Virus record (IMG/VR): IMGVR_UViG_3300037247_001116
Coordinates: 1-64,000 of that record
DNA: 64,000 bases
Strand: one strand, 5' to 3'
DNA from: a virus
Below are positions 1 through 64,000 of the stretch, in pieces (within the stretch, counting starts at the first letter, position 1; the number at the start of each line of letters is the position of its first letter). The position numbers and the translations under genes were made by a program. The notes below the pieces were generated by a model. That model did no database searches. It was not told where the DNA came from and worked only from the letters and a program-made list of their open reading frames with translations.

Positions 1-274
1 TATCTAAATATACACAGATTAATCCCATTTTTTGGGCTGACGCAACCAAATGTAATGCTCTTGTTGATTTGCCTGTGTCTTCGCCACCAAAGTCAACAGT
101 ATATTTTCTTAACGGAACTCCTCCGCCCATAAATTCATCAATCGCTGGAATGCCGAAAGGGATAACCTCTTTATCAGGAGCTTTCTCTGCATAATCAAAT
201 TTAGCAGTAGAGTCTTTTCCTTTGTTTAATTCTTTCAAAGTCGCTTCTAATTTCTTACGTCTTTCATTATCCAT
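1..274 (-). CDS. recA: RecA-like recombinase, N-terminal part (cut by window edge)
   Basis: Strand-exchange ATPase that loads on single-stranded DNA for recombinational repair and replication. The first 91 codons are visible. Seen: the RecA-type opening GIPAIDEFMGGGVP and a Walker A loop GGEDTGKST (RecA family GPESSGKT). An AAGGAGG site lies upstream of two adjacent ATG codons; the second (272-274) has the better spacing (6 nt against 3). It is the last gene of the leftward run inside the window. The C-terminal part, including the DNA-binding loops, is outside, so a UvsX-like relative cannot be excluded. Confidence 0.85.
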   Translation of the reverse strand, partial: MDNERRKKLEATLKELNKGKDSTAKFDYAEKAPDKEVIPFGIPAIDEFMGGGVPLRKYTVDFGGEDTGKSTRALHLVASAQKMGLICVYLD

Positions 275-401
275 CATCTTCCTCCTTAATAAAAATTCCA
301 ACTATATTCCTTTTAATAATCACATATGACATAAGAATTTTAAGACTAAGACCTATATCATCATGCCATAACATTGATAAGAAAGTTTTATGTTTTTTCA
401 T
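267..401 (-). CDS. small hypothetical protein, 44 aa
   Basis: Not recognised. It has a hydrophobic middle and an acidic tail (KEEDDG). Its last codons overlap the recA ribosome site and start, and its own start overlaps the end of the upstream gene by 14 nt, so the three are probably translationally coupled. Confidence 0.5.
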   Translation of the reverse strand: MKKHKTFLSMLWHDDIGLSLKILMSYVIIKRNIVGIFIKEEDDG

Positions 402-654
402 TTCCTCTTTTCTCCTTTTTGATAACTCCATATAAACTATCGGTCATAATTTTAATACATTTTTTCCTATCTGTTTTATTCATACAATATTTGGGTTTCA
501 CATCTTCTTTACTTGTAGAATCACACCACAAACATCCGTTTTCCGTAATAAATGTTTTATTTGGTAATTCTCTTTGACAAAAACAGCAAAAACTTTCGTT
601 TATTTTAAGACCTAAACGCTTTGCTTCTTTTATGCTAAATAGAAGTTTTGTCAT
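388..654 (-). CDS. small Cys-rich protein, probable zinc binding
   Basis: 88 aa, function unknown. Two Cys pairs (CCFC and CLWC, about 20 residues apart) followed by further Cys residues suggest a zinc ribbon. I chose the ATG at 654 because GGAG sits 7 nt upstream; the frame stays open to 672 but that ATG lacks a ribosome site. The ATG overlaps the TAA of the upstream lipoprotein gene (TAATG). Confidence 0.6.
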   Translation of the reverse strand: MTKLLFSIKEAKRLGLKINESFCCFCQRELPNKTFITENGCLWCDSTSKEDVKPKYCMNKTDRKKCIKIMTDSLYGVIKKEKRGNEKT

Positions 655-812
655 TAGAATTCTCCGCCACAAATTAATCCAAAATACCCACTCCTAGCAT
701 CTGGTCTGCATTTTAAATTATCACAACCACTTGAGCTTAATAAAACACCGACTATGATGATTGTTGCTATACCAAATATGACGTATTTTAGGATTTTCTT
801 AAATATCTTCAT
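654..812 (-). CDS. small predicted lipoprotein, 52 aa
   Basis: The N-terminus has lysines, then a hydrophobic segment ending in LLSSSGC, a plausible lipobox with Cys at about residue 30. The mature part would be a short peptide of about 23 residues. Function is unknown; very small lipoproteins occur among phage spanins, but no partner inner spanin is visible beside it. Confidence 0.55.
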   Translation of the reverse strand: MKIFKKILKYVIFGIATIIIVGVLLSSSGCDNLKCRPDARSGYFGLICGGEF

Positions 813-951
813 GATTGCCCTTTACTATATCTTTTAAAATATCTTCTATTGGTTTATCAAATCTTATTTCATGTATGTCCTCTTTACATTGAAAACAATA
901 AGTTCCTATGATAAATAATTTACATTTTGGACATTGGTGTGCGTCGCTCAT
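799..951 (-). CDS. small zinc-ribbon protein, 50 aa
   Basis: CPKC near residue 7 and CFQC near residue 19 form a four-Cys zinc ribbon, followed by an acidic helical tail. Its ATG directly follows the TAA of the upstream nuclease gene and its end overlaps the next ATG by 14 nt. Function unknown. Confidence 0.6.
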   Translation of the reverse strand: MSDAHQCPKCKLFIIGTYCFQCKEDIHEIRFDKPIEDILKDIVKGNHEDI

Positions 952-1290
952 TTAAAAATCCTCTCTGTATTTTGTTAATTCAATAAACATATCTAAAAAA
1001 TCATCTAAATCTAATACAGCCCATTTATTTCCTTCCCCATCTTTCAATGCATACATGGGAATTCTGCTACTATGGAGAGGTAATTCTGAAAGTAGCTTCT
1101 TCCAAATATCCCTTTTAAGAGAGATAGATTTTTTATCGGTGTACTTCGCTTCGATCAATAAATATTTATTATCTACATCCCCCTTGATCCCTTTATTACC
1201 AGAGCCAGGAGTTCTTTTAGCATACTTATCAATACATAATAATTTTCCCACTAAGTATTCTTCAAATTTTTTCCAATCAGGAATTTTCAT
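952..1290 (-). CDS. PD-(D/E)xK nuclease, resolvase-like
   Basis: 112 aa. The segment TPGSGNKGIKGDVD followed by LLIEAKYT gives the nuclease core G-S-G-x-x-G-x-x-G-D (Asp38) and E-x-K (Glu47, Lys49), the pattern of VRR-NUC and archaeal Hjc-type resolvases that cut branched DNA in a metal-dependent way. It lies in the recombination arm near RuvC-like and RecA genes. AAGGAAAC precedes the ATG. Fold assignment is fairly sure; substrate is inferred. Confidence 0.65.
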   Translation of the reverse strand: MKIPDWKKFEEYLVGKLLCIDKYAKRTPGSGNKGIKGDVDNKYLLIEAKYTDKKSISLKRDIWKKLLSELPLHSSRIPMYALKDGEGNKWAVLDLDDFLDMFIELTKYREDF

Positions 1291-1513
1291 CTGTTTCCTT
1301 TATAAAATCATAAATTGCTTCAGATATTTTATCACACATTTTTAAAGCTGGTTCTTCAAACTTTTTGTCATTCACTTGAATGCCATGACCTGTTGAGTGC
1401 GATATAGGATTTAAAATGTTGGCATAAGTGAAATCTGTTGTTTGTTGATTATTTCCTGTCTCAATGTTTACCGTGCCTTGTAAATATTCAACTTTAAAAT
1501 TAAGATTCTTCAT
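1277..1513 (-). CDS. hypothetical protein, 78 aa
   Basis: Not recognised. It contains a short stretch resembling host-attachment or phage DUF proteins (ISHSTGHGIQV) but no clear motif. The frame is open from a TTG at 1519, but GAGG lies 6 nt before the ATG at 1513, which I take as start. It overlaps the next gene by 14 nt. Confidence 0.5.
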   Translation of the reverse strand: MKNLNFKVEYLQGTVNIETGNNQQTTDFTYANILNPISHSTGHGIQVNDKKFEEPALKMCDKISEAIYDFIKETDENS

Positions 1514-1685
1514 TTTCAACCTCTTTCCATGTTTTATTTAAAGGGGCGTAATCACCTTTCCTAGATAAATCAAAAGCAAAACTCTCAGTCGTTTTAGTGT
1601 GCCAAAAACAATTAGGGTATTTCGCGCTTGCAAAAAACCTAAAGTATGATATTGCCTGAGATCTATTATTTTGGACTTTTATCAT
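1500..1685 (-). CDS. hypothetical protein, 61 aa
   Basis: Not recognised. It is rich in aromatic and basic residues (YFRFFASAKYP). It overlaps both neighbours by 14 to 20 nt and has only a weak ribosome site, so translation is probably coupled to the gene before it. Confidence 0.45.
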   Translation of the reverse strand: MIKVQNNRSQAISYFRFFASAKYPNCFWHTKTTESFAFDLSRKGDYAPLNKTWKEVENEES

Positions 1686-1857
1686 GATATTTTACTTTCT
1701 TAAATTTAATTGTTACATCAGGTACAATCTCAAATTGAGTAACTATATCAATTTCTAATTCTGTACTTTTACCATAATAGAAATCAACATCAGGATTACA
1801 TCCGCTTGCCTCATCAACGCATTGATTAATTAATTTTTGTAAGTCTAAAAGTTTCAT
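1666..1857 (-). CDS. hypothetical protein, 63 aa
   Basis: Unknown. The pattern LLDLQKLINQ...DVDFY resembles the small phage proteins with an N-terminal helix followed by beta strands that are common in early regions. No catalytic motif is visible. Confidence 0.5.
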   Translation of the reverse strand: MKLLDLQKLINQCVDEASGCNPDVDFYYGKSTELEIDIVTQFEIVPDVTIKFKKVKYHDKSPK

Positions 1858-1866
1858 TTAAAATTC

Positions 1867-2121
1867 CTAGATTTTTTTCGTTCTATAAGTATGTTCGGTT
1901 AATGTGAAAACAATTAAATAATTATCTTCTAAATAATCTTTTCTTAACTCTTTTTGTTCTGGATATTCGTCTAAATAAATGCGGGCAGTTAATTGATAAG
2001 TTTTTAACTCGACCAATTTTCTTTTATTCTCCAACACTAGATTTTGCATTTTCAGCCCTAAACGTGCGGTTTTCCTCAAACCTTCCGCAAATTCTTTTAC
2101 TGTAAAACCGTGAGCATTCAT
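1867..2121 (-). CDS. hypothetical helical protein, 84 aa
   Basis: Unknown, charged and mainly helical. Its ATG overlaps the stop of the RuvC-like gene (ATGA), so it belongs to the same transcript. Confidence 0.5.
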   Translation of the reverse strand: MNAHGFTVKEFAEGLRKTARLGLKMQNLVLENKRKLVELKTYQLTARIYLDEYPEQKELRKDYLEDNYLIVFTLTEHTYRTKKI

Positions 2122-2690
2122 TTCTTTTTGTCCTTTTTTATTTCTTCAGCACTTCTGTAATCCAAATCTATTAAAATACCAAGTAGAGCTAAAATAATTG
2201 CATCAGAAGCATCTTCATCATCTAATTTAATGTCAAAATTATTATTAAGCCAATCAGCTACCGCTTTTTTTGCTAGACCCTTACCATAACCAGCTTTTTT
2301 AGAGCATTTAATCCCCAATTTACTTCTACAAGACACCGCCGAAATAGTTTCGTAATCAACCCCTTTTCTTATACTTTCGCTGATAGCAAACGCGTGATAT
2401 TTTGCTAATTCCATTGACCCTGCTCGGCTATATCCAATAAATACATCTTCAATCACTGCTAAATCTTCACTGTTAATTAAATTTTCTAAAGTCTTAACCA
2501 TTAATTTGTATTTCTCTTTTGAGTCATCTGTTTTAAATTCAATAAAGATAAAATCAATTGTAGCGTATTTATCTGTTGTTTTAATAAAAGAAACACCAGC
2601 CCTGGTCGCCCAGTCGAACCCCACTGATGTGAAATTTTTCTTAATTTTATATCCAGTGACTTCTTCAATTTTTTTAATTGGTATTTTCAT
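2118..2690 (-). CDS. RuvC-like Holliday junction resolvase
   Basis: 190 aa, RNase H-fold endonuclease predicted to cut four-way DNA junctions. Seen: VGFDWATRAG (Asp26), the second acidic residue in AVIEDVF (Glu81), and the C-terminal pair in DDEDASDAI (Asp160 and Asp163, three apart as in RuvC Asp138/Asp141). The C-terminus ends in a lysine-rich tail. It sits between ligase and RecA. A RuvB-like ATPase is encoded at 18.5-19.6 kb; no RuvA is seen. Confidence 0.7.
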   Translation of the reverse strand: MKIPIKKIEEVTGYKIKKNFTSVGFDWATRAGVSFIKTTDKYATIDFIFIEFKTDDSKEKYKLMVKTLENLINSEDLAVIEDVFIGYSRAGSMELAKYHAFAISESIRKGVDYETISAVSCRSKLGIKCSKKAGYGKGLAKKAVADWLNNNFDIKLDDEDASDAIILALLGILIDLDYRSAEEIKKDKKK

Positions 2691-2878
2691 TATTCAATTT
2701 CCTCTATTGTTATACGGACTTTGGTTAATTTATTCAGCCAAGGCAGTTTTGCTATCGTTGCAACATAAAGGTGGGCAAAAATAAACAAAGGAGGTATTTG
2801 GTCTTTTATCTCTTTACTCCAATGACAATATTTCTTCCAATCGTTAACCATATATCCTTCCCAACTTTTCTTTTTCAT
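2690..2878 (-). CDS. hypothetical protein, 62 aa
   Basis: Unknown. It is rich in Trp and aromatic residues with a short hydrophobic middle (PLFIFAHLYVATIA) too weak to call a membrane span. It is packed end to end between ligase and the RuvC-like gene. Confidence 0.45.
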   Translation of the reverse strand: MKKKSWEGYMVNDWKKYCHWSKEIKDQIPPLFIFAHLYVATIAKLPWLNKLTKVRITIEEIE

Positions 2879-3924
2879 TAGTCTTTATCCTCCCTGAAGC
2901 GAATCATTTCATAATCTGTTTCACATACGGGGTGTCTTGGAACATCTTTAGAACCTACCAACATTCCCTTATACTCGATCATTTTGCCTATATATGTGCT
3001 TCTAGTAGCCCATACATCCTCTTTTTCTTCATCAGTCATAGCTAGAGTCACTTTTAGCCTATACGGAGCGCCACAGTCACGACAAGTGTTTTCTTGTTTA
3101 ATAATCACCCCTGTTTGACCATCAGCAAGGCATTTATCACATAAAGCCTTGTATTCAACCTCAAATCCTGCCGCTTTTTCAATAAGAACGCGATCACCCA
3201 ATTTTTTGCTGGTAACGCTCCTCCCTAATTCATTAATCTTCTTTTCGGCATTAGGATCAACTTCTGTGGCTTGAACCACTCCTAAAATCTCAGCATCAAA
3301 AGTCACAAAAGGTTTCACTTTATAAATAAGCCCCTCTTTAATAGTGCCTCTACCACATTTATATCTCCCTTTTGGGTCTTTTAAAATAAGACCTTCATAA
3401 TCATTTTTTAATGCTTCTTCAAAATATTCTTCGACCTCTTCTTTAGAATTCACAGTGATTTGATTTACAGGAGATATTAAATTTGGATGTAGCTTTTGTA
3501 CCCTTTTTATTAAATCATTTCTAGCACTAAAATAGCAATCCATCAACATGCCTTCATCCACATAATCAAAACAATAAAACTTTAAGTCTTCTGGAATAGT
3601 TAATACTTCTCCATGTTTTTTAATTGTTTTTGGATCTTCAAAATCCTTCGTCATAACGAAACCTGTGATTTCTTGGAAAGTCAAATCGGGAGAATATATT
3701 TCTCCATCTAAAATAATATCATGTTCTCTTGAATAATCAACAAGAGGTTGCATTTTTTCTCTTAATTGTTTATTCTGTATTGGTTTTAAAGACCTTGAAA
3801 GCATTTCCCCTTTGATAAATAGACAGCGTATACCATCTAATTTATAAGAAGCAAGCAATGGATATTTTATTTCATCTAAATTTACTTTCTGATTTGGCGC
3901 AAGCATCGGTTTAAAAGTTTTCAT
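2878..3924 (-). CDS. ATP-dependent DNA ligase with zinc-finger insertion
   Basis: 348 aa; seals nicks using ATP through a lysyl-AMP intermediate. Seen: motif I YKLDGIR with Lys28, motif III LDGEIY (about 72-77), motif IV EGLILK (177-182), motif V YKVKPF (201-206), then the OB-fold domain. Odd: a four-Cys module (Cys262, 265, 281, 284) inside the C-terminal OB region, not part of the minimal phage ligases such as T7. It overlaps the primase gene by 4 nt (ATGA) and probably acts with it on lagging-strand fragments. Confidence 0.88.
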   Translation of the reverse strand: MKTFKPMLAPNQKVNLDEIKYPLLASYKLDGIRCLFIKGEMLSRSLKPIQNKQLREKMQPLVDYSREHDIILDGEIYSPDLTFQEITGFVMTKDFEDPKTIKKHGEVLTIPEDLKFYCFDYVDEGMLMDCYFSARNDLIKRVQKLHPNLISPVNQITVNSKEEVEEYFEEALKNDYEGLILKDPKGRYKCGRGTIKEGLIYKVKPFVTFDAEILGVVQATEVDPNAEKKINELGRSVTSKKLGDRVLIEKAAGFEVEYKALCDKCLADGQTGVIIKQENTCRDCGAPYRLKVTLAMTDEEKEDVWATRSTYIGKMIEYKGMLVGSKDVPRHPVCETDYEMIRFREDKD

Positions 3925-5789
3925 TTTCTTCCCTCGATTATTTTTGTGTCGTTTTCATAATGTGTTGGTAATGTCATAATCTGCCTACCAGTTTTTGAAT
4001 CTCTTATTTTTGATGTTAGAAAATATGTATTTTCACAGTCAACCCCATTATTCCCCCACAAATATTTACATACTAAAGAACCAAAACTTGCTACTTGGTC
4101 TGGTGCAAAGAATTTATTGTCTGTAGTTCTAATTTGGGTCATAACAATTAAAAACCCTTTATGAATTCTTAGTTGTTGTGCAAAATGGTCATATGTATTT
4201 TCTGTTTGTGTAAAATCTCCATCTTTCGGCTTCAACCAATCAATTACAGTTATTGCATTATCAACCAGTTCTACTTCTGTTGGATGTTTTACATTATGTT
4301 TTGGTACTAAATAAGCCTCATCGGGTATTTTTAAATGATGACAAATACGAGCTATACCACCATCGGCTTCTGTGTCAATTAAATGAGTCACACGTTTTTG
4401 CGCCCACAGTTGTTTAATAAAATTTCCTGTGATATGACTCTTGCCTCTTCCTGTTGGAGAGCCAATAATCAGTAACCCGCCTTGATTAAACCTTGCATAA
4501 TCATGAAAATATGGCATACGGAAATCTATCGGAACACCCATTTTGGCTTTATCAGCAACCCATTCGGCTTTCGTTAAGACCTGATATTTTCTCCCTCTTA
4601 ATGCCATTACTTTGTTATCATCTTCTAAATGTTTTAAAACATCTTCAATATCTTTTGTTTCTCTTTTCAATGACATAGCGATTTGATAGGCTGTACCTTC
4701 TTTGATAATTTCTAATCGTTTTAGTACATCAGAAGCCAATTCTTGTTTGTCATATGTTCGGTACTTTTTGAGTTGTCTTAAAATACCACTCATATCCTTT
4801 TTTGCCATTGGATTTTCAAGCATAGCATTAAAGTGGTATAAAGCCCAGGAAACTTGATCATCCGTACATTTCTTTCTAAGAATACCGCCATAGGTAATAA
4901 AAGTGTCGTTACAAACCCCGTCAAGACCTTTAATTCCCTCTGTAAAACTATTATTGTCAATTGATTCCTGAATTGTATCATCGACCGATTTCGTGTCATC
5001 CCCAATCAAATCTAAAAAGAATTTCTTCAATTCTTCAGGCATCTTCTTAATAGGTTTATTATTCCATTTTCTAATTTCTCCTTCTACCGACGTTGGTGCA
5101 ATTACAGTATAAGCATGGTTGCCTCTTAATTCCATATCATAAGGGGTCTTTTTGTTATGTCTGAAATTTTTATGAGTAATAATATCAAAATCTTTATCGT
5201 ATTTAAAAATCCAATGACGACCTCTTTTTGTTTCTTGAATTAAGGTATCTTCTCCTAATTTATCTTTCATTTTTTCATACGTGACATCACTATCAATATC
5301 AATTGCTATTACGCCACTGACTTCTCCTAATCGAATTGCTAGTCCATAGCCCCGATCCAGCCACTCTTTCCAAATTTTAGGATCTTTATGTTCTTTTTCT
5401 TCCCACATGAATCCACTAACAGGTCTTTTATCACCAGTGCCTGTTGGAAATAAGCAAAAACCCTGTTTGACATACATTTTAAAAATATCATCTATGTCAT
5501 CTTTAATTTCAATTTTATACTTGTGGGATAAATATGATGCAACGTCTTCATCAGAAAACTTGGGGTTTTTTAATGTTTTGACCAAATCAAAAATATCCCC
5601 TTTTTTGAAGGAGCATTTAGGATCATTACAATAAAATTTTGTGACGTTGTTTGGGTAAAGCTGTGCTTGTTCTTCCTTACATACAGGACAGGAGAATGTT
5701 TGTTTATCCCCTTTGATCTCAATACCTAATATCTCCTGCAAATACTGAATCAAATATTGATTGTACTGGTTTTTAATATACGCGTTCAT
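3921..5789 (-). CDS. bifunctional primase-polymerase / DnaB-type helicase
   Basis: 622 aa replicative primase-helicase. Domains in order: N-terminal zinc finger (Cys34, 37, 54, 59); archaeo-eukaryotic primase/PrimPol core with DxD in IAIDIDSD (Asp164, Asp166), RHWIFKY (His192) and the downstream ELRG...VIAPTS strand; a helical linker; and a RecA-fold ATPase with Walker A GSPTGRGKS near residue 445 and a Walker B-like segment IVMTQIR later. Primase and helicase on one chain allow self-sufficient fork opening and priming. Ligase follows, and a coiled-coil gene precedes with a 4 nt overlap. Confidence 0.82.
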   Translation of the reverse strand: MNAYIKNQYNQYLIQYLQEILGIEIKGDKQTFSCPVCKEEQAQLYPNNVTKFYCNDPKCSFKKGDIFDLVKTLKNPKFSDEDVASYLSHKYKIEIKDDIDDIFKMYVKQGFCLFPTGTGDKRPVSGFMWEEKEHKDPKIWKEWLDRGYGLAIRLGEVSGVIAIDIDSDVTYEKMKDKLGEDTLIQETKRGRHWIFKYDKDFDIITHKNFRHNKKTPYDMELRGNHAYTVIAPTSVEGEIRKWNNKPIKKMPEELKKFFLDLIGDDTKSVDDTIQESIDNNSFTEGIKGLDGVCNDTFITYGGILRKKCTDDQVSWALYHFNAMLENPMAKKDMSGILRQLKKYRTYDKQELASDVLKRLEIIKEGTAYQIAMSLKRETKDIEDVLKHLEDDNKVMALRGRKYQVLTKAEWVADKAKMGVPIDFRMPYFHDYARFNQGGLLIIGSPTGRGKSHITGNFIKQLWAQKRVTHLIDTEADGGIARICHHLKIPDEAYLVPKHNVKHPTEVELVDNAITVIDWLKPKDGDFTQTENTYDHFAQQLRIHKGFLIVMTQIRTTDNKFFAPDQVASFGSLVCKYLWGNNGVDCENTYFLTSKIRDSKTGRQIMTLPTHYENDTKIIEGRK

Positions 5790-5935
5790 AAAACCTCATT
5801 CTTTAAATCGTTTATTAAGTTACGAAGAAGTTTGTGTTTTAATTTTAAATCTTTTTGTTGTATTTTTATATCTTTAATTTCTTTTTCACACTTTTGTATC
5901 GATTCTATTCTACTTTCAATAGAGAATGATTTCAT
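5786..5935 (-). CDS. small coiled-coil protein, 49 aa
   Basis: Heptad-like pattern of Ile, Leu and Lys through most of its length. It overlaps the primase start by 4 nt and the end of the ClpP-like gene by 20 nt, so it is co-translated with both. Function unknown. Confidence 0.55.
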   Translation of the reverse strand: MKSFSIESRIESIQKCEKEIKDIKIQQKDLKLKHKLLRNLINDLKNEVL

Positions 5936-6485
5936 CCACTATCCCCTTTTCTAACATTTCATCGGCATATAAATATAAATCTTCACTATCAACTTTTTTG
6001 ATATCCGCTTCAGTTAATTTAGTATAAGTTCTTAGTTGATCATTGAATAATTTTTTATATTTTTTGATAAAATCATTGTGATTGTCCAATTGCGAACTGC
6101 CGCCCTCAAAATATGTTTTTAACTTATGGTCGAACCATACCGCGTCCTCATAACAGACTCTTTTATCTCCTGCAATTGAAATATGTGATGCTACGCTAGA
6201 TGCTTCGCCTGAAATGATTGTTACTACGGGAGATGAAATAATTTTCATAGTGTTTATAATTGATAAACCACAAGAACAACTTCCTCCTTCGCTATTAATA
6301 TATAACATAATAGGTTTGTTATTGAGAGTGTCTAGTGCAAACAATTCTTTGTTAATTCTTAGTGCTAATTCTTGCGTGACCTCTTCACAAATAAAAAGTT
6401 GCCTGTTGCCTAGAACCGTTAAATCGACATCAAATTCGTGTTTTATTAGGCTTCTTTTGTGTGCTGGTTTTCTTTTGGGTGACAT
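5916..6485 (-). CDS. divergent ClpP-like serine protease subunit
   Basis: 189 aa. The ClpP/crotonase fold is shown by PIMLYINSEGGS (strand and turn of the substrate groove), the nucleophile segment GEASSVAS (Ser97) and WFDHKL (His120); the third residue is probably Asp166 or Asp169. Family members assemble into barrels and need an AAA+ unfoldase for folded proteins. It departs strongly from the canonical phage ClpP at 31.8 kb and carries a basic 20-residue extension. It lies 2 nt downstream of an HslV-like gene, which suggests a joint role. It could instead act as a capsid-type or regulatory protease. Confidence 0.75.
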   Translation of the reverse strand: MSPKRKPAHKRSLIKHEFDVDLTVLGNRQLFICEEVTQELALRINKELFALDTLNNKPIMLYINSEGGSCSCGLSIINTMKIISSPVVTIISGEASSVASHISIAGDKRVCYEDAVWFDHKLKTYFEGGSSQLDNHNDFIKKYKKLFNDQLRTYTKLTEADIKKVDSEDLYLYADEMLEKGIVDEIILY

Positions 6486-6487
6486 AA

Positions 6488-7027
6488 TTAACCTTTCATT
6501 ATAACAAAAGGCGGTCTAACACCGCCACTAAATTTTACTGCTGTTTCTAATGCTTTCTTAATTATTGTTTCTGCCGATAGGTTTGTTGCTTCTAAAAGAC
6601 TTAAAGCTCCTTTTGCATAGTCAGATCCACATCCTACTGATTCAAAATTATAATATGATACGCCGACTTGTAAATCTCCTTCTAATTTATAGAGTCTTCT
6701 TTTATAACCTACCAAAAAAACCCCTATTCTTTCCGCGCTGTCTTTTATAGTGGCGAAAGCACCGTCTTTCAAACATTTTCTAACAGCATCAATAAAAAGA
6801 GTACACATGTATTCATAGTCGCTTATTTCCTCTGGTTGAGAAGGCACACTTAATTTAAATCGTAATAATTGCCCCATCCGAAAAGAAGAAGTGTAACCCA
6901 TAATAAACTTTCCATTACGAAAAACCTTTGCATCTTTTCTTGGCGTAATATGCAATCCTGCCACTCCTGCACTATCACCGCCGATATAAACTTTTTTGTT
7001 TTTTATATACCCAACAATGCAAGTCAT
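6488..7027 (-). CDS. HslV / proteasome beta-like threonine protease
   Basis: 179 aa Ntn-hydrolase. After removal of Met1 the chain starts with Thr. Counting that as Thr1, the proteasome catalytic residues fall at exactly the family positions: Asp17 in GGDSAG and Lys33 in KDAKVF. The later VGCGSDYAKGA matches the conserved GSG...A strand-helix of beta subunits. HslV normally forms dodecamers opened by HslU; no HslU-like gene is in the window. It is 2 nt upstream of the ClpP-like gene and 3 nt downstream of the 249-aa gene, so one transcript carries all three. Confidence 0.82.
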   Translation of the reverse strand: MTCIVGYIKNKKVYIGGDSAGVAGLHITPRKDAKVFRNGKFIMGYTSSFRMGQLLRFKLSVPSQPEEISDYEYMCTLFIDAVRKCLKDGAFATIKDSAERIGVFLVGYKRRLYKLEGDLQVGVSYYNFESVGCGSDYAKGALSLLEATNLSAETIIKKALETAVKFSGGVRPPFVIMKG

Positions 7028-7030
7028 AAT

Positions 7031-7780
7031 TTATTCCTTATTTTTTAAGTCTTGGATTAACTTATAAGAATGAGTCGCAATTTTAGTAATCATTGATAAA
7101 ACATCATCTGCCTTGCTGTCTTTATCAACTATAGAAGAAATAATGGTATATGCCGCTTTCATTGCCGCTTGTGCTTCGATTGAATTGCCAGTTCCTTTAT
7201 AAGTTTTCTTAGCACTACCAGTTTCTTTCCCTGTTTCTTTTTCTTCCTTTTTTTCCTCTACTTTTACAACATAACCTTTAATAACATCGTTGCCCTTCTC
7301 TTGTGGCAAAACTGTTATCTCTACTTCTTTGCCCGTGCATTCAGACTTGAATTTTTGAATCTCTATTGTGCTATCGAGATCATACCAAGTCTTTGTTTCT
7401 TTATCTTCTTTAAGTTTTACCCCGCCTTTTGCAGAAACACCAGCAATGGTTGATAATTTAACCACTAAGTCGCCAGACACATTTGGTTTTTCCGTATCTG
7501 GTTTCTCACCGCGACCATCTTCCTTTACGGGTTCTGCTTTGCCGTCAGACAGCTTCAACATCGTGATAGTACCTGATGACTCTCCTTCTTCGCCTGTTGC
7601 TGTTGATTCATCAATCTCGACATCAACGGTCTTATCTGCCAAGTCATCCCCAAGAAGCCCTTTTCCATCTAAAAACTTTGCAACTGCATCTGAAATATCA
7701 TATGTCTTATTTACTTTTTCCAACTTCAAAAATTTTTCGTCCTTCATTACCCACGAAACTACATCTGTTACTTTGCTCAT
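7031..7780 (-). CDS. uncharacterised acidic protein in replication operon
   Basis: 249 aa, not recognised. The N-terminal 150 residues are acidic and beta-rich, followed by a Lys/Glu linker (about 175-195) and a C-terminal helical part with SIEAQAAMKAA. Similar helical tails occur on some phage recombination or ssDNA-binding proteins, and the place between primase-helicase and 5' nuclease would fit an ssDNA-binding role, but no OB-fold motif can be read. It could equally be an adaptor or substrate for the protease pair downstream. Confidence 0.5.
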   Translation of the reverse strand: MSKVTDVVSWVMKDEKFLKLEKVNKTYDISDAVAKFLDGKGLLGDDLADKTVDVEIDESTATGEEGESSGTITMLKLSDGKAEPVKEDGRGEKPDTEKPNVSGDLVVKLSTIAGVSAKGGVKLKEDKETKTWYDLDSTIEIQKFKSECTGKEVEITVLPQEKGNDVIKGYVVKVEEKKEEKETGKETGSAKKTYKGTGNSIEAQAAMKAAYTIISSIVDKDSKADDVLSMITKIATHSYKLIQDLKNKE

Positions 7781-7794
7781 AACATCTCCTTATT

Positions 7795-8433
7795 TTAATA
7801 TTTATTAGCTTTTTTTAAATTATCTTCTTCCCATAAAGGTTGTAGATTGGTATAGTTAAAACATAATAATTGTTCTGATTTTTTACTCAAATCAAATAAC
7901 GCACATGGTTTGATATGGTCTACTACCCATCCGACTCTCCCATAGTTATCCCAACTCATTCCTTTAGTAAATTGGGATTGTAAATGATACATTAAATAAT
8001 CGGCTTCACACCCTATTAGAAACATTGTTGAAAGGGATTTTGTTTCTCCTTTTAAAGCATTGTATATTCTAGTTCTTAAATTCCCTTTCATTCTAAAATT
8101 CATATCATTCTGTCTGCGGTTTTTATTGACTTTAGACATTTTTTGCTTATCCCTACGGGCGTTGCGTATTTTAGCCTGTTTTGCTATTTTTACTTTATTA
8201 TTTTTATTCCATTCTTTTATCCGTTTTGTGATTTTTTCTTTATTATTATCTCTATATTCTTTATGTTGTTTAGAGATTTCTTCTTTATTTTCTTTATACC
8301 ATGTCTTTTGATATTCTTTAATACATTCTTGGCATGTGTTACGGCGATTATCATTGTCGGAACGAATAGAAAATTCGTTCATCAGTTTCTCTAATCCGCA
8401 ACCATATCTGCCTGTACATACTTTTGTTTTCAT
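7795..8433 (-). CDS. HNH homing-type endonuclease with N-terminal zinc ribbon
   Basis: 212 aa. An N-terminal Cys module (CTGRYGC...CQEC) is followed by a long Lys/Asn-rich linker and an HNH nuclease with VDHIKPC and YTNLQPLWEEDN. The last 95 residues are close to those of the HNH at 41.0-41.8 kb (both contain TMFLIGCE, DYLMYHLQ, MSWDNYG, VDHIKPCA), so the two are paralogues. I start at the ATG at 8433; the open frame extends to 8463 but overlaps the upstream gene. Free-standing mobile gene. Confidence 0.75.
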   Translation of the reverse strand: MKTKVCTGRYGCGLEKLMNEFSIRSDNDNRRNTCQECIKEYQKTWYKENKEEISKQHKEYRDNNKEKITKRIKEWNKNNKVKIAKQAKIRNARRDKQKMSKVNKNRRQNDMNFRMKGNLRTRIYNALKGETKSLSTMFLIGCEADYLMYHLQSQFTKGMSWDNYGRVGWVVDHIKPCALFDLSKKSEQLLCFNYTNLQPLWEEDNLKKANKY

Positions 8434-8437
8434 AATT

Positions 8438-8707
8438 TTAAATTTTGCAAATTGCTTGTTCAAGCAACTTGATCAATCCTTTTGCTTCATCTTTTGTGAT
8501 TGAACTAATACTATGAACATTTATCCATGTTTTGTTCGCATCAGCATTTGGATTAGTGTTCTTATTTGCTGGCTGAATCCTCAACTTCTTTTCGCCACCA
8601 TTATACTGATAAGCAATAACATTAAGGTATCTTTCCCCTCTTTCTTTTCCAACATTAACACCCTTCTTAAATAACTCTACATTTAACTTTGGGTCAAATT
8701 CACTCAT
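8438..8707 (-). CDS. hypothetical protein, possibly PC4-like
   Basis: 89 aa. The order RYLNVIAYQY, GGEKKLRIQP, then a C-terminal helix (KDEAKGLIKLLEQAI) recalls the small beta-sheet-plus-helix ssDNA-binding fold of PC4/YdbC proteins. This is a weak pattern judgement. The gene lies in the replication operon. Confidence 0.45.
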   Translation of the reverse strand: MSEFDPKLNVELFKKGVNVGKERGERYLNVIAYQYNGGEKKLRIQPANKNTNPNADANKTWINVHSISSITKDEAKGLIKLLEQAICKI

Positions 8708-8727
8708 GATTTATTTCTCCTTTAATT

Positions 8728-8845
8728 TTATTCATTAATATATTCAATTTCGCATTGAAGCGCGGCTAAGGCATTATCGACTTCATCTTCACAAACATCA
8801 TAGTGTCCTAAACAAATTAGTTTTTAAATAAACATATGTTTTCAT
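8728..8845 (-). pseudogene. small gene interrupted by a +1 shift in an A5 run
   Basis: A good ribosome site (AAAAGGAG, then ATG at 8845) starts a frame that stops after 15 codons. Removing one A from the AAAAA run near 8821-8825 joins it to a downstream frame, giving 38 aa that begin MKTYVYLKLICLGHYDV and end at 8728. The downstream part has a coding look (EDEVDNALAALQCE) but no start of its own. Either a real frameshift or a homopolymer sequencing error. Confidence 0.55.
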
Positions 8846-8846
8846 C

Positions 8847-9113
8847 CTAATTCTCCTTTTTAAGTTTTGCCCAATGGCTCAATGGCACTATTAATTTCAT
8901 TTCCCCACCCAATAATAATCTCGAACCATAATTTAAAGCATCACTTCTGCTTATTGAATAAATATTTTTCTTAGTTTCATAAATAATCAAATCAATAGAA
9001 AATATGTTTAATTCATCTAAATTAATAGTCCAGGCTCCGCCTTGCACCATTTTTAATTTAGCAGATTCCTTTTCGTATTTTTTATAAACTCTATTTTTAA
9101 TAGTGCCAAGCAT
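8847..9113 (-). CDS. hypothetical protein, 88 aa
   Basis: Unknown. Basic N-terminal helix, then a mostly beta region (FSIDLIIYE...KLIVPLSHW). No motif recognised. It lies between a small membrane protein and the interrupted 38-aa gene. Confidence 0.5.
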   Translation of the reverse strand: MLGTIKNRVYKKYEKESAKLKMVQGGAWTINLDELNIFSIDLIIYETKKNIYSISRSDALNYGSRLLLGGEMKLIVPLSHWAKLKKEN

Positions 9114-9115
9114 AT

Positions 9116-9226
9116 TTATTCCTTTTCATATTGATCACACACATAACAAAACAAAAACCCAGCAAGCCATCCAAAAGTAACAGGACAACTATTTAAAAAC
9201 CAAAATATTAACCATAAAATAGTCAT
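9116..9226 (-). CDS. tiny membrane protein, 36 aa
   Basis: Almost entirely one hydrophobic span (ILWLIFWFL...FGWLAGFLFCYV). Its ATG overlaps the TAA of the upstream gene (TAATG), which argues for real coupled translation. Function unknown. Confidence 0.5.
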   Translation of the reverse strand: MTILWLIFWFLNSCPVTFGWLAGFLFCYVCDQYEKE

Positions 9227-9483
9227 TAGGCTTCCCCATTAGCATTAAGAGCTTCATCTTCCCTTTTATCTAAATGTAATCTTTTGAATTCTTCTCCTGA
9301 ATGAATAACTCCATAAACAGCATTGTGTAAATTTGAATATTTTCGTTCTCTAGTTGACATATACGCTTTCATTAATTGATAAACTAGAAATTCAAGATCG
9401 CCTTTTGTAGCAATTTTAGTTGTTAAAATTTTATCGGTTAATTCTTTGTATATCTTTTTTGATGATTCTACTATATGTGGCAT
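9226..9483 (-). CDS. conserved phage protein (DUF6899-like)
   Basis: 85 aa. The opening MPHI, the block KGDLEFLVYQLMKAY, YSNLHNAVYGVI and the charged end NANGE match by eye the widespread phage family with GELNYVITRL and LNxVIGVLE. No known activity. It sits beside the 5' nuclease. Confidence 0.55.
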   Translation of the reverse strand: MPHIVESSKKIYKELTDKILTTKIATKGDLEFLVYQLMKAYMSTRERKYSNLHNAVYGVIHSGEEFKRLHLDKREDEALNANGEA

Positions 9484-9494
9484 TTTTAGCCTCC

Positions 9495-10559
9495 TTATAC
9501 TTTCACCTTTGTTTTCTTCTTAGGTTTATGTTTATCGAGTTCGTCTTTTAATTTTTTGTAGTTCGCGTTCTTTTCATATAATTGTTCGGTAGTTTTTTTA
9601 GATCTTTTCTCAATCACTGACATCTCTTTTGAATAATATCTTACAAGCGATTCTTTAAATGTTCTTATCCCTTTTGTTTCATAAATTTTATCGAAAGCTT
9701 TTGCCAAACTATTTTGAAAGGGTAATTCTTCGTAGCAAGTCGTATTACCCCATTCTAAATTTTTTAAACCTTCGATAATTGGATGTTCCAACCAATCAGG
9801 CATGTTGAGCATATCAATAATAAATTTTCTTATCTCAACATCTTTAACTGTGTCATTCTTTTTATCAACCAAAATATTATCTGATACATCACCTGTACGA
9901 ACTTTCTTAGAAATAATTTTGAGTGGTTCATTCTCAACAACATAGAATCCCTTTTTTGCTTTATTGGTAGGACTCTTTAATTTCGGATTAAAAATCTTTA
10001 AATTCTCAAAATAATATAATTGATGTAAGTCTTGATCTGTAGCCACCAAAATAACTTCATGGTCTGGAAATACTTTAGGAGCCAATGCCATTACATCATC
10101 GGCTTCAAAGCCGTACTCTATGGCATAATCTAAATCATAGTCCTCAATTTTTAAATCGTCACCTTGTTTTGTTAAACATAAATCGGCATAATTAACCGCT
10201 TTATTAAATTGAATAAAATTCCAGTTTGTTGATTCTTGTAATCGTTCTTCTAATCCGTTAATATCAGCATATTGTTTATCCCAATCGATCTCTTCATGAG
10301 ATTCACGCCCTGCTTGTCTCTGTGCTTTGTAAGGTAAATAAAACGCCCTTCTCCATGAGTTTCTTCCGTCCTTTGCAAATAGGATCTTATCATCTTTGTC
10401 TATGCCTATTTTCTTTAACACGCTATAAACAGTGTTTAAATAGTTATAAGACGCGGGTAAAACAAAAGAGCCATCAGTTTTTAATTTAAGCTGATTCGCC
10501 CACGCATAGATACTCTGATGGGTCAAGAATCCGCAGTCGAAGATACATAGCTTTTTCAT
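9495..10559 (-). CDS. 5'-3' exonuclease / flap nuclease (FEN/PIN fold)
   Basis: 354 aa; removes RNA primers and 5' flaps during lagging-strand synthesis. Seen: CIFDCG near the N-terminus (Asp8), FAKDGRNSWRR...YKAQR as in T4 RNase H and T5 nuclease, the metal site EADDVMALAP, VATDQDLHQLY, and TGDVSDNI before the helix-three-turn-helix. I start at 10559, where the ATG overlaps the TGA of the upstream gene; the frame is open further but that part duplicates the neighbour's codons. The C-terminus ends in a lysine-rich tail. Confidence 0.82.
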   Translation of the reverse strand: MKKLCIFDCGFLTHQSIYAWANQLKLKTDGSFVLPASYNYLNTVYSVLKKIGIDKDDKILFAKDGRNSWRRAFYLPYKAQRQAGRESHEEIDWDKQYADINGLEERLQESTNWNFIQFNKAVNYADLCLTKQGDDLKIEDYDLDYAIEYGFEADDVMALAPKVFPDHEVILVATDQDLHQLYYFENLKIFNPKLKSPTNKAKKGFYVVENEPLKIISKKVRTGDVSDNILVDKKNDTVKDVEIRKFIIDMLNMPDWLEHPIIEGLKNLEWGNTTCYEELPFQNSLAKAFDKIYETKGIRTFKESLVRYYSKEMSVIEKRSKKTTEQLYEKNANYKKLKDELDKHKPKKKTKVKV

Positions 10560-10909
10560 AAAAATTTTTCCAAATATTTTAATGGTTCTTTTTCTAAGAC
10601 CATTTGTTGAAGATGATCTTTCCATGTTTCTTTTATAATAAATCCATCTTTATTACAAACACATGTGTATTTTTCATCTGTTAATGGATCTGTAACAGAA
10701 TGTAAGCCGTCGCAAACTCTACATACTCTTTTTTCTTCTCCAAAAATTGCTTTTGCAAAATCATGAGAGAAAATAATAGGAGAAGCCCAATAATATTTAA
10801 GTATATTATCACTTTGTTCTCTACACATTGGATAATGAAAATCTGAATTTTTATATCCATTCTTCTCGGCTTTTTTAATCGCTTTATATAATATTTCTTT
10901 ATCACTCAT
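10556..10909 (-). CDS. hypothetical protein with CxxC motifs
   Basis: 117 aa. The centre has HDFAKAIFGEE followed by CRVCDG and CVCN, a possible single zinc site. Similar small proteins with a phrase like DFAKAFWGE are common in phages, function unknown. It overlaps the 5' nuclease start by 4 nt. Confidence 0.5.
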   Translation of the reverse strand: MSDKEILYKAIKKAEKNGYKNSDFHYPMCREQSDNILKYYWASPIIFSHDFAKAIFGEEKRVCRVCDGLHSVTDPLTDEKYTCVCNKDGFIIKETWKDHLQQMVLEKEPLKYLEKFL

Positions 10910-11115
10910 TAATATTCCTCTTCAATAATTGCTTCTTCATCATTGTCTAAAAATTCCGAAATAAGTTCATGAAGATATGTATAACGGTATGTTTTTATTA
11001 CTTCTTCACCCAAGACATCTTCGACGACTTCGATGTACTTTTCGTCAATTTCGATAATTTCTTTATCATAGAGACACCACAAATCATCACTGTTATAATT
11101 AATCTTGACTTTCAT
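10909..11115 (-). CDS. acidic hypothetical protein, 68 aa
   Basis: Very acidic, ending EEAIIEEEY. Highly acidic small phage proteins sometimes mimic DNA, but nothing here proves that. It is packed without gap between its neighbours. Confidence 0.5.
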   Translation of the reverse strand: MKVKINYNSDDLWCLYDKEIIEIDEKYIEVVEDVLGEEVIKTYRYTYLHELISEFLDNDEEAIIEEEY

Positions 11116-11462
11116 TTCTTCCCCTTCCGTAGTTCTTCGTGAGCATAACCTTGAACATTAAATAAAAGCGCCATCAATGCTTCCTTTTTAGTTATTTCTT
11201 TTCCAGTTTTTTTGTCTACTCTTTTATATCCTCTATGCAAAGCCCACACATCAAAAAAATGACGAAACATAGACTTCATATAAACTGCCTGTGTCATACC
11301 TTTTTGCCAATTGTCCGAATCCCTCAATTTCCCATCTGCCTGTTTTCTATGAACCGTCATATAATCACCAAACGCTTCTAAAACTGGATAACTTAAAAAC
11401 CCATCATAGTCATTCTTTCCTTCGTCTGAATCTCTAGTAGCACCTGAAGCAAACTTACGCAT
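11112..11462 (-). CDS. dATP/dGTP diphosphohydrolase-type domain protein (DUF5664)
   Basis: 116 aa. RKFASGATRDSDEGKNDYDGFLS, with GYAHEELRKG at the end and HRKQADGKLRDSDNWQKG in the middle, is the signature of the phage family annotated DUF5664 or dATP/dGTP diphosphohydrolase N-terminal domain. It presumably acts on nucleotide pools. It is next to a nucleoside deoxyribosyltransferase-like gene, which supports nucleotide metabolism. The enzyme activity of this exact family is not something the sequence proves. Confidence 0.7.
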   Translation of the reverse strand: MRKFASGATRDSDEGKNDYDGFLSYPVLEAFGDYMTVHRKQADGKLRDSDNWQKGMTQAVYMKSMFRHFFDVWALHRGYKRVDKKTGKEITKKEALMALLFNVQGYAHEELRKGKK

Positions 11463-11476
11463 TTTCCTTCCCTTCT

Positions 11477-12082
11477 TTAAATAGCTGTTATTCTTCTTTT
11501 TAATTTATATTTTTTATCTAAGAATTCGAGCAATTCTGTTTGTGTTTTAAATACAACCCCTTGTTCATGTCCGCTATCTAAAATGAAATATAAAATGCTT
11601 TTATTAATTTTAGATTTAGGCACAGAAGTGACCAAATAAACTGGAATTCCTCTATACCAGGCGATTACTAATTCAGCAATAGTACCGCCGAGTTTATCAC
11701 CATCTTCTAAATTCATAATTAAAAAGTTACTGTGTTCAACATAATCCACATCACCAAAAATCCTTACTGCCTGTGGTTCTTTAGTATCAGGATCTTCTTG
11801 GAGATACGACACTCCTCTCCAAATTTTTCTCATGTACTTTAAAAATAATTCCCAATTTCCAGAAAGTTGCCAGCCGTTTAACTTTTCCATTAATTCTTCC
11901 GTTGGCATTCCTACTTTCTTGATCTCTTCTCTTGTTGGGTTAAAAGCATAGACTCCTCTTGCTAGAAGTTCTGGTTCCAATTTATCTCTCCAACCCCTTC
12001 CTTCATCTTTCTTAGCGGGGTCTTCCATCGACCCAATTAGATATGTCTTAAAAAGACAATTGACTATTGATGTTTTTTCCAT
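11477..12082 (-). CDS. nucleoside 2-deoxyribosyltransferase-like protein
   Basis: 201 aa. YLIGSMEDPA near the start, GWRDKL, FNPTREE, then DYVEHSNFLIMNLE and GGTIAELVIAWYRGIPVYLVT follow the order of the NDT fold: nucleotide loop, Asp-rich strand, and G-T-x-x-E-L helix with the catalytic Glu. Such enzymes exchange or remove the base of deoxynucleosides or dNMPs. With the DUF5664 gene it may shape the phage dNTP pool, perhaps for a modified base. TIR-like NAD-cleaving relatives share the fold. Confidence 0.65.
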   Translation of the reverse strand: MEKTSIVNCLFKTYLIGSMEDPAKKDEGRGWRDKLEPELLARGVYAFNPTREEIKKVGMPTEELMEKLNGWQLSGNWELFLKYMRKIWRGVSYLQEDPDTKEPQAVRIFGDVDYVEHSNFLIMNLEDGDKLGGTIAELVIAWYRGIPVYLVTSVPKSKINKSILYFILDSGHEQGVVFKTQTELLEFLDKKYKLKRRITAI

Positions 12083-12094
12083 ATTATTTCTCCT

Positions 12095-12662
12095 TTAAAT
12101 TATGCCAATTCTTTTTAGAATCAACTTATCGAACACTTCTATGTTTATGGTTTTATATAATCTTTTAAACTTTTTAAATTTGATTCTTGCATCATCTCTC
12201 CAATACCCCTTTATTTCAATCCATAAATCAAATTCAGGAAGATAAAAATCAGGAGTATATGTTGTGTTTCCTAATTCAAAAGTTTTTGATTCATAAACCC
12301 ATTCAATTCCTGATAAGTCACACCATTTAGCAAAATTTAATTCCCAAGAACTACGCATCCTAATGTTTTTATAAGTTCCCCAAATTCCATGTGTGGGAGG
12401 CTTTCCGTATCTACAACTATTTTTGCCTGAAAATAATTTCTCCGAACATTTTTTACAATAAGTGGCTGTGTATAGTTTTAATATTTTCCCACAATCTTTA
12501 CAATATCGTATTTTAAGAGTCCGACCGTCTTTATAACCACTATTTAATTTGCCTTTTTTACTACAAGCTTTGCATTTGGTTGATCTATAATCTATTTTTT
12601 TAAAACAACCCCCCGCATTTTTTCTCTATTAAACTTCTCCCGTCAATATATCCTGGTAACAT
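12095..12662 (-). pseudogene. homing endonuclease (zinc ribbon + NUMOD3 + VSR-like) broken by a G-run frameshift
   Basis: AAGGTG and an ATG at 12662 start MLPGYIDGRSLIEKKCGG; the frame then ends. Deleting one G from the GGGGGG run near 12609-12614 joins it to a frame that runs on as CFKKIDYRSTKCKAC, further Cys pairs (CKDC, CKKC), a NUMOD3-like FSGKNSCRYGKPPTHG, and a VSR/PD-(D/E)xK domain (TPDFYLPEFDLWIEIKGYW). Corrected length is 188 aa. Only the last 87 residues have an in-frame ATG. Inactivated mobile nuclease or homopolymer error. Confidence 0.75.
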
Positions 12663-12671
12663 AATAACACC

Positions 12672-12836
12672 TTATTTTAAAACTAACTTACAGACCTCTC
12701 TTTTAGTGTCGGTTAATTTATGCCCCATCAAACGCGGTACATCAACAGCCCACGCAATTCCTGATTGTCCTTTGATAATAACATCTTGTTCATCTTTGTA
12801 CAATTTCAAATACTCTTTCAATTCTTTAACTTTCAT
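12672..12836 (-). CDS. small conserved-type phage protein, 54 aa
   Basis: MKVKELKEYLKLYKDEQDVII is the common start of small phage proteins with an amphipathic helix followed by beta strands; function unknown. GGAAGAATAA precedes the ATG, which overlaps the end of the previous gene by 11 nt. Confidence 0.6.
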   Translation of the reverse strand: MKVKELKEYLKLYKDEQDVIIKGQSGIAWAVDVPRLMGHKLTDTKREVCKLVLK

Positions 12837-12978
12837 TTATTCTTCCTTCCATAATTTTATCATTTATAAAATTAGTTAATTCTTCAATCTGTTTTGTATA
12901 ATCACCAGCCCATAAAGCAAAATCATCGCGTTCTTTATTTAAAAACCTGTAAATTTCCATTGATGATATTTTATCCAT
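12826..12978 (-). CDS. small helical protein, 50 aa
   Basis: First gene after the promoter at 13062-13090. AAAGGAG lies 5 nt before the ATG. No motif recognised; helical and acidic. Its ribosome site can pair with the TTCTCC just upstream on the transcript, so its translation is the likely target of the leader RNA. Confidence 0.6.
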   Translation of the reverse strand: MDKISSMEIYRFLNKERDDFALWAGDYTKQIEELTNFINDKIMEGRINES

Positions 12979-12980
12979 GT

Positions 12981-13055
12981 TTCTCCTTTAATGGAGAAGT
13001 GGGCAAGGCGCGCTTTCCGAGTTGCAAGGATGCATCCAGGCAATACCCACTTCAT
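12981..13055 (-). promoter_or_regulatory. structured 5' leader with riboswitch-like architecture
   Basis: On the minus-strand transcript a perfect 8 bp stem (GAAGTGGG/CCCACTTC, 13053-13046 with 13003-12996) closes a 42-nt domain that starts about 2 nt after the predicted start site. Directly after it TTCTCC can pair with GGAGAA of the ribosome site (12986-12981 with 12998-12993), which shares CTTC with the closing stem, so the two helices exclude each other. I recognise no known riboswitch class. Confidence 0.5.
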
Positions 13056-13061
13056 ATTTCA

Positions 13062-13090
13062 AGTATAGCATAAATTTAAGTTTGTGTCAA
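13062..13090 (-). promoter_or_regulatory. strong sigma70-type promoter
   Basis: -35 TTGACA at 13090-13085, 17 bp spacer, extended -10 TGcTATACT with hexamer at 13067-13062. Predicted start near 13055. The -35 box begins right after the stop codon of the upstream gene. It drives the structured leader and the 12.98-kb gene leftward. Confidence 0.85.
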
Positions 13091-13291
13091 CTATTCTATC
13101 TCATGATTCCATAAATCCATATTTGTTATACCAAGCAATGCTTCCGATCCATCTTGATAAGTAAAATCGGATTTGAAAAATCCTTTATTAAATTTCTTTT
13201 TGCCTTTTTCTTCGGCTTCTTCTAAAGAATCAGCATTAACAAAAACACTTACAATCGCATTTATTCGTTTTGTAACTTCATATTCTGCCAT
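13091..13291 (-). CDS. hypothetical protein, 66 aa
   Basis: EVTKRINAIVSVFVNADSLEEAEEKGKKK has the form of small phage proteins with a beta-hairpin followed by an A-x-x-E-A helix. Function unknown. It is the last gene before the 13.06-kb promoter. Confidence 0.55.
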   Translation of the reverse strand: MAEYEVTKRINAIVSVFVNADSLEEAEEKGKKKFNKGFFKSDFTYQDGSEALLGITNMDLWNHEIE

Positions 13292-13305
13292 GATTTATTT
13301 CTCCT

Positions 13306-13884
13306 TTATTCCTTCGCTCTTAATAAATTAATAATCTTTTTAGATGATTTTGTATCTACAGAATCGCTAATTTTTCCCATAACATCATCTAATGCTTTTT
13401 GATAAATTTTCTTTTCATCATCATTATATTTATCACCATTGCTTCTAACATACCTTTTAGCACTTCCGATGCCTCTTACAAGATCCCTAGCAACCCTGCC
13501 AGTACCCCTTAGAACGCTAAAGAATGCCCCTACAACCCATCCAAAGCCACTTAATGATAGTACGATCATAATAATAATACCCCAAAACATATAGCCCTTG
13601 GCATTAAGGATGAACTGAGAGATTTTTTCACGCAATTTTAGCTTGCGTTCTTCTTGATTAAATGTTTTTTCATACGAATAATAATTTGATCCACATTTTG
13701 TGACTCTTCCCACATCATCAAGAGTTATTTCTCCTTTACAAGAGATTTTACGTTCTGCTTTACTGACTGATTGTGGAACTTTTGAAACAGTGTTTTTAAA
13801 TGGCTGGGATGCAATCTTTAAAAGACTACAACCAGAAGTCATAAAAACGATTAACAATGTTAATATTACATTTTTCTTATTCAT
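13306..13884 (-). CDS. predicted lipoprotein with an internal membrane span
   Basis: 192 aa. N-terminal signal with LIVFMTSGC (lipobox Cys at about residue 19), a Lys-rich region with a Cys pair (about 49 and 64), then a strong hydrophobic stretch (MFWGIIIMIVLSLSGFGWVVGAFF, about residues 98-122) and a charged helical tail. The membrane topology suggests an envelope protein; superinfection exclusion, spanin or a lytic role are possible but none is shown. Confidence 0.6.
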   Translation of the reverse strand: MNKKNVILTLLIVFMTSGCSLLKIASQPFKNTVSKVPQSVSKAERKISCKGEITLDDVGRVTKCGSNYYSYEKTFNQEERKLKLREKISQFILNAKGYMFWGIIIMIVLSLSGFGWVVGAFFSVLRGTGRVARDLVRGIGSAKRYVRSNGDKYNDDEKKIYQKALDDVMGKISDSVDTKSSKKIINLLRAKE

Positions 13885-14017
13885 CTTTTTTCTCCTTTTT
13901 TACAAAGCTATTTCTCCACACGCAATTGCATTTTCTGTCGTTTTCGCGTATTAACCATAGTGCATGACCTGGCGTACATGCTTCCCATATATCGTTGACT
14001 ATATTAGATTTTTCCAT
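13877..14017 (-). CDS. small Cys/Trp-containing protein, 46 aa
   Basis: The motif CTPGHALWLIREND with a later CNC and W recalls zinc-ribbon-like small proteins. Two adjacent ATG codons follow AAGGAC; the second (14017) has the better spacing. Its end overlaps the lipoprotein start by 8 nt. Confidence 0.5.
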   Translation of the reverse strand: MEKSNIVNDIWEACTPGHALWLIRENDRKCNCVWRNSFVKKEKKDE

Positions 14018-14282
14018 CATTGTCCTTTGGTTTTATAATTGTGGAACCGTCTTCATCGATATTTAAAATCGTTTTTCCATGCGATGTAATTTCTTTAATT
14101 AATTCCTCTTTGTTTAGTTCAGTATTTCCAGAAGGTTTAATATTTTTTAGTTTCATAAATTCTAAAAATAAAACCTCTGTTTGTTCTGTTGTTAATACCT
14201 TTTTAGAATAATCTTGAATATCCCTTAACACATCATACCATTCAAGAACTGTGTCTATATCTAAATTCCAAAGAGCGTTCAT
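14004..14282 (-). CDS. hypothetical protein, 92 aa
   Basis: Helical acidic protein, not recognised. The frame is open from a TTG at 14309, but AGGA stands 7 nt before the ATG at 14282. That ATG overlaps the TGA of the gene before it. Confidence 0.5.
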   Translation of the reverse strand: MNALWNLDIDTVLEWYDVLRDIQDYSKKVLTTEQTEVLFLEFMKLKNIKPSGNTELNKEELIKEITSHGKTILNIDEDGSTIIKPKDNDGKI

Positions 14283-14419
14283 TTTTCTTTTCCTAATAGA
14301 TGAAGCCAATCTCTTAATTGAATAAATCTTAAATTAAACCACTCATGCCACTTTAGGTTTCTGCTCACAATCCCAAATGCTACTTGCCATTTTCTGTTTA
14401 CTTTAATATAAGTGTTCAT
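14279..14419 (-). CDS. small basic Trp-rich protein, 46 aa
   Basis: Seven Trp or Phe in a basic chain (RKWQVAF, KWHEWFNLRF). Overlaps both neighbours by 4 nt (ATGA junctions), so it is part of a coupled series. Function unknown. Confidence 0.5.
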   Translation of the reverse strand: MNTYIKVNRKWQVAFGIVSRNLKWHEWFNLRFIQLRDWLHLLGKEK

Positions 14420-14553
14420 TTTGTTTTCCAAAATCTAAAAGAATAATCTATAATTAGATTATAATAATAAAATCCGATTTCAAAAATTTTATTCCAATTA
14501 TGAAATCCAAAATATCTATGTTCTTTTCTTAATTTATAAAAATAAATTTTCAT
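14416..14553 (-). CDS. small basic aromatic protein, 45 aa
   Basis: Tyr/Phe/Lys-rich, not recognised. ATGA junctions on both sides. No ribosome site of its own, consistent with translational coupling. Confidence 0.45.
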   Translation of the reverse strand: MKIYFYKLRKEHRYFGFHNWNKIFEIGFYYYNLIIDYSFRFWKTK

Positions 14554-14972
14554 TTGATATATCCTTCTTTTTTCAAGTAGAGCCACATTTCGGCAAGAGC
14601 ATTAGGTAATTTTTGCTCTGCGAATTTGATATATTTGTCTGGATGTTCTTCATCACTTTTTAAATACATACTTATAAAAGATACTTCATAATAATCATCT
14701 AAATGTTGATTTGTAAAATGCCTAATGTTAATATCATATCTTGTATAATTTGGAATAATTATTTTTGGTAACTCTTTCAATATTTCATCAGAAATGGGGG
14801 CAGAATATAAAGCTTTGAATTTCATAAAAGGACTATTTTCTTTCGTATCACAAAAATCAGTAAATTCACCAATACCATCTTTTTGTATTCTATGATAAAA
14901 ATGGGTATTTTGAATAAACCCATTTTCTTTCAATTCTTTAGCCAATTCTAAATCTACACAGAATTCTTTCAT
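14550..14972 (-). CDS. conserved-type phage hypothetical, 140 aa
   Basis: The C-terminal phrase LPNALAEMWLYLKKEGYI and the middle YSAPISDEILKELPKII match by eye a family of phage proteins in which the same two phrases recur; activity unknown. Followed by three coupled small genes. Confidence 0.55.
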   Translation of the reverse strand: MKEFCVDLELAKELKENGFIQNTHFYHRIQKDGIGEFTDFCDTKENSPFMKFKALYSAPISDEILKELPKIIIPNYTRYDINIRHFTNQHLDDYYEVSFISMYLKSDEEHPDKYIKFAEQKLPNALAEMWLYLKKEGYIK

Positions 14973-14976
14973 TTTG

Positions 14977-15168
14977 TTATTCCTCTATATTAAATCTTTT
15001 TATGTCACAATTTTTATAAACATCTTTCCACCAACAAGTCATTTTTGTATCTCTAAATGATTTAGCATCATATTTTGTTTGAAATATCAAACATCCATAT
15101 ATCCCTTTAAATTGCGGGTTAGATTGGATTATTTTACCTTTTTCATCGACTATCGCGTAAACTCTCAT
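14977..15168 (-). CDS. hypothetical protein, 63 aa
   Basis: Beta-rich, basic (VYAIVDEKGKIIQS). Not recognised. It overlaps the upstream gene by 4 nt. Confidence 0.5.
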   Translation of the reverse strand: MRVYAIVDEKGKIIQSNPQFKGIYGCLIFQTKYDAKSFRDTKMTCWWKDVYKNCDIKRFNIEE

Positions 15169-15389
15169 TGCTTGTCCTCTTTTTCGGGAGGAATCACCGC
15201 TATCTTGTATGGTTTGTTGACTTCTTCTACCACATCTTGTGGTTCGGGCTTCAAATATGATGGTAATTGACCGAATGCGCCTAATGTATGTTTTTTCTGT
15301 AACCCCTTGTTACGATTATAGTTATGGATAATGGCACGTTTCTCTTTGCGATTTATAATTGGTTGATCTTCTTTTACATTTCTGTCCAT
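15165..15389 (-). CDS. hypothetical basic protein, 74 aa
   Basis: Basic N-terminal half, proline-rich acidic C-terminal half (PSYLKPEPQDVVEEV). AAGGAG precedes the ATG at 15389 by 6 nt, so the longer frame to 15410 is not used. Function unknown. Confidence 0.55.
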   Translation of the reverse strand: MDRNVKEDQPIINRKEKRAIIHNYNRNKGLQKKHTLGAFGQLPSYLKPEPQDVVEEVNKPYKIAVIPPEKEDKQ

Positions 15390-15399
15390 TATATTCTCC

Positions 15400-15540
15400 T
15401 TATTTTTCAACTATAGAGTAAATTAGTACTAAAACGATCACGACACACATAACTGCTAATAAGAGTTGCGCGCAAGCAATTCCAGCATCATAACTATTTA
15501 TGCCCTGAAATACAGAAATAAATCCGTCTAAAAAATACAT
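15400..15540 (-). CDS. single-span membrane protein, 46 aa
   Basis: Short polar N-terminus, then one strong transmembrane segment (LLLAVMCVVIVLVLIYS). AAAGGAG is 7 nt before the ATG. It is the first gene after the promoter at 15569-15597, so it is expected to be well expressed. Function unknown. Confidence 0.6.
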   Translation of the reverse strand: MYFLDGFISVFQGINSYDAGIACAQLLLAVMCVVIVLVLIYSIVEK

Positions 15541-15568
15541 AATATTCTCCTTTTCTTTTCATATGTAA

Positions 15569-15597
15569 AGTATACCATATTGTTGCTTCTATGTCAA
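15569..15597 (-). promoter_or_regulatory. strong sigma70-type promoter
   Basis: -35 TTGACA (15597-15592), 17 bp spacer, extended -10 TGgTATACT (hexamer 15574-15569), start near 15562. The stretch from the -10 onward (TATACTTTACATATGAAAAG) is identical to that of the plus-strand promoter at 28868-28896. Confidence 0.85.
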
Positions 15598-15603
15598 GTT
15601 TTA

Positions 15604-15777
15604 TTAACTATTGTTTGCTCGTTGTACCGCCCAAGCAATAGCGTAAACACCCGCACAAACACCGATCACTATTCGCCCTTCGGGGAAGGTAAACACCCAA
15701 CCAATCAAAGCCAGTAACCCTATCACTGTCATTGCTAAAATAACCCCTGCTAATGCATCTAAAAATAGATCTTTCAT
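15604..15777 (-). CDS. two-span membrane protein, 57 aa
   Basis: GGAGG lies 8 nt before the ATG at 15777. Two hydrophobic segments flank a short charged loop (FPEGR). The size and topology fit small holins as well as unrelated membrane proteins; no lysis gene is adjacent, so I leave the function open. A longer frame at 15608-15841 on the same strand is a shadow of this gene. Confidence 0.55.
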   Translation of the reverse strand: MKDLFLDALAGVILAMTVIGLLALIGWVFTFPEGRIVIGVCAGVYAIAWAVQRANNS

Positions 15778-15795
15778 GATAATTACCTCCTTTTG

Positions 15796-15963
15796 TTAAA
15801 TTAATCTTAAAAATATTTGCCCAACCCTTATTAATGCCCATAGAAAAAATAATGTTATAATAGATCCTAAAACAAAATGCAACAGCATAATTGGATATAA
15901 AATCCCCAATACAATAATAGATATTACTAAAATAAAAGATATGATGTCTTTAAATAAACTCAT
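15796..15963 (-). CDS. two-span membrane protein, 55 aa
   Basis: Starts at the ATG after AAAGGAGAAAA (15963). Two hydrophobic segments (FILVISIIVLGILYPIML and VLGSIITLFFLWALI). Function unknown; it belongs to a cluster of three or four tiny membrane proteins. Confidence 0.55.
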   Translation of the reverse strand: MSLFKDIISFILVISIIVLGILYPIMLLHFVLGSIITLFFLWALIRVGQIFLRLI

Positions 15964-15973
15964 TTTTCTCCTT

Positions 15974-16054
15974 TCAATTAACAAATATTAAATATAAACA
16001 AACACAAAACCAAAACATATTATTTTTAATCAATGCTTTCTGAATATCTGTCAT
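15974..16054 (-). CDS. tiny membrane peptide, 26 aa
   Basis: Strong AAAAAGGAG site 7 nt before the ATG. One hydrophobic segment (MFWFCVCLYLIFVN). Its quality as a gene rests on the ribosome site and its place in the membrane-protein cluster. Confidence 0.4.
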   Translation of the reverse strand: MTDIQKALIKNNMFWFCVCLYLIFVN

Positions 16055-16096
16055 AATACTCCTTTTTAAATTATAAAATTTAAAATCGGTTCCCGT

Positions 16097-16277
16097 CGAA
16101 CTTCTGTTCGCAATTAATATGGCATTTCAATCCGAGAAAAAGATAGTTCCTCTTTTTTATCTTTAGATAAAAAAGATCTTTAATATAAAGTGGTAAAAGT
16201 TTTATACCACTTTTATTAAAAGTGCAATAACTATATACTGTATATTGTCACTTATACCTGTATATAGTATACTATAT
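16097..16277. other. intergenic region dense in perfect inverted repeats
   Basis: No gene in about 230 bp. It holds a 5 bp CGAAC/GTTCG hairpin with TTCT loop (16097-16110), a 12 bp stem TCTTTTTTATCT/AGATAAAAAAGA with a 2-nt loop (16151-16176), a 9 bp stem AAAGTGGTA/TACCACTTT (16187-16213) and a 16 bp palindrome ATATAGTATACTATAT (16262-16277). On the leftward transcript it would form a folded spacer between two operons; the palindrome could be an operator. Confidence 0.55.
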
Positions 16278-16282
16278 GTATA

Positions 16283-16405
16283 TTATAACTCTTCAATAAA
16301 CTCAATTAATGAATTCTCAGAAAACTCAATCCTTTCAATGAGGTCTTCAGATTCTGCTTTTGAAATATCTTCGGATAAATAAATAGTGACATTGATTTTT
16401 CTCAT
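16283..16405 (-). CDS. small acidic protein, 40 aa
   Basis: GGAGAATGTT precedes the ATG. It opens with a beta strand (RKINVTIYLSEDIS) and continues as an acidic helix. Last gene before the inverted-repeat region. Unknown function. Confidence 0.5.
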   Translation of the reverse strand: MRKINVTIYLSEDISKAESEDLIERIEFSENSLIEFIEEL

Positions 16406-16422
16406 AACATTCTCCTTTCATT

Positions 16423-16554
16423 TTAATAAGGACATTCAATTTTTTCAACATCAACTTTTCCACAAACATTACATCTAAATCTGTAACTATCTCCTTCACG
16501 TCCTACAAGTTTCCATTTAGCAGTGAACCAATGAAACATTTTATGAAAATTCAT
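16423..16554 (-). CDS. small protein with CxxC, 43 aa
   Basis: GGAGATTGAT precedes the ATG. RFRCNVCGKV and a later CPY give half of a zinc-ribbon pattern. Unknown function. Confidence 0.5.
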   Translation of the reverse strand: MNFHKMFHWFTAKWKLVGREGDSYRFRCNVCGKVDVEKIECPY

Positions 16555-16565
16555 ATCAATCTCCT

Positions 16566-16748
16566 TTATAATGGTTTACAAGTTCTTTTTAAAATATCAA
16601 GAGTTATATTTAATTCTTTTTCCTTTTTCTTTTTCATTGTTTCAGCCTTTTTAAGACTTTTAAAAACATGGCTTCGCCCAAGCACAGGGTGAAAATCATA
16701 TCTATACCTTTTATCTTTTTTAGCTAATACATACCAAGTCGCGCACAT
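16566..16748 (-). CDS. basic hypothetical protein, 60 aa
   Basis: An N-terminal WYVLAKKDKRYRY strand is followed by a lysine-rich helix. Not recognised. Confidence 0.5.
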   Translation of the reverse strand: MCATWYVLAKKDKRYRYDFHPVLGRSHVFKSLKKAETMKKKKEKELNITLDILKRTCKPL

Positions 16749-16749
16749 T

Positions 16750-16995
16750 TTAAATTTTCCAATCTTTAATTTGTTTTAATTGAGTTTTTAAATGAATCAA
16801 ATCTTGGATTTCTTGTATAGATGGAATATCAAAAAAATCATTACAATCTCTCCATAAACAATTCCAAAATGGAGTTCCATTATAACCATATTCCATAGAC
16901 CCTCGATCACATTCGGGGCAAATAACATAAATTTCTTTATTATTTTTTACAGCATCAATTAATCTTTCTGTTTCAATTTTAACTGTTGTTTTCAT
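16750..16995 (-). CDS. zinc-finger-type hypothetical protein, 81 aa
   Basis: CPECDRG and CLWRDC (about 20 residues apart) form a likely zinc site; a C-terminal helix follows. It lies directly after the recombinase gene and may be co-expressed with it. Confidence 0.55.
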   Translation of the reverse strand: MKTTVKIETERLIDAVKNNKEIYVICPECDRGSMEYGYNGTPFWNCLWRDCNDFFDIPSIQEIQDLIHLKTQLKQIKDWKI

Positions 16996-16997
16996 AA

Positions 16998-17792
16998 TTA
17001 TTTCTCCTTTCTTATTTTTTCACAAATTTCTTTAATCATTTTTTCATCTGGTTCTGCGTATAATTCGGTTATAGCTATATTTGTGTGACCCATGACTTTT
17101 TTAAGATAAGATATATCCATGCCTTTTGTTAAACAATATTTTGCAAAACTAATTCTCATAGTTCTTGGTTCTACAATTTCGTGATCTGCAATATTCATAT
17201 CTCTTTTAATATCTTTAAACATCTTTTTTAACTGACAGTAGGTAATACTAAAAACATTTCCTCTCGTCAAGGACTCACAGTGGGCTTTCATATCATTATA
17301 GAGTTTATTATTAAGGAATGGAACATTTCTGTCCTTGTTTCCTTTAGCATTATAAAAGATTATATCCTTAGTATTAAAATTAATATGCTCTCTTTCTAAG
17401 TTTTTTAATTCTGAAGGTCTTGCCCCAAAATAAAACATAAACCTTAATATTAAATCTTTTTCATCATAATAAGTTCTTAAAATACTTTCTAAATCTTTTT
17501 CATTAAAATAATATTTGATTCCTTTTCGTTTTGTTGATTTCCATTTCGGAAACTCTAATTCTATTTTAGAATAATTTGTGTAAGCAATCATGGCTCTCTT
17601 GAAAGAGTTAATGGTGTTGTTTGATTTACCATCTTCTCTTAATTTAATTAAATAATTATTCAAGGTTTCTTGGCAAATATTATATTGACAATATTTACCA
17701 TAATAATCGACTTGTTGAAAATAAGCCATTACAGTTTTTTCAGAATTTTTATTTAATTTAAGCCATTCAAGAAATTTATCTAGTAGATTCAT
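16998..17792 (-). CDS. tyrosine recombinase (phage integrase family)
   Basis: 264 aa, XerC-sized, with a SAM-like N-terminal domain and a catalytic domain from about residue 95. Catalytic residues visible: Arg125 in GARPSELKNL, Lys153 region in GNKDRNVP, Arg213, His236 in VMGHTNIA and Tyr245 in TELYAEP. Box II reads PRTMRISF where the family has H-x-L-R-H, so both box II histidines are replaced. It could integrate the phage, resolve multimers or act as an invertase. No repressor gene was recognised in the window. Confidence 0.82.
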   Translation of the reverse strand: MNLLDKFLEWLKLNKNSEKTVMAYFQQVDYYGKYCQYNICQETLNNYLIKLREDGKSNNTINSFKRAMIAYTNYSKIELEFPKWKSTKRKGIKYYFNEKDLESILRTYYDEKDLILRFMFYFGARPSELKNLEREHINFNTKDIIFYNAKGNKDRNVPFLNNKLYNDMKAHCESLTRGNVFSITYCQLKKMFKDIKRDMNIADHEIVEPRTMRISFAKYCLTKGMDISYLKKVMGHTNIAITELYAEPDEKMIKEICEKIRKEK

Positions 17793-17807
17793 GTCTGTAT
17801 CCTTGTT

Positions 17808-18044
17808 TTAATATTTTAACAGTTCTATCCATTTCAAATTTTTCTTCTCCTTGTCGAGCTTGTTAGCCACTTTTGCAATCTCCCAAAAAGCATCATAGAG
17901 ATCGGGAACATTAGGATTTTCGATTCCATTCACCGTCATTATTTCTCTAGCCACATTAAAATAAGGACTTATGCTAAAATAATCTTCTTTTAAATCTTTA
18001 ACAGGAGTGGGTTTATAATGATTATTAGGATTGGTTTTGGTCAT
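17808..18044 (-). CDS. hypothetical protein, 78 aa
   Basis: Not recognised; proline-rich start then helix (NVPDLYDAFWEIAKVANKL). It overlaps the membrane-anchored gene upstream by 4 nt. Confidence 0.5.
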   Translation of the reverse strand: MTKTNPNNHYKPTPVKDLKEDYFSISPYFNVAREIMTVNGIENPNVPDLYDAFWEIAKVANKLDKEKKNLKWIELLKY

Positions 18045-18280
18045 GATTTTTCCTTTCTTAAATCCTCAATACATTTTTCTAAGATTAAAACACTGTCTGA
18101 ATGACTATCAGCACCTTGAATTTTTCTGCATTTTACATCTGTATTTACATATTTCGCCCTCATTGTTTTACTCACATATGTTTTTGATTGTTTTATATCA
18201 TTTAAAGTATATAATACACCACAGCATATCATGACAACAATAGATAAAATTGTACAAAATAGAATATATTTCTTGTCCAT
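18041..18280 (-). CDS. membrane-anchored small protein, 79 aa
   Basis: N-terminal signal anchor (ILFCTILSIVVMICCGVLY) followed by a soluble part with two Cys (about 51 and 69) that could form a disulfide outside the cytoplasm. Function unknown. Confidence 0.55.
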   Translation of the reverse strand: MDKKYILFCTILSIVVMICCGVLYTLNDIKQSKTYVSKTMRAKYVNTDVKCRKIQGADSHSDSVLILEKCIEDLRKEKS

Positions 18281-18281
18281 T

Positions 18282-18332
18282 TTATTTCTCCTGTATTATA
18301 GCTAGTATTAAAATTATTAATAAGGCTTCCAT
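18282..18332 (-). CDS. possible 16-aa membrane peptide
   Basis: MEALLIILILAIIQEK preceded by AAGGATATGTAAA; the last codons contain the ribosome site of the next gene. A leader-peptide role is possible. The call rests only on hydrophobicity and spacing. Confidence 0.3.
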   Translation of the reverse strand: MEALLIILILAIIQEK

Positions 18333-18333
18333 T

Positions 18334-18516
18334 TTACATATCCTTTACGATTTGCCACATTTCATCTTTTGCACTTTCAGTAAATCCTTTTAACCAATCC
18401 TGTAATTCCACCCTGCCTATGTTCCGATTGTAATTATCAAAACCTTTAAGCTCCGCTTTTGTAAGCATTCTATCAAATTGTTTTATATCTTTTCTAGTGT
18501 AATTTTTCTTTTTCAT
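18334..18516 (-). CDS. hypothetical protein, 60 aa
   Basis: Basic start (KKKNYTRKD), helical throughout. Not recognised. Lies directly after the RuvB-like gene. Confidence 0.5.
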   Translation of the reverse strand: MKKKNYTRKDIKQFDRMLTKAELKGFDNYNRNIGRVELQDWLKGFTESAKDEMWQIVKDM

Positions 18517-18517
18517 T

Positions 18518-19576
18518 TTATATCTCCTTTAAAAATTTAATTCCTTTTTCTGTTATTTTCCTCTTATTTTTAACCTCTAACAATTCTTTATGAATTAAGT
18601 AAGGCTCAATCTCAAATTCATACGTCGAGGGTTTGACTCTTAAAAAACACGCGATACTACCCTTGCTTGCGCCACCATTGCCTTTAATATAGTTAAGCAC
18701 CTTAATATCTACATCTGTTAGCCCGTCTTTGACTATTTTATTCATCTTTAACACTCGTTCCCAATCTCTACTAAAAATATATTTTCTAACCAATGTCCTT
18801 GCCATTCTCGGAGTATTTTTACAGTTTTTAGCTATTGCTCTATAAATATCTTCTGATACATTTTTGTTTGGATATTGTTTGTTTTTATAATGTTTTAAAA
18901 TTGTAATCAATTCTTCCTCATTATAATGGTTTAATTCTAATTGCAAATCACACCGTTGGATTAATGCGTCAAGATTTTTTGCAATATCTCCTTTATGTGT
19001 TGTCATAAAAATTACTGTGAAAGGTATCAAAGATTTTCCATCAACCTCAAATTTTTCAATCGTTGGTAACATGAAGAAACCAACTTTATCAGGCAATTTA
19101 TTTGCTTCATCAATAATAATAACCCCACCTTCGCACTCATTGATCTTATCCACAAACTGTTGCTCTGATTTTAACTGTCCTCCTGTTGTGAATACCACTT
19201 TTTTATTCAATAGCTCTGCAATAATTTCGGCAAGTAAAGTCTTACCGTGACCTGCGGGGGCGGAGATAAATGTGTGAGAGAATGGTTCATTGTTTTCTTT
19301 ACAGCCCTTGATTTCATCTAATATCAATGCTTTAGCTTCTTCTTGACCAACATAATTATCAAGTGTCTTAGGGCGGTACTGTTTGCTTCCAGAGCCTCCC
19401 TTTAATTCAGAAGTGTCTAATATCTCTGGTTTAATAGTGATGCTTAATGGGCTTTTATCTTCTTCTTCATTCCATCCATTTCTTTCAGCTTGTCTATCTG
19501 ATATAGCCTCTAATTCAATAAGACACTCCATAACATCCTTTTTATTTTCGGCATTTAAATCGTCTAGTAAAAACAT
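18518..19576 (-). CDS. RuvB-like AAA+ ATPase
   Basis: 352 aa. RuvB hexamers drive branch migration at Holliday junctions. Seen: the RuvB lead-in YRPKTLDNYVGQ (about 67-78), Walker A APAGHGKT (106-113), Walker B VIIIDEANKL (152-161), sensor I near IFMTTH, sensor II TPRMARTL, and a C-terminal winged helix (from about residue 285). An acidic 60-residue N-terminal extension is unusual. With the RuvC-like nuclease at 2.1 kb it gives the phage two of the three Ruv functions. Clamp-loader relatives are less likely because of the winged helix. Confidence 0.75.
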   Translation of the reverse strand: MFLLDDLNAENKKDVMECLIELEAISDRQAERNGWNEEEDKSPLSITIKPEILDTSELKGGSGSKQYRPKTLDNYVGQEEAKALILDEIKGCKENNEPFSHTFISAPAGHGKTLLAEIIAELLNKKVVFTTGGQLKSEQQFVDKINECEGGVIIIDEANKLPDKVGFFMLPTIEKFEVDGKSLIPFTVIFMTTHKGDIAKNLDALIQRCDLQLELNHYNEEELITILKHYKNKQYPNKNVSEDIYRAIAKNCKNTPRMARTLVRKYIFSRDWERVLKMNKIVKDGLTDVDIKVLNYIKGNGGASKGSIACFLRVKPSTYEFEIEPYLIHKELLEVKNKRKITEKGIKFLKEI

Positions 19577-19579
19577 ATA

Positions 19580-19861
19580 TTACTCCTTATTTTCTAAACA
19601 TATTGGGCAATGTCTTTGTGGTTTTTTCACTTTTGTTTTAAGATGTTTTTCATGCGTTTTCGCTTCTGAATATCCGTCATATTCTGCAATAATATTGTAC
19701 TTAAACCCTATATTGTTTCTATTTAAAACAGCCATTAATTTTGAACCGTTCCCGCTTCTATGTAATTTCATTCTCTTTTCAACATTTTTGGCTATACCAG
19801 TATAATGCTTGGCGTGTTTGTAAGGCTTATCGAAATGGATAACATACACTTTCCAAGACAT
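19580..19861 (-). CDS. GIY-YIG nuclease
   Basis: 93 aa. VYVIHF and HYTGIA, about 12 residues apart, form the GIY...YIG core; KNVEKRMKLHRSGNGSKL gives the conserved Arg and the helix, and THEKHLK the metal-binding Glu. A Cys pair (CPICL) ends the chain. Single-domain GIY-YIG proteins act as homing or repair-type nucleases. Neighbour of an HNH gene, so this spot may be a mobile insertion point. Confidence 0.75.
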   Translation of the reverse strand: MSWKVYVIHFDKPYKHAKHYTGIAKNVEKRMKLHRSGNGSKLMAVLNRNNIGFKYNIIAEYDGYSEAKTHEKHLKTKVKKPQRHCPICLENKE

Positions 19862-19876
19862 TTTTTCATAACTTCC

Positions 19877-20149
19877 CTATATTAAAATAATTTTTAATTT
19901 TTCTTTCAATGTAAATTTATTGTCCTTTATTCCATTACATTCGCTATGAGTCAATCGCAAATTATCCAATTTATTATTGCCACCCTTTGATTTTGGCAAG
20001 ATATGATCTATAGTAGAATTGGTCAGTATGCCCTTGCATATATCACATTTCAATCTTCCATACTTCTCTATATTAATTATTTTTAACACTTCTAATTTTG
20101 AAATCCATCCCATTTCATATGCTAAATATATAAGTGTTTTATCCTTCAT
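19877..20149 (-). CDS. HNH endonuclease (McrA-type)
   Basis: 90 aa. CDICKG, then IDHILPKSKGGNNKLDNLRLTH and SECN: the zinc-bound HNH with D-H, N and H in order. Small free-standing HNH genes are mobile elements or assist packaging. Its ATG overlaps the TGA of the upstream gene. Confidence 0.82.
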   Translation of the reverse strand: MKDKTLIYLAYEMGWISKLEVLKIINIEKYGRLKCDICKGILTNSTIDHILPKSKGGNNKLDNLRLTHSECNGIKDNKFTLKEKLKIILI

Positions 20150-20322
20150 AATTTCTCTCCCTTTATCATGGCATAATATTCTTTAAGCATATAATCCCTT
20201 AACTTGGGTGCTAATTCATAAATATGTTTTATTTTATCCTCTGCTCCTTCTAAACCATATCTATTAATCGCCTTTTGTAAGCTCTCTCTTGCCATTAATT
20301 GTATAATGTCATAAGACTTCAT
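20146..20322 (-). CDS. small helical protein, 58 aa
   Basis: MKSYDIIQLMARESLQKAI then KIKHIYELAPKLRDYML: all-helical, unknown. It overlaps both neighbours by 4 nt. Confidence 0.55.
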   Translation of the reverse strand: MKSYDIIQLMARESLQKAINRYGLEGAEDKIKHIYELAPKLRDYMLKEYYAMIKGEKL

Positions 20323-20507
20323 TTATTTTTAACCTCCAAGCAAACACCTCTTACATCTGTGATTCTGTTGGTTACTTCTCCCCCTATGAGCTTTTTAGAT
20401 TGGACTCTGGCTTTTTCACACATTTCTATGTTGTCCATTGGAACTTGAACTGTATGAGAACCCGCAAAATTAGTTGTGATTAATAAAATAAGTAAAAAAT
20501 TCATCAT
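20319..20507 (-). CDS. small secreted protein, 62 aa
   Basis: N-terminal signal sequence (FLLILLITTNFAGS) then a 45-residue mature part with two Cys. Likely exported or anchored in the envelope. AGGAG precedes two adjacent ATG codons; either could be used. Confidence 0.5.
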   Translation of the reverse strand: MMNFLLILLITTNFAGSHTVQVPMDNIEMCEKARVQSKKLIGGEVTNRITDVRGVCLEVKNK

Positions 20508-20517
20508 TGATCTCCTG

Positions 20518-20619
20518 TTATAAAGAATTATAAAATTTTACAGCTTCTGACAACCATATAATAACAAGCCTTTTTATTTCATAATTAAGAAAATCATCTG
20601 TTTTAATTTTATGTGTCAT
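20518..20619 (-). CDS. tiny protein, 33 aa
   Basis: A strong AAGGGGG site stands before the ATG. Short, with a hydrophobic stretch (LVIIWLSEAV). Unknown. Confidence 0.4.
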   Translation of the reverse strand: MTHKIKTDDFLNYEIKRLVIIWLSEAVKFYNSL

Positions 20620-20785
20620 TATATCCCCCTTTCATGCATTCAGTATAACATATTTCTGCCTGTAATTCAAGATCGCTTGTTAAAATATCTAACATATCCT
20701 TCTCTGATTGCATCATCATTCTTTCATCTGCATTAGAAAGAAGATAATACATTTGTTTTTTAAGTTGTATTAGTGTATGTTTCAT
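20609..20785 (-). CDS. small helical protein, 58 aa
   Basis: Start at the ATG 20785 after GGAAAGATTAAA. Rich in Met and Glu (DERMMMQSEKDML), helical. Unknown function. Confidence 0.5.
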   Translation of the reverse strand: MKHTLIQLKKQMYYLLSNADERMMMQSEKDMLDILTSDLELQAEICYTECMKGGYNDT

Positions 20786-20786
20786 T

Positions 20787-20915
20787 TTAATCTTTCCATT
20801 CAAAGCCAAGCAATCTATGAAAATTACTTACTCCAAATTCTTCTATGCAATGCCAATTTATCCACGATATAAAAGTGACACACTGGCTTGGTCTTATCCA
20901 ACCTAAATATTTCAT
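20787..20915 (-). CDS. small Trp-rich protein, 42 aa
   Basis: GGAGGG stands 7 nt before the ATG. Five Trp in 42 residues. Its stop lies just before the next ATG. Unknown. Confidence 0.5.
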   Translation of the reverse strand: MKYLGWIRPSQCVTFISWINWHCIEEFGVSNFHRLLGFEWKD

Positions 20916-20931
20916 TGTATTACCCTCCTTT

Positions 20932-21114
20932 TTAAACATTAAAATATTCGCTTGTTGTGTTTACTAAAGTCTTTTTCCTAAATACCCTATGTACTTTCCT
21001 ACCTTCCTTATAATAGTACCCTCTGTTAAAATTTGTCTTAGTGTATTCCTTCCCTCTGTGGGTAAAATCTACCCCTATTGGAATAAATTTAAAAGCTATT
21101 TCAATCACTGTCAT
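20932..21114 (-). CDS. basic hypothetical protein, 60 aa
   Basis: Strongly basic and beta-rich (FTHRGKEYTKTNFNRGYYYKEGRKVHRVFRKK), possibly nucleic-acid binding. Not recognised. Confidence 0.5.
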   Translation of the reverse strand: MTVIEIAFKFIPIGVDFTHRGKEYTKTNFNRGYYYKEGRKVHRVFRKKTLVNTTSEYFNV

Positions 21115-21116
21115 AA

Positions 21117-21305
21117 TTATTTTCCTTTCTTTTCTCTATAAGCAACCCATACACCGTTTAATTTTAAATACCACTCCTTGCCCTTTATTATGTTCTTTCT
21201 TATCTCTTCTTCTGACGAACTCCATTCTACCCATTCATAATCATTGCCGACTGTAATTTTTAAAGCCTTTGTTATATCTCTTTCAAATTGTGTTTCGTCT
21301 TTCAT
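21117..21305 (-). CDS. hypothetical protein, 62 aa
   Basis: The start is the ATG at 21305 behind GGAGGACAATC; the longer open frame to 21350 lies inside the previous gene. Contains a Trp-rich hairpin (YEWVEWSSSEEE). Unknown. Confidence 0.5.
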   Translation of the reverse strand: MKDETQFERDITKALKITVGNDYEWVEWSSSEEEIRKNIIKGKEWYLKLNGVWVAYREKKGK

Positions 21306-21306
21306 T

Positions 21307-21477
21307 TTAGATTGTCCTCCCGTTTTTCCATTTTTTAGATACCCAATCATAGCGGTATTTTTCTAAAAAAGATTTAACATAGTCTGAATTTTCGGGAAAT
21401 TTAACAACGTATTCGTTCATTTCCTTCGGATTCATTAATTTATAAAGTGCTAATTCTCCCTTTCGTAACTTCGGCAT
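21307..21477 (-). CDS. small basic protein, 56 aa
   Basis: MPKLRKGELALYKLMNPKEM; basic and helical. Its last codons hold the GGAGG of the next gene, which shows gene packing. Unknown function. Confidence 0.5.
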   Translation of the reverse strand: MPKLRKGELALYKLMNPKEMNEYVVKFPENSDYVKSFLEKYRYDWVSKKWKNGRTI

Positions 21478-21490
21478 AAGATATTCCTTT

Positions 21491-21655
21491 CTATTTAATA
21501 TATTTTATAAAAACACCCACCCACAATATAGTCCAACCCGAAACAAAGAAAATTGCTTCGCTCAGCTCGGCATTGGGGAACATCAATCCTATAACAGCCC
21601 CTACAAACAAATAACCGCCAAAGAATATCATTACATTTGCTATTGATTTTTCCAT
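21491..21655 (-). CDS. two-span membrane protein, 54 aa
   Basis: Two hydrophobic segments (VMIFFGGYLFVGAVIGLMF and AIFFVSGWTILWVGVFI). Unknown function. Confidence 0.5.
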   Translation of the reverse strand: MEKSIANVMIFFGGYLFVGAVIGLMFPNAELSEAIFFVSGWTILWVGVFIKYIK

Positions 21656-21668
21656 ATTATCCCCTTTT

Positions 21669-21839
21669 CTATTTTATTTCAAAAGTTTCTGCGAAATTAA
21701 CCATTAAAAGATCGCACATATCCATTTCATCTTTAAATTCGCCTTTGTATGTTCCCGCTTTTTCTAGTCCATTATATTCTTGTTCTAATAGACCTTCAAT
21801 AAAACATTTTTCTTCATGTGTTAAATTGATTGTGTACAT
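21669..21839 (-). CDS. acidic small protein, 56 aa
   Basis: AAAAGGAG precedes the ATG. Acidic helical chain with one Cys pair (CFIEG...MCDLL). Unknown function. Confidence 0.5.
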   Translation of the reverse strand: MYTINLTHEEKCFIEGLLEQEYNGLEKAGTYKGEFKDEMDMCDLLMVNFAETFEIK

Positions 21840-21851
21840 ATTATTCTCCTT

Positions 21852-22049
21852 TTATTTATTATCTATTTTCCACCAACCATAAAATGTGTCCTCGTCATGA
21901 TCTACATATATTACTTGGCATAATTCGCCTTGATTACACCCCGCTTTAATCATCTTTTCGATATGTTCTATACTACATTCATCTAATACCATTCCTTCTT
22001 GATCTCTGAAAAAATACTCTATATTGTGCATTAAAATTGTCTCTGTCAT
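21852..22049 (-). CDS. acidic hypothetical protein, 65 aa
   Basis: AAAAGGAG precedes the ATG. Ends in CQVIYVDHDEDTFYGWWKI. Not recognised. Confidence 0.5.
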   Translation of the reverse strand: MTETILMHNIEYFFRDQEGMVLDECSIEHIEKMIKAGCNQGELCQVIYVDHDEDTFYGWWKIDNK

Positions 22050-22064
22050 TTTTATTATCTCCTT

Positions 22065-22199
22065 TTAAATTATTATATTCTGTGATCTGATTATATCGCC
22101 ATATTCTCTTTCCCATTCCTCAAAATTAAGAGGTATTTCATCTTCCGTACAATTATCAATATAAAAATCATAATGTTGCATGAAGTCATAGCTGTCCAT
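22065..22199 (-). CDS. acidic small protein, 44 aa
   Basis: Asp/Glu/Tyr-rich (YDFYIDNCTEDEIP). It lies directly downstream of the stable hairpin at 22220-22259, with no other leader. Unknown function. Confidence 0.45.
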   Translation of the reverse strand: MDSYDFMQHYDFYIDNCTEDEIPLNFEEWEREYGDIIRSQNIII

Positions 22200-22219
22200 T
22201 TTAAATTCCTTTTCTTGTA

Positions 22220-22259
22220 GGAAGGGATAAGAAAAGCATCAACTGATCTTACCCCTTCC
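22220..22259 (-). promoter_or_regulatory. 13 bp stem-loop between two early genes
   Basis: Arms 22220-22232 and 22247-22259 pair over 13 bp with a single G-U on the minus-strand RNA, loop 14 nt. No U-tract follows on the transcript, so it is not an intrinsic terminator. It may be an RNase III site or protect the upstream 3' end. Confidence 0.6.
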
Positions 22260-22281
22260 AGTTTGTGCAGGGAGGATAAAT

Positions 22282-22449
22282 CTATTCAAATATCTCTTTA
22301 TATGTATCTTCAATCTCTGTGTCAAGCCATTCATTATAACCTCGAACACCATATTCCAACATTTCTGATAATTGCTGTTCGCTCTGATTCCCAAGAATGA
22401 CACTAATATCATGTCCGATTAATTTGTCAATCATATCTTGTCTTTTCAT
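22282..22449 (-). CDS. acidic hypothetical protein, 55 aa
   Basis: First gene behind the -10 at 22477-22482; AAAAGGAG stands 10 nt before the ATG. Acidic, helical, with LEYGVRGYNEWLD. Unknown function. Confidence 0.5.
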   Translation of the reverse strand: MKRQDMIDKLIGHDISVILGNQSEQQLSEMLEYGVRGYNEWLDTEIEDTYKEIFE

Positions 22450-22476
22450 GTCTCTTTTCTCCTTTTCGTTGTTCTA

Positions 22477-22487
22477 AGTATACCATA
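22477..22487 (-). promoter_or_regulatory. extended -10 promoter
   Basis: TATGgTATACTT on the minus strand is identical to the -10 part of the other promoters, but the only TTGACA (22514-22509) is 26 bp away, too far. The TGn extension may carry it. Predicted start near 22470. Confidence 0.5.
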
Positions 22488-22542
22488 ATTTTTATAAAAT
22501 TGCCACATTGTCAAGTTTTTTAAATCGTTATATTGCAATATG

Positions 22543-22713
22543 TTATGATATTTTTTTCAAAGCAATATTAAATAATTCCCTTTTCTTAAATCGACTTAGT
22601 GCGTCTTTTGTATTTTCGATTTCTTCCCAAACATCATAAAGCCCTTCTTCCTTTATATTGCACATCATATTGTCTAATAGCGATAACTCACAAAATTTTA
22701 ATTTCTCTTTCAT
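22543..22713 (-). CDS. small helical protein, 56 aa
   Basis: Charged and helical (VWEEIENTKDALSRFKKRELF). About 60 bp of AT-rich non-coding DNA separates it from the next promoter. Unknown function. Confidence 0.5.
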   Translation of the reverse strand: MKEKLKFCELSLLDNMMCNIKEEGLYDVWEEIENTKDALSRFKKRELFNIALKKIS

Positions 22714-22717
22714 TATA

Positions 22718-22903
22718 TTAGCCTTTCACTATCCCATCAATCCACAGGTTATCATTTATACTAACCTGAATAAATTGACCTCTTAATTTTATACAATTAT
22801 TTTTTAGCCCTTCTTCAAATTCCCGATCTGTTATATCATGTATTCTATTTGTCAAAGCATCCAATATTGTCCACCTCTTTATGTCTGACGCTATTTTCTG
22901 CAT
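22718..22903 (-). CDS. hypothetical protein, 61 aa
   Basis: Helical N-terminal half, beta C-terminal half (CIKLRGQFIQVSINDNLWIDG). Not recognised. Confidence 0.5.
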   Translation of the reverse strand: MQKIASDIKRWTILDALTNRIHDITDREFEEGLKNNCIKLRGQFIQVSINDNLWIDGIVKG

Positions 22904-22933
22904 TATATTAGCCCTTCCATTATATTGTTGGCT

Positions 22934-23101
22934 CTAAAATGTTCTACCTTCGTGCTCTATACATATTAAACATACTAATTCAGGCTTTTCATCATCAACA
23001 TATATTAATGGATTGCTCTCTATATAATAATCCAAGCCACAGTGCGTACATTTTTCAGGTTCTTCTTGATACATTCTTATAGCATTGTTTAAACTGCACA
23101 T
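22934..23101 (-). CDS. small zinc-finger protein, 55 aa
   Basis: CTHCG and CLICIEH about 24 residues apart: a C2-C2 or C2-CH zinc site. Unknown function. Confidence 0.55.
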   Translation of the reverse strand: MCSLNNAIRMYQEEPEKCTHCGLDYYIESNPLIYVDDEKPELVCLICIEHEGRTF

Positions 23102-23148
23102 AATAAGCCTTTCTATTTAAAAATTGTTTATATTGCTTTTTATAATTT

Positions 23149-23268
23149 TTAATCAAAATCCTTTGGTAACAATTCCGTCCGATCTACATATTTGTCATAT
23201 TCATTAATATCTTCAATAAAGATATTTTCATCTTCACTATTTCTGATTTTCAAATTTAAGTTTGACAT
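23149..23268 (-). CDS. acidic tiny protein, 39 aa
   Basis: GAAAGGAATG precedes the ATG. Very acidic. Unknown function. Confidence 0.45.
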   Translation of the reverse strand: MSNLNLKIRNSEDENIFIEDINEYDKYVDRTELLPKDFD

Positions 23269-23304
23269 ATCATTCCTTTCTATTTTAAAAGTGTGTATAT
23301 TGGT

Positions 23305-23475
23305 TTAGATTTTAAGAACCCTTAACAAATTGTCATAATCAGGCTGTAAATATATCCGTTCTTCATTAGCTTCTTTTCGGCTATCGTATGCCTCTATTTT
23401 GCCCCTTTTATTCTTGACAGGTTTAAAATGACGTTCCCCGACTAATTCATAAACAATAAAACTTGGCTTGTCCAT
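23305..23475 (-). CDS. basic hypothetical protein, 56 aa
   Basis: Beta start (SFIVYELVGERHFKPV) then basic helix. Not recognised. Confidence 0.5.
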   Translation of the reverse strand: MDKPSFIVYELVGERHFKPVKNKRGKIEAYDSRKEANEERIYLQPDYDNLLRVLKI

Positions 23476-23502
23476 AGCAACCGCCTTTCTTTTTCTATCT
23501 GA

Positions 23503-23610
23503 CTATATAATAACTTTTTTAAGAACATTAAAATATATCTTAATACCATATTTTTGTAAAATATCAAGATATTTATAAGCCGTATTTATGTTTCTTATAA
23601 TCCTTTCCAT
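23503..23610 (-). CDS. tiny basic protein, 35 aa
   Basis: Isoleucine and lysine rich. ATG overlaps the TAA of the upstream gene (TAATG), supporting coupled translation. Unknown. Confidence 0.4.
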   Translation of the reverse strand: MERIIRNINTAYKYLDILQKYGIKIYFNVLKKVII

Positions 23611-23786
23611 TATATAGCCCCTTTCAGCCTGTCCGCTTCCTTATTATGAAGTTTACGCCCTATGTTGATAGCCCTAAACATAAAAGGCTTACTAACATTA
23701 TAAGCCTCTGCAAAGCAATCTATTGTTAAATAGTCATTCCAATATTGCCTAAACATTTGTTTTAATTTCCAGCGTGGATATTCCAT
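23610..23786 (-). CDS. small helix-turn-helix-like protein, 58 aa
   Basis: The segment TIDCFAEAYNVSKPFMFRAINIGRKL has the spacing of a helix-turn-helix with a recognition helix starting at SKPF, and the chain is basic. Possible early transcription regulator acting at the promoter family. A pattern judgement, no family identified. Confidence 0.45.
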   Translation of the reverse strand: MEYPRWKLKQMFRQYWNDYLTIDCFAEAYNVSKPFMFRAINIGRKLHNKEADRLKGAI

Positions 23787-23801
23787 TTTTATTCCTCTTT
23801 C

Positions 23802-23939
23802 TTAATTGTTATATTGATGTAATAAGTATCGGCATTGATCGAAAGTCAAGTCATACTCTCTTTTAAAGCCCCTTAATGTCTCGTAAGCTTCTTTAAGTGT
23901 TTTTGACCTTCTAAGCTCTTTTAATATTTTGGAATACAT
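23802..23939 (-). CDS. small basic helical protein, 45 aa
   Basis: ILKELRRSKTLKEAYETLRGFK; helical, unknown. Followed by the HTH-like gene. Confidence 0.45.
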   Translation of the reverse strand: MYSKILKELRRSKTLKEAYETLRGFKREYDLTFDQCRYLLHQYNN

Positions 23940-23956
23940 AATATCATTCCTTTATT

Positions 23957-24151
23957 TTATAAATCTGTTTGATCTACAGAATAACCAACGGCAAGTGTGA
24001 TGTTTTTGCCATTTACATTAGCAACAATTTTTTCATCATTTACACCATGTAAATCGCTACACTCCGAGCAATCAAAACTTATATCCGCATTGTATCTTGT
24101 AAGTAATTTCTTCAAATCATTTTTAAATTGCTGTAATTTTTCTTTTGGCAT
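23957..24151 (-). CDS. conserved-type small phage protein, 64 aa
   Basis: N-terminal helix, ISFDCSECSDLHGV, then two strands. The layout recalls small phage proteins where a helix precedes ISxxC...D and a two-strand hairpin. Unknown activity. Confidence 0.55.
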   Translation of the reverse strand: MPKEKLQQFKNDLKKLLTRYNADISFDCSECSDLHGVNDEKIVANVNGKNITLAVGYSVDQTDL

Positions 24152-24191
24152 TGTTATATCCTTTCAAAATTAAAAAGTATTATATCATCCT

Positions 24192-24647
24192 TTATTTAGC
24201 TGTTTCAAATACTCCTATACCGTTAGAAAATGTGCCAACTCTATTTAATATTTGTCCACCTGTGTCTTGCAAGGCTTTTTCAAGCGTTTTTCTGACCTGT
24301 TTAGCATGATGTTTTCCAAAACATTCTTTATAGCTGTCTCTATAACCATAAAATTCATCATCTTTAGCACGTACACTTAAAGAATACAATCCACAATATT
24401 CAGATATTCCAATTTCACATAATTCATTTTCCAAAAAGATTTTTACTTCCCTATCATCCCATTTATCACACTCACAATATGATTTTAATTTACTACATAT
24501 TGATGATGTTAGATTACACATAAAATCATCCCAATTTTCAGAGCTTATATAATCATCTAACATATTATCATCGTCCATATTAATCCAGTCGGCTTTAAAA
24601 TAGATTACATACTCAGCATTATTTAAATAATTTACCGATCTTCCCAT
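24192..24647 (-). CDS. conserved hypothetical protein, 151 aa
   Basis: Start at 24647: GGAGG is 8 nt upstream and lies inside the longer frame. MGRSVNYLNNAEYVIYF, CDKWDDREVKIFLEN, CEIGISEYCGLYSLSVR and RVGTFSNGIGVFE are phrases I associate with a broadly spread phage and prophage family of unknown function. Asp/Glu-rich with seven Cys. Confidence 0.6.
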   Translation of the reverse strand: MGRSVNYLNNAEYVIYFKADWINMDDDNMLDDYISSENWDDFMCNLTSSICSKLKSYCECDKWDDREVKIFLENELCEIGISEYCGLYSLSVRAKDDEFYGYRDSYKECFGKHHAKQVRKTLEKALQDTGGQILNRVGTFSNGIGVFETAK

Positions 24648-24681
24648 AATTTTATCCTCCATTTTTGTTTATAGGTTATAT

Positions 24682-24852
24682 TTATTCATCATCTAATTGG
24701 TCTATGCTTCTATATCCAGTCTTGGCATATAGAACATCATTAAGCGTTTCAACATTATATCCATTAATATTAGTTATAAGTTCCAATTCGTCCTGTGTAG
24801 CTATTTCATTTTCTAGTAAATAATCCCATATTTTCTCAATTTCTTTATCCAT
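24682..24852 (-). CDS. conserved-type small protein, 56 aa
   Basis: IWDYLLENEIATQDELELIT and NGYNVETLNDVLYAKTGYRS: a compact helical protein whose second phrase recurs in small genes of gut-associated bacteria and phages as far as I recall. GGAGG site upstream. Function unknown. Confidence 0.55.
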   Translation of the reverse strand: MDKEIEKIWDYLLENEIATQDELELITNINGYNVETLNDVLYAKTGYRSIDQLDDE

Positions 24853-24907
24853 TTTTAAACCTCCATTTTTCTTGACTGTTTTTTATTATATTCATATTAT
24901 CACTTTT

Positions 24908-25249
24908 TCAAATATTGACTATTCCTACGCCTTCCAAAAGGTCATTGTCCACATTGTATTTTATTTCATTGATTGTAATATCGACCTTTTTTAGTTCCTG
25001 TAATAATGCCTTTTCATATTCCTTTATTAGCGCATAACCCCTTTGTTTTAGCTCTACCATGCTTAAATCGGTTATATCAGGAAAAGGATAATACAGGCGT
25101 ATATAGAGCTTTTTCTCGTATACAATAACTCTTATGTACTCATCAAAGGCTTTTTGTTTCCCTTTATTGTAAAGGCTCACACTATGCGATTGATCGCAAT
25201 AATGAAAGTCTTTTGTAAATGGATTGTAATTATATCTTTTTTCAGTCAT
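24908..25249 (-). CDS. hypothetical protein, 113 aa
   Basis: The ATG at 25249 is preceded by AAGGA; a TTG six bases earlier is a weaker option. Beta-rich N-terminal half, helical middle. Not recognised. Confidence 0.5.
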   Translation of the reverse strand: MTEKRYNYNPFTKDFHYCDQSHSVSLYNKGKQKAFDEYIRVIVYEKKLYIRLYYPFPDITDLSMVELKQRGYALIKEYEKALLQELKKVDITINEIKYNVDNDLLEGVGIVNI

Positions 25250-25255
25250 AATCAA

Positions 25256-25585
25256 TTATCCTTTGATTGTTTGTAACGCTTCAAAGTCGGACGCTACCAC
25301 GCAACAGCTACACCCATTATCAGCAATGTATAATTGCGCTTGTCCATTTTTATACTTTACATCCAGAGAGTAAAAGCCATGCGTAAATTTAATTGTACCG
25401 TATAAGCTCATTCTTGTAATTTTTGACAATGGCACATTACACTCTTTTATAACTGTTTTTAGAGCTTCACCCTGACAAAATGGTAAATCATCTGTTCTAA
25501 ACGCTTCCCATTTTACTTTTGTTATTGCTGCATTGATTTCCTTTTTTGAATAATCACTTCCAACTTTTGTATAAGTACGTTCCAT
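25256..25585 (-). CDS. hypothetical protein, 109 aa
   Basis: Contains GTIKFTHGFYSLDVKYKNGQAQLYIADNG and a CSCC cluster. Looks like a small alpha/beta fold. Unknown. Confidence 0.5.
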   Translation of the reverse strand: MERTYTKVGSDYSKKEINAAITKVKWEAFRTDDLPFCQGEALKTVIKECNVPLSKITRMSLYGTIKFTHGFYSLDVKYKNGQAQLYIADNGCSCCVVASDFEALQTIKG

Positions 25586-25603
25586 GATCTTATAACCTCC
25601 AAT

Positions 25604-25966
25604 TTAATTGGTGTATACTTCGATTAATATATAGCCTTTTTTGTTGTAGACTGTACAGCCGTTAAATTTTTTGATTATATCCTTAATTTGCTGAATGTTT
25701 TTATAACCTTTTTTGTACTTAAATTCAAGCCTTTTGTTTAAAATGGTTTTATCCCCTTTTTTATCTTCTATAATCGCCTTATTACCTTCCCTATATAATA
25801 CAGCCAATTCACCGTTATTAAAAAGCCTATCTTTAACCGTCTTTAATGCCTTTTGATTATTACATATTATTAGCTCTATGTTATCAATAAAAACCTTGTC
25901 AGAGCCTTGCCAGTAACCTTTCACGCTCGTTTGGTGCTTCACTATACTATAAATGGTATGTTTCAT
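25604..25966 (-). CDS. hypothetical protein, 120 aa
   Basis: Lysine-rich, with repeated short beta strands and a helix (NIQQIKDIIKKF). Unknown. Confidence 0.5.
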   Translation of the reverse strand: MKHTIYSIVKHQTSVKGYWQGSDKVFIDNIELIICNNQKALKTVKDRLFNNGELAVLYREGNKAIIEDKKGDKTILNKRLEFKYKKGYKNIQQIKDIIKKFNGCTVYNKKGYILIEVYTN

Positions 25967-25967
25967 T

Positions 25968-26312
25968 TTAGCCTTTGCCTTGTATAGCTGTTAGCAATTC
26001 TTGAAACATATCAATATCTTCTAACAAATGATGTCTATAATTAATATATCTTGGCAAGTCACTTCCTTCCAAAAGATTAGCCTTTGTTTTTAAAGCGTTG
26101 ATAATTCTCCTAACTGTTTTTTCTGATAAACTGATTTGATTGATAAACATTTTTACCCCTTTATTATTCTCAGCCAAAACTCTATCCATAATCAATTCTT
26201 GAATAAGAATTTCTGCAAAAAATTCTCCATTATTAGTGAATATCACTTTATTTCCTACAATTTCCCATATCATATCATCTGATAGATTGTATTCTTTGCT
26301 GAATAATTTCAT
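25968..26312 (-). CDS. hypothetical protein, 114 aa
   Basis: Helical, with SLSEKTVRRIINALKTKANL, which has the shape of a DNA-binding helix pair. No family recognised. Confidence 0.5.
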   Translation of the reverse strand: MKLFSKEYNLSDDMIWEIVGNKVIFTNNGEFFAEILIQELIMDRVLAENNKGVKMFINQISLSEKTVRRIINALKTKANLLEGSDLPRYINYRHHLLEDIDMFQELLTAIQGKG

Positions 26313-26319
26313 TTTATTC

Positions 26320-26499
26320 TCACTTCCCTATATAATCCAGGTTTAAAATTTTAGTTTGTTTCCATTCCATATGAGCTTTTAACTTTGCCCTTTTACGTGC
26401 CTTTTCAATAGCTTTTTTAATTAGTTTTACCATGATCTTATTATCCTTTACTTTCAAATACTCGTTGGTCAATTTAAAGTTTGTTTTGGTTCTTTTCAT
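26320..26499 (-). CDS. very basic small protein, 59 aa
   Basis: About one third Lys/Arg (LIKKAIEKARKRAKLKAH), a likely nucleic-acid binder. Early position close to the proposed origin. Unknown. Confidence 0.5.
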   Translation of the reverse strand: MKRTKTNFKLTNEYLKVKDNKIMVKLIKKAIEKARKRAKLKAHMEWKQTKILNLDYIGK

Positions 26500-26511
26500 G
26501 ATTAAACCCTT

Positions 26512-26694
26512 TTAATATTGTATTGAGTAAAGACAATCGTTGTCACTATCAAAAGCATCTAAAAATATTTTGGTATAACCTTTTTTCTTAAAATACATAG
26601 CAATTTTCTGAGCCTCTTTTTTTGTTGTGAACTCTTCAAAGTCTCTCTGATTATCTGTATTTGTATAAATAATTTCATAACGTAACCTTTTCAT
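26512..26694 (-). CDS. small protein, 60 aa
   Basis: LRYEIIYTNTDNQRDFEEFTTKKEA, then a helix and YTKIFLDAF: a beta-beta-alpha-beta shape often seen in small phage early proteins. Unknown. Confidence 0.5.
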   Translation of the reverse strand: MKRLRYEIIYTNTDNQRDFEEFTTKKEAQKIAMYFKKKGYTKIFLDAFDSDNDCLYSIQY

Positions 26695-26698
26695 GATC

Positions 26699-26905
26699 TT
26701 ATACCTTTCCTAGCTTGTCGATTAATCTACCCTTTGCGCTGTCTTTGCCAACTAATAAACCATATGACCCTAGATAGCCTGTAATGACCCTTGTATGCTC
26801 GACTTCACTATATAAGGGTAGTAAGTTGCGCAAATCGCTAAAAGCCTTGTCAAATTCTTTTCTTGCCTTTGTATCGGTTCTTATAGTACAAGTTGAAATA
26901 TTCAT
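26699..26905 (-). CDS. small basic protein, 68 aa
   Basis: RKEFDKAFSDLRNLLPLYSEVEHTRVITGYLGSYG; helical then glycine-rich. Not recognised. Confidence 0.5.
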   Translation of the reverse strand: MNISTCTIRTDTKARKEFDKAFSDLRNLLPLYSEVEHTRVITGYLGSYGLLVGKDSAKGRLIDKLGKV

Positions 26906-26921
26906 TATATTTTACCTCCCT

Positions 26922-27104
26922 TTAGTAGCCTAACCATTCCATAATATCACGATAGATATAATGCTGTTTAACACCAAAACAATCAAAAAACGATGTGTTT
27001 TTGACCAAAACGCCCTTATTTGCCATTGAATCGTCAGTCGGATTGGATCCGTGATACCTTAAAATTTCTATCATTCTTGCATGTGTAACTGTCATTTTTC
27101 TCAT
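26922..27104 (-). CDS. small protein, 60 aa
   Basis: TVTHARMIEILRYHGSNPTDDSM followed by a short helix. GAGGC lies before the ATG. Unknown. Confidence 0.5.
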   Translation of the reverse strand: MRKMTVTHARMIEILRYHGSNPTDDSMANKGVLVKNTSFFDCFGVKQHYIYRDIMEWLGY

Positions 27105-27131
27105 TGTCTTTGCCTCCCATTGAGGGGCTAT

Positions 27132-27326
27132 CTAGCCCCGTAACCATGAACCTTCAATATACCCATATTGTTTCTCTAGTTTTCTCAAAAATTTCTCAAT
27201 AGATTTGTTCATATCTTCACGTTCTTTGCCTTCTGGTATATCCTCTAGATCGTATATCACGTGCATTGCCCTATTGAGTATCATTTCTTGCGCCTTTTCT
27301 TCCCGTTCTTTAAGTGTCTTTTTCAT
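27132..27326 (-). CDS. first gene of the leftward operon, 64-aa helical protein
   Basis: I start at the ATG 27326 because GGAGG is 8 nt upstream; the longer frame to 27395 crosses the promoter. KKTLKEREEKAQEMI is a charged helix. First in the transcript, so probably expressed early and strongly. Unknown function. Confidence 0.55.
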   Translation of the reverse strand: MKKTLKEREEKAQEMILNRAMHVIYDLEDIPEGKEREDMNKSIEKFLRKLEKQYGYIEGSWLRG

Positions 27327-27367
27327 CGTTTTAGCCTCCGTGTTGTTCGTTGCGTGTCTCATACTAT

Positions 27368-27395
27368 AGAGTACCATGTGTGCAGAGCAATGCAA
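27368..27395 (-). promoter_or_regulatory. candidate promoter of the leftward operon
   Basis: TTGCAT (27395-27390), 16 bp, TGgTACTCT with hexamer at 27373-27368. It has the same ATGG before the -10 as the strong family, but both boxes are weaker. Start near 27361, leader about 35 nt. Confidence 0.5.
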
Positions 27396-27415
27396 GCCCT
27401 ATACAAAAATAAATT

Positions 27416-27818
27416 AATTCATAACCCCTAGAATGACAGTGTGTTATAAATTAAAATAAATTAAATGTAAAATAATTATTGTATTAATTCCCTTTTATAG
27501 CCCTGTTTTAAAGAAAAAACGTATTTAATACTCTTTTAATGCCTCTTCCCCGCCCTAGTAAGAGAGAGTAGAAGATAATAGTAGATAATAAGAGAGGATA
27601 ATAAAAGAATTCATAAGTGCTAGAATGACAGACACTTAGAGAAAAAGAAATAAAAACAATTAAATAATAAAAAAGAATTCATAAAGTGTTGCGCCGCATA
27701 CACTTAGAAGAAAAGATGATTTAATTATCTTTGATATATTAAAAGGTCAAAATCGACACTATTAACCTTAATAGTGTAGGTGTCCATTTTTCATAAGTGT
27801 ATATATATCAACACTTAG
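27416..27818. repeat. iterated (A)ATTCATAA...CACTTAG elements
   Basis: Four copies of TTCATAA start at about 27416, 27608, 27676 and 27790. The last three carry AGTG shortly after it and CACTTAG 15-20 nt later, so each is a small inverted repeat (AAGTG/CACTT) with variable loop. The first is degenerate but shares CTAGAATGACAG with the second. This is typical of iterons bound by an initiator. Confidence 0.65.
27756..27777. repeat. perfect 10 bp inverted repeat with CC loop
   Basis: ACACTATTAA, CC, TTAATAGTGT. It lies between iteron copies three and four and could be an initiator or regulator site or a cruciform. Confidence 0.65.
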
Positions 27819-28162
27819 CTATAAAGAAGGCGGGCAGGGTCAAATTTCGCACCGTTTTGACGGCGGAATTATTCACTACCACCATATTTCTTCGTTCCTT
27901 GGTTTAAAAACCTATATCAGCTCTTTTCCTCTATTTTAGCCATTTTATTAAATTCTATTCTTTTACCTCTTTTTGTCATAAGTTGTTTATTCCCAACTAT
28001 TTACGACTATTTTGGACTTTTATACAATGATCATCTTCCCTCTTATTTAAAGCTCTTTCTCTCATTCTTCTCTATATATGGATTACGGATAAAAGGGGTA
28101 TAATTAGGTTTTTATTAGGAATAATTACGGATCTACAAGATTTTAGGTATTTCTACAAAAAA

Positions 28163-28190
28163 TTAACAAAAACTATACGTTTTTTGTTAA
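28163..28190. repeat. 10 bp inverted repeat TTAACAAAAA/TTTTTGTTAA
   Basis: Arms 28163-28172 and 28181-28190 with an 8-nt loop. On the plus strand the second arm is T-rich, so it might act as a weak terminator in either direction. Confidence 0.5.
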
Positions 28191-28380
28191 AAATAGGTCT
28201 GATCTACAATTATTGGAAGGAAGGGCTAAAGTGATCATTAATACATCATTTTTGATTAATTACCGAAACGAAATGGGGATAAAACATCATAGTTGATAGT
28301 TTATAGTAAACTAACAATAGAACACTTGTCCTATTTTATAGAACGGCATCTAAGCCGCCAAACGGCGCAAAGAAGGCGCA

Positions 28381-28440
28381 GGGCGGCGCAGGGCGGCGCA
28401 GGGCGGCGCAGGGCGGCGCTGGGCGGCGCAGGGCGGCGCT
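28381..28440. repeat. six 10 bp tandem repeats GGGCGGCGC(A/T)
   Basis: Units are exact except the last base (A, A, A, T, A, T). The run is preceded by diverged fragments (GGCGCA at 28375) and by related ACGGCGC text, and followed by GGG. Almost pure GC inside strongly AT-rich DNA. The six GGG runs plus the trailing GGG could form a G-quadruplex. Confidence 0.95.
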
Positions 28441-28471
28441 GGGTTGATTATCGCTAAAAGATCCAAATAAG

Positions 28472-28583
28472 GCATAGTACGCGTTTATTAAATGATCAAT
28501 AAGCATAGTCAGGCTATGTCATTTATAGCATAGATAAACCAATAATTTATGTCAAATATAGCATAATTATTAAATTTAATAAT
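28472..28583. repeat. GCATAG repeats and an 18 bp palindrome
   Basis: GCATA(G/A) occurs at 28472, 28503, 28528 and 28561, with an inverted CTATG at 28514. It is followed by the palindrome ATTATTAAATTTAATAAT at 28566-28583. Looks like a regulator or initiator binding field. Confidence 0.55.
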
Positions 28584-28675
28584 GTCCATTAGTTGATGCA
28601 GTGTTGAGATAATACTAATAAAATTAGGAACATCTTGACATCAGATCCATGTCAGTTAATTATTTAATTTAAAAC

Positions 28676-28704
28676 TTGACACAACTAGAAAAATATGTTA
28701 TACT
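28676..28704 (+). promoter_or_regulatory. strong sigma70-type promoter (first rightward)
   Basis: TTGACA at 28676-28681, 17 bp spacer, extended -10 TGtTATACT (hexamer 28699-28704), start near 28711. Nearly identical to the promoter at 39944. An inverted repeat TGACAT/ATGTCA at 28636-28654 just upstream may be an operator. Confidence 0.85.
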
Positions 28705-28710
28705 TTAGCA

Positions 28711-28862
28711 TAAGAAGAATAATCGGTAACACACTTAGAGTATCTTTGTCTTGGGAAACATCGTCCAATAACAATAATCGGGGAGCGCGTTCCTTCATTA
28801 TTTAACCGTCTCAGTAGATTTTTATGGTTTGTAGGCTGGGTTCGGCGAGATACGAAAACCAT
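28711..28862 (+). ncRNA. structured leader or small RNA between tandem promoters
   Basis: Predicted RNA of about 150 nt with no reading frame of note. Stems: AATAAT/ATTATT around TCGGGGAGCGCG (28773-28802), and ATGGTTT/AAACCAT (28824-28862) enclosing GTA/TAC and GCTG-GGTT-CGGC. No terminator follows, so it may be a leader read through into the peptidase gene. TCGGGGAGCGCG closely matches TCGGAAAGCGCG in the leader at 13.0 kb. Confidence 0.4.
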
Positions 28863-28867
28863 TTAAT

Positions 28868-28896
28868 TTGACAAAAACCATTAATTATGGTATACT
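28868..28896 (+). promoter_or_regulatory. strong sigma70-type promoter abutting a start codon
   Basis: TTGACA 28868-28873, 17 bp, extended -10 TGgTATACT (28891-28896). The expected start site is 28903, the A of the ATG of the next gene. Confidence 0.85.
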
Positions 28897-28902
28897 TTAC
28901 AT

Positions 28903-29277
28903 ATGAAAAGAAAATGGATAAAACAAGGTTCTAAACGCAATTGTGGACAAATCGCTGTCGCGGTTATTACAGGAGAATCTTTAGAAAAAGTATCATATGT
29001 GATCGGTCATGATCATGGCACAAAGACAAAAGAATTAGCAAAGGCTTTAAGATTTTTTGGCTATGATTGTCCTGACAGGTTACAACGCTTAAAAGAAAGA
29101 CCGAAATTAGCAATAGCCAAACTATCAACTTATGGTAAATCTTCTTGGCATTGGGTTGTTATTGATGGTGATAAAATTTATGATGGGGTGAATGGCACAG
29201 AAAGCGGAACGGTGAATTGGACATGGAGCAATTGCAAAAGAATAACATCTTATTTACCTATTAAAAAGAGGAATTAA
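28903..29277 (+). CDS. C39-like papain-fold cysteine peptidase
   Basis: 124 aa. NCGQIAVAVITG places the nucleophile Cys14 at the start of a helix, SSWHWVVIDG gives His83 and KIYDG Asp94, the Cys-His-Asp order and spacing of C39-like peptidases (bacteriocin-leader peptidases and related phage proteins). Single domain, no signal peptide, no membrane part. There is no ribosome site; the ATG coincides with the predicted transcription start. RtcB follows after 1 nt. Likely substrate unknown: host or phage peptide. Confidence 0.65.
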   Translation: MKRKWIKQGSKRNCGQIAVAVITGESLEKVSYVIGHDHGTKTKELAKALRFFGYDCPDRLQRLKERPKLAIAKLSTYGKSSWHWVVIDGDKIYDGVNGTESGTVNWTWSNCKRITSYLPIKKRN

Positions 29278-29278
29278 A

Positions 29279-30511
29279 ATGAGAATTTATGAAACCACAA
29301 TCAGAAACAGTCCTATTTTATCTTGGTGTATGCATCCAGAAGAGGGCGCATTAGATCAGGCGAGAAATTTAGCATCTTTGCCTTTTATTTATCGTCATGT
29401 AGCTCTTATGCCAGACACACATCAAGGTTATGGAATGCCAATAGGAGGGGTTGTCGCGACACAGGGCGTTATTATCCCAAATGCCGTCGGCGTGGATATT
29501 GGCTGTGGCATGTGCGCTGTTAAATCGAGTTTAACCGATGTTACCACAGAACAATTGAAAAAGATTTTAGGCGGTTCTGAAGAAAACCAAGGTGGGATTA
29601 GAGGAAATATCCCTGTGGGTCGTAACCGTCACAAAAAAGATCAAGACGAATTATTAATGCCTGATAATAATAATATGGTAGATTGGTGTGAGACACACTA
29701 TTGGGATGAAAAATATAATTCTGTTGTACAAAAAGAATACAATTCTGCATTAAAACAACTCGGCACTCTTGGAGGCGGAAATCATTTTATCGAAATCCAA
29801 AAAGGAGATGATGGGTTTGTTTGGATTATGATTCATTCAGGAAGTAGAAATTTAGGTTATACAGTTGCGAAACATTATAATAAGGTAGCACAAGATTTAT
29901 GTAAACTGTGGTATTCGGATATTCCTGAATATAAAGGAGAAGATGGATTAGCCTTTTTACCTATCGGAACTGAAGAAGCCAGTAATTATATTAGAGAGAT
30001 GAATTATTGTATAGAGTTCGCTCATGCTAATAGACTTCATATGTTAGACAATGTGATACGTGCGTTTTTCAATGCTGGAATAGATTGTATTTTTGATAAA
30101 GAAATTAACATAGCCCATAACTATGCACAATTAGAAAATCATTTTGGTAAGAATGTTTGGATTCATAGAAAAGGAGCCACATCAGCCAAAGAAGGGGAAT
30201 TAGGTATTATCCCAGGATCTCAAGGAACATCATCTTATATTGTGAAAGGAAAAGGAAATAGAGATTCTTTTAATTCCTGTTCTCATGGTGCAGGAAGAAA
30301 AATGAGCCGTAAGAAAGCGCGTAATGAATTAAGTTTAGAAGATGAACAAAAAATGTTAAACGATCAAGGAATTCTTCATGCTTTAAGGGGCAAAGGCGGA
30401 TTAGATGAAGCGCCAGGAGCTTATAAGGACGTTAAAATTGTAATGGAAGAACAAAAAGATCTTGTTGAAATAGTGGTCAAATTAACCCCATTAGCTGTTG
30501 TGAAAGGATAA
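29279..30511 (+). CDS. rtcB: RtcB RNA-splicing ligase
   Basis: 410 aa, full family length. RtcB joins RNA 2',3'-cyclic phosphate (or 3'-phosphate) ends to 5'-OH using GTP and Mn. Seen: MPDTHQGYGMPIGGV, VDIGCGM with metal ligands Asp73 and Cys76, GTLGGGNHFIE, IHSGSRNLG, IPGSQGTSSYIVKG and SHGAGRKMSR with the guanylylated His. This repairs the ends left by tRNA-cutting toxins. The RNA ligase at 31.2 kb lies three genes downstream. Confidence 0.95.
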   Translation: MRIYETTIRNSPILSWCMHPEEGALDQARNLASLPFIYRHVALMPDTHQGYGMPIGGVVATQGVIIPNAVGVDIGCGMCAVKSSLTDVTTEQLKKILGGSEENQGGIRGNIPVGRNRHKKDQDELLMPDNNNMVDWCETHYWDEKYNSVVQKEYNSALKQLGTLGGGNHFIEIQKGDDGFVWIMIHSGSRNLGYTVAKHYNKVAQDLCKLWYSDIPEYKGEDGLAFLPIGTEEASNYIREMNYCIEFAHANRLHMLDNVIRAFFNAGIDCIFDKEINIAHNYAQLENHFGKNVWIHRKGATSAKEGELGIIPGSQGTSSYIVKGKGNRDSFNSCSHGAGRKMSRKKARNELSLEDEQKMLNDQGILHALRGKGGLDEAPGAYKDVKIVMEEQKDLVEIVVKLTPLAVVKG

Positions 30512-30513
30512 TC

Positions 30514-30690
30514 ATGGAAGAAATGAAATTAACAAAGAAGGCTTATTTAAGACATGAAGTAAAGAGAGCAAATGATATTGCTCGTTATGAGGAATTAAAT
30601 GCTTATTATACTTCTTATGATTATGATGGTAGAAAAGCCAAAGAGAGGCTTGAAGAACTCAAAAACAGAATCGGAATGAAAGCCGTTTAA
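30514..30690 (+). CDS. small charged helical protein, 58 aa
   Basis: AAGGATA precedes the ATG. TKKAYLRHEVKRANDIARYEELNAYY is an amphipathic helix. Unknown; co-transcribed with rtcB. Confidence 0.5.
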   Translation: MEEMKLTKKAYLRHEVKRANDIARYEELNAYYTSYDYDGRKAKERLEELKNRIGMKAV

Positions 30691-30706
30691 AAAGGAGAAT
30701 AAAATT

Positions 30707-30898
30707 ATGAGATACGGCAATAAGGTAAAAGTCATAGAAGGATTTTATAAGGGTTTAACAGGTTTGATTACATCTGAAGAAACCAGGCATCATAAACCCA
30801 CTCAATATTATTATGTAGAAATGAGCTGGGTAGAAGGTAATAATGCGTCATCGCCTTGCTCTTGGATTCGTGAAGAGTATTTAAAAAAGGTTATTTAA
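30707..30898 (+). CDS. small KOW-motif protein, 63 aa
   Basis: NKVKVIEGFYKGLTGLIT is a KOW motif (as in NusG and ribosomal proteins), which binds RNA or RNA polymerase-linked partners. AAAGGAG upstream. A single KOW domain beside RNA-repair genes suggests RNA binding. Confidence 0.6.
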   Translation: MRYGNKVKVIEGFYKGLTGLITSEETRHHKPTQYYYVEMSWVEGNNASSPCSWIREEYLKKVI

Positions 30899-30899
30899 A

Positions 30900-31166
30900 A
30901 TGATCCGTGCAACACTTACTTACAAGAATGGCAATAAGGTGACTGTGATAATACCAAAGATGGTTCAATTTATTGATGTATCGCCAAATGATCTTATATC
31001 ATCTGGCGTAGAAGAGTTTGTTGATTTAACACCTGATAGTATTATTAGGAAAGGCGGATTTACTGAAGTTGAAGAATTAAAACCTCTTATAATAAGATTT
31101 GAATTATGTGGCAATATGCCTGGGTTTGGTACTAATGACAAAAATTTATATTATGAAGAAATTTGA
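30900..31166 (+). CDS. hypothetical protein, 88 aa
   Basis: Beta-rich (IRATLTYKNGNKVTVIIP), a form common in small phage proteins. Unknown. Confidence 0.5.
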   Translation: MIRATLTYKNGNKVTVIIPKMVQFIDVSPNDLISSGVEEFVDLTPDSIIRKGGFTEVEELKPLIIRFELCGNMPGFGTNDKNLYYEEI

Positions 31167-31180
31167 CAAAAGGAATAATT

Positions 31181-31813
31181 ATGTTACCATTTGAAAAATT
31201 TAATAAAATACCGCGTTTGAGCAGAGAAATGGTTATCACTGAAAAAATCGATGGCACTAATGCTCAGATTTATATAGTTCCTTTTAGTGAGTTAAGGGAT
31301 GAGGCAAGCAGTGGTGAAGGTTGGGAAGAACTCAAAAAACATATTTTATATGAAAGACGTGTTGACGACGAATCATGCTTTATGTTTGCTGGTTCAAGAA
31401 AAAGATGGTTAGATACCTCTTCTAAGGGCGATAATTATGGTTTTGCTAAATGGGTAGAAGCGAATGCAGAAGAACTTTTTAAATTGGGTGAGGGTAGGCA
31501 CTATGGTGAATATTACGGAAAAGGAATACAAAGAGGGTACGGATTAGATGAAAAAAGATTTGCTTTGTTTAATGTTAAGAAATGGGAAGATCCCGAAGTA
31601 AGACCAAAATGTTGTGAAGTCGTTCCTATTTTATATAGAGGAATGTTTGATACAAATATGATAAACATACAATTAAAATTGTTAAAAATTTCTGGCAGTA
31701 AAATAGCACCTAATTTTATGAATCCTGAAGGAATTGTCATTTATCACAAGGCATCAGGTAAATTATTTAAGAAAACAATAAAGAACGACGAATCACCTAA
31801 AGGAAAGGAATAA
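31181..31813 (+). CDS. RNA ligase (Rnl2 / adenylyltransferase family)
   Basis: 210 aa from the ATG at 31181 (AAGGA 6 nt upstream; an earlier in-frame start at 31163 lacks a site). Motif I TEKIDGTN with Lys22, motif III-like GEYYGKGIQ, motif IV PEGIVIY and a downstream FKKTIK motif V. Seals 3'-OH/5'-phosphate RNA nicks. With RtcB this covers both chemistries of broken RNA ends. The short C-terminus lacks a separate Rnl2 C-terminal domain. Confidence 0.8.
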
Positions 31814-31815
31814 TA

Positions 31816-32412
31816 ATGCAAGAAAAGAATTATTTAGTTCCAATGGTTATTGAGAAGACACAAAACGGAGAGAGGTCATATGATATTTATTCCAGACTTT
31901 TAAAAGACAGGATTATTTTTCTTGGCACACAGGTTAATGATGATGTTGCAAATCTTATTATTGCTCAATTACTTTTTCTACAGGGCGATGATGCCAATAA
32001 GCCAATCAGTATGTATATTAATTCACCAGGAGGGGTTATTACCGCAGGGATGGCTATTTACGACACCATGCAGTTTATTAAACCGCCTGTCAACACTTAC
32101 TGTCTTGGTCAATGTGCAAGTATGGGCGCGTTACTTTTAACTGCTGGCGCAAAAGGCGGAAGGTTTGCACTTCCTTATTCTCGCATTATGATTCACCAGC
32201 CATCAGGCGGTACAGGAGGGCAAGAAACAGACATTCAGATTCAGGCGAAGGAAATAGCTAGAATGAAAAAAGAATTAACTCAAATAATTGCAAATCGTAG
32301 CGGTCAAAAATTTGCCAAGGTAGCAAAGGATTGTGAAAGAGATTATTTTATGTCAGCACAGGAAGCAAAAGATTATGGGCTAATCGATGAAGTGCTTGGA
32401 AAAAAATTGTAA
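31816..32412 (+). CDS. clpP: ClpP protease proteolytic subunit, canonical
   Basis: 198 aa, near the length of bacterial ClpP. Catalytic triad Ser102 (GQCASMGA), His127 (IMIHQPSGG) and Asp176 (CERDYFMSA); all three are offset by 5 from E. coli Ser97/His122/Asp171. The handle region and YINSPGG are intact. It could assemble alone or mix with host ClpP and use host ClpX or ClpA. AAAGGAATAAT precedes the ATG. No Clp ATPase in the window. Confidence 0.92.
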
Positions 32413-32496
32413 CCGTTAGGGTATAATTTTACTACAAACGGTCAAAAAGTGACAGTTTCATACCCGATAGGGATATTATTTAATATGTATTGTAAC

Positions 32497-32510
32497 TTAG
32501 TTATAACTAA
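32497..32510. repeat. 14 bp palindrome TTAGTTATAACTAA
   Basis: It lies in the 113 bp gap after clpP, just before an AGGAGG ribosome site. The gap also holds a CCGTT/AACGG stem and an isolated TATAAT (32421) with no matching -35. Possible operator. Confidence 0.45.
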
Positions 32511-32525
32511 ATAGGAGGCAATATA

Positions 32526-32675
32526 ATGACTGAAGAAAAAAACAAAACTGATGAAGAAAAAATCGAAGTCCTCACTTGTCCTATGTGTAAAAAAGTAACA
32601 GATTCAAGTGAATGGAATGGTTATTATCATGCTTGCGATCAGTGTGTTAGTGGGGCAGGAAGGATAGGAACATAA
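32526..32675 (+). CDS. small zinc-ribbon protein, 49 aa
   Basis: AGGAGG precedes the ATG. Acidic lysine-rich start, then CPMCKK and CDQC. Unknown role. Confidence 0.55.
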   Translation: MTEEKNKTDEEKIEVLTCPMCKKVTDSSEWNGYYHACDQCVSGAGRIGT

Positions 32676-32821
32676 TGAAAAATAGAATATTTGCCATTAT
32701 TTTAACTTTATTTCTATTTTCTATAGTTATATGTTCGCAAATTTTTGATGAACCCATTCTTCTTCTAATCCCAGCATGTTTTGGGCAATTTGCTCTAATG
32801 TTTTTTATAATCGAGGAATAA
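32675..32821 (+). CDS. two-span membrane protein, 48 aa
   Basis: ATG overlaps the preceding TAA (TAATG). Two hydrophobic segments (IFAIILTLFLFSIVIC and LLLIPACFGQFALMFFII). Unknown. Confidence 0.5.
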   Translation: MKNRIFAIILTLFLFSIVICSQIFDEPILLLIPACFGQFALMFFIIEE

Positions 32822-32824
32822 ATA

Positions 32825-33427
32825 ATGATAGTTAAAACCTTAAAAGAGCTTTATAGTATTTTTCACAAATTAGAGGAAACCTTTTTTGACAAACCTCTTG
32901 AAGAACCTGTGATTCTTATCCAATCAACCAAGAGAAAGATCCTTGGCACTTGTTCGGTTCATAAAGTGTGGGATAATAAAAATGATGATAAGAAATCGAA
33001 ATACGAAATCACTGTTGTTGCGGAAAGTCTAAACAGACCAACTGAAGAAATTGTCGAAACTCTTTTACATGAAATGATCCATCTTTATTGCTCTCTTAAC
33101 GATATTAAAGACACTTCAAACAATTTTGTGTATCATAACAAAAAATATAAGGAAGAAGCAGAAAAGAGAGGCTTAGAGGTTTCTCATGCAAAAACAATCG
33201 GTCACGCAATTACAACATTAAAACCAGAAACGATTGCTACAATAAAATCGTATGGCATTGATGAATCTGCTTTTGAATATTATCGCAAGCCCTTCTTTGG
33301 TACACCAGGGAAGAAAGTTGTTTATATTAAATATGAATGCCCCGAGTGTGGTATTAAATTGTCTACTTATAAATTGTTAAATCTTATGTGCGGCGATTGT
33401 AAGAAGCAGTTGGAAGTGAGGGAATAA
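32825..33427 (+). CDS. SprT-like zinc metalloprotease
   Basis: 200 aa. LLHEMIHLY is the HExxH zinc site (His82, Glu83, His86) with a third ligand at YHNKKYK (His104); a C-terminal zinc ribbon CPECG...CGDC follows. SprT/Spartan proteins in cells cut proteins crosslinked to DNA; phage copies are common and uncharacterised. It is the fourth kind of peptidase fold in the window. Confidence 0.72.
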   Translation: MIVKTLKELYSIFHKLEETFFDKPLEEPVILIQSTKRKILGTCSVHKVWDNKNDDKKSKYEITVVAESLNRPTEEIVETLLHEMIHLYCSLNDIKDTSNNFVYHNKKYKEEAEKRGLEVSHAKTIGHAITTLKPETIATIKSYGIDESAFEYYRKPFFGTPGKKVVYIKYECPECGIKLSTYKLLNLMCGDCKKQLEVRE

Positions 33428-33606
33428 TGGGTAGAAAAATTTATTTAGGTGGTATTATTATATACACTCTTTTGTCATTTATTGTTCAGGCAGTTACGGG
33501 AATTAGATGGATCGATGCTTTTACCGTATTTATGCTTAGTGGAATCTTTTCTCAAATTTTAGATTGGAAATATGGAAGAGATCAGGAGGAAGACAATGGA
33601 CTTTAA
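33427..33606 (+). CDS. two-span membrane protein, 59 aa
   Basis: IYLGGIIIYTLLSFIVQAV and AFTVFMLSGIFSQIL spans, acidic end. The start overlaps the preceding TAA; the end overlaps the MazG start by 11 nt. Unknown. Confidence 0.5.
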   Translation: MGRKIYLGGIIIYTLLSFIVQAVTGIRWIDAFTVFMLSGIFSQILDWKYGRDQEEDNGL

Positions 33607-33928
33607 TGAATATCAAAAAGAATCAAGAAAATTAAATATTTATCCTAATGGCAGTGTAGGTTTTCTAGCACATACACTTGGAATATGTGATGAGGCTGGA
33701 GAAGTTGCAGGTAAAGTTAAAAAACAAATTAGAGATAAAAAAGAAAACTTTACAACCAAAGAGTTTAGGGGAAACATGAAAGCAGAATTAGGAGATGTTC
33801 TTTGGTATATAGCTAACACTGCAAAGGATCTAGGAATAACTTTAGAAGATATCGCTAATTATAATATAGAGAAATTAAAGGATAGAAAGAACAGAGGTGT
33901 ATTAGGCGGATCAGGAGATGAGAGATGA
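33596..33928 (+). CDS. MazG-like nucleotide pyrophosphohydrolase
   Basis: 110 aa from the ATG behind AGGAGG. The MazG fold is shown by CDEAGEVAGKVKK and AELGDVLWYIANTA (the ExxE...ExxD metal site). MazG hydrolyses NTPs or (p)ppGpp-like alarmones. In phages it is thought to adjust nucleotide pools or the stringent response. Confidence 0.8.
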   Translation: MDFNEYQKESRKLNIYPNGSVGFLAHTLGICDEAGEVAGKVKKQIRDKKENFTTKEFRGNMKAELGDVLWYIANTAKDLGITLEDIANYNIEKLKDRKNRGVLGGSGDER

Positions 33929-34182
33929 ATCAATTATATTTAAGATTAAAATATGGATATGCGGATGAAAAATGTGATTATGAGCTATACCGAACAGAAT
34001 CTGGATATAGATTAGAAAAAAATTATTATTTTTCTAAAAAAGGAACATTAAAAGAATTAAAAGATTTTTTACGAAAAGTTTATAAAATTTGGTATAAACA
34101 ACAACAAAAACGAATTGCCGAAATTATTGGTGAACCGTATAGTTCACCGTTGCCTATGGTTAATGTAGCGAGGTATCTATGA
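33925..34182 (+). CDS. hypothetical protein, 85 aa
   Basis: Tyr/Lys-rich, with a beta start and a long basic helix. Overlaps both neighbours by 4 nt. Unknown. Confidence 0.5.
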   Translation: MNQLYLRLKYGYADEKCDYELYRTESGYRLEKNYYFSKKGTLKELKDFLRKVYKIWYKQQQKRIAEIIGEPYSSPLPMVNVARYL

Positions 34183-34415
34183 CACTAAAAAGAGGACGCA
34201 AAAAAGGATCTAAAAACAAACACTCTGGCGAACCTCACGGTTACGCCTTTTGGAAGGAAACTTTAAAAAAGCAAGAGACTGTTAATGCCTTCTTAGAGAG
34301 AGGATCTAAACAACAAAAAGAGACTATTAAAGAGATTGTAACTTATTTAAAAAGACATGACCCCGATTATTTTGAAAGAATAAATGGAGAAGAAATCTTG
34401 AAGGAGATAGGATAA
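34179..34415 (+). CDS. basic hypothetical protein, 78 aa
   Basis: TLKRGRKKGSKNKHSGEPH is an AT-hook-like basic start, then KETIKEIVTYLKRHDPDYFERI. Perhaps DNA binding. Unknown. Confidence 0.5.
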   Translation: MTLKRGRKKGSKNKHSGEPHGYAFWKETLKKQETVNAFLERGSKQQKETIKEIVTYLKRHDPDYFERINGEEILKEIG

Positions 34416-34711
34416 TGAGAGAACGAGTTCAATCGTTATATGCTATAAAATGCAAAGAATATTATAAAATTGGAATTACTTCTAATATAAAGGATCGTAT
34501 ATACACATTACAATCGAGCAATCCATATAAATTAAAAATAATCTTTTTGAAAAAATTTAGAACCAGAAAAACAGTAAGATTAAATGAAGTTAAACTACAT
34601 CATCATTTTCATGATAAAAGAGGAATGGGTGAATGGTTTAAATTAAATTCTGACGATGTTAAATATATAAAAAATTTTAAATTTATTAAACCCCTTAAAG
34701 ACAATGCATAA
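34415..34711 (+). CDS. T5orf172/GIY-YIG-type nuclease
   Basis: 98 aa. LYAIKCKEYYKIGITSNIKDRI gives the compact GIY-YIG core of the T5orf172/MUG113 group, with the later LHHHFHDKRGMGEWFKL carrying the conserved His and Glu. Likely mobile nuclease or DNA-processing enzyme. Confidence 0.65.
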   Translation: MRERVQSLYAIKCKEYYKIGITSNIKDRIYTLQSSNPYKLKIIFLKKFRTRKTVRLNEVKLHHHFHDKRGMGEWFKLNSDDVKYIKNFKFIKPLKDNA

Positions 34712-35240
34712 AAACTATTTTATATCTGACCCTCATTTTGGTCATCATAACATTCTTACTTTTGAAGATAACGAGGGCAAGCTTTGTCGCCCATTTTCGT
34801 CTATAGAAGAACATGATAATTTGATTATTGATAATATTAATAAAGTTGTTAGGGATATGGATAAACTTTATATATTGGGCGATGTTGTTATGAATAGACG
34901 TATGATGCCTATCTTAGATAGAATTATAACAAAGAAAAGAATTTTGGTAAGAGGAAATCATGATATTTTTAAATTAAAGGATTATTTGCCTTATTTTAAA
35001 GATATCCGCGCTTATAAGGTAATGCCTAAACATAATATTATTTTTTCTCACATACCGATACATCCAGTTCAATTCGAAGGAAGATGGGAAATGAACATTC
35101 ACGGTCACATGCATAGCAATTTTATTCATCATCATATGTGGTGTGGCTCTCCAGATTTAAGGTATTTTAATATATGCCCTGAACAAGTCGGATATGCCCC
35201 GCTTGAATTAGAAGAGATTTTAGAAAGGAAACCAAAATGA
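34704..35240 (+). CDS. metallophosphoesterase 1
   Basis: 178 aa. ISDPHFGH, LGDVV, RGNHD, SHIPIH and HGHMH form the five calcineurin-type metal motifs. Substrate unknown; phage relatives act on phosphodiesters or dephosphorylate RNA ends. The next gene but one is a second, different member. Confidence 0.82.
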   Translation: MHKNYFISDPHFGHHNILTFEDNEGKLCRPFSSIEEHDNLIIDNINKVVRDMDKLYILGDVVMNRRMMPILDRIITKKRILVRGNHDIFKLKDYLPYFKDIRAYKVMPKHNIIFSHIPIHPVQFEGRWEMNIHGHMHSNFIHHHMWCGSPDLRYFNICPEQVGYAPLELEEILERKPK

Positions 35241-35827
35241 AAATTGATATTCAACCAGGCGATTTCGCAATAGTAGATAGCAAAAAGAGAGCGCCCAAGT
35301 TAGTTAAATATTTGATGCGAAGCCCTACTTTATGGATTGATTTATTTAGAATGGCTACTGGAAAATTGGAAGAACCTCTTCATTATCATGCTCTCTTATT
35401 TATTGATAAAGATACAATAATTGAACAACAAGGCAAAGTACAATCTGTTTCTTCTGAAAAATTATTAAATACGGACAATAGGTTATTTATTTTTAGATTA
35501 AAATCCTCTGTTGATTTGAAAGAAGATTACCTAGTTTGGGAGGCAGAAGATAATATAGGACAATGGTACGGAGTCATGAGTTGTATTGCTAAAACACTCA
35601 CATGGTTGACAGGGATTAAGTTTTTTGCAAGATATATTCATATTCCAAAAACTGAAATATGTATCAATAGAGTTTGCAAATGGTACTATGATGTGACAAG
35701 AGAATTATTTGGTAAAAAAACTTATTTAGAGTCTACTACATGGTCTGTTTATAAATATGTCATAGCACATCCTGAGAAATTTGAGATTGTATATGACGAC
35801 AATCCGCGTGAGGATAAGTTAGTATGA
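35237..35827 (+). CDS. possible permuted NlpC/P60 (YiiX-like) hydrolase
   Basis: 196 aa. QPGDFAIVDSK, then LHYHALLFID with a candidate catalytic His, IIEQQGKV, and much later ICINRVCKWYYD with a candidate Cys: the His-before-Cys order of circularly permuted papain-like enzymes. These cleave acyl or amide bonds. It is translationally linked (4 nt overlaps) to metallophosphoesterases on both sides. Family call is tentative. Confidence 0.45.
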   Translation: MKIDIQPGDFAIVDSKKRAPKLVKYLMRSPTLWIDLFRMATGKLEEPLHYHALLFIDKDTIIEQQGKVQSVSSEKLLNTDNRLFIFRLKSSVDLKEDYLVWEAEDNIGQWYGVMSCIAKTLTWLTGIKFFARYIHIPKTEICINRVCKWYYDVTRELFGKKTYLESTTWSVYKYVIAHPEKFEIVYDDNPREDKLV

Positions 35828-36450
35828 AATTAGTTATCATCTCAGACACTCATAGACAGGAAAATAAGGTCATTTTACCAGAAGGGGATATACTCATTCA
35901 TGCTGGTGACTTCGACATTTATGATCAAAATAATTTAGATACTGTTATTGATTGGTTTAAAAAATTGGACTATAATCATATTATTTTTACAGGTGGTAAT
36001 CATGATAAATATTTACAACACTTTTCTTCTGACGAAATAAATAAACAGTTACCTTCTAACATTCACTATTTAATGAACGATAGTGTTGTAGTGAACAATA
36101 TAAAATTTTGGGGAAGCCCTTATTCTCCCGCTTTCGGTCAAGGTTGGGCGTATAACGCTTTTATTGATGAACTTAGAGAAAAATGGGCGACTATCCCTTC
36201 TGATACAGATATTGTTATAAGCCACTGTAATTGTTTTGGTATTAATGATGTGGTTAGAGGTATTAGCCAGGGCTGTCCTGCCCTTCGGGATAGAATAAAA
36301 GAAATTAAACCTAAATTACATGTTTCAGGACACATACATCCTGGTTATGGAGTTTATCAAGATAAAAACACTATATATGTTAATGCTAGTATTTTAGATG
36401 ATTTTTACCAAATTGCGAATAAACCCATTATAATAAATTATGAAAACTAA
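35824..36450 (+). CDS. metallophosphoesterase 2
   Basis: 208 aa. ISDTHRQ, IHAGDF, GGNHDKY, SHCNCF and SGHIHPGYG are the metal-binding motifs. This version is closer to the cellular YfcE/MPPED-type single-domain enzymes than the one upstream. Substrate unknown. Confidence 0.82.
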   Translation: MKLVIISDTHRQENKVILPEGDILIHAGDFDIYDQNNLDTVIDWFKKLDYNHIIFTGGNHDKYLQHFSSDEINKQLPSNIHYLMNDSVVVNNIKFWGSPYSPAFGQGWAYNAFIDELREKWATIPSDTDIVISHCNCFGINDVVRGISQGCPALRDRIKEIKPKLHVSGHIHPGYGVYQDKNTIYVNASILDDFYQIANKPIIINYEN

Positions 36451-37063
36451 AATTTGTACAAAATGCAGGTGTGAAAAATTATTATCTGAATTTTCTAAAG
36501 ACAAAAATAGAAAAGATAACAGACATCCTTATTGTAAATTATGTCAATCTCAGTATCATAAGAATCGTAAAGATGACAGAAAATTTTATAATGATAAGAA
36601 TAGGATAAAACTTGCATTTCAGCAAAGAAATTATATTAAAAGAAATCCTTGGATGACAAGTTATACTTCTGCAAAACAACGATGTACAAATCCAAAAAAT
36701 GAAAAATACCATAGATATGGCGGAAGAGATATAAAATTTCTTTTAACAATTGATGAAATTAAACATTTGTGGTTTAGAGATAAAGCATATAATTTGAAGA
36801 AAGCATCGATTGATAGAGAAGACAACGATGGCGATTATATATTGCAAAACTGTCATTTTATTGAACATTCTATAAATAGCCAAAAAGATCAAGATATGCG
36901 TGTTATTAAACAATTTAATCTACAAGGAAAATTTATAAGAGAATGGGAAAGTATTAGCGAAGCTGGTAGACAATTATTTACATCACCAGCTAATATTGTA
37001 GGTGTTTTAAAAGGATATCAAAAGACAGCAAAAGGATTTAAATGGGAATACAAAAATGAATAA
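36440..37063 (+). CDS. HNH-type homing endonuclease with zinc ribbon and NUMOD1
   Basis: 207 aa. N-terminal CTKCRCEK...CKLC, then SAKQRCTNP, YHRYGGRDIKF, LWFRDKA and SIDREDNDGDYILQNCHFIE, the phage HNH pattern built on an IDR.D..G.Y..NC core, then a NUMOD1-like C-terminus (SISEAGRQL, FKWEY). Paralogue of the gene at 38.2-38.8 kb. Begins inside the end of the previous gene. Confidence 0.7.
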   Translation: MKTKICTKCRCEKLLSEFSKDKNRKDNRHPYCKLCQSQYHKNRKDDRKFYNDKNRIKLAFQQRNYIKRNPWMTSYTSAKQRCTNPKNEKYHRYGGRDIKFLLTIDEIKHLWFRDKAYNLKKASIDREDNDGDYILQNCHFIEHSINSQKDQDMRVIKQFNLQGKFIREWESISEAGRQLFTSPANIVGVLKGYQKTAKGFKWEYKNE

Positions 37064-37265
37064 ATTAAAAATTAACAGAACCCACTTTGTTGAACTCACT
37101 AATATTGAAAAAATTGTTATTAAGAAAAATGAAGATGTTTGGGTTTATAGAAAAAGAGGTTATCCCCGCATTTATAAATGCTTAGAAGGCATTTACATGT
37201 TGAGAAAGAGGATTGTAAATTTGGGATATACCATTCATGATTTTAATGTTGAAAGAGAGGCATAA
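37056..37265 (+). CDS. hypothetical protein, 69 aa
   Basis: Basic, beta-rich; unknown. It overlaps the HNH gene end by 8 nt. Confidence 0.45.
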   Translation: MNKLKINRTHFVELTNIEKIVIKKNEDVWVYRKRGYPRIYKCLEGIYMLRKRIVNLGYTIHDFNVEREA

Positions 37266-37708
37266 TGGACACAATAAAAATGTTGATGACAATTTCATTT
37301 CTTAAAAAGAAGATAAAAAAGTTACGAAGAAATTATATTCCTAATCAGGAAATGTTAGATTTCAGGAATCGTCTTGTTGAAACAATTCCTAAAATTAAAA
37401 ATTTGAAACAATTTAGATTACGGTCAGGAGTGTGTAATTTTTCTTTATGTGACATCGCTGATATGGCACAATTAGTAGCTGACAAGGGAAATTTTTATGT
37501 TTTGTTATTAGGAGACTATTGTAATTTAGATCTTGGTCGTGGGGCAATGAACGACGAAATTGATATAGATATTATTTTAGACAATTGCGATATTAAGAGA
37601 ATGCCTGATACTTCATTAAATAAAAATGACGCATATTTGATTGCTGTTGATAATTTAAAACAGACATCCTTTGATAATAAAAATGTTGTTAAATTTGTTA
37701 GAGAATAG
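37265..37708 (+). CDS. hypothetical protein, 147 aa
   Basis: Contains CNFSLCDIADMAQLVADKGNFYVLLLGDYCNLDLGRGAMNDEI as an alpha/beta core; family not recognised. Start overlaps the preceding stop by 1 nt (TAATG). Confidence 0.5.
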   Translation: MDTIKMLMTISFLKKKIKKLRRNYIPNQEMLDFRNRLVETIPKIKNLKQFRLRSGVCNFSLCDIADMAQLVADKGNFYVLLLGDYCNLDLGRGAMNDEIDIDIILDNCDIKRMPDTSLNKNDAYLIAVDNLKQTSFDNKNVVKFVRE

Positions 37709-37749
37709 TTCAAATCCCATTTATATGACTTTAAAGTGGAGGAAGAGAA

Positions 37750-38241
37750 ATGAAATTTAAAGTTTTTTCTAGGATAGAATTCGAAGAGTTCATACCCCAT
37801 GAACCGTTCATTGCTATATCTATTACAGATCCAAATTCAGAGATTGTACAACCTCAAAATCCCCCACATGCAATACTATCTCTTGAATTTCATGATGCAG
37901 ATAAAAGATGTAAAAGAGAAGATTGTAAGATGTGCGCTGGCACTGGTAAAATAGAAAGATTTAAAGACATAAATAATGGAAATTGTTATAGCTGTTCTGA
38001 TCAGATGGTTGTTAATCTTTTTACTGAAAAAGACGCAGAGAATATTTTAGATTTTGTAGCTGTATATAAAGATTTTGTTGATTTAATCGTGGTACATTGT
38101 GAGGTCGGCATTAGCCGTTCCGCAGGAGTAACGGCGGCACTATCTTTTATTTTAAATGGAACTGACCAGTATTATTTTGATAACTATATTCCCAACATGC
38201 TGTGTTACAGAAAGATACTAAATGCTCATTACAATTCTTAA
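37750..38241 (+). CDS. Cys-based protein phosphatase with Cys-rich insertion
   Basis: 163 aa. VVHCEVGISRSAG is the P-loop of tyrosine/dual-specificity phosphatases (Cys117, Arg123). AILSLEFHDAD upstream corresponds to the acid-loop region and DAENILDFV to the helix before the P-loop. Between them (about 54-82) is an insertion with Cys54, Cys59, CKMC, GTGK and CYSC, resembling a DnaJ-type zinc module. GGAGG upstream. Targets unknown. Confidence 0.75.
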   Translation: MKFKVFSRIEFEEFIPHEPFIAISITDPNSEIVQPQNPPHAILSLEFHDADKRCKREDCKMCAGTGKIERFKDINNGNCYSCSDQMVVNLFTEKDAENILDFVAVYKDFVDLIVVHCEVGISRSAGVTAALSFILNGTDQYYFDNYIPNMLCYRKILNAHYNS

Positions 38242-38782
38242 AGTTTGTTCTAAATGCAAAAAAGATAAATCGTTTTCTGAATTTCATAAAGATAAAAATA
38301 GAAAAGACGGACATTATTGTATTTGTAAACAATGTATTTTAGATTATAAAAAGAAATATCCTTGGAAAACAGTATTTCGATCAATAAAAACTCGGTGTAA
38401 TAGCCCGAAATATATCAATTATAAAGATTATGGCGGTAGAGGAATAGAATGTAGGATAACCGAAAATGAACTCAAAGAGTTGTGGTTTAGAGATAAAGCC
38501 TGGCTACTAAACAGACCAAGCATTGATAGGAAGAACGATGATGGCGATTATGAGTTTTCTAATTGTCAGTTTATCGAATTGAAAGATAATGTTTCTAAAC
38601 GTAACACAAAATTTTTATCTTTACAAATTCTACAATATTCAAAAACTAAGGAACTTATTAAAAAATGGAACAGTATTAGAGAAGCAAGCCGAACATTGAA
38701 TGTAGATAATGCTGATATCACAAAATGTGCAAAAGGTAGAGTAAAATCCGCAGGTGGTTATATTTGGAGGTATTTTAAATGA
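38222..38782 (+). CDS. HNH-type homing endonuclease with zinc ribbon and NUMOD1
   Basis: 186 aa. CSKCKKDKSFSEF...CKQC ribbon, SIKTRCNSP, YKDYGGRGIE, LWFRDKA, SIDRKNDDGDYEFSNCQFIE and a NUMOD1-like end (SIREASRTL). Same architecture as the 36.4-kb protein. It starts inside the phosphatase gene (20 nt overlap), a typical sign of insertion. Confidence 0.7.
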   Translation: MLITILKVCSKCKKDKSFSEFHKDKNRKDGHYCICKQCILDYKKKYPWKTVFRSIKTRCNSPKYINYKDYGGRGIECRITENELKELWFRDKAWLLNRPSIDRKNDDGDYEFSNCQFIELKDNVSKRNTKFLSLQILQYSKTKELIKKWNSIREASRTLNVDNADITKCAKGRVKSAGGYIWRYFK

Positions 38783-38925
38783 TTAAATTATTAATTTTAA
38801 TAGCACTTTGTTACCCTCTTTACCATATGGCTCGTATTTGGTGGATAATAAATAAATGGATTATACCAATTGTTTTAAGTATGTGGCTTATTACTCTATT
38901 TTCATGGGTTTTAATAATGAGTTAA
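38779..38925 (+). CDS. two-span membrane protein, 48 aa
   Basis: LLILIALCYPLYHMARIWW and IPIVLSMWLITLFSWVLIM spans. Start overlaps the previous stop (ATGA). Unknown. Confidence 0.5.
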   Translation: MIKLLILIALCYPLYHMARIWWIINKWIIPIVLSMWLITLFSWVLIMS

Positions 38926-38940
38926 AATAGGAGATCTAAA

Positions 38941-39093
38941 ATGGATGAGTATGTAAGAATAATTCAATTAGAAGAAAATATCCTAAGTTTAAATAAACAG
39001 TTAGAGAATTTAACAAAAATTAATGGTAAACTATTTAATTACTTTAACGATAAATATCCAGATGAAATGAGAACTTTTTTATTGGAGGAATAA
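38941..39093 (+). CDS. small coiled-coil protein, 50 aa
   Basis: IIQLEENILSLNKQLENLTKING is heptad-like. Unknown. Confidence 0.5.
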   Translation: MDEYVRIIQLEENILSLNKQLENLTKINGKLFNYFNDKYPDEMRTFLLEE

Positions 39094-39094
39094 A

Positions 39095-39253
39095 ATGACA
39101 AGAGAAGATGCTGAAGAAATTATTTATAATTATGAAGAATATGAAGATAAATCTTGCTCATGTCATATGGGCAATCCTCCTTGTTCCAAATGCGTAAATT
39201 GTCCTTCAGAAGAAGACTATAGAGAAGCGATCCTTTTTGATTGGAGTAAATAA
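39095..39253 (+). CDS. small Cys-rich protein, 52 aa
   Basis: CSCH, CSKC, C cluster within 18 residues (SCSCHMGNPPCSKCVNC), a likely zinc site. Acidic N-terminus. GGAGG upstream. Unknown. Confidence 0.5.
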   Translation: MTREDAEEIIYNYEEYEDKSCSCHMGNPPCSKCVNCPSEEDYREAILFDWSK

Positions 39254-39256
39254 TCT

Positions 39257-39400
39257 ATGTTATCCCCACCTTTCTACAATTTATTTCACTATCTTATGAC
39301 AGGATCGTTCTTTATCCTCTCTATCAACCAAACAACAATGAGAATGAAAGCTATCGGCGTATTGATCACTGTGGTCAATTATTTATTGTTTTTGAAATAG
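39257..39400 (+). CDS. small hydrophobic protein, 47 aa
   Basis: One to two hydrophobic segments (SFFILSI, IGVLITVVNYLLFL). Unknown. Confidence 0.4.
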   Translation: MLSPPFYNLFHYLMTGSFFILSINQTTMRMKAIGVLITVVNYLLFLK

Positions 39401-39414
39401 GAGAAAAGCTAATA

Positions 39415-39459
39415 TTCCCTAATTGTATACACTTATTTATATCTATACAAGTTAGGGAA
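39415..39459 (+). promoter_or_regulatory. 15 bp stem-loop upstream of a ribosome site
   Basis: TTCCCTAATTGTATA (39415-39429) pairs with TATACAAGTTAGGGAA (39444-39459), one bulged G, loop 14 nt. A-rich sequence and AAAAGGAG follow, so it is not a terminator. Possible processing or translational control of the 39476 gene. Confidence 0.6.
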
Positions 39460-39475
39460 AATAAAAGGAGTGATT

Positions 39476-39667
39476 ATGGAATATGTCTATTTACAAGGAT
39501 CTGAGGATGTGCAAAGAGCAGGGAATAATATTGCTAGTTCTGCAAGTCTTATGCAATCGGCTTCAAATAATATTATGGGCGCATTAGAACAGAATCAGCG
39601 ATTTATGACTGAGTGGCTAGATCGATTTGAAACGGTCTTAAAAGAAAATAAAAGGAGTCAACTATGA
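39476..39667 (+). CDS. small helical protein, 63 aa
   Basis: AAAAGGAG precedes the ATG at 39476. Ala/Ser/Asn-rich helix (NNIASSASLMQSASNNIMGAL) with a charged end. Unknown, perhaps oligomeric. Confidence 0.5.
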   Translation: MEYVYLQGSEDVQRAGNNIASSASLMQSASNNIMGALEQNQRFMTEWLDRFETVLKENKRSQL

Positions 39668-39813
39668 TTAAGGAAGAAAAAGCGAGTATTAATGCTCAAT
39701 TGATGCTCATTGCTGGCAGAGTAAGCGATCTTGCCAATGAAACGAGCCAAGATGAGGTATACGCGATAGTTGAGGAACTACAAGCGGTATATGATAAGAT
39801 TTTTAATTTGTAA
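39664..39813 (+). CDS. small acidic helical protein, 49 aa
   Basis: Start overlaps the previous stop (ATGA). INAQLMLIAGRVSDLANETSQDEVYAIVEELQ; helical. Last gene before the 39.8-40.2 kb non-coding island. Confidence 0.5.
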   Translation: MIKEEKASINAQLMLIAGRVSDLANETSQDEVYAIVEELQAVYDKIFNL

Positions 39814-39943
39814 TTGATTTTGAAATTAATTTCATTTATTTTCAATCGAAATAAAGAATTGTAACTCTTACTCTCCCAACTACTTCGATTTTGAATCGGT
39901 TTTTCTCCCTCGTAAGTCATTGATATAACACGACTTAAAAAAC

Positions 39944-39972
39944 TTGACACAACCTCTAAAATATGTTATACT
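39944..39972 (+). promoter_or_regulatory. strong sigma70-type promoter
   Basis: TTGACA 39944-39949, 17 bp, extended -10 TGtTATACT (hexamer 39967-39972), start near 39979. Shares TTGACACAAC and AAATATGTTATACTT with the 28676 promoter. It directs a short terminated RNA or, by read-through, the structural operon. Confidence 0.85.
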
Positions 39973-39978
39973 TAACCG

Positions 39979-40131
39979 TAAGGCTAAAATAGGGCTTACT
40001 CTGTTTTATGTATTTTTATAATTCGTAAACTATTGTAATTAAAGAAGTTAGTGTTTTAAATTAAATAATTAAAATGGAATCCCTAGAGATAAAGCTAATA
40101 AAAAGTGATTTATCTCTATATATTTTTTTTT
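39979..40131 (+). ncRNA. small RNA candidate with own promoter and terminator
   Basis: About 153 nt from the predicted start to the T-tract, with no credible reading frame. The 5' end can form GTAAG/CTTAC. A convergent promoter on the minus strand lies 40 bp beyond the terminator. It could be a regulatory RNA of the phage or an attenuator ahead of the late genes. Confidence 0.5.
40084..40131 (+). terminator. intrinsic terminator
   Basis: Perfect 10 bp stem TAGAGATAAA (40084-40093) / TTTATCTCTA (40109-40118), loop 15 nt, then TATATTTTTTTTTT. The stem is AT-rich, so termination may be partial and controllable. Confidence 0.7.
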
Positions 40132-40172
40132 ACACTAATAATCAAATTATATGTATATTCCGCGTCATTACA

Positions 40173-40201
40173 AGTATAACATATATTTTTAACAATGTCA
40201 A
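40173..40201 (-). promoter_or_regulatory. strong promoter facing against the late genes
   Basis: TTGACA 40201-40196, 17 bp, extended -10 TGtTATACT (40178-40173), start near 40166. It points leftward into the small-RNA region and has no leftward gene to serve nearby, so its product would be antisense to the small RNA. Confidence 0.8.
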
Positions 40202-40223
40202 GGGGCAACCATAAGGATCATTT

Positions 40224-41015
40224 ATGTGGACTGAAGCAGATTTAAACAAAGAAATAAAGAGAATCAGCCATTTGGTTCAAAACAAGGATAGGTCTGAAGA
40301 AGATCTTTTTCCTTTAGCCAAGATAAATATGATGGTTAGAGATTTTAAGTCCAATTCTCTTTTCACTGATGCTTCGGAACAAGATCTGGCAATAGAAAAG
40401 TTTCGTAGCTATTTGACCAATAATGAAATTGAGTCCAATTCTGATCTTGATACATTGAGATCTCTTATTTTTAACGAAGTGCTTGAATCAAGAATTCAGA
40501 AACAATTTAATAAATTAGCAGAAGAAAAGAAATACCCAACCGATAAACTTATCAAATCACTTGTTGACATTCAGGATCAAAAAAGTGCGCTAAAAATAAA
40601 ACTTGGTATTGATAAGAAAGCAGATGAAGTCGATGATTTAAGTGCTTATCAACTTTTACATAAAAGAGTAGATAAATATGTGAATGACCACAAAGATGAG
40701 TTCACTATAGGTTTGGGCTTTGAATGCGAAAAATGCTCCCACCAAAATTGGGAAACATTTCTGCTTTATAAAAGAGTCAAAGATTTTAAGATGATCAAGC
40801 ATGGTTGGTTTGCAGGTCGTTTTCTTTTCAACTATGAACTAATGCTAGATGTCAAAAACAAAAAGATTTCGAAAGAACAGGCGACACGCTATTTAATGTG
40901 TAGCGGTCAGGGTAAATTTTATCGACCTCAAGCCGAAGACAAAAAATGGTGCAACGACTACGTTGATTATTTATTAGAAAATTGGCTTGAAATAACAGAA
41001 TTGTTACCGAAATAA
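40224..41015 (+). CDS. candidate terminase small subunit
   Basis: 263 aa. First gene of the structural run, separated from the large terminase only by a mobile HNH gene, the usual place for the DNA-recognition subunit. Helical N-terminal half with charged coiled segments, then a zinc-ribbon-like CEKCSHQNW and a C-terminal part rich in Tyr/Trp. No family match by eye, so the call rests on position. AAGGAT precedes the ATG. Confidence 0.5.
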   Translation: MWTEADLNKEIKRISHLVQNKDRSEEDLFPLAKINMMVRDFKSNSLFTDASEQDLAIEKFRSYLTNNEIESNSDLDTLRSLIFNEVLESRIQKQFNKLAEEKKYPTDKLIKSLVDIQDQKSALKIKLGIDKKADEVDDLSAYQLLHKRVDKYVNDHKDEFTIGLGFECEKCSHQNWETFLLYKRVKDFKMIKHGWFAGRFLFNYELMLDVKNKKISKEQATRYLMCSGQGKFYRPQAEDKKWCNDYVDYLLENWLEITELLPK

Positions 41016-41776
41016 TGCAAAATAAAACTTGTACAAAATGTAATGATGAAAAAGAGATTTCTGAATTCAACAAACAATGTTCTCACAAAGACGGTCATAG
41101 GTCTGCTTGCAAAAAGTGTATGAGAGAATATAGAGATAACAATAAAGAAAAAATCAAAAAGCAACAACAAACCTATCATATAAATAACAAAGAATATGTG
41201 TCACAAAAACAGAGTCGGTATAGAGAAATAAACAAAGAAAAAATTTCTAAACAGAAACAATTGTTTTCTAAAAATAATTCTGAAAAAATAAAAATTCGTG
41301 GGCAAAATTATTATTTAAAAAATAAATCTATAATTAATAAAAAATCCAAAGATTATTATTTAAAAAATAAAGGAAAACTTTTAGATTATCAATCGAATTA
41401 TAACAAGAATAATCGAGAAACAATTTCGCAATATCAGAAACATTGGCAAAAATTAAAAAGAGATACTGATATTTCTTTTAAACTCAAATCAAATTTAAGA
41501 ACTAGAATTCATCATGCGATTGAGGGCAACATCAAATCTCTCAGAACAATGTTTCTTATTGGTTGTGAGGTTGATTATCTCATGTATCATCTTCAAGAAC
41601 AATTTCAACCTGGCATGTCTTGGGATAATTATGGCGATTGGCATGTAGACCACATCAAACCATGTGCAAGATTTGATTTAAGCAAACCCGAAGAACAACT
41701 AAAATGTTTTCGCTACACAAATCTTCAGCCCCTGTGGTCTGAAGATAATTTAAGAAAAGGCTCAAAATATGCGTGA
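41015..41776 (+). CDS. HNH endonuclease with zinc ribbon beside the terminase
   Basis: 253 aa. CTKCNDEKEISEF...CKKC ribbon, a long Lys/Asn/Tyr-rich linker, then HNH with WHVDHIKPCARFDL and YTNLQPLWSEDN. Paralogue of the 7.8-kb HNH. HNH genes next to terL can take part in packaging, or it may simply have been inserted between the terminase subunits. Overlaps terL by 8 nt. Confidence 0.78.
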   Translation: MQNKTCTKCNDEKEISEFNKQCSHKDGHRSACKKCMREYRDNNKEKIKKQQQTYHINNKEYVSQKQSRYREINKEKISKQKQLFSKNNSEKIKIRGQNYYLKNKSIINKKSKDYYLKNKGKLLDYQSNYNKNNRETISQYQKHWQKLKRDTDISFKLKSNLRTRIHHAIEGNIKSLRTMFLIGCEVDYLMYHLQEQFQPGMSWDNYGDWHVDHIKPCARFDLSKPEEQLKCFRYTNLQPLWSEDNLRKGSKYA

Positions 41777-43412
41777 GAACATTACAGAGAGTCAAATTTC
41801 GTTTATCTGCGGTCTTCATGATCCAGTGTGCGTGAAGGAGAGCTTGTACCCTGAGAACCTGAAGGCATGTCATACTTGGATTGAACCTGATTGCAAGCTT
41901 TTCACGATAAGGAATTACCAGCGCGCATGGCAACCTTATAATTGGCTACTTTGTGATGACACTTCTTTAAGGAAAGAACAAAACTTAAAGAAAAAAATAT
42001 TAGCTGGTAAATGCTATAATTTAGGGGCAAGAGATATAGGAAAGTCATATGACTTTGTTCAAGCAGATTTTCCGTTACATATTGTTTTAAATCCAGGCAA
42101 AGAGAGTTGTTTGATTTCTGCAACTTCAGGATTTTTACAAAAAGTAGCAAGTCCTATTTTAAACATTTTCCGTGACCATGCCTTCTTCAAACTATTTCAG
42201 AAGAAAGGCAAGTCTCAAGGTATTAAAGCTGGCGAAAATATGGAGATACAAGCCAGGACAGGTCATACTTGGTATGGTCGAAATGAAAAAATCAGTGACC
42301 CCGAACCAGGACAAAAAGTACAGGGTCTTCATTACGAGATACTTGGATATGAAGAATATTCATATGCTACATCAAAGGGCGAAGAAAAAAGGATTGACTC
42401 TGGAACTTCGGTTGGCGAAATAGAAAGATTTAGTGGCATCCCTGATATTCGTATTGATTCTCCCCTTGGCGATGTCTTTAACGATGAACAGAATAAAAAA
42501 TTTATTTGTCGTCTTCCTCAATACGTACGCGAGGATTGGAGCGAAGCACAAAAAAAGAAAAGAGCCGATAAATATAAAGGCGAATCTTCTCTTGCCTTCA
42601 AATTAAATGTTATTGGCGAAAAACAAGAAGGTGCATTCGGGTTTTGGGATATTCCAAAAATCAAAGAAGCTTGTCTTGTAAAATCGAAACTAATAAAACA
42701 ATTTGATATTGACGAAAAAAGATTCAAGAATTTTGAGAAGTATTTAGTTATTGACAGATTGCCAGCCCAACAAATTTATATGTGTGCTGATATTGGTGCT
42801 GGTGCAAGACCAACAGAAATAGCGATTTTATTCTTTAACGGCACTCATTATGAATTGACTTACAACGTCACATTGAATATCAAATCAAGTCAAGCACAAG
42901 CAGAGGTTTTTGCTTATATTTATAAACAATTGGGTGGAGCTTTTGTTGGTATTGATGCTACGACAGATTACGGTATTGCTGAAAGATTAAAGAATGATTA
43001 CGATTTTATAAAACCTGAACATATTTTTGCTATTGATTTGCGGAAAAATATTCCAGTCGCATACGAAAGACATCCTGATAAAAAAGATGGCACACCTGGA
43101 TTAATAAAAAGAAACCGTGATGGTTCTCCGATTATCAAATATATGATCGCGATAGATTTTGCAATGACACAGTTAGAAGATTTGTTGTACAATGGAAAAA
43201 TAAAAGTTCCTTTAGATAATAAATTTTTCAAAGAGTTTTCGGATTTTCTTGTATTACAATCAAAGATAAGAAAAACATACGATACATCAAGCACAGACGA
43301 TTATCACCAAGCATTTCAGATTTTTGCCATCGTAAGACACGAATATGAGTGGCAACAGTTAATTAATATGAATAACACAGACACAAGCTCTGGTTGTTTA
43401 GGCTCAATTTAA
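41769..43412 (+). CDS. terL: terminase large subunit
   Basis: 547 aa DNA-packaging motor and nuclease. ATPase domain: Walker A variant GARDIGKS (86-93), Walker B HYEILGYEEY (about 189-197) with the catalytic Glu. Nuclease domain: MCADIGAGARPTEIAI near residue 340 (first Asp) and FVGIDATTDYGIAERL near 395, with a further acidic site before the C-terminus. It cuts genome concatemers and pumps DNA through the portal. Confidence 0.88.
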   Translation: MRENITESQISFICGLHDPVCVKESLYPENLKACHTWIEPDCKLFTIRNYQRAWQPYNWLLCDDTSLRKEQNLKKKILAGKCYNLGARDIGKSYDFVQADFPLHIVLNPGKESCLISATSGFLQKVASPILNIFRDHAFFKLFQKKGKSQGIKAGENMEIQARTGHTWYGRNEKISDPEPGQKVQGLHYEILGYEEYSYATSKGEEKRIDSGTSVGEIERFSGIPDIRIDSPLGDVFNDEQNKKFICRLPQYVREDWSEAQKKKRADKYKGESSLAFKLNVIGEKQEGAFGFWDIPKIKEACLVKSKLIKQFDIDEKRFKNFEKYLVIDRLPAQQIYMCADIGAGARPTEIAILFFNGTHYELTYNVTLNIKSSQAQAEVFAYIYKQLGGAFVGIDATTDYGIAERLKNDYDFIKPEHIFAIDLRKNIPVAYERHPDKKDGTPGLIKRNRDGSPIIKYMIAIDFAMTQLEDLLYNGKIKVPLDNKFFKEFSDFLVLQSKIRKTYDTSSTDDYHQAFQIFAIVRHEYEWQQLINMNNTDTSSGCLGSI

Positions 43413-43424
43413 TAAGGAGAAAGA

Positions 43425-45416
43425 ATGTCACTTCCAATCACATCATTTTCAGAAATATTTAATTCATTGAGAAAACTTCGATCTAATATAAAAGTTGCTT
43501 GTGGATTTTCTAATCAAGTGACTCAGGTTGATACTATTTTAGACAATGACAAAACAGGAATGGTATCGCCTATTTATAATTTCATGGTTCAGGCGGCAAC
43601 GGTTCCAATGAAGATAGAAACAGGCAATGAAACACTGAATGAAGTTTTACATATTTGGCAAACCAAAGTTTTAAACCGCAATACTAACATAGCTATTCAA
43701 AGCGGATTAAGAGCATTATCTACAGAAAATTTTAGGGAACGATGGCGCAGTTCTTTGCTGGGTTTGAATGTTCAGTGGGGCGAAGAGGATTTTGGCGGGA
43801 ACACAGGCAAATGGATTGTTCCAAAACGGATGTGGTTTTTTAATGGCGGAGCAATCAGGACAGAAGAAGGTAAATCATTAGATGTTCGCAAATTTTATTT
43901 AAAGGTTAGTAAAAAGAAAGATGAAGACATAGAATTAAGGTCTGTCTTAAACAAATCGATATATATTCGCAGACCATTCACGGCGTTGCATAAAGATGAG
44001 GTTGTTCCTTATTTTACTCAAAGAGGAACAGTTTTTAATGCATTATATAAAAGTTCTATTACTCAAAAACAATCCGATGTAATCGAAAGTTTAATTCCTC
44101 TTATCTTAAAATTACAGGCTGGCAGTGATGATTTGATGAAACAAGGGATTAAACCTTCCAAAGAGGATTTTGATGATTTAAAGAAACAACTCACCGATGC
44201 ATATGATAACTATCGGGAAACAGGAAACGTAAGTGATTTAATTGCTTCATTAAGACATGATGTAAATTTAGATTATTTAATTCCTGATTTAACAAAGATT
44301 TTTAGTGACGGAATTAGTAAATCTGTTAATAGAGATTTAATGTCTTCTTTGGGCATGATTGAACTTCAGGGGTTTGGTACGCGCCAGGAAGCAATGTTGA
44401 ATCCAAAAGTAATGATTGAAGAAGTAGTTGATGCGGTAAAAGATTGGTCAGATTTACTTCACGAAGTCATGCTTGATATGCTTCAGAGAAATGAAGCGAC
44501 ACATCCTACTTTGGCTAATGCCGACGTTCAGATTATCCCTGGTATTATTCAGGCGTTCCTCACAGACGAAATGAGAGCAATGATTCGCTCAATGTATGAT
44601 AGAGGCGACATTTCGCGTCAAAGCGGCGTAGAAGAAACCACAGGTCTTGATTTTGAAACACAGGTTCAGCGCATTATTAAAGAGAAGGAAAGGGGCTTAG
44701 ACAAGATTTGCAAGCCGCCTGTTATACAGAATCTTGAGCAATATTTAGATCCTATTGTTGATAATACCAACTTGGAAGACCAGGGGAAAAAACCTGGAAC
44801 GCCCGAAGCCGATAATTTCAACAAGGCTATTTTAGAAAATTACAAAAGTATTTTGGAACAAAAGAAAAAGGCTAAGTCAGATGAAATAAAAGCAACAAAA
44901 GAACCTGAAGTGGAAACCTCTCCTTTTGAGAATATTGACTCTTTACCGAAAGAATTAAAGGATGCTTTGCCTGTCGGCGCAAGACTTATTTGGACAAAAG
45001 AATTCAACGATGCATTTAAGTTATCTGCGGATAAAGAACTTGCATGTCAATCTGCTTGGTCAAAAGTAGATGAGAAGTATGAAAAAACTCCTGATGAAGA
45101 AAAATGGGTAAAAAAGGCTAGTATCGAATCGCACAAAGATTATATGTCTTCCGCAACATTCAAGTTTTTTGAAGAAATTTATAAATCAGCATTGATCAAC
45201 AGTAAATCAACAGAAAATGCTATAGAAACTGCATTGGCGATCACAGAAAAGGTTTCTAATAAAAACAAAAATGGTATTTTGGTTAAAGATAAAAAAATTA
45301 CGAAGGCTCAACTTAAAAAATTAGATGATTCCAATGTAATTGATGCCCTTTTGAACCTTGAGTTACGAGAGAAAAAACTTGACTTGCTCAATAAACTCTT
45401 AAAATCGGAAGAATAA
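43425..45416 (+). CDS. portal protein
   Basis: 663 aa, directly after terL with AAGGAG upstream, the standard place. The long mixed chain starts with an adaptor-like region, has a charged helical middle (about 220-300, stem-like) and a Lys-rich C-terminus with alanine-rich helices. It forms the 12-mer ring for DNA entry and tail attachment. Assigned mainly from position and size. Confidence 0.7.
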   Translation: MSLPITSFSEIFNSLRKLRSNIKVACGFSNQVTQVDTILDNDKTGMVSPIYNFMVQAATVPMKIETGNETLNEVLHIWQTKVLNRNTNIAIQSGLRALSTENFRERWRSSLLGLNVQWGEEDFGGNTGKWIVPKRMWFFNGGAIRTEEGKSLDVRKFYLKVSKKKDEDIELRSVLNKSIYIRRPFTALHKDEVVPYFTQRGTVFNALYKSSITQKQSDVIESLIPLILKLQAGSDDLMKQGIKPSKEDFDDLKKQLTDAYDNYRETGNVSDLIASLRHDVNLDYLIPDLTKIFSDGISKSVNRDLMSSLGMIELQGFGTRQEAMLNPKVMIEEVVDAVKDWSDLLHEVMLDMLQRNEATHPTLANADVQIIPGIIQAFLTDEMRAMIRSMYDRGDISRQSGVEETTGLDFETQVQRIIKEKERGLDKICKPPVIQNLEQYLDPIVDNTNLEDQGKKPGTPEADNFNKAILENYKSILEQKKKAKSDEIKATKEPEVETSPFENIDSLPKELKDALPVGARLIWTKEFNDAFKLSADKELACQSAWSKVDEKYEKTPDEEKWVKKASIESHKDYMSSATFKFFEEIYKSALINSKSTENAIETALAITEKVSNKNKNGILVKDKKITKAQLKKLDDSNVIDALLNLELREKKLDLLNKLLKSEE

Positions 45417-45419
45417 ACT

Positions 45420-45728
45420 ATGAAAGATTTCAAGCTGTATTTAGACAAGACACTACAAATCCCTGCTGGCGACCCTATTGAATTAGGGAAACTCAAAGCT
45501 GGGGAAACCAAGAAATATAAATATTATATTTATAATTCAAGCGTCTTCCCTTATGAAGAAATCAAGTATGAGTTTGATGCCAACGATGTAAAAGTTTTAA
45601 AAGCACCATCTGAATTATCCGAGAAGGGAAGCACAGAATTCGTTATTGAATGGAAGCCAAAAGTTGATGTTGAAAAGGGTTTAAAAACAACTTTAGAAAT
45701 TGACGGCTACCGCGTTATAAAGGGATAA
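45420..45728 (+). CDS. small beta-sandwich protein, possible capsid decoration
   Basis: 102 aa. LKAGETKKYKYYIYNSSVFPYEEIKYEFDA and STEFVIEWKPKVDVEKG follow the pattern of an Ig-like sandwich (ASH/CARDB-like). Located between portal and tail-fibre-like genes. Likely a virion surface protein. Confidence 0.5.
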   Translation: MKDFKLYLDKTLQIPAGDPIELGKLKAGETKKYKYYIYNSSVFPYEEIKYEFDANDVKVLKAPSELSEKGSTEFVIEWKPKVDVEKGLKTTLEIDGYRVIKG

Positions 45729-45729
45729 A

Positions 45730-47076
45730 ATGCCATTTCTTAAAAAAAGCAATAATGCTCAATCAACTATCAATCAAGTGGGTGGTCTTACCCTTTTAGA
45801 CACAGAGTTAATTGTAACAGATGCTTCCAGTTTTCCAGCAACAGGTGACTTTTTACTGACGGTTTGGAATAGTGAAACACATCCTGACCCAACTGATGAT
45901 GTCGGCAGAGAAATTATTTTAGTAACTGCTGTGGCTGGAAACACATTTACAATAGTACGTGGTCAAGAAGACACAGTTGCCAGTTTACATGCTAACGGCA
46001 CAATTGTTGCAATGCTTATTACAGCAGGTACATTTGAGGAAATTGAACAAGCAATACCAGCTAGTAGTCATGATCAAAATACTGATACGATTTTACAAAC
46101 AGCAGGACTCATACTAGACCAGAGCCAATTACTTTTTGATACAGATGCAAAGTTCTATAACACTAATACAGGCGTTCAAATCGCTCAATCTTTCATACCT
46201 GCTAACTCTGGAAATTTATCAAGGATTATTGTAAAGGTATTTAGAGCAAGTGGTGGCGCAAACGATCTTATTGTAGAATTAAGAGGAACTTCGGCTGGTC
46301 TGCCTACGGCGGGAGTTTTGGCGACAGAAACAATTCTAGCATCATCGTTAGAACAAGGCGAATGGGTAGATTTAACGATAGATTTTTCTTCCCCATTTTC
46401 GGTGACGACTGGAACTACTTACGCTGTTGTTTTTAGACAAGAAGGAAGTGAACAATATTATTTTGAAAATGAGCCGTTTGTAAACCCTTATCCTAATGGA
46501 TCAGCTCAAGTAAAAACTGGTGCAGGTGCTTGGATACCCGATGTGGCAGATGATCTTTATTTTCAGATTTTTACCTTTATTGATGCCACCGATTTAATCA
46601 ACAATGGAACTTTAAAAAGTGATTTAGATGCTGATGGAGGAATTCTAGTTGATGGTCGTGACCTATCAGTTGATGGCGCGGCACAAGATTCGCATATTGC
46701 TGATCAAAACAACCCTCATAATGTTAGCAAAACAAATGTCGGGTTAAGCAATGTTCCAGATTTAGACACAACTGATGCTGTCAACCATGTTTCTGATACA
46801 AATAATCCACATGGCGTTGAGGCTGACCAGATAGCGACTGATGATAGCGGTGTTACAGTTCAAGAAGCCTTAGATGCTTTAGAGGCTGGCGGAGGACAAC
46901 TTGAAAGTTTGATGGCACAAGATATAGATGGAGATTTAAGACCGATTGATGATTATATTCTTCAAGGCGGAAGCTTTGAATTAGATTCAAACTATGCTTT
47001 ACAACCAAAAACTACTATTGAAGAAGATTTGTTTTTTGAATATGATATTAATAACGATTTAATACCAAAGGAATAA
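45730..47076 (+). CDS. tail-fibre or baseplate-type protein with N-terminal attachment domain
   Basis: 448 aa. The N-terminal part (LIVTDASSFPATGDFLLTVW, IVRGQEDTVA) resembles the virion-anchoring domain of fibre proteins; a carbohydrate-binding-like sandwich (SFIPANSGNLSRIIVKV) follows, then NNPHNVSKTNVGL and NNPHGV fibre repeats. Such proteins bind host surface sugars. Confidence 0.65.
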   Translation: MPFLKKSNNAQSTINQVGGLTLLDTELIVTDASSFPATGDFLLTVWNSETHPDPTDDVGREIILVTAVAGNTFTIVRGQEDTVASLHANGTIVAMLITAGTFEEIEQAIPASSHDQNTDTILQTAGLILDQSQLLFDTDAKFYNTNTGVQIAQSFIPANSGNLSRIIVKVFRASGGANDLIVELRGTSAGLPTAGVLATETILASSLEQGEWVDLTIDFSSPFSVTTGTTYAVVFRQEGSEQYYFENEPFVNPYPNGSAQVKTGAGAWIPDVADDLYFQIFTFIDATDLINNGTLKSDLDADGGILVDGRDLSVDGAAQDSHIADQNNPHNVSKTNVGLSNVPDLDTTDAVNHVSDTNNPHGVEADQIATDDSGVTVQEALDALEAGGGQLESLMAQDIDGDLRPIDDYILQGGSFELDSNYALQPKTTIEEDLFFEYDINNDLIPKE

Positions 47077-47078
47077 AA

Positions 47079-49589
47079 ATGGGCACTCGGAATATAGTTC
47101 CACGCGAAAATAACGAAGGAAATATCGGTACATCTGTAAAAAAATGGCTTAAAGGCTGGTTTGCTTCTGTTTTTGTCAATGGCAATATTACAGATGGTGT
47201 AAACAATGTCACTGTTGCTGAGTTGAGAAACCAACTTGATAATCCATCCACTCCTGATGCAGACCAAATCGCAACAACTGATTCGGGCGAAACAGTCCAA
47301 TCGAAAATTGACGATGCAGACGCACATGCGGTAAACACATCAAACCCACATTCTGTAACACCAGCCCAGGTTGCTACTGCACATACTGATTTAACTGACA
47401 TGCCAAGCGCGAGCAATTCTGACCATGACGAAAGATATACTTCAAGGTCACTTGTTAATGGATCATTTAAAGAAACATTTAACTCTTTGGCTTCCTCTGA
47501 TGGCGCAACTGTTTTGGCTGATTTAGAGCAATCAGGTGGTGGAGATTTAACGATGCAGTTTAGTGATGGAGATACAATTTTAGATACCACTCCTTCTCCT
47601 ATAACAATCGAACTTACTGCGGGAACAGACACTAATCCTCAATCAAATTATATTTATATCCCTCAATCAACAAAAATACTTACTAAATCTATTTCTGGAT
47701 TTCCTACAGATACAGAACACATTAAGGTAGCATATTTCTTGGTTCCAAGCGCACCATATGTAGCGGCAGATGGAGTTTATATCAATCAGAACTGGAACGA
47801 CCATTTAATCGGCGGAGATAATCAAGGACATCTTTCTCATATGTCTGAAAGACAAAGGCGAATGGGAGCCTCTTATTTTAGCGGATTAGACCCTGCTGGA
47901 ACAGATGATTCGGTAGCTACATCATATTTTGATTATGTCGGCGCGTCAGAGAGTTATTTTAAATGTTCTTCGGGTGTTATTTACCAGTTACACACCCATC
48001 CTGTATTAGCAACTGATAGCAGAACTGACATCATTCATGTTATAAACTGGAATGGAAATTCTTACAACGATATAAACAACCTTGCTGATATTATTTCTGA
48101 TTCGGAGGGCGTTTCATTAGGAAATAAATATTTCAATTTATTTTTCTTTGAAGTTGGAAATAAAACAGGCGCGTATTCTCCAATAATGTGTATGTTGCCT
48201 AGTGGATCATATAATTCGGAAATAAGTGCTTTAAACGATAGTTCTGGTTATGGAAATCTTAACATGCCTAGAGAGTTTGGTTTAGAGTCCTCTACTGGTA
48301 TTCCTATATGCAAATTGACTTTGAAGTGGTCTGGTGGAACAACAACATTAACTCATATATCCACAGTAGATCTAAGACAAGGCGCTGGCTTGAGTGGTGG
48401 CGATGGAGGAGTAACAGATCACGGAGCATTGACAGGCTTGGCTGACGACGACCATTCTCAATATCACAATGATTCAAGGGGCGACACAAGATATTTATAT
48501 AAAGAGAACACAACACCGTTTACGCCAGATGCGGATCACGAACCATCAACAAAGAAATACACTGATGATACAGTAAGCACTCATGCTACCAACACAAGCA
48601 ACCCCCATTCAGTAACAAAAACACAGGTGGGTTTAACAAACGTCGATGATGTTCAGCAAATGCCTTTATCTTATTTAGATACTGACCCTGCACTCGCCGC
48701 AGATTCAGATACAAAGGTTGCTTCTCAAAAAGCTGGAAAAGCATATATTAATGCTCTCTTAGAAGCCAACGATGCAATGGTTTACAAAGGAGTTATTGAT
48801 TGTGGTGGAAATCCTGATTATCCCGCCGCAGAAGCAGGTCATACTTATAGAATTAGTGTGGCTGGAAAACTCGGTGGAGCCTCTGGTGAAAACGTAGAAG
48901 TTGGTGATATGGCTATTTGTGTTGCTGATAGTACAGCATCGGGCGACCAAGCGGCTGTAGGTGAATTTTGGAATATCATTCAAGTAAACATTGACGGAAA
49001 TGTTGTAGCATTAAGTCCATTTATTTCTGTTGATGATAACATACCAAAATATAGCGGAACATCTGGAAGAATTCTTGAAGATAGCGGAGTAGCCATTTCT
49101 GATGTCACAGGTCACATTGCTGATACAGCCAACCCTCACAGCGTTGTCGCGGATCAAGTAGGAACCGATGATAGTGGTGTTACAGTCCAGTCGGCTTTAG
49201 ATGCAGTTGAATCCGATGTCGTTGATTTAAAAGAATCCGTTCTTACCTTTGTTATTGATGGTGGCGGAAGTGAAATTTCGACAGGTGTTAAAGGTGATTT
49301 ATTAGTTCCTTTCGGATGTACGATTACCAAAGTCACTTTATTAGCAGACCAAACAGGAAGTGTGGTTATAGATATTTGGAAAGATACTTATGCTAATTTC
49401 GATCCTACGGTTGCTGATTCAATTACGGCAAGTGCTAAACCGACGATTACAACAGCAAAAAAATCGCAAGATGCAACATTAACTGGTTGGACAACTGCGA
49501 TAACTGCGGAAGATATTTTAAGATTTAATGTTGACAGTATTACTGACATTCAAAGAGTTTCAATTATTTTATCGATAACGAGGAATTAA
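47079..49589 (+). CDS. large tail-fibre-like protein with NPHSV repeats
   Basis: 836 aa. Many copies of the fibre repeat (NTSNPHSVT, NPHSVTKTQVGLTNV, ADTANPHSV) separated by DSGVTVQSALD linkers, plus globular parts. It starts with RNIVPRENNEGNIGTS like attachment segments of collar or fibre proteins. Shares the repeat with the protein before it, which suggests duplication. Confidence 0.7.
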   Translation: MGTRNIVPRENNEGNIGTSVKKWLKGWFASVFVNGNITDGVNNVTVAELRNQLDNPSTPDADQIATTDSGETVQSKIDDADAHAVNTSNPHSVTPAQVATAHTDLTDMPSASNSDHDERYTSRSLVNGSFKETFNSLASSDGATVLADLEQSGGGDLTMQFSDGDTILDTTPSPITIELTAGTDTNPQSNYIYIPQSTKILTKSISGFPTDTEHIKVAYFLVPSAPYVAADGVYINQNWNDHLIGGDNQGHLSHMSERQRRMGASYFSGLDPAGTDDSVATSYFDYVGASESYFKCSSGVIYQLHTHPVLATDSRTDIIHVINWNGNSYNDINNLADIISDSEGVSLGNKYFNLFFFEVGNKTGAYSPIMCMLPSGSYNSEISALNDSSGYGNLNMPREFGLESSTGIPICKLTLKWSGGTTTLTHISTVDLRQGAGLSGGDGGVTDHGALTGLADDDHSQYHNDSRGDTRYLYKENTTPFTPDADHEPSTKKYTDDTVSTHATNTSNPHSVTKTQVGLTNVDDVQQMPLSYLDTDPALAADSDTKVASQKAGKAYINALLEANDAMVYKGVIDCGGNPDYPAAEAGHTYRISVAGKLGGASGENVEVGDMAICVADSTASGDQAAVGEFWNIIQVNIDGNVVALSPFISVDDNIPKYSGTSGRILEDSGVAISDVTGHIADTANPHSVVADQVGTDDSGVTVQSALDAVESDVVDLKESVLTFVIDGGGSEISTGVKGDLLVPFGCTITKVTLLADQTGSVVIDIWKDTYANFDPTVADSITASAKPTITTAKKSQDATLTGWTTAITAEDILRFNVDSITDIQRVSIILSITRN

Positions 49590-49590
49590 A

Positions 49591-50328
49591 ATGGCTGGTA
49601 ATAACGTAGACACAAAATTGCTTTTACATATGAACGGTGCTGATGAATCTATTACATTTATTGATTCAAGAGCAACAGGAACTCCGCATACCGTAACTGC
49701 CGTGGGCAATGCTCAGATAGATACGGCACAGTCAGTTTTTGGTGGAGCAAGCGGTTTATTCGACGGCGCGGGGGATTATTTATCTATGCCCGATTCGCCT
49801 GATTGGGATGTATTCGCGAGTAGCATTGATGATTGGACTTTGGATGCACATATTAGAAGGATTGGCGATGGAGGCAATACATCAGAGCCTATATTTTCTC
49901 AAGCAAATACAACCGCTTCTATGTATTGGCGTTTTGAACATCACAGATCTAGGGGGCTTCGCATTGTGGTATATGATTCAGGACAGATTATTGTCACTGC
50001 TGATCTTACTCCTTTATCCAATGATACTTGGTATCACATTGCTATGTGTAAAGTGGGTAGTTTATATGGAATATACATCGACGGAACACAAGTATCTTTT
50101 GTTGATGATAGTTCTACACTTAGTATAGCGGGATTATTCGCTATCGGAACACGACCACAATCTTCACCTGTTGCTTTTTTTAATGGAAACATAGACGAGG
50201 CAAGAGTTCAAAAGAGCAATTATTTTACCGCATCGCCAAATGTGGGTTTATCTGATACAATTGTTGTTCCTACAGAAGAATATTCGCTTGCAGGGTTTCC
50301 ACATAGTCAAGGATATATTGTTTCTTAA
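49591..50328 (+). CDS. LamG/concanavalin-type carbohydrate-binding virion protein
   Basis: 245 aa. LLLHMNGADESITFIDSRA, SLFDGAGDYLSMP-like text, WTLDAHIRRI, YGIYIDGTQVSF and FNGNIDEARVQKSNYF are hallmarks of the LamG/concanavalin sandwich in phage fibres. It likely binds host glycans. Lies in the same fibre block. Confidence 0.75.
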   Translation: MAGNNVDTKLLLHMNGADESITFIDSRATGTPHTVTAVGNAQIDTAQSVFGGASGLFDGAGDYLSMPDSPDWDVFASSIDDWTLDAHIRRIGDGGNTSEPIFSQANTTASMYWRFEHHRSRGLRIVVYDSGQIIVTADLTPLSNDTWYHIAMCKVGSLYGIYIDGTQVSFVDDSSTLSIAGLFAIGTRPQSSPVAFFNGNIDEARVQKSNYFTASPNVGLSDTIVVPTEEYSLAGFPHSQGYIVS

Positions 50329-50337
50329 AGGAGTTAT

Positions 50338-50877
50338 ATGTTTAATTCGTGCAAATTTAATACTGTTAAATATAACTCTGTTTGTGTAGCAGAAGTGGTC
50401 ACACCAGTTATTCCAGGCAAAGTTCAAATAACCAAAAGAAGACGCAGAAGACAACATGTTTTACAACATTTTCAATTCGTTGGTACTAAATTAATTCCTA
50501 AAGTTCATAGGCTTGATTTTATAGGAACAGTTCTTGTCAACAACACAGAAACAATCACATTTATAGCTCAACTTTTAAACAAGAAGGTTTCAACGATAGA
50601 ATTAAATGGCGCGTTATGTTTCCCATTTAATGCGACACAACAAGTTAATGGAAGAGTCAAAATTTTAACAAAAGATAATATCGAGATAACTGCATCGACT
50701 TTATTTTTAGGAAAACATCAGTATAGAATTCAGGGAACCAAATCCCTTCATTTTAGAAACATACAAAAAGTAAACGGAAAAGTTAAATTTCCTTATAGAC
50801 AAAAGCAATTGATCAAAGGCAAAAAAGACATTACAAACATATTCGAAGCATTAGACCTCTTCGATATTGGAGATTAA
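50338..50877 (+). CDS. uncharacterised virion-region protein
   Basis: 179 aa, basic (RRRRRQ), with repeated short strands of the form F-x-G-T-x-L (FVGTKLIP, FIGTVLV, QGTKSLHF). Resembles the repeat text of small structural proteins; no family recognised. Directly before the protease gene. Confidence 0.5.
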   Translation: MFNSCKFNTVKYNSVCVAEVVTPVIPGKVQITKRRRRRQHVLQHFQFVGTKLIPKVHRLDFIGTVLVNNTETITFIAQLLNKKVSTIELNGALCFPFNATQQVNGRVKILTKDNIEITASTLFLGKHQYRIQGTKSLHFRNIQKVNGKVKFPYRQKQLIKGKKDITNIFEALDLFDIGD

Positions 50878-50878
50878 A

Positions 50879-52384
50879 ATGAAACAAAAAATTTATTCAA
50901 AATCAGTAACTGTAGCTAAAGAAACAGAACACATCAAAGCCGTTGCAGAAAAGTTAGGTATTGTTTTGCCTTCCACTCATACTGCTTTATTCCAAAGCGT
51001 TTTTGCCCCTCTTGATGAGGCGAACTTAAACGGTCATCGTCTTGACAGTAAAATTGTTGATGTTGAAATTAAAAAAATGATTGGCGCACAAGCTAATCTT
51101 GAACACATGGGTTATGGATGGATTGTTGGTGTTATATTAGATGCTTGGGTAAATGATTCAAACGAAATAGAAATCATTTATTCTTTTGCTAAAAATATTT
51201 ATAAAGATGAATATGTATTGGCATTAGAAGCAATGGCTAACGGTGACCTCGCAGTTTCATTTGAACTTGATGCTGAAATTGCAGGACAGGAAAAATTAGC
51301 TGACGGAACACTTTTACTTCATGATTACAGTTTTACAGGCGTTGGAGTATTGATCCAGAACCCCCCTGCATATGCAAATGCAAAAACATATGAATTTGCA
51401 AACGCGATTAAAGACAGATTGCAAGAATCAACAAATAAAGAATTTGTCTTTGCTTCACAATTGGAAAAAACATGTGATAATGTTCTTTCTAATACCAATG
51501 AAAAAACAGAAACCCCCGCTTTGACTGAATCGAAGATTGATTCAGATAAAAATGATATAAAAGACAAAGATTTAGAAAACAAAACAAGTAAAGAGGGAGG
51601 AAACACAAAAATGGAATTAACAAAAGAACAAAAAGCCGAAATCGAGAACCTTAGAGCAGAGCTTGGTGATTTAGCAAAAGATGTTTCTGATGAAGAATTG
51701 CTTGACGAAACTATCGTTGCCGAACTTCGCACTAAAGCCGAAGAAGCAAGAGTTACACAGTTAGCTTATCAGGTAGACGTTGTAGAAGTCCGTACATATT
51801 CGTTGGTTGAAAAAGACGGAGTTGACACTATCAAAGAAACAGTTGAAATTGTCAAAAGAATCGACTACAATTCTCAGCTTGCCGCAGTTGCTAAAGTTGA
51901 AGAACTTGAAGCAACATTGTCCGCTAAAGATTCAGAAATTGAATCTGTTAGGGAAAATGCGGAAAAGGTTGGCAAAGCAAAAGTAGAGTTGAAAGACAAT
52001 ACATTTGCCGCTGATTTTACTGATGAGGATTATCTTGATGATGTCAAGGTTGCAAAGGCTATTCAGGATAAAACTGATGCCGAGGTTATTGCCACTCGCA
52101 AAGAAGAATTGAAAGACAATAAATATGCCACTGACTTTTCAGATGAAGATTATCTGGATGAAACGAAAGTTGAGTTAGCGGTTGTTAAAGCGGAAAAAGA
52201 CGAATTAGTTGCTAAAGTTCCAGCAGAAGAAGTAGTTGCAACAACCGTTGTTGAAAAACCAACACCGATGAATGCTGGCGTAAAGACTGAAACTACTGAT
52301 GAGAATAAATCAGTGGAAGTTATGGCTTCAATTCGAAAAGCAAATAAAGATGGAAGAGAAGCAATCAAAGTTTATACAAAATAA
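50879..52384 (+). CDS. prohead protease fused to scaffold
   Basis: 501 aa from the ATG at 50879 (GGAG 6 nt upstream). The N-terminal about 200 residues look like a capsid maturation protease of the HK97-U35 kind: NLEHMGYGWIVG (candidate His), GDLAVSFELDAE (candidate Ser), then HDYSFTGVGVL. The remaining half is acidic coiled-coil with two copies of ELKDN..FAADFTDEDYLDD, a scaffold. An internal start at 51611 would make the scaffold alone. Confidence 0.72.
   Translation: MKQKIYSKSVTVAKETEHIKAVAEKLGIVLPSTHTALFQSVFAPLDEANLNGHRLDSKIVDVEIKKMIGAQANLEHMGYGWIVGVILDAWVNDSNEIEIIYSFAKNIYKDEYVLALEAMANGDLAVSFELDAEIAGQEKLADGTLLLHDYSFTGVGVLIQNPPAYANAKTYEFANAIKDRLQESTNKEFVFASQLEKTCDNVLSNTNEKTETPALTESKIDSDKNDIKDKDLENKTSKEGGNTKMELTKEQKAEIENLRAELGDLAKDVSDEELLDETIVAELRTKAEEARVTQLAYQVDVVEVRTYSLVEKDGVDTIKETVEIVKRIDYNSQLAAVAKVEELEATLSAKDSEIESVRENAEKVGKAKVELKDNTFAADFTDEDYLDDVKVAKAIQDKTDAEVIATRKEELKDNKYATDFSDEDYLDETKVELAVVKAEKDELVAKVPAEEVVATTVVEKPTPMNAGVKTETTDENKSVEVMASIRKANKDGREAIKVYTK
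51611..52384 (+). CDS. nested in-frame scaffold protein
   Basis: 257 aa from the in-frame ATG at 51611, preceded by GAGGGAGG (51592-51600) with 10 nt spacing, the best ribosome site in the area. The product would be the coiled-coil scaffold without the protease, like the lambda C/Nu3 pair. In-frame with the longer gene. Confidence 0.6.
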   Translation: MELTKEQKAEIENLRAELGDLAKDVSDEELLDETIVAELRTKAEEARVTQLAYQVDVVEVRTYSLVEKDGVDTIKETVEIVKRIDYNSQLAAVAKVEELEATLSAKDSEIESVRENAEKVGKAKVELKDNTFAADFTDEDYLDDVKVAKAIQDKTDAEVIATRKEELKDNKYATDFSDEDYLDETKVELAVVKAEKDELVAKVPAEEVVATTVVEKPTPMNAGVKTETTDENKSVEVMASIRKANKDGREAIKVYTK

Positions 52385-52416
52385 CAATATTGGAAAAAAA
52401 CAGGAGGAAGTAAATA

Positions 52417-53394
52417 ATGAAAGTTAAATTAACTGCTGAACAAAAATCAGCACTAAAAGAAGAAATGCAGAAAGCAGGAGCAATGTCTGCGGCTGATAGA
52501 GAAATTTTTATCGCCAAGACGATAGGTGAGGTCTATGATTTAGAACTCCCTATTCCTGAAGTTATTTCTGCAATTGCTCGTTTCGAGCGCGTTGCTGTTG
52601 GAGAGCATTTGTTTTATAATGTTCCTGCCGCAATTACAAAAGCCGTTAGAACGATTACATCAGGTTGTGTTTTAACGCAAACCAAAGTTAGCCCGAACAC
52701 TCGTACAGAGGTTTCTTGGACTGACTTGGTTTCTGAACAAGTATATGTTTGTTTGCATGATTGGGTCAAAGGCGATCACGACGTGCTTACATTCAATGCT
52801 GACGCGATTCAGGAAGCAATGGATCGTAAGGAAATCTATCTTGTATTAGCTTTGGCTCTTGCAGGAGCAGTTTCCGAAAGTAATGTGTATACACTTCGCA
52901 GTGGTGAAGATAAGTTCGTTTATCCTGACCTTGTTGATATGGCTCGTTCTATCGCAAGATATGGTAAAGATCTTGTGCTTATTACTGGTGGAGAAATCAC
53001 GACTGACATTCAGTTGTTGAATTATGATGCTGATAAAAATAGTTCGGTTTCTATTTTTGACGTTGTTCAGAAGCATATTCCAATTGAAGAGTTAAGCGTT
53101 ACGATTAATGGCACACCTACGGTTGTGCTTGCGGCTGATGTAGCCATTTTGGTTGCTGTATCTGATGCCAAAAAGAATCGTTCCCTGCTTGTCGCTCGTC
53201 GTCAGATGGGTCAAGTTGTACAGAAAAGCGATACGGAATACATGGATCAAGCGGCTGAACGTATTGTTATTTCTACTGGCAACACGGTAGGTGTTGGAAC
53301 TGACATGTTGTTAGCAAAGGGTTTTGTCGGTTTTGAAGAGTTTAGTGGCACGTCTTTGAATGACAAGACGTATGCTAAGTTCACGCGAGAATAA
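52417..53394 (+). CDS. major capsid protein
   Basis: 325 aa, directly after protease/scaffold with AGGAGG upstream. An N-terminal charged helix (about 1-40) is followed by ELPIPEVISAIARFERVAVGE and a mixed alpha/beta body with TEVSWTDL, AAERIVISTG and a C-terminal FVGFEEFSGTSL, in keeping with an HK97-fold capsid. Codon use is richer in GC than its neighbours, as often for highly expressed genes. A strong stem-loop follows the gene. Confidence 0.8.
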   Translation: MKVKLTAEQKSALKEEMQKAGAMSAADREIFIAKTIGEVYDLELPIPEVISAIARFERVAVGEHLFYNVPAAITKAVRTITSGCVLTQTKVSPNTRTEVSWTDLVSEQVYVCLHDWVKGDHDVLTFNADAIQEAMDRKEIYLVLALALAGAVSESNVYTLRSGEDKFVYPDLVDMARSIARYGKDLVLITGGEITTDIQLLNYDADKNSSVSIFDVVQKHIPIEELSVTINGTPTVVLAADVAILVAVSDAKKNRSLLVARRQMGQVVQKSDTEYMDQAAERIVISTGNTVGVGTDMLLAKGFVGFEEFSGTSLNDKTYAKFTRE

Positions 53395-53408
53395 ACCTCG
53401 TTTAGTAA

Positions 53409-53441
53409 AGAGAAGGGGAGAACAAGATTCTCCTCTTCTCT
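53409..53441 (+). terminator. 14 bp stem-loop after the capsid gene
   Basis: AGAGAAGGGGAGAA (53409-53422), loop CAAGA, TTCTCCTCTTCTCT (53428-53441), one G-U pair. Only a weak T-rich tail (TTAATATTT) follows, so it probably stabilises the capsid mRNA 3' end or attenuates rather than fully terminates. Confidence 0.6.
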
Positions 53442-53468
53442 CCGATTAATATTTAACAGGAAATAAAA

Positions 53469-53987
53469 ATGCTAAGACAAATTACTCCAAAAGATAGATC
53501 TAATTTCATTCATTTCTGTCAATTTCGTGATCCTTATTCAGATTTTTTTATCACAAAGAATAATAAACGATTATATTTGACCAATATCAAAAATGCATCA
53601 CTAGCATTCGATGACTGTTTAAAGCGAGGAAATAAATGCTTTATTAAAGAAGAAAACGGTGAAATAAAAGCTGTTCTTTTGGTAGTCGGTTTCAAAGATA
53701 AATTTGAAAGAAAATATATAAAAGTTTTAGCAAAATCAAAGAGAGACATCTTAGATTTATTTTCGTTTCTTCAATGGCAGGACTTGACCGATTTATTCAT
53801 GAAAGTCAAAGTGTCAAACACAAATTTTGTTCGATATGATGAAAGAATTAAGCGTTACAAACCATCATATGTTCTTAGGAAAAACGGTTTTTCAGTCATC
53901 TCAATAAGAGATAGAGAAGCCCTTCTTAAAAAAGAAGAGATGAAATTCAAATATAACAAAATAAAATTTAACAAAGATGAGGAATAA
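53469..53987 (+). CDS. hypothetical protein, 172 aa
   Basis: Basic alpha/beta protein; NGEIKAVLLVVG and RKNGFSVISIRDRE vaguely recall a GNAT acetyltransferase fold. Located between capsid and adaptor genes. Unknown. Confidence 0.45.
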   Translation: MLRQITPKDRSNFIHFCQFRDPYSDFFITKNNKRLYLTNIKNASLAFDDCLKRGNKCFIKEENGEIKAVLLVVGFKDKFERKYIKVLAKSKRDILDLFSFLQWQDLTDLFMKVKVSNTNFVRYDERIKRYKPSYVLRKNGFSVISIRDREALLKKEEMKFKYNKIKFNKDEE

Positions 53988-53989
53988 TT

Positions 53990-54592
53990 ATGGCTATCGT
54001 CAATACAATAACCAGTGTAACCTCAATTATCAGGGGATTGATTCAAGATCCTTTAAGAACTGATGGTCGTATTGCCTACACTTATAAAACATCTAACGTC
54101 TTTACATTGCCTGACCCGTATTTATCGTCTGCAACAATAGTGGTTTTTCACAACGGTGCAGAACTTGTATTAAACACGGATTATACTTATAATTCGGATA
54201 ATAATCAAATCACCATCACAGCCTCTTTAACAGCTAACGATAGTATTGTTGTCACATATTCTTATTATAAGAAATATTCTGATAACGAAATCGAAGGTTA
54301 TTTAGCAAGTTCTTTCGTGTATTTTGTGCAGTATAAATACAAGAAAACATTTTTACTTAATGATGACGATGAAATTGTTGCTGAAAATGACTATGATCCA
54401 TCAACAGACGAGTTATACTTTATTGCTATTATTGCGTCAATTTTGATTGATCCACAGAACATTAAAATTTCTATTCCAGATTTGGCTATTGATGCTAAAA
54501 GGGATAAATCAGACCAAGAACAGATAAAAGATGCATTTAATAATTTTCAAAGTTATCTTGGCTCAATTGATTTTACAAAATATATTAATTAA
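53990..54592 (+). CDS. head-tail adaptor candidate with beta-sandwich
   Basis: 200 aa. An N-terminal beta domain (TIVVFHNGAELVLNTDYTYNSDNNQITI...DSIVVTYSYY) precedes a helical part (IEGYLASSFVYFVQYKY...YFIAIIASILID), a pattern seen in connector-like proteins. Position after the capsid gene supports this. Confidence 0.55.
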   Translation: MAIVNTITSVTSIIRGLIQDPLRTDGRIAYTYKTSNVFTLPDPYLSSATIVVFHNGAELVLNTDYTYNSDNNQITITASLTANDSIVVTYSYYKKYSDNEIEGYLASSFVYFVQYKYKKTFLLNDDDEIVAENDYDPSTDELYFIAIIASILIDPQNIKISIPDLAIDAKRDKSDQEQIKDAFNNFQSYLGSIDFTKYIN

Positions 54593-54603
54593 AAGAGGTA
54601 ATT

Positions 54604-54864
54604 ATGGCTGGTAGATGTTATGAAATTAAAATATCAAATGAAATTATAACCAATGAAATTCCTGACGGTTCTGTTAATTCGTCAAATAAAGATTTTGAGT
54701 TATTAAATACGCCTGTTATTGGAACTGTTGAGGTATATTTGGGCGGTTTAATACAATCTCCTGGTGCTGGTCTGGATTATACGATAAGTGGCAAAACCAT
54801 CTTGTTTATCAAAGCTCCTAGAAATAACAGTGAACTTTTGGTTAGTTATATTAAAGACAATTAA
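54604..54864 (+). CDS. small beta-sandwich virion protein
   Basis: 86 aa. NEIPDGSVNSSNKDFEL, TVEVYLGGLIQ and LDYTI...APRNNSELLVSYI match, with the same order and spacing, the C-terminal domain of the 55177 protein. A single free domain, possibly a decoration unit. Confidence 0.6.
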   Translation: MAGRCYEIKISNEIITNEIPDGSVNSSNKDFELLNTPVIGTVEVYLGGLIQSPGAGLDYTISGKTILFIKAPRNNSELLVSYIKDN

Positions 54865-54886
54865 TAATTTAAAAAGGAGAAATAAA

Positions 54887-55135
54887 ATGGCTTCTTCAAG
54901 ACCAAAAAAAACTATAGCGAAGAAAAGAGTAACTAAGAAAAAAGTTATAAACACAGATATTAAAAAAGAAATCATTGAAAAACTGTTGAGTGAAAAAAGA
55001 GCAGAAATTCAAAAAAAACTTGAACTTGTTAATAAAGTCAAACAATCTTTACAAAATGAAGCTAAAAAATTATCCGAACTTGAAGGAGCAATTATCGTTC
55101 TTCATGAATTATTAACAGGCGAAAAGGTAGAGTAA
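54887..55135 (+). CDS. basic coiled-coil protein, 82 aa
   Basis: Start at 54887 behind AAAAAGGAG. Lys-rich N-terminus (KKTIAKKRVTKKK) and a long heptad-like helix. Virion-region protein of unknown role; may bind DNA. Confidence 0.55.
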   Translation: MASSRPKKTIAKKRVTKKKVINTDIKKEIIEKLLSEKRAEIQKKLELVNKVKQSLQNEAKKLSELEGAIIVLHELLTGEKVE

Positions 55136-55176
55136 AAGAGTAGAGGAAATAGAAAGAGTACAAGGAGGATTTAAAA

Positions 55177-55857
55177 ATGGGAAATAGAAATACAGTTATA
55201 TATGGTGATCAAATTGATGATACAGTCCTGGGTGCTGGTTTAGTCAAGAATGTTTCTGATGATTTCACACATAAGCTCGATGTTAATGTCGATGATTCAT
55301 CTATTGAAATTGACACAAACATAGTTAGAGTTAAAGCATCAGGTGTAACCAATGATATGTTAGCTGGTTCAATTGCTGATGGAAAATTGTTACAGGATTA
55401 TATCCAAACTTCTGAAGTTGATGATAGCACAATCGAATTTGGTGGAGGAAGTCTTAATGTTAAAGCATTAGGAATTAATACTGCTGAATTGGCTAATGAG
55501 GCTGTCACTGAAGGAAAAATTGCAATCTTTAATAGCCCGACCATTGGAGAGTATTTAAAATTTACTTCTAATGGAATGGAATGGATTGCTCTTTCTACTG
55601 AGTTTGTTGAAATAACAGATGTTGTTACTAATGAAATTCCAACTGGCTTAATTAATTCTAGCAATACAGATTATGACTTAGCTAATACACCTGTCGAGGC
55701 TACAGTAGAAGTATATTTAAATGGTATATTTCAAGCTCAAGGAGCAGGTTTAGATTATGAACTTAATCCTTCATCTGGTCAAACAGAAACTATTGTTTTC
55801 TCTAAAGCACCGAGAACTAATAGTGACATTTATGTGAGTTATATAATCAATAATTAA
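55177..55857 (+). CDS. trimeric-fibre-like virion protein
   Basis: 226 aa. Fibre-like text (VDDSSIEIDTN, ATGVTNDML-type repeats, LQDYIQTSEVDDSTIEF) followed by the beta-sandwich domain NEIPTGLINSSNTDYDL...VSYIINN shared with the 54604 protein. Suggests a small appendage with an exchangeable tip. An intrinsic terminator follows. Confidence 0.6.
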   Translation: MGNRNTVIYGDQIDDTVLGAGLVKNVSDDFTHKLDVNVDDSSIEIDTNIVRVKASGVTNDMLAGSIADGKLLQDYIQTSEVDDSTIEFGGGSLNVKALGINTAELANEAVTEGKIAIFNSPTIGEYLKFTSNGMEWIALSTEFVEITDVVTNEIPTGLINSSNTDYDLANTPVEATVEVYLNGIFQAQGAGLDYELNPSSGQTETIVFSKAPRTNSDIYVSYIINN

Positions 55858-55872
55858 CAATAATATTTTCAG

Positions 55873-55916
55873 GGGCAGTTAGAAATAACTGCCCTTGTTA
55901 ATACTTTTTAAAGGCT
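55873..55916 (+). terminator. intrinsic terminator with GAAA tetraloop
   Basis: GGGCAGTTA (55873-55881), GAAA, TAACTGCCC (55886-55894), then TTGTTAATACTTTTT. A 9 bp perfect stem closed by a GNRA loop with a T-rich tail. Confidence 0.85.
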
Positions 55917-55921
55917 AAATC

Positions 55922-57400
55922 ATGGCAGATGATGATAGAAGAACGACAATAGATGGCGATCAAATCACTCAGCACACAGTAAGTCCAGAGGAATTAAGAG
56001 AAACTGGTACTCCACAAGTAGGTCAAACACCAGTTTACAAAGAAAATCCTTCAGGTACACCTGATGAATTTAAATGGGTAGGCTGTGATTTTGCACAAAC
56101 TGTTACTGTAGCAAAAGAAGGCGGTGATTATACTACTATTCAAGATGCAATAGATTCTATCACCGATGCTTCTATTGCTAAATTATATGTTATTTTAGTA
56201 TATCCAGGTACTTATACAGAAAATATTATATTAAAATCTTTTGTATCTCTTATAGGAACCAGTGGCACTCATACCTCTATTGCTGGAACAATAGTTTTTC
56301 CTGACGATGCATTAAATCTTGCAGAAATAAGAAATATAGATATTCAGTGGACTTATTCTACCGCAGGTAGTCTTGAAACAGTTATATCTATTCCTAACTG
56401 TGCATTGATAATCTTTGATGCTGTAAGATTAGCTATAGATTCTACTACTAATGATAGTCAAGTATGTATGCTTAATATACAAGGAGGAACTGTTTTATTT
56501 ATATCAAGCAGGATTTTATTAGATCATACTGGCACAAGTGCCTCATCAAACACAATTAATTTAATAAATATTAATGGATCTGGAACAATAGAATTTAATA
56601 ATAATAGTATAAATGTTAATTATGATGATGAAGTTGATAATGTTAGATTTATTAATGAGAATAGTAGTGCAGATATATCTGCAACTTTTAGAAGTAATGT
56701 TATTTTTATGACTTTAGGACATGATTCTTATTCTGGATTAGCGAGAATTTTTAGAATTAGAGGAACAGCATCTGATAAAATTTTTCATAATAATTTTTTT
56801 AGTCTTAAAGCAACTGGTGGATCTGTAACGGGAACTGCTGATTGTATTTCTACCAATACTGATGCTGGTGGTGCTGTAATAAGACTATTCGCCAATCAAT
56901 TAGAAGTAGATGGATTTACCGATAACGATGGTTTCCACATTGCTTCGGGAGATACAGTTATTAATAGAAATACTGCTGTACATGCGACATCGCCCTTTGT
57001 GGGAAGTGGTAATAAAGATTATTTACCTCGGAATGAATATGATTCCAGTGAATCATCATCCACTACAACATCGACTTCTTTACAGGATAAAATATCTTTA
57101 ACAATTGTACCAGGCGCTTCTTCTGAAGTTTGGAGAATTCATGCGTCTTTTGAAGTTAGAGGTAATACTGCTGATATGTATGTAAGAGCAAGATTAAGAG
57201 ACACCACAAACAATGATACTTTATTTGAAAATTGGGAACACATTCATTCAGTTGTTGTTGATGAAGAAATTCAAATAAGTGGATTTGAACAATTAACAAT
57301 CACAGAAGATACCACATTTGTTATACAGTGGCAATCAAATAATGGAGCGAATACTGCTTCTATAAGAAAAGCCCGAATTTGGGCTGAAAGAGTATCATAA
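55922..57400 (+). CDS. right-handed beta-helix tailspike
   Basis: 492 aa. GGDYTTIQDAIDSITD, VYPGTYTENIILKSFVSLIGTSG is the entry of a pectate-lyase-type beta-helix; many Asn-rich turns (NNNSINVN, NNFFSL) follow to about residue 370, then a jelly-roll-like C-terminal domain (SSSTTTSTSLQDKISLTI...IQWQSNNG). Tailspikes bind and often cut capsule or O-antigen. Confidence 0.75.
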   Translation: MADDDRRTTIDGDQITQHTVSPEELRETGTPQVGQTPVYKENPSGTPDEFKWVGCDFAQTVTVAKEGGDYTTIQDAIDSITDASIAKLYVILVYPGTYTENIILKSFVSLIGTSGTHTSIAGTIVFPDDALNLAEIRNIDIQWTYSTAGSLETVISIPNCALIIFDAVRLAIDSTTNDSQVCMLNIQGGTVLFISSRILLDHTGTSASSNTINLININGSGTIEFNNNSINVNYDDEVDNVRFINENSSADISATFRSNVIFMTLGHDSYSGLARIFRIRGTASDKIFHNNFFSLKATGGSVTGTADCISTNTDAGGAVIRLFANQLEVDGFTDNDGFHIASGDTVINRNTAVHATSPFVGSGNKDYLPRNEYDSSESSSTTTSTSLQDKISLTIVPGASSEVWRIHASFEVRGNTADMYVRARLRDTTNNDTLFENWEHIHSVVVDEEIQISGFEQLTITEDTTFVIQWQSNNGANTASIRKARIWAERVS

Positions 57401-57615
57401 TGGATTATTTGTATACAAATATTTCAAATCCTAATTTACAAAATATAGAATCGGCAATAATAAATTCTGATATGTTTGATAAAACTATAGAATTTAGTCG
57501 ATGGGATGAAGATCCTGAAGAATTAACTGTAGGTATTTTAAATTTAATATTTACCAATATATTATCTGATGATGACAAAAGTAAACTTGACATCATTGTG
57601 AATGATAATACATAA
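57400..57615 (+). CDS. hypothetical virion-region protein, 71 aa
   Basis: Acidic and Ile/Asn-rich. Start overlaps the tailspike stop (TAATG). Unknown; perhaps a tailspike chaperone. Confidence 0.45.
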   Translation: MDYLYTNISNPNLQNIESAIINSDMFDKTIEFSRWDEDPEELTVGILNLIFTNILSDDDKSKLDIIVNDNT

Positions 57616-57632
57616 ATAGGGCATAGCCGATT

Positions 57633-58133
57633 ATGGCAAAAATAGATATAGGAACAACTTTTTATTTAGAAACATTAGTATTAGATTCTAATGGCGATCC
57701 TATCACAAGTTTATCTGTGAGCTATAAGGTCATTCGAAGTTCTGATAATACTCTTTTAGATTCTGGAAGTCTTACTCATATAGCCGATGGTGTCTATCAA
57801 AGCTCATATGTTTTTAGTGCAACAGGTCAATATAGAGTTTTATATATAACACCAACACAATATACTGATGATATTGAAACAATTTTAGTAGAAGCAATTT
57901 CCAATAGTGATATCTATGATTTATGCAAGAGAATTTTAGGGTTATCTCAAGAAAATTATAGATTCACCAATCAAGTGTATGATGGCGAAGGATGTTTAAC
58001 ATCTGGAAAAATATCTATTTATTCTAGTGTTTCTGATACAGATAATGAAATTAACCCTATTACTGAATACGCTATAGTTGCTGTCTACAATGCAAACAAA
58101 GAATTAATAGACTATAAGGTAACGGAGATTTAA
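57633..58133 (+). CDS. Ig-like baseplate/tail protein
   Basis: 166 aa. The N-terminal part (GTTFYLETLVLDSNGDPITSLSVSYKVI...VYQSSYVFSATGQYRVLYI) follows an Ig-like or BppU-type fold. A helix and a Cys pair (CKR, CLTS) lie in the C-terminal half. Tail surface protein. Confidence 0.55.
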   Translation: MAKIDIGTTFYLETLVLDSNGDPITSLSVSYKVIRSSDNTLLDSGSLTHIADGVYQSSYVFSATGQYRVLYITPTQYTDDIETILVEAISNSDIYDLCKRILGLSQENYRFTNQVYDGEGCLTSGKISIYSSVSDTDNEINPITEYAIVAVYNANKELIDYKVTEI

Positions 58134-58136
58134 TTT

Positions 58137-58391
58137 ATGTCAGGTCAATCAATTGCGTTAGCTACTAAAGGAATTATTTGCATGGGAGGGGATCGAATTA
58201 TCCGAAGAGTTCTTCCATTACATATGAATCTATTAAATACTACTATTAAATTAAATTTAAAATATTTAGAAACGATTAAATTAAATACATTTTTAGACCA
58301 GAAGAAATTAAGTTTGAAATTAGATGATTTAAAATTAAGCCAAAAATTTACAAATAATTTGAAATTAAATTTGAAAAAATGCGAGGAATAA
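58137..58391 (+). CDS. low-complexity Leu/Lys/Asn protein, 84 aa
   Basis: After about 30 normal residues the chain is built almost only of L, K, N, T, S and Q (KLNLKYLETIKLN...LKLNLKK). An extended beta-strand array or a diverged repeat protein is likely. Overlaps nothing; AGATTTA before the start is weak. Confidence 0.45.
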   Translation: MSGQSIALATKGIICMGGDRIIRRVLPLHMNLLNTTIKLNLKYLETIKLNTFLDQKKLSLKLDDLKLSQKFTNNLKLNLKKCEE

Positions 58392-58392
58392 T

Positions 58393-58755
58393 ATGAAGCG
58401 AAAATATAAACCAATCACCAATATTATAAAAGGCGACTCTTTTAATTTAGAAGGGGATTTAGACACATCCATAGTTGATTGGAAACTTCGGTGTGAAATC
58501 TATGATGGTTGTAATTCTATTAAATTAGCTACTGAAAATAGTGGCGGTTCTGATGATGAAATTGAAATCGCCGACGCGGCAAATGGACAATTTATTATTA
58601 ACGTCGGAAAAAACCTAACAACATGTTTTGATAATAAAAGTTATATTGAAATAGAAGGCGAAACAGCAGATACACCGACAAAGATTTTTACAATTCACCA
58701 AGGCGAAATTTACTTTGAAGATGAAAAAATAATCTGGACTGACCCAAATGCTTAA
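58393..58755 (+). CDS. beta-rich tail-region protein, 120 aa
   Basis: GDSFNLEGDLDTSIVDWKLRCEIY...FIINVGKNLTTCF...YIEIEG follows the BppU N-terminal type of sandwich used in baseplates. The C-terminus is acidic. Confidence 0.5.
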   Translation: MKRKYKPITNIIKGDSFNLEGDLDTSIVDWKLRCEIYDGCNSIKLATENSGGSDDEIEIADAANGQFIINVGKNLTTCFDNKSYIEIEGETADTPTKIFTIHQGEIYFEDEKIIWTDPNA

Positions 58756-58801
58756 AGGTTATTTAGGTAATATAAACATAGATTGGACAGAAAAACAATG
58801 A
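58748..58801 (+). CDS. possible 17-aa overlapping peptide
   Basis: ATG at 58748 inside the end of the previous gene, stop overlapping the next ATG (ATGA). It may serve only to carry ribosomes to the next start. Confidence 0.3.
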   Translation: MLKGYLGNINIDWTEKQ

Positions 58802-59217
58802 GTTTCGAACATATTGACCAAAAGATATTTGATGATATTTTTCGTAGAACAGCAGTAAGAGCAATGGTTACTTTGCGAAGTTCTAAGACTAAAGGTGCTA
58901 ATTTCGATCCTAGCAGAAATACGGGGTACGACCACACAAATCAGAACCCATTTGCTGTCAATGTTATTACAAGAACGGTCACAGCAGGTTCTTTGATGTA
59001 TAATCAAATCGGCTTAGTAAAGGCTGGCGCAATTCAAATTATATGCAGTAATAATGATGTTTCGTTGATTGAAAACAGTGAAGTAATTACGATTAATGAT
59101 GTCAATTATTACACCAGAGATGATGCTGTAGGGAACAAATTTTTAATATTTCCTACCCAATTTGCTAAGTATAGTAAAATAATTATATTCAGAAAAGAAG
59201 TGGGCGAAATTGGCTAA
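58798..59217 (+). CDS. head-closure/tail-connector candidate, 139 aa
   Basis: Start ATG 58798; the longer frame from a TTG at 58783 lacks support. Mixed beta protein (AVNVITRTVTAGSLMYNQIGL, VITINDVNYYTRD) placed directly before the gp10-like gene, where head-closure proteins normally lie. Position-based. Confidence 0.5.
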   Translation: MSFEHIDQKIFDDIFRRTAVRAMVTLRSSKTKGANFDPSRNTGYDHTNQNPFAVNVITRTVTAGSLMYNQIGLVKAGAIQIICSNNDVSLIENSEVITINDVNYYTRDDAVGNKFLIFPTQFAKYSKIIIFRKEVGEIG

Positions 59218-59698
59218 CGGAAAAGTAACAATTACAGGTCTTGGCGCAAAATTTGTACAAAATCAGGTAACAGCTATTGTCGCAATATCTGAAAGACAGA
59301 TGGAAGCGATGGCTAGAGAGACTGAGTTGGTTATTCAAACCAAGATCCAAGAGCGCATTAAAAGAGATGGTTCCACAGGTAAATTAGCGAAATCTTTTTA
59401 TACAATTAAAACTCCTGGTGGTTGGGGTGTTGGCGACATAGACTACTTAAACGCGAATGCAAAACAATGGTATTGGTTGAATTTCGGAATTGCACAGTCT
59501 GGAAGAACAATCCCGCCTGGTACAAATGAAAATAGTAGAATTAGAGGTCATTTTTCACCAGCTACCAAGGGGCGGTTCGTAAAAGGTTCACCCAGTTTTC
59601 CAATGAATCCAACTAAACCAATCGAAGCTATTAATTATATTCAGGCAACACTTAATGAAGTAAACAGTATCATTGCAAAGGTACTGGCGAGAGGATAA
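59210..59698 (+). CDS. HK97 gp10-like tail completion protein
   Basis: 162 aa. ETELVIQTKIQERIKRDGSTGKLAKSF and the later WGVGDIDYLNANAKQWYWLNFG match the gp10-like family (helix with T-x-A/R-Q, then W...Y...E/G sheet). A TTG start (59210) seems used: no ATG occurs before residue 29 and the gene overlaps the previous stop. Confidence 0.65.
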   Translation: MANGKVTITGLGAKFVQNQVTAIVAISERQMEAMARETELVIQTKIQERIKRDGSTGKLAKSFYTIKTPGGWGVGDIDYLNANAKQWYWLNFGIAQSGRTIPPGTNENSRIRGHFSPATKGRFVKGSPSFPMNPTKPIEAINYIQATLNEVNSIIAKVLARG

Positions 59699-59700
59699 AC

Positions 59701-60195
59701 ATGGCAAATATTCCTTGGAGTATTGAAAGAAATTTAGAAACTTCTTTAGAAGAATTTTTAAACACTGAAGTTTCTGGAACAACTGTTTTTTATAAAGGCG
59801 TGGCGCAACCTATTAATATTCGTGTAGGCAATGCTTACAAAGATAATTGGTCTATGCCCGTCATCTCTGTTTATGCTGATAGCAAAACTTCTGAGCGCGG
59901 ATTTATTGGAAGTAATAAACGATTAAAATCATATTTAATGATTATTGATGTGCGCGCCCTAGATTTTGGAATGCGTTCTGATTTAACAGATTGGGTAGAA
60001 ACCACAATTAATGATGGCTTTCCAGTCTATACATATACACCATCCGTGTCAACGCCTGACACTCCTGACAAAGTTCTTTTTGGTAAAGCGTCAATAGATT
60101 TTCTATCCAACGCTCCAACGCGCGACACACAGGACTTAAATTTTTATGAGAAGTTCAGACAGAATTTGAGTATTTCTGTCACAATATCTTTATAA
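59701..60195 (+). CDS. tail terminator candidate
   Basis: 164 aa. It has the order of helix, strand (VISVYAD), strand (YLMIIDVRALD), helix (DLTDWVETTIND), strand (LSISVTISL) expected of gpU-type terminators. Position between gp10-like and tail tube genes agrees. Confidence 0.6.
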   Translation: MANIPWSIERNLETSLEEFLNTEVSGTTVFYKGVAQPINIRVGNAYKDNWSMPVISVYADSKTSERGFIGSNKRLKSYLMIIDVRALDFGMRSDLTDWVETTINDGFPVYTYTPSVSTPDTPDKVLFGKASIDFLSNAPTRDTQDLNFYEKFRQNLSISVTISL

Positions 60196-60205
60196 GGAGA
60201 TTAAT

Positions 60206-60439
60206 ATGGTAATTTTTTCAGATTGGAAATTTTGGTTATTTGTAGTTGGTATATCTCAGATTGCCTTGACGACATATGGCTTTGCAATTATTAAATTTAA
60301 TGATTTAAAACATCTTTCTAAAGATGTTGGTGATATTAAAACGAATGTAAATGTATTAACAAGTAAGGTGGTTAAAATAGATAAAGGATTGGCAGTGCAG
60401 AAACAAAGAATAAACGATTTAGCGAAATCTAGTAATTAA
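60206..60439 (+). CDS. membrane-anchored coiled-coil protein, 77 aa
   Basis: One N-terminal span (FWLFVVGISQIALTTYGFAII) then a heptad-like helix (VGDIKTNVNVLTSKVVKID). AAGGAG upstream. An unexpected membrane protein inside the tail module; spanin-like or holin-associated roles are possible, none shown. Confidence 0.55.
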   Translation: MVIFSDWKFWLFVVGISQIALTTYGFAIIKFNDLKHLSKDVGDIKTNVNVLTSKVVKIDKGLAVQKQRINDLAKSSN

Positions 60440-60454
60440 GAGGAGAAATAAATC

Positions 60455-61687
60455 ATGGCAGATGAAATTTTACATGGGAGAGCAATTAGTCCTTGGATCA
60501 TCCCAAACAAGGGTGGAAGTCCTGACGACTTTCATGGATTGACAAATGTTGGAGCAGACCCAAGTGTTGCTTCAGAAAAAGTTTATGTTATTGGAAAAAC
60601 GGCGGCATGTGGTACAGATAAAGAAACACCAGTGGTAACGGTTCCGTTACCGATGTTAGAAAGAGGAGAAATTGATTCGTATCTTACGCTTGCAAATTTA
60701 GATGCCGAACCTGCTGGTGGTTTTGACCTGCTTGATTTCAGTTCCTCTTTGGTTGATGTAGTTTATTATATTAGAGATGCAAATGCTGGTAATGTTTTAG
60801 CGTCCATGTGGATGCCGAAATGTGCATTAAACAGTTTAGCGATCAATTTCGACGACCCCAAGGGTAGGATTACAAGGGATTTAGAAGTTGGAAGCGACGA
60901 TAGACGAGTTTTCTTAGGTGGAAATAAATATCTTATCCATCTTGAAGACACTGCGCCATCTGGAACTTCTGGTTCTTATGAAATAGATGTTTCTGATCCT
61001 GCACCTGTTGTTGACCCAAATGTTGCATTGTCATATATTCTTCGTATTGATAGAACAAGAGCTGGTGTAACAACCTCTTTGGCTATCACAACGGATTATA
61101 CATATACACATGGAACTTTTACGATTGATGTCCTAGCCGCATTAGCTGATGATGTTTATAATGTTTATTATAGTGCCGCGTCTTTTGGTACGCCAGCAGA
61201 TCCGACAAGTATTGATTCGGATTCGATTTGTTATTTGAAGGCAGAAAACATCACGGTTCTTATTGACGACGGATCTACAGAAGTAGAGATGGACAGGTTA
61301 AGTTCATTATCAATTTCTGTAACGATTAATCGTATTGATGAGAATGTTCTTGGAGATGACGAAACAATTCTTCGTGAAATTACGGACACACCAGTTACAG
61401 TAGCATTTTCTGGTCGTGTTAAAAATTATAACGGAGAAAAGGCATGGATGGCTCAGTTAGGCGACACAGAAGTTATTTCAAGTGTCAAACTTTTTAGCGA
61501 TGCTGTTAAAATCTCTGTTAAAATCCACGACAATGCAGATAAAGACACCTTTTTGATTGGTTATCAGGTTGATAATCTGTCTTACACAGACGGAAGCTTT
61601 TCAACTGATGCTAATGAATTTGGTACGATGGATGTGACCGCCGAAGGCGATAATCTTTTGATTACCACTACTGAAGGCGATCTGTAA
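60455..61687 (+). CDS. major tail (tube) protein
   Basis: 410 aa, after the terminator gene and before the tape-measure chaperones, the fixed place of the tube protein. Beta-rich throughout, with an inserted domain around residues 165-260 (VALSYILRIDRTRAGVTTSLAITTDYTYT...) that resembles the small beta-sandwich of the 54-56 kb proteins. Forms the tail tube. No sheath gene precedes it. Confidence 0.7.
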   Translation: MADEILHGRAISPWIIPNKGGSPDDFHGLTNVGADPSVASEKVYVIGKTAACGTDKETPVVTVPLPMLERGEIDSYLTLANLDAEPAGGFDLLDFSSSLVDVVYYIRDANAGNVLASMWMPKCALNSLAINFDDPKGRITRDLEVGSDDRRVFLGGNKYLIHLEDTAPSGTSGSYEIDVSDPAPVVDPNVALSYILRIDRTRAGVTTSLAITTDYTYTHGTFTIDVLAALADDVYNVYYSAASFGTPADPTSIDSDSICYLKAENITVLIDDGSTEVEMDRLSSLSISVTINRIDENVLGDDETILREITDTPVTVAFSGRVKNYNGEKAWMAQLGDTEVISSVKLFSDAVKISVKIHDNADKDTFLIGYQVDNLSYTDGSFSTDANEFGTMDVTAEGDNLLITTTEGDL

Positions 61688-61704
61688 TCTACTCTGAAAT
61701 CATT

Positions 61705-61921
61705 GCCGTAAGGCTTGATTGTCAGTTATGTCTAAATCCACATAGGTATAAAGGCTGAGAATTTTATATTTGATATGTGGAGAATGGAATTTGGTGACAC
61801 CTTCTCAGAGGTAAAACACCATTTTCCGATATATGAATGGTAGATAATTGTTGGGTTTCCCGAAGGTTATCTATAAAATGTTTTGAGAAGGAGTGGGATA
61901 CATGAGCGTCCTACCCTTCTC
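61705..61921 (+). other. structured non-coding RNA region in the tail operon
   Basis: 256 bp gap with six complementary pairs: GCC/GGC closed by GTAA (61705-61714), TCCACATA/TATGTGGA (61737-44/61774-81), CTGAGAA/TTCTCAG (61755-61/61802-08), ACCATT/AATGGT (61818-23/61836-41), TAGATAA/TTATCTA (61841-47/61867-73), and GAGAAGG + GTGGGA with TCCTAC + CCTTCTC (61885-61921). The second and third interlock as a pseudoknot or alternate. Confidence 0.55.
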
Positions 61922-61943
61922 TTACATAAAAAGTGAGGAACGT

Positions 61944-62213
61944 ATGGATAAGAAATTGAAAGAATTTATAAATAAACTCTGTAAAGATCAGAGCCGAACC
62001 CTTGTAGGAAGAATTTGCAAACAAATAGAAATTCTTCAGGATCAACCTAATCTTTCTATTGAAACAAAACAGACTTTAGACCTTTTAAAATCTCTTAACA
62101 AAGAACTCATTTATGAGGAATTTAGGGATTTGAAGAATGCTGTTGTTTTTTATTCAGAAGGTCGCGAATACGAAAAATATCCAATCTACACCCCCACTAA
62201 AGAAACAAAATAG
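61944..62213 (+). CDS. small helical protein before the tail chaperones, 89 aa
   Basis: I prefer the ATG at 61944 (GAGG upstream). An in-frame ATG at 61902 also has AAGGAG, but that site lies in the 61885-61921 hairpin. Charged helical chain. Unknown; could be an accessory tail chaperone. The 3' end contains a terminator stem. Confidence 0.5.
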   Translation: MDKKLKEFINKLCKDQSRTLVGRICKQIEILQDQPNLSIETKQTLDLLKSLNKELIYEEFRDLKNAVVFYSEGREYEKYPIYTPTKETK

Positions 62214-62230
62214 GTGGGGTCTTTTTATTT
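62192..62230 (+). terminator. intrinsic terminator inside the tail operon
   Basis: CCCCAC (62192-62197) pairs with GTGGGG (62214-62219), followed by TCTTTTTATTT. The 5' arm lies in the last codons of the 61944 gene. Confidence 0.65.
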
Positions 62231-62245
62231 ACCGAAAGGCTTATT

Positions 62246-62386
62246 ATGGAAGAACGAATGAAGGCATTAGAAGTTGAGATTTCCTATTTGAGAAAAGTTA
62301 TCGAAGAGTTAAAAGAAATGCGTACTGTCGAAATTCACACCCATTTTACAAGTCAATATTTACAATGCCCTGGAAACAAGGAATAA
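62246..62386 (+). CDS. small coiled-coil protein, 46 aa
   Basis: KALEVEISYLRKVIEELKEMR is a short coiled coil, followed by an HTHF segment. GAAAGGC upstream. Unknown. Confidence 0.45.
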   Translation: MEERMKALEVEISYLRKVIEELKEMRTVEIHTHFTSQYLQCPGNKE

Positions 62387-62403
62387 TCGTAAGGAGTAAA
62401 AGC

Positions 62404-63042
62404 ATGGATATTTTATCACCCGAAAAAATAGCGCAACTCAAAGCCGTTTTGAAAGAGATGGATGTGAGTTCTGCAAACGAATCATTGATTCAAGATAATA
62501 AAATTGTGTTCCCTTATAAGGATAAAATTTATCGCGTCCGAATGCCTAACCAAATCGAACAGACACTTGCCGAAGAAGCACAGAACAAAGTCAAGCTCCG
62601 TTTAACCCAAGAGAAGGGCAATCGTTCAAGAAACCAGCTAATAAGAGATTTGAAAGAGAACAACGGTCTTGATGTGAAAGCTCTTGAAGCCGAAAAAGAT
62701 GGAATTAAAGAAGAGTTGCAGTATGTTTATTTAGAATTGGCAGTTGTTCCTTCTGAGTTTCCTGATAAGATTGAAGCACTTATTAAAAAGAAGGAAGAAA
62801 TCGAACTGCGTTTCATGGAAATTTTTGTCGAGCTTGCAGAAGTTCTTGAGCCTTGTATTCAAGAACAAGCAAAAATCGAATTTTATAGATTTTTAGCTTT
62901 TACATGTGCAGAAGTCAAAACAGGAAAAGAAGATTTCACTTCTGTGTGGGAAACTTATGATGATTGTAAAAAAGATGGTAGTGGATTATCAACACTTTTC
63001 TTAAATAATCTTCAAAGTTTATTGCTAAAGATTAAGGAATAA
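62404..63042 (+). CDS. tail assembly chaperone (gpG-type)
   Basis: 212 aa from the ATG at 62404 (AAGGAG 8 nt upstream). Charged helical protein in the fixed position before a small partner and the tape measure. Helices with KKKEEIELRFMEIFVELAEVLEP. It keeps the tape measure soluble during tail assembly. No slippery site was found at its end. Confidence 0.65.
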   Translation: MDILSPEKIAQLKAVLKEMDVSSANESLIQDNKIVFPYKDKIYRVRMPNQIEQTLAEEAQNKVKLRLTQEKGNRSRNQLIRDLKENNGLDVKALEAEKDGIKEELQYVYLELAVVPSEFPDKIEALIKKKEEIELRFMEIFVELAEVLEPCIQEQAKIEFYRFLAFTCAEVKTGKEDFTSVWETYDDCKKDGSGLSTLFLNNLQSLLLKIKE

Positions 63043-63043
63043 A

Positions 63044-63427
63044 ATGTTATTAGAAGCCCATATCAGAAAACTTGCGAGAAGCAATTACTGGCAAGAAATT
63101 TATAATTCTTCTAAAACTTGTTCTGGAATTTATTTATTCGAAAATCAAACAAAATTTAGCGGAATCCAATACCTCTTTTTATATTGGTTGAGAGTATATG
63201 CAATGATATATTCTGAACTTGCTCAATTAGAGTGGACAAATTTGGATGAGGAAGTTATTGAAAACAATGATAGATTCGATGCTTTTATGTATTGGCGGTC
63301 AAAGCATATAGAAAAACAGATAAGAAAATCGAAGTCAGAAGAGAAAAAACATAAAGAGAAACCAGGAATGTTAAATGTTCCGATTTATACTGGTAATAAA
63401 AATAAAGATAAAGAAGGTGACAAATAA
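63044..63427 (+). CDS. second tail assembly chaperone (gpT-type)
   Basis: 127 aa. LARSNYWQEIYNSSK, YLFLYWLRVYAMIYSEL and RFDAFMYWRSKH follow the chaperone-T pattern. One base separates it from the previous stop; its frame is +1 relative to it. Start of the next gene overlaps its stop. Confidence 0.65.
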   Translation: MLLEAHIRKLARSNYWQEIYNSSKTCSGIYLFENQTKFSGIQYLFLYWLRVYAMIYSELAQLEWTNLDEEVIENNDRFDAFMYWRSKHIEKQIRKSKSEEKKHKEKPGMLNVPIYTGNKNKDKEGDK

Positions 63428-64000
63428 TGGCTGAAGGATTAGGAGCAACAGCAGTTATCAATTACAGATTAAATGTTGAGGATGTCAAACGTCAGGTGAA
63501 ACAGTTACAGCGCCTCAATTCGATTATGGCAAAAAACCTTGGTAAAGATTTTACCAAAGGAGCAATTATTGTTAGAAAAGAACTGACAAAAATTTCAGAA
63601 TCAGTTAAACCCATCACATTAAAATCTGGTAAAACAACCAAAGAAATAAGAACTTTTACAACCGTTGTTCGCGCCGCTAATGGACAATTAGCTACAATCA
63701 CGCAGAGAACTGCTGGGCTTGGTAAAAATTTCAAAGTTTTAAACACCACTATTAAATCTGGTGCGGCTGGTATGCGAACATTTGGTCAAAACCTTGCCAC
63801 TCTTGCCAAAAGAGCCGCTTTGACTATTCCATTATGGTTTGTTTTAAGACAAGGCATAGGTTCTGTTTTTCGAACCATCAAAGAAGGTTTATCAAGTATT
63901 GTTGCCTTTGATGCGGCATTGCAAAAAGCAAAACGAAATCTTCAAGGAACTACTGCTAGTATTGCACAAAATTTTGCCACATTAAAAACGGAAGTCACTA
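63427..64000 (+). CDS. tape measure protein, N-terminal part (cut by window edge)
   Basis: 191 codons visible. Amphipathic helical start (INYRLNVEDVKRQVKQLQRLN) and a hydrophobic stretch (AALTIPLWFVLRQGIGSVFRTI) as in tape measures, whose length sets tail length. ATG overlaps the preceding TAA (TAATG). Confidence 0.8.
   Translation, partial: MAEGLGATAVINYRLNVEDVKRQVKQLQRLNSIMAKNLGKDFTKGAIIVRKELTKISESVKPITLKSGKTTKEIRTFTTVVRAANGQLATITQRTAGLGKNFKVLNTTIKSGAAGMRTFGQNLATLAKRAALTIPLWFVLRQGIGSVFRTIKEGLSSIVAFDAALQKAKRNLQGTTASIAQNFATLKTEVT

Follow-up and report, generated by a model that had tools for sequence, protein, structure and literature searches.

Adjacent proteasome-like and divergent ClpP genes in a 103-kb phage, and their comparison with known phage proteases

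Self-compartmentalising proteases of phages have already been noticed in surveys, where their function was only proposed. The group I proteasome homologues AAH, PPH, CPH and BPH were described by Fuchs, Alva and Lupas (2021, PMC8665760), and some of them are phage-borne. Phage ClpP and SprT-like peptidases have been suggested to act on host proteins, and BCS1-type AAA+ ATPases have been noted in jumbo phages (Iyer et al. 2021, PMC7824862). In Alteromonas phage V22, a proteasome-like protein is encoded together with a Clp protease (PMC7289586). Here we analysed a 64,000-nucleotide stretch of viral DNA (hereafter the window), which forms the first part of an IMG/VR record of 102,658 bp (G000, IMGVR_UViG_3300037247_001116; G+C 33%) from a phage of ~103 kb.

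Within the window, a gene for a proteasome-beta/HslV-like protein (positions 6488-7027, minus strand, 179 aa) is followed on the same strand by a gene for a divergent ClpP, here termed ClpP-B (5916-6485, minus strand, 189 aa), with 2 nt between them (6486-6487). The coordinates, the spacing and a Pfam match all agree with the sequence-only reading, which had reported a diverged ClpP-like gene 2 nt after the proteasome-like one. Shine-Dalgarno-like sequences precede both genes. At the junction (ATG AAA GGT TAA TT ATG), the last three proteasome-like codons (ATG AAA GGT, 6491-6499, minus strand) can be read as supplying the Shine-Dalgarno-like AAAGG of ClpP-B, and because this ribosome-binding site lies inside the end of the upstream gene, the two genes may be translationally coupled. 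The gap itself is normal for this genome: co-directional neighbours are separated by a median of 1 nt, and by 4 nt or less in 77 of 178 cases. In genomes this dense, the fact that two genes adjoin says little about whether they share a function, as the survey below also shows. A hairpin at 6510-6526, close to where the proteasome-like gene ends, did not exceed shuffled expectation. Elsewhere in the window lie dispersed, mutually similar HNH/endonuclease VII-like genes (7795-8463, 36440-37063, 38222-38782 and 41015-41776) that are probably homing endonucleases. The record also holds, outside the window, a BCS1-type AAA+ ATPase gene (74454-75659, minus strand; L009:10454-11659), whose product has mitochondrial BCS1 as its top PDB match (E 1e-43), and a group of glycosyltransferase genes with a LicD domain and a short-chain dehydrogenase (77467-83114, L009), possibly for surface or DNA modification.

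The assignment of the first gene to the proteasome-beta/HslV type, with Thr1, Asp17 and Lys33 at the family positions, was borne out. In an alignment of the window copy with 79 IMG/VR loci, T2, D18 and K34 (counting the Met) are present in all 80 sequences, and G21, R30, D32, G44, S48, R50, G132 and G134 are likewise invariant. While a Pfam search with this ORF gave no match, it matched PHROG 1040 ('peptidase HslV family', E=1.4e-20), and comparison with PDB sequences gave weak HslV matches (E=0.011). The AlphaFold2 monomer model (pLDDT 93, pTM 0.89) has the expected beta-sheet sandwich with flanking helices, and Foldseek placed it in the proteasome/HslV/BPH fold (E 3e-11). The best solved match was BPH (5ovs/5ovt, TM 0.82), followed by HslV (~0.72) and proteasome subunits. 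No AAA_2 ATPase of the HslU/ClpX/ClpA type was found in the 102,658-bp record, which may be incomplete; together with the better match to BPH than to HslV, this fits an unfoldase-independent ring, and host HslU is a possible partner. Relatives are common: 208 INPHARED records and, from one pattern, 363 IMG/VR stretches were retrieved. The family, PHROG 1040, is thus one already described from phages (among the group I homologues of Fuchs et al. 2021). In the INPHARED loci of Vibrio phage R16F (L006, 6001-6989) and Aeromonas phage 2L372X (L141), two consecutive genes carry the annotation nucleophile aminohydrolase or HslV family, which may point to proteasome-like subunits that are split or in tandem.

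ClpP-B matches the Pfam CLP_protease family (PF00574) over residues 19-187 with E=3e-31 and 109 bits against a cut-off of 20.2. Its active site had been read as a Ser97/His120 pair; both residues stand, but Asp169 completes a triad, as S97/H122/D171 do in E. coli ClpP. Alignment to the E. coli protein showed that the N-terminal axial loop is absent, and that positions 44, 82, 92, 112 and 114 of the docking pocket are occupied by N, I, S, V and Y, respectively. Judged by these residues, ClpP-B appears to combine an intact catalytic site with the loss of much of what a Clp ATPase usually docks to. Alignment scans yielded only one close orthologue (41-42% identity), in the related phage IMGVR_UViG_3300005613_000028 (G006). 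Since a glutamate is aligned there at the catalytic aspartate, activity across the ClpP-B subfamily is not certain. Viral contig scans with a single protein query, either the proteasome-like protein or ClpP-B, found nothing, and a scan of genome contigs for the ClpP-B subfamily returned only ClpPs nearer to a second ClpP of the window, described below.

Upstream of the pair lies the ORF of a 249-aa protein (7031-7780, minus strand), to which no function is assigned and whose AlphaFold2 model has a pLDDT of 42; downstream lies a gene for a Prim-Pol primase/helicase-like protein (3921-5789, minus strand). The 249-aa ORF, taken in the sequence-only reading as an adjoining gene of the pair and a possible adaptor or substrate, proved real, with a positional homologue in G006. 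The genes there run exonuclease - RNase T-like exonuclease - 229-aa protein - ClpP-B - metallophosphoesterase - primase/helicase, an order similar to that of the window's replication module. The 229-aa and 249-aa proteins are 27% identical over their alignment and have a C-terminal NSIEAQxAxKxA motif in common, to which the BLASTP match (E=0.001) is confined. A neutral scan for relatives based on the primase recovered the same one phage. ClpP-B appears to have been retained within this module, its place being kept in one relative. The proposal that the two proteases mature a replication protein is speculative and has one observation in its favour, namely the place of ClpP-B between the 249-aa gene, or its positional homologue, and the primase in two phages. 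The proteasome-like protein of G006 is 53% identical to that of the window, and its gene lies ~27 kb from that of ClpP-B. In a tree of proteasome-like proteins, the grouping of the window and G006 copies as sisters was not settled (support 0.08).

To assess whether the pairing recurs, which the sequence-only reading had named as its own refuting test, the surroundings of the proteasome-like gene were surveyed in 94 other loci (79 from IMG/VR and 15 from INPHARED). Its contexts vary, and include terminase, portal and head genes, an HD hydrolase with an NAD-dependent ligase in large phages, and clusters of PhoH, ribonucleotide reductase and thymidylate synthase. A true ClpP adjoined it in none of these loci, and where present, true ClpPs lie 3-8 kb away; the two that were scanned bear the name head maturation protease. 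Only 2 of the 94 loci had a ClpP-superfamily gene within 0.5 kb, in both cases from another family, against a chance expectation of about 1 in 94, a rough estimate from their density in the same flanks. A candidate in Vibrio phage phiTY18 (L138, 5001-6537) was rejected as a recurrence, the neighbour being an S49/SohB peptidase 89 nt after the proteasome-like gene; an Asteriusvirus neighbour, with a weak Clp match only, was assigned as COG3904-like on the strength of a signal-peptide-like start and an SAC motif. At no fewer than eight IMG/VR loci (L018, L020, L023, L024, L042, L057, L062 and L065 among them), the gene for the terminase large subunit is immediately followed by the proteasome-like gene, for which a head-related role is possible there.

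The survey thus came close to the refuting outcome. Because no true ClpP neighbours the gene in the 94 loci and the two genes are apart in G006, the pairing appears to be lineage-specific. The analysis supported the two folds, the residues of the catalytic sites and the adjacency itself, but not the proposal that the two form one unit. The loss of adjacency rests on the single comparison with G006, the one syntenic relative found, and either gene order could be ancestral. Since the window phage and G006 both retain both genes, the two may yet be linked in function though not in position.

The window further encodes a second, canonical ClpP that is absent from the sequence-only reading (ClpP-A, 31816-32412, plus strand, 198 aa). 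It scores 279.8 bits against Pfam CLP_protease (E=1.3e-83), is ~60% identical to some bacterial ClpPs, and carries the full triad S102/H127/D176, the axial loop LVPMVIE and most docking-pocket residues as in E. coli. An RNA ligase gene adjoins it, and a gene for a SprT-like zinc metallopeptidase (32825-33427, plus strand) follows nearby. By its sequence, therefore, the phage is predicted to encode three barrel-type proteases: the proteasome-like protein, ClpP-A and ClpP-B.

How these proteins might be combined can be asked with the help of tandem ClpP pairs found in five large phages, all with a proteasome-like gene (G012, IMGVR_UViG_3300043177_000122, 153948-155098; also G017, G018, G028 and G043; loci L095-L099, L111-L115, L145 and L146). 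The first gene of each pair has the axial-loop sequence NTLVLEQT but Asp for Ser97 and Ser or Thr for His122, and is predicted to be ClpR-like and inactive; the second keeps Ser97 and His122 and has no axial loop. Our literature search found no paper on a phage ClpR/ClpP pair. As loop and catalytic residues are split in these pairs, it is plausible, by analogy, that ClpP-A and ClpP-B divide the labour between them. ClpP-A and ClpP-B could then be subunits of one hetero-tetradecamer, likened to the ClpP1P2 or ClpP/ClpR systems, in which ClpP-A would dock to a host Clp ATPase and ClpP-B would change cleavage, the proteasome-like protein standing apart. This arrangement is favoured by the distribution of parts, with loop, pocket and triad in ClpP-A and a triad without loop in ClpP-B, and by the tandem pairs; we nevertheless consider it unlikely, as the two genes are separated by 25 kb and lie on opposite strands, the proteins are only 27% identical, and the G006 record has ClpP-B with no ClpP-A found. 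Somewhat less probable again is a fuller scheme in which such a mixed ring would redirect the host Clp ATPase as a split-function core, ClpP-A docking and ClpP-B altering cleavage, while the BPH-like protease would serve as an independent, ATPase-free disposal chamber.

A head maturation protease is suggested by name, that being the name carried by the top PHROG matches of both ClpP-A and ClpP-B, and the structural genes that were scanned yielded no other recognisable head protease. Both genes, however, lie outside the structural block (~41.8-73.9 kb), ClpP-B accompanies replication genes in two phages and ClpP-A is close to cellular ClpP, so that this role is improbable for either protein. 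The sequence-only reading had envisaged a single co-assembled machine, built from the barrels of the proteasome-like protein and ClpP-B. In favour of it is the 2-nt junction, with the ribosome-binding site of one gene inside the other, but gaps of this kind are ordinary in this genome and the pairing is missing in G006 and in the 94 other neighbourhoods. No interface is known through which HslV/BPH rings and seven-fold ClpP rings would stack. We therefore regard such a machine as very improbable.

Taken together, these results favour a model, to which we assign a probability of about 0.72, in which the proteasome-like protein and ClpP-B work independently of each other as proteases of the phage, and their genes just happen to adjoin within a replication-module operon that is tightly packed and probably early. 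Under this model of independent proteases, the proteasome-like gene would be a mobile phage gene. Removal of the Met would expose Thr1 of its product, which would then probably assemble into a self-compartmentalised, BPH-like threonine peptidase ring that needs no HslU and whose targets during infection are small or unfolded proteins. As for ClpP-B, it would probably form its own ring, or share a mixed one with a docking-competent ClpP, either ClpP-A or that of the host. For each of these proteases, we infer the ring assembly, the substrates, the timing and any partner.

The genes are thus real, their folds correct and their adjacency unremarkable, and their families were already known; for a phage of 103 kb, a complement of three barrel-type proteases is mildly unusual. 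Modest in size, and combining a homologue of the proteasome with both a canonical ClpP and one that lacks docking parts, this phage would offer a compact test system, suited to asking what phages gain from degradation chambers of their own. The window protein shares with the group I homologues (PMC8665760) the proteasome-beta fold, the Thr/Asp/Lys triad and the lack of a propeptide beyond Met, and is placed at the level of the group, with its model nearest to BPH, whereas PPH has only ~140 aa against its 179 aa. With HslV (ClpQ) it shares the Thr-Asp-Lys spacing, a similar length and the MT start, but it scores far under the curated NCBIfam HslV cut-offs (24.9 bits against 137 for NF003964 and 22 against 157.75 for TIGR03692), its fold match to HslV is below that to BPH, and no HslU was found in the record. 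Both ClpP-A and ClpP-B resemble ClpP (PF00574) in their full-length match and Ser/His/Asp triad, although ClpP-B departs from the usual protein in its missing axial loop and several changed docking-pocket residues. The presence of both protease kinds within one phage is not new, since Alteromonas phage V22 and Asteriusvirus ph0011 have both. In V22, however, the two genes are CDS-113 and CDS-147 (PMC7289586), and in ph0011 the ClpP gene lies 6.2 kb from the proteasome-like one, whereas in the window phage the proteasome-like and ClpP-B genes adjoin.

Follow-up and report, generated by a model that had tools for sequence, protein, structure and literature searches.

The locus lies on the minus strand of a virus contig of 102.7 kb and 33% GC (IMG/VR record IMGVR_UViG_3300037247_001116), the first 64,000 nucleotides of which form the window, the whole stretch of DNA that was analyzed and to which positions refer. 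Read from 13090 to 12978, the sequence comprises a promoter, six bases, ATGAAGTGGG...CCCACTTCTCCATTAAAGGAGAAAC and the ATG of a gene encoding 50 amino acids (aa), which is followed in the same operon by a gene encoding 54 aa. The features are as follows, all on the minus strand:

13062..13090 (-), promoter TTGACA-N14-TGCTATACT, an exact match to a pattern with eight copies in the genome; -35 at 13090-13085, extended -10 TG at 13070-13069, -10 at 13067-13062
13055 (A) (-), predicted transcription start, seventh nucleotide after the -10, deduced from the promoter and supported by a spike of ATG at offset 6
12996..13053 (-), 58-nt hairpin domain with closing stem GAAGTGGG/CCCACTTC, predicted from fold energy and control statistics
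12939..13055 (-), 38-codon frame MKWVLPGCILATRKARLAHFSIKGETWIKYHQWKFTGF plus stop, read from the sequence, with ATG at the predicted +1; a possible leaderless upstream frame
12981..12998 (-), predicted helix covering the Shine-Dalgarno sequence (SD), TTCTCC (12998-12993) with GGAGAA (12986-12981); 6 bp, loop of 6
12826..12978 (-), 50-aa gene with SD AAAGGAG and phage-typical codon use
12672..12836 (-), 54-aa gene, read from the sequence, overlapping the end of the 50-aa gene

Eight exact copies of TTGACA-N14-TGNTATACT exist in the genome, this promoter among them. With up to two mismatches allowed, the window contains nine occurrences where chance alone would give 0.96, and the related phages G001 and G003 each carry several exact copies. 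We predict that 13090-13062 acts as a strong extended -10 promoter that starts transcription at about 13055, which would give a leader of 77 nt. Of 34 promoters in four phages, seven have an ATG at offset 6 from the -10, the one at 13055 included, and one has it at offset 4; every other offset from 0 to 12 has none. In four of these seven, the frame that follows is 91 to 206 codons long and appears from its sequence to be a leaderless gene. ATGs that open such frames are found at 28868-29279 (+) in the window, at 17205 (+) in G001, and at 7263 and 6794 (-) in G003. A practical by-product is a clean promoter consensus, TTGACA-N14-TGNTATACT, common to several related phages, in which apparent leaderless genes start precisely six bases further on.

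Immediately behind this promoter, the arms at 13053-13046 and 13003-12996 pair over 8 perfect bp, and the predicted fold lengthens the closing stem to 10 bp through a U-G and an A-U pair. In the interior, a helix of two pairs carries a bulge of seven bases (AAAGCGC), and an inner hairpin, TGCA-TCCT-TGCA, follows. Minimum free energy for the 61-nt stretch is -22.6 kcal/mol, compared with -14.7 ± 2.7 for shuffles (z = -2.95), and just 1 of 200 dinucleotide shuffles was as stable; the whole 116-nt context reaches a z of only -1.65. Among all 61-nt windows on both strands of the 102.7-kb genome, the hairpin ranks as the seventh most stable cluster, with 0.15% of random windows reaching its energy and 0.53% of random positions starting a stem of at least 8 bp with the same span. 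The probability of finding a hairpin this strong at one of eight promoter starts by chance is roughly 1 to 4%. No other start has a stem longer than 5 bp, either at the eight exact promoters of this genome or at the 34 promoters counted across the four related phages; in this the hairpin is unique. By these folding models the hairpin is real and special to the promoter at 13090-13062, if statistically not overwhelming. The initial annotation had placed a 58-nt domain with a perfect 8-bp closing stem at the very 5' end of a transcript and had described its interior as GC-rich within an AT-rich genome. The domain and its stem held up, and its composition is indeed distinct (56% GC against 33%). 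Its position agrees with the predicted start, as the stem begins at 13053, 2 nt past the +1 of an exact promoter.

Directly adjoining the domain, TTCTCC/GGAGAA forms a local hairpin over the SD that is longer than at any other of 307 SD-led starts in three phages. The annotation had recognized this anti-ribosome-site helix, but had CTTC shared with the closing stem, whereas the overlap comprises 3 nt, TTC (12998-12996). The predicted energy of the leader is -28.0 kcal/mol with the full closing stem and -27.8 kcal/mol with the full SD helix, and the hairpin core, which is predicted to fold by itself with no ligand or partner, is kept in both. As just three pairs are exchanged between structures 0.2 kcal/mol apart, an on/off switch would be weakly built. 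Mean accessibility of the SD is 0.35, an ordinary value that ranks at the 30th percentile when 312 start sites of these phages are compared.

The 50-aa gene resembles a genuine phage gene in its synonymous codon score, which falls at the 93rd percentile of gene chunks, and the overlapping 54-aa gene is likely translationally coupled to it, judging by their arrangement. The operon downstream has weak Pfam matches, below the cut-off, to nucleoside deoxyribosyltransferase and dATP/dGTP diphosphohydrolase. Farther along the same strand, positions 12095-12640 (-) contain a region resembling a zinc finger and a Holliday-resolvase/VSR-like endonuclease, which is probably a homing endonuclease. Its frame is apparently broken near a run of G at about 12610, and the second frame has no preceding start codon. 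An HNH-like gene, recognized by eye, occupies the same spot in G003 (L061 5447-5995).

The upstream frame presents a different picture from the 50-aa gene. Its 38 codons cross the hairpin and enter the 50-aa gene in a different frame, and although it has a start codon at the predicted +1, as expected of a leaderless gene, its coding sequence is not gene-like: its codon use ranks at the 4th percentile when compared with chunks of real genes, and the protein has no convincing relative in phage records. WVLPG occurs both in the frame and in an AT-rich phage family, but the resemblance was judged to be forced by the search pattern and was set aside. Two promoters of the window, at 15597 (-) and 28868 (+), have TATGGTATACTTTACATATGAAAAGAAAA in common; one leads to an apparent leaderless 124-aa frame, the other to a frame of 22 codons that overlaps a 46-aa gene led by an SD.

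Searches for relatives of the leader returned only the copy in the window. Rfam 15 gave no match at the gathering threshold, in line with the earlier statement that the leader fits no known class, and at a permissive E-value only chance matches to snoRNA, lncRNA and tsr31 families appeared. Hammerhead, HDV-like, twister and pistol ribozymes were considered, and Rfam matched none of them. Exact and gapped DNA patterns for four parts of the domain, which could miss diverged copies in the viral collection, found in viral contigs either nothing or unrelated sequences that lacked the remainder of the domain, and the pattern for one part gave only chance matches in bacterial and archaeal genomes. 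Likewise, blastn against phage and plasmid records returned just short chance pieces, a one-sequence covariance model did not find the fold at the loci of related phages, and no repeat of the hairpin was found elsewhere in the genome. By all three routes (patterns, blastn and covariance model), a conserved aptamer core of the kind that defines a riboswitch was not recovered.

No relatives were found through the 50-aa protein, the 54-aa protein or the exonuclease. Three related IMG/VR contigs were found solely through the deoxyribosyltransferase-like neighbor, at 64 to 68% identity; this protein had no relative in bacterial and archaeal genomes, and neither it nor a 547-aa open reading frame (41769-43412) had a match in 50,697 phage records. 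By sequence, the phage is far from sequenced phages. Reading of the open reading frame lists shows that gene order is conserved in G003 (L061), with a lipoprotein, a dGTPase-like protein, two small proteins and an exonuclease. Between the lipoprotein gene and the deoxyribosyltransferase-like gene, the phage studied here carries the promoter, the leader and the 50-aa and 54-aa genes; the same interval holds other genes and zero exact promoters in G003, and one other gene in G001. Neither the leader nor the two small proteins were found in any of the three related phages, and the leader structure is known from one genome only. A 15/16 match in G002 was rejected, as it lies in repetitive sequence without the fold.

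Elsewhere in the window, positions 28365-28454 consist of head-to-tail 10-bp units of GGCGCAGGGC, 80 to 90% GC in a 33% GC genome, located where gene direction and GC skew switch; an origin or a regulatory repeat is possible. A pair of exact promoters pointing towards one another, with about 200 bp between them, lies at 39944-40201; no long frame follows either, a hairpin stands at the start of the plus-strand transcript, and antisense or small RNAs are a possible product. The loci at 5916-6485 (-), 31816-32412 (+) and 6488-7027 (-) hold two ClpP-like proteases, the first recognized by Pfam and the second by eye, and a protein with a start like that of a proteasome-type hydrolase and no Pfam match.

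Structures at the 5' end are known to stabilize mRNAs, and a 5' stem-loop combined with an SD is a known recipe for a stabilizer of bacterial mRNA (PMC3997798, citing aprE, ompA, papA and bla). RppH and RNase E require single-stranded 5' ends (PMC3997798). We tentatively propose that the small phage operon carries a structured 5' leader that acts without a ligand, protects the 5' end and has a modest effect on the level of translation, a reading to which we give a little less than an even chance. The RNA would begin at about 13055 with around two free nucleotides, followed by the 10-bp hairpin. Burial of the 5' end would slow decay that depends on it, through pyrophosphate removal and entry of RNase E or RNase J, while the small helix, by partly covering the ribosome site, may lower or time translation of the 50-aa gene. 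The promoter match, the folds, the statistics and the absence from relatives are what the analysis shows; the actual start site and the effects on decay and translation are inferred. In favor of the proposal are a strong, adjacent SD, the good codon use of the 50-aa gene, and a stable hairpin within a few nucleotides of the start predicted from an exact promoter (stem from 13053), as in 5'-terminal stabilizing stem-loops; this hairpin also folds strongly with no partner and is unique among the promoters compared. Against it, a plain stabilizer could make do with a simpler interior of lower GC, the structure is seen in a single genome, and chance alone would place such a hairpin at one of eight promoters with a probability of about 1 to 4%. 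If the leader is a stabilizer or a translation gate, it would be a further example of uncultured phages shaping the mRNAs of small genes.

Other readings of the same structure are each less probable, in the falling order of protein operator, chance or recent insertion, upstream leaderless frame and riboswitch. Many phage translational operators place a hairpin beside the SD, and a phage or host protein, acting autogenously or in trans, could here hold or open the hairpin beside the ribosome site. The hairpin does adjoin the SD and small proteins are encoded immediately downstream, but no partner was identified and the hairpin is not repeated in the genome, and we regard an operator as unlikely, if foremost among the rivals. 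Alternatively, a GC-rich inverted repeat without a regulatory role may have arisen behind the promoter by chance or been acquired recently, for instance as a small insertion. Its foreign composition, its absence from relatives of the same gene order and the 1 to 4% chance expectation would suit such an origin, whereas the exact fit between the predicted +1 and the SD, together with an SD helix that is also the best of 307, argues against it; a flanking target duplication, as might accompany a mobile hairpin, was looked for and not seen. We assign this origin a low probability, just behind the operator.

70S ribosomes are known to initiate at an AUG that stands at the 5' end (PMC9031893), and were they to do so at 13055, translation of the 38 codons would melt the hairpin, cross the downstream start and couple to or compete with the 50-aa gene. 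The concentration of ATGs at offset 6, some of them opening long frames, lends weight to this idea, but the frame has atypical codon use and no convincing protein relative, and the hairpin, whose first base is the G of the AUG, should make binding harder. Translation of the frame is possible but not favored, and its control of the operon is doubtful. The initial annotation had interpreted the leader as a translational riboswitch of unknown class, in which a small ligand would stabilize the 58-nt domain, complete the closing stem and free the ribosome site (ON). A structured leader with a potential SD-covering helix stands, and the bases shared by the closing stem and that helix, its rank among 307 starts, the GC-rich, multi-bulge interior and the possible nucleotide-metabolism genes downstream (weak, below-cut-off Pfam matches) would all accommodate a switch. 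Yet no Rfam family matches, no relative was found by exact patterns or blastn in viral contigs, phage records, plasmids or bacterial and archaeal genomes or at the three related phage loci, and the weak exchange of pairs speaks against it as well. With no relative, neither conservation nor covariation was seen, which weighs against a riboswitch by the criterion that the annotation itself had set. The riboswitch interpretation is not supported, and we consider it improbable; if true, it would mean a class in phages that bacteria are not known to have, but nothing found calls for a ligand switch. A long shot is that the leaderless AUG is folded into the GC-rich hairpin and that a ribosome entering from the 5' end, or a ligand that holds the hairpin, sets whether the downstream site is open, which would be an undescribed kind of phage switch.

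Among known systems, the early transcripts of T4 e and soc carry a local hairpin that sequesters the SD, and alternative transcripts start inside the hairpin. The leader described here also has a local hairpin over the SD, but no second promoter was identified at the locus. Like translational riboswitches, it sets a closing stem beside an SD-covering helix with bases in common, but it shares only 3 bases and lacks a conserved core, relatives or an Rfam match. With leaderless genes of the lambda cI type (PMC9031893) it has in common an AUG at the predicted +1, although its frame is short and atypical in its codons, and an SD-led gene comes after it. The leaders of E. coli ompA and papA and B. 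subtilis aprE (PMC3997798) are similar in layout: the phage interior is more complex and includes an SD-covering helix, but like them the leader is short (77 nt) and sets a 5' hairpin closely before a strong SD.

Follow-up and report, generated by a model that had tools for sequence, protein, structure and literature searches.

A multi-helix noncoding RNA element between putative tail tube and tail chaperone genes in the late gene cluster of a phage, and its possible role at an mRNA boundary

The window analysed here covers positions 1 to 64,000 of a 102,658-base IMG/VR virus record (IMGVR_UViG_3300037247_001116). The late gene cluster of this phage lies on the + strand and extends from about 40.2 to 73.9 kb (33.7 kb). 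Its order is tail fibre-like genes, a neck gene, a gene for a 410-aa protein, a noncoding element, a small ORF, two further ORFs and the tape measure gene. The tail-completion/neck gene (59210-59698, +) matched phrog_5 (E 6.5e-4) and the 911-aa tape measure protein (63427-66162, +) matched phrog_1533 (E 1.4e-15). The 410-aa product (60455-61687, +) is a putative tail tube protein, placed between the neck gene and the chaperone-like ORFs and tape measure. The 212-aa ORF at 62404-63042 (+) would by its position encode the first tail chaperone, and the ORF at 63044-63427 (+) a second chaperone-like protein; "tail tube" and "chaperone" are labels by gene order only. Neither the 410-aa protein nor the chaperone-like ORFs matched any family, and the single-sequence AF2 model of the 410-aa protein was unusable (mean pLDDT 32). 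The two chaperone-like ORFs (62404-63427) adjoin each other in different frames; as for a frameshift between them, no -1 slippery heptamer in the correct phase was found within the first ORF.

Several other features of the window were recorded. Two adjacent ORFs among the tail fibre-like genes (54604-54864 and 55177-55857) have in common, at the C-terminus, the stretch VEVYLxGxxQxxGAGLDY..., which probably represents a repeated fibre domain. A replication and repair set at 2878-30511 comprises ATP-dependent ligase, prim-pol, RuvB-like, integrase-like and RtcB genes. Within AT-rich surroundings, a GC-rich tandem repeat (28365-28454; about nine units of the 10-bp sequence GGCGCAGGGC) sits between divergent gene clusters at a sign change of the GC skew and is a candidate origin or control region.

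The element (61694-61927, +) is a noncoding stretch of about 233 bases with six helices, made up of single hairpins and a three-way junction with two arms, the loops of which are complementary over 7 bp. No ORF of at least 30 aa begins in 61688-61892 on either strand, the first listed start being GTG 61893, and hidden coding in the gap was ruled out because stops break the frames. The first hairpin, P1 (61694-61725), has 12 bp and a GUAA loop and starts 7 nt past the tail-tube stop. P2 (61727-61732/61828-61833; pair probabilities 0.72-0.84) closes the three-way junction with the arms P3 and P4. P3 (61737-61781) has 17 bp, a 3-nt bulge and the loop GCUGAGAA (L3), and P4 (61786-61827), a hairpin with internal loops, has the apical sequence UUCUCAG (L4, 61802-61808), complementary to L3 at 61755-61761. 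These are followed by P5 (61840-61874; 15 bp) and P6 (61885-61921, with four closing pairs extending to 61878-61927; 14 bp with one bulged A). Since all of P1 to P6, P5 included, are without a U tract, the element does not itself qualify as a terminator; a terminator prediction at 61893-61914 was rejected, the flag owing solely to the pyrimidines that follow in the 3' arm of P6 itself. The initial annotation had described six complementary pairs, two of them interlocking, and both the six helices and the 7-bp match of L3 with L4 are present.

The predicted fold is strong. The RNA of 61705-61921, the span first proposed for the element, folds at -73.4 kcal/mol (z -5.62), and none of 200 shuffles was equally low, although a start at 61705 cuts the 5' arm of P1, which begins at 61694. 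From the true 5' border (61688-61921) the energy is -80.2 kcal/mol (z -6.0), a stability equalled by none of 3000 dinucleotide shuffles. The pair probability exceeds 0.8 for nearly all pairs, and the fold is thus well defined. In a scan of 1276 segments of 217 nt on both strands, with 25 shuffles per segment, 61705-61921 came 5th in z and 2nd in energy. Its z alone is not unique, since four other segments had a z of -5.4 or lower, at least one of them mostly within a gene. The best z of the scan was that of 16105-16321 (-6.1 on the - strand and -4.9 on the + strand), which has AT-rich hairpins in series. The + strand of the element folds at -84.6 kcal/mol (z -6.1) versus -64.0 kcal/mol (z -4.4) for its complement, and 11 of the 81 pairs in the + strand fold are G-U. 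The G-U pairs and the poorer fold of the complement suggest that RNA of the + strand late transcript is likely the actor.

Stretches of this kind are rare in the late cluster. Only three stretches longer than 45 nt contained no ORF reaching 45 aa, namely 53395-53468, 55858-55921 and the element, and no noncoding stretch other than the element exceeds 74 nt. Each of the three contains a strong hairpin (z -3.7, -5.2 and -6.1, respectively), which suggests that hairpins at gene borders are a habit of this phage. The hairpin at 53410-53441 (13 bp, GAGAAGGGGAGAA/TTCTCCTCTTCTC) has no U tract and comes directly after a 325-aa capsid candidate, and that at 55864-55904 (12 bp, AGGGGCAGTTA/TAACTGCCCT) has a delayed T run and lies between two tail-fibre-like genes. 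The hairpins at 53410 and 61885 have GAGAAGGRG in common, at its only two sites on the + strand; we dropped this sequence as a signal because a 7-mer shared between such gaps is expected about once by chance. That the element is a leftover intergenic stretch which happens to contain several hairpins and has no function appears improbable. Such a reading can appeal to the four scan segments of similar z and to the searches, which found no relative that would show conservation, but it has to account both for the 3000 shuffles, none of which was as stable, and for the length of a gap that has no counterpart in the late cluster.

The two loops of the junction arms may contact each other. L3 (CUGAGAA, 61755-61761) and L4 (UUCUCAG, 61802-61808) can form seven Watson-Crick pairs. 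A match of this kind was also found in 28 of 3000 shuffles and in 16 of 852 natural segments (two of the 16 being the element's own site), so the complementarity is suggestive and not strong. In the energy model, holding both loops open costs 2.5 kcal/mol and the L3/L4 duplex is worth -7.5 kcal/mol; the contact is therefore plausible. The element also has an alternative helix (61800-61810/61881-61891, +), which is mutually exclusive with the apex of P4 and with P6. It is the top-scoring continuous helix of the region, yet it is missing from the final fold. The helix, or nearly the whole of it, belongs to the preferred state of transcripts ending at 61895, 61900, 61905 and 61912, and at 61921 it is replaced by P4 and P6. 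When forced into the complete RNA, the alternative helix gave a structure less stable by 10.5 kcal/mol. The alternative fold thus looks switch-like in the model, although AAGGAG stays paired in both states.

This AAGGAG (61888-61893) lies in the stem of P6, and an AUG (61902) lies in its loop, as the initial annotation described when it counted the final hairpin as 13 bp and suggested translational control of the next gene. That gene is the small ORF, for which GTG 61893, AUG 61902 in the P6 loop and AUG 61944 are candidate starts. The 14 codons from 61902 to 61943 scored below all 500 of 500 in-frame 14-codon blocks drawn from 20 genes of the phage and resemble out-of-frame sequence; this low score is not decisive because the same bases are also constrained by pairing. 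The 89 codons from 61944 have a gene-like score. Opening the initiation region would cost 18.8 kcal/mol at 61902, 15.7 kcal/mol at 61893 and 7.9 kcal/mol at 61944, compared with 3.2 to 15.6 kcal/mol in 28 late genes, of which 20 were below 7.9 (one start in this set was placed 2 nt off, at 54606 for 54604; the maximum and the order are the same without it). The bases at 61944 are open in the model only about 40% of the time. An ordinary GAGG Shine-Dalgarno sequence (61935-61938), with its spacer up to 61943, precedes this AUG. From the codon score, the opening cost and the GAGG, we take AUG 61944 as the start, and the AAGGAG/AUG pair in P6 is probably not a start site. With the start outside the hairpin, the main ground for translational control is removed.

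The small ORF then spans 61944-62213 (+) and encodes 89 aa (103 aa if started at 61902). The single-sequence AF2 model of the 89-aa protein has three helices (mean pLDDT 72), and no PDB fold matched it with an E of 0.001 or below. Searches with the protein gave no good family or PDB match and no relatives in phage records, viral contigs or species genomes.

A translational switch nevertheless deserves consideration, although we regard it as unlikely. The element would act as a leader and keep the ribosome site of the following ORF hidden, with P6 or the alternative helix masking AAGGAG, and the three-way junction with its kissing loops would sense a ligand or protein and pick the fold. The good spacing of the stem AAGGAG and the loop AUG, the mutually exclusive helices, and the partial transcripts ending between 61895 and 61912 that favour the alternative helix all fit such a device, and the topology resembles that of riboswitches with loop-loop contacts. 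There is also precedent in the phage T4 genes e, soc, 49 and I-TevI, whose ribosome sites are concealed in hairpins (PMC3014915). The switch, however, would not free AAGGAG, which is paired in both folds, and in the full RNA the alternative fold is the less stable one by 10.5 kcal/mol. The cost of opening 61902 is above that of every one of the 28 late genes, and the codon statistics of 61902-61943 also weigh against a start there. Of the translational control first suggested, the placement of AAGGAG and AUG stands; the codon statistics and the opening energies favouring 61944 weaken the rest.

An intrinsic terminator stem-loop (62192-62219, +) lies 271 nt past P6, in agreement with the distance of about 270 nt given initially. 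It is a GC-rich hairpin, with the stem CCCCAC/GTGGGG, followed directly by the U tract in TCTTTTTATT, and it overlaps the stop codon of the small ORF. It was the only site in a strict terminator scan of 40001-76000 (+), a scan which misses loops longer than 19 nt, such as that of the T-run hairpin (74034-74076) closing the late cluster, and which does not count the hairpin at 55864-55904, whose T run is slightly downstream.

The association of the RNA, the small ORF and the terminator raises the question of whether they arrived as one cassette between the tail tube and chaperone genes, like a moron. The small ORF ends in its terminator, as does gp15 of HK97, a moron of 62 aa that has a terminator of its own and lies in the tail block before the tape measure gene, and an imperfect 14-nt repeat (12 of 14 positions) at 61703 and 62229 flanks the unit. 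That repeat, however, does not stand out from many chance repeats, the unit has no promoter of its own that we could find, the small ORF is without relatives in phages, viral contigs and genomes, and the base composition is not clearly foreign (GC 0.37 and 0.31 versus 0.33). We consider such an insertion quite improbable.

The element was compared with known RNA families and searched for in other genomes. None of 4227 Rfam families, including pRNA, GOLLD, ROOL and riboswitches, matched the window at the gathering cut-off, and under permissive settings the stretch 61600-62300 yielded a single match, located elsewhere and attributable to chance (E 2.7). No tRNA or tmRNA was detected in the window. 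A retron or DGR RNA was ruled out, since the reverse transcriptase family PF00078 had no match in the 102,658-base record. Searches of the record for second copies, with blastn-short and with two single-sequence covariance models (R1 and R2), returned the element only, which is thus single-copy; R2 also gave a weak match to the element's own P5 on the opposite strand. No match to R2 was found across 91 loci (L010-L100), and the DNA of the element matched nothing in plasmids and gave chance matches only in phages. No description of a similar RNA at this position turned up in literature listings and the opening parts of abstracts, which argues only weakly for its absence from print. The element therefore fits the wording "undescribed structured RNA" of the initial annotation, in that it has a strong fold, no Rfam match and no similar sequence found.

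Relatives of the surrounding genes were also scarce. Single-protein searches of viral contigs and of species genome contigs found none, and tblastn in phages found none for the tail tube, the 41769 ORF, the capsid candidate and the small ORF, and only weak matches for the tape measure. An AAA ATPase (L002 14454-15659; record 74454-75659, -) has relatives of 42-47% in the phage records L010 and L090-L092. A search of viral contigs with an ATPase alignment gave 80 distant loci, and one with a two-sequence alignment gave four closer ones (one shared). The tail-tube protein had no match in any of the 50 records, out of the 80 with distant ATPase loci, in which it was sought, and neither it nor the tape measure had a match in the four ATPase-sharing records. 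The compared stretches of L090-L092 share essentially the ATPase alone, with three other ORFs weakly matching one place. Judging from these sequence comparisons, the AAA ATPase appears to be a gene moving between unrelated phages, and the phage seems nearly alone in the searched collections, only the AAA ATPase having moderate relatives.

These results bear on whether the element could be a free noncoding RNA, cut or terminated from the late transcript and acting in trans in host or phage regulation or in assembly. Its compact multi-helix fold, GNRA-type loop, three-way junction and loop-loop complementarity would suit such an RNA, as would the noncoding nature of the region and the nearby terminator. 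That terminator, however, stands behind an ORF, no sigma70-like promoter was called in 61688-61943 (+), and the element is single-copy and belongs to no Rfam family. A free RNA is in our judgement rather improbable. We consider it very improbable that the element is a self-standing phage RNA with a role in tail assembly or expression, in which, for example, loop-loop contacts would link its copies together, or the RNA would bind the tail-tube or chaperone protein and so adjust how much tail tube is made.

We tentatively favour, with somewhat less than even confidence, a role of the element at an mRNA boundary, as an elaborate cis-acting 3'-UTR element that protects or trims the tail-tube mRNA upstream of an attenuating terminator. 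The tail-tube stop is followed after 7 nt by the element and then by the small ORF, the U-tract terminator and the chaperone and tape-measure genes. P1 to P6 would fold one after another while the late transcript is made, and may either block 3'-5' exonucleases or offer cut sites to a double-strand-specific RNase, so that the tail-tube mRNA would outlive the rest of the transcript. The terminator at 62192-62219 would let only part of the polymerases reach the chaperone and tape-measure genes, so that tail tube would be made in large amounts and the chaperone and tape measure in small ones. The junction with its complementary loops might serve as a stable core, or a putative regulator might act there. 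Phages produce tail-tube subunits by the hundred, whereas the neighbouring genes yield only a few tape measures and chaperones, a difference usually credited to promoters, terminators and ribosome sites. The earlier idea of a control of tail stoichiometry is compatible with the boundary explanation, and the initial interpretation as a whole is partly supported. If the boundary explanation is true, the large folded RNA at the tail-tube border is a testable RNA device for setting the subunit ratio; it may also represent a new phage RNA family, should relatives turn up.

The element resembles several known systems in part. In the last hairpin only, it is like those of T4 e, soc, 49 and I-TevI, with the Shine-Dalgarno sequence in the stem and the AUG in the loop; unlike in those genes, a downstream start outside the hairpin is here more likely used. 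A T4-like late promoter was considered for TATAAAAT at 61872-61879, which fits by place, but the motif is a common one, occurring 20 times on the + strand of the record, which makes the candidate a weak one. Purine-class riboswitches have loop-loop contacts on a three-way junction, and the element is similar in that its junction bears two arms, comparable in length, whose loops are complementary. It differs from riboswitches in having no Rfam match and in that the alternative fold leaves the ribosome site hidden. The pRNA of phi29 is phage-encoded and noncoding and has complementary loops, traits which the element shares with pRNA and with GOLLD and ROOL RNAs. Ornate phage RNAs are often near tRNA genes and many GOLLD RNAs are longer than 800 nt (PMC12286853). 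In contrast to GOLLD, ROOL and pRNA, the element has no Rfam match, is much shorter than GOLLD and lies in a window without tRNA genes. The likeness to HK97 gp15 is that of a small ORF with a terminator within the tail block; here, unlike there, no promoter was called and no relatives were found.

Parallels are also found at the same border in other phages. The initial annotation regarded the element as filling a gap where phages normally have none, a view that does not hold as a rule for the reference siphophages. HK97 has an annotated "terminator, putative" (7443-7462) between the major tail subunit and chaperone genes, and the tail tube/chaperone border of TP901-1 is a 114-nt gap with a hairpin and a T run. 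For SPP1, a terminator is predicted at 11,255-11,304 between the tail tube and chaperone genes, where 17.1* ends at 11,279 and 17.5 starts at 11,363 (PMC6316719). The border in lambda has 15 nt. It is thus marked in three of four reference siphophages, the four having been chosen as well known. The element shares with HK97, TP901-1 and SPP1 a strong RNA hairpin ahead of the chaperone gene, which in those phages is a predicted terminator. Those phages have one hairpin, whereas here there are six helices without a U tract and the terminator stands behind an extra ORF. Because a single hairpin serves the two other borders of this phage and the reference phages, six helices and complementary loops exceed the job of a boundary, and since the boundary explanation leaves this elaborateness unaccounted for, an RNA that is regulated or acts in trans still has a real share of the probability. 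We infer the steps from fold to effect; the simplest account would be that the element is this phage's tail-tube/chaperone border element in an enlarged form.
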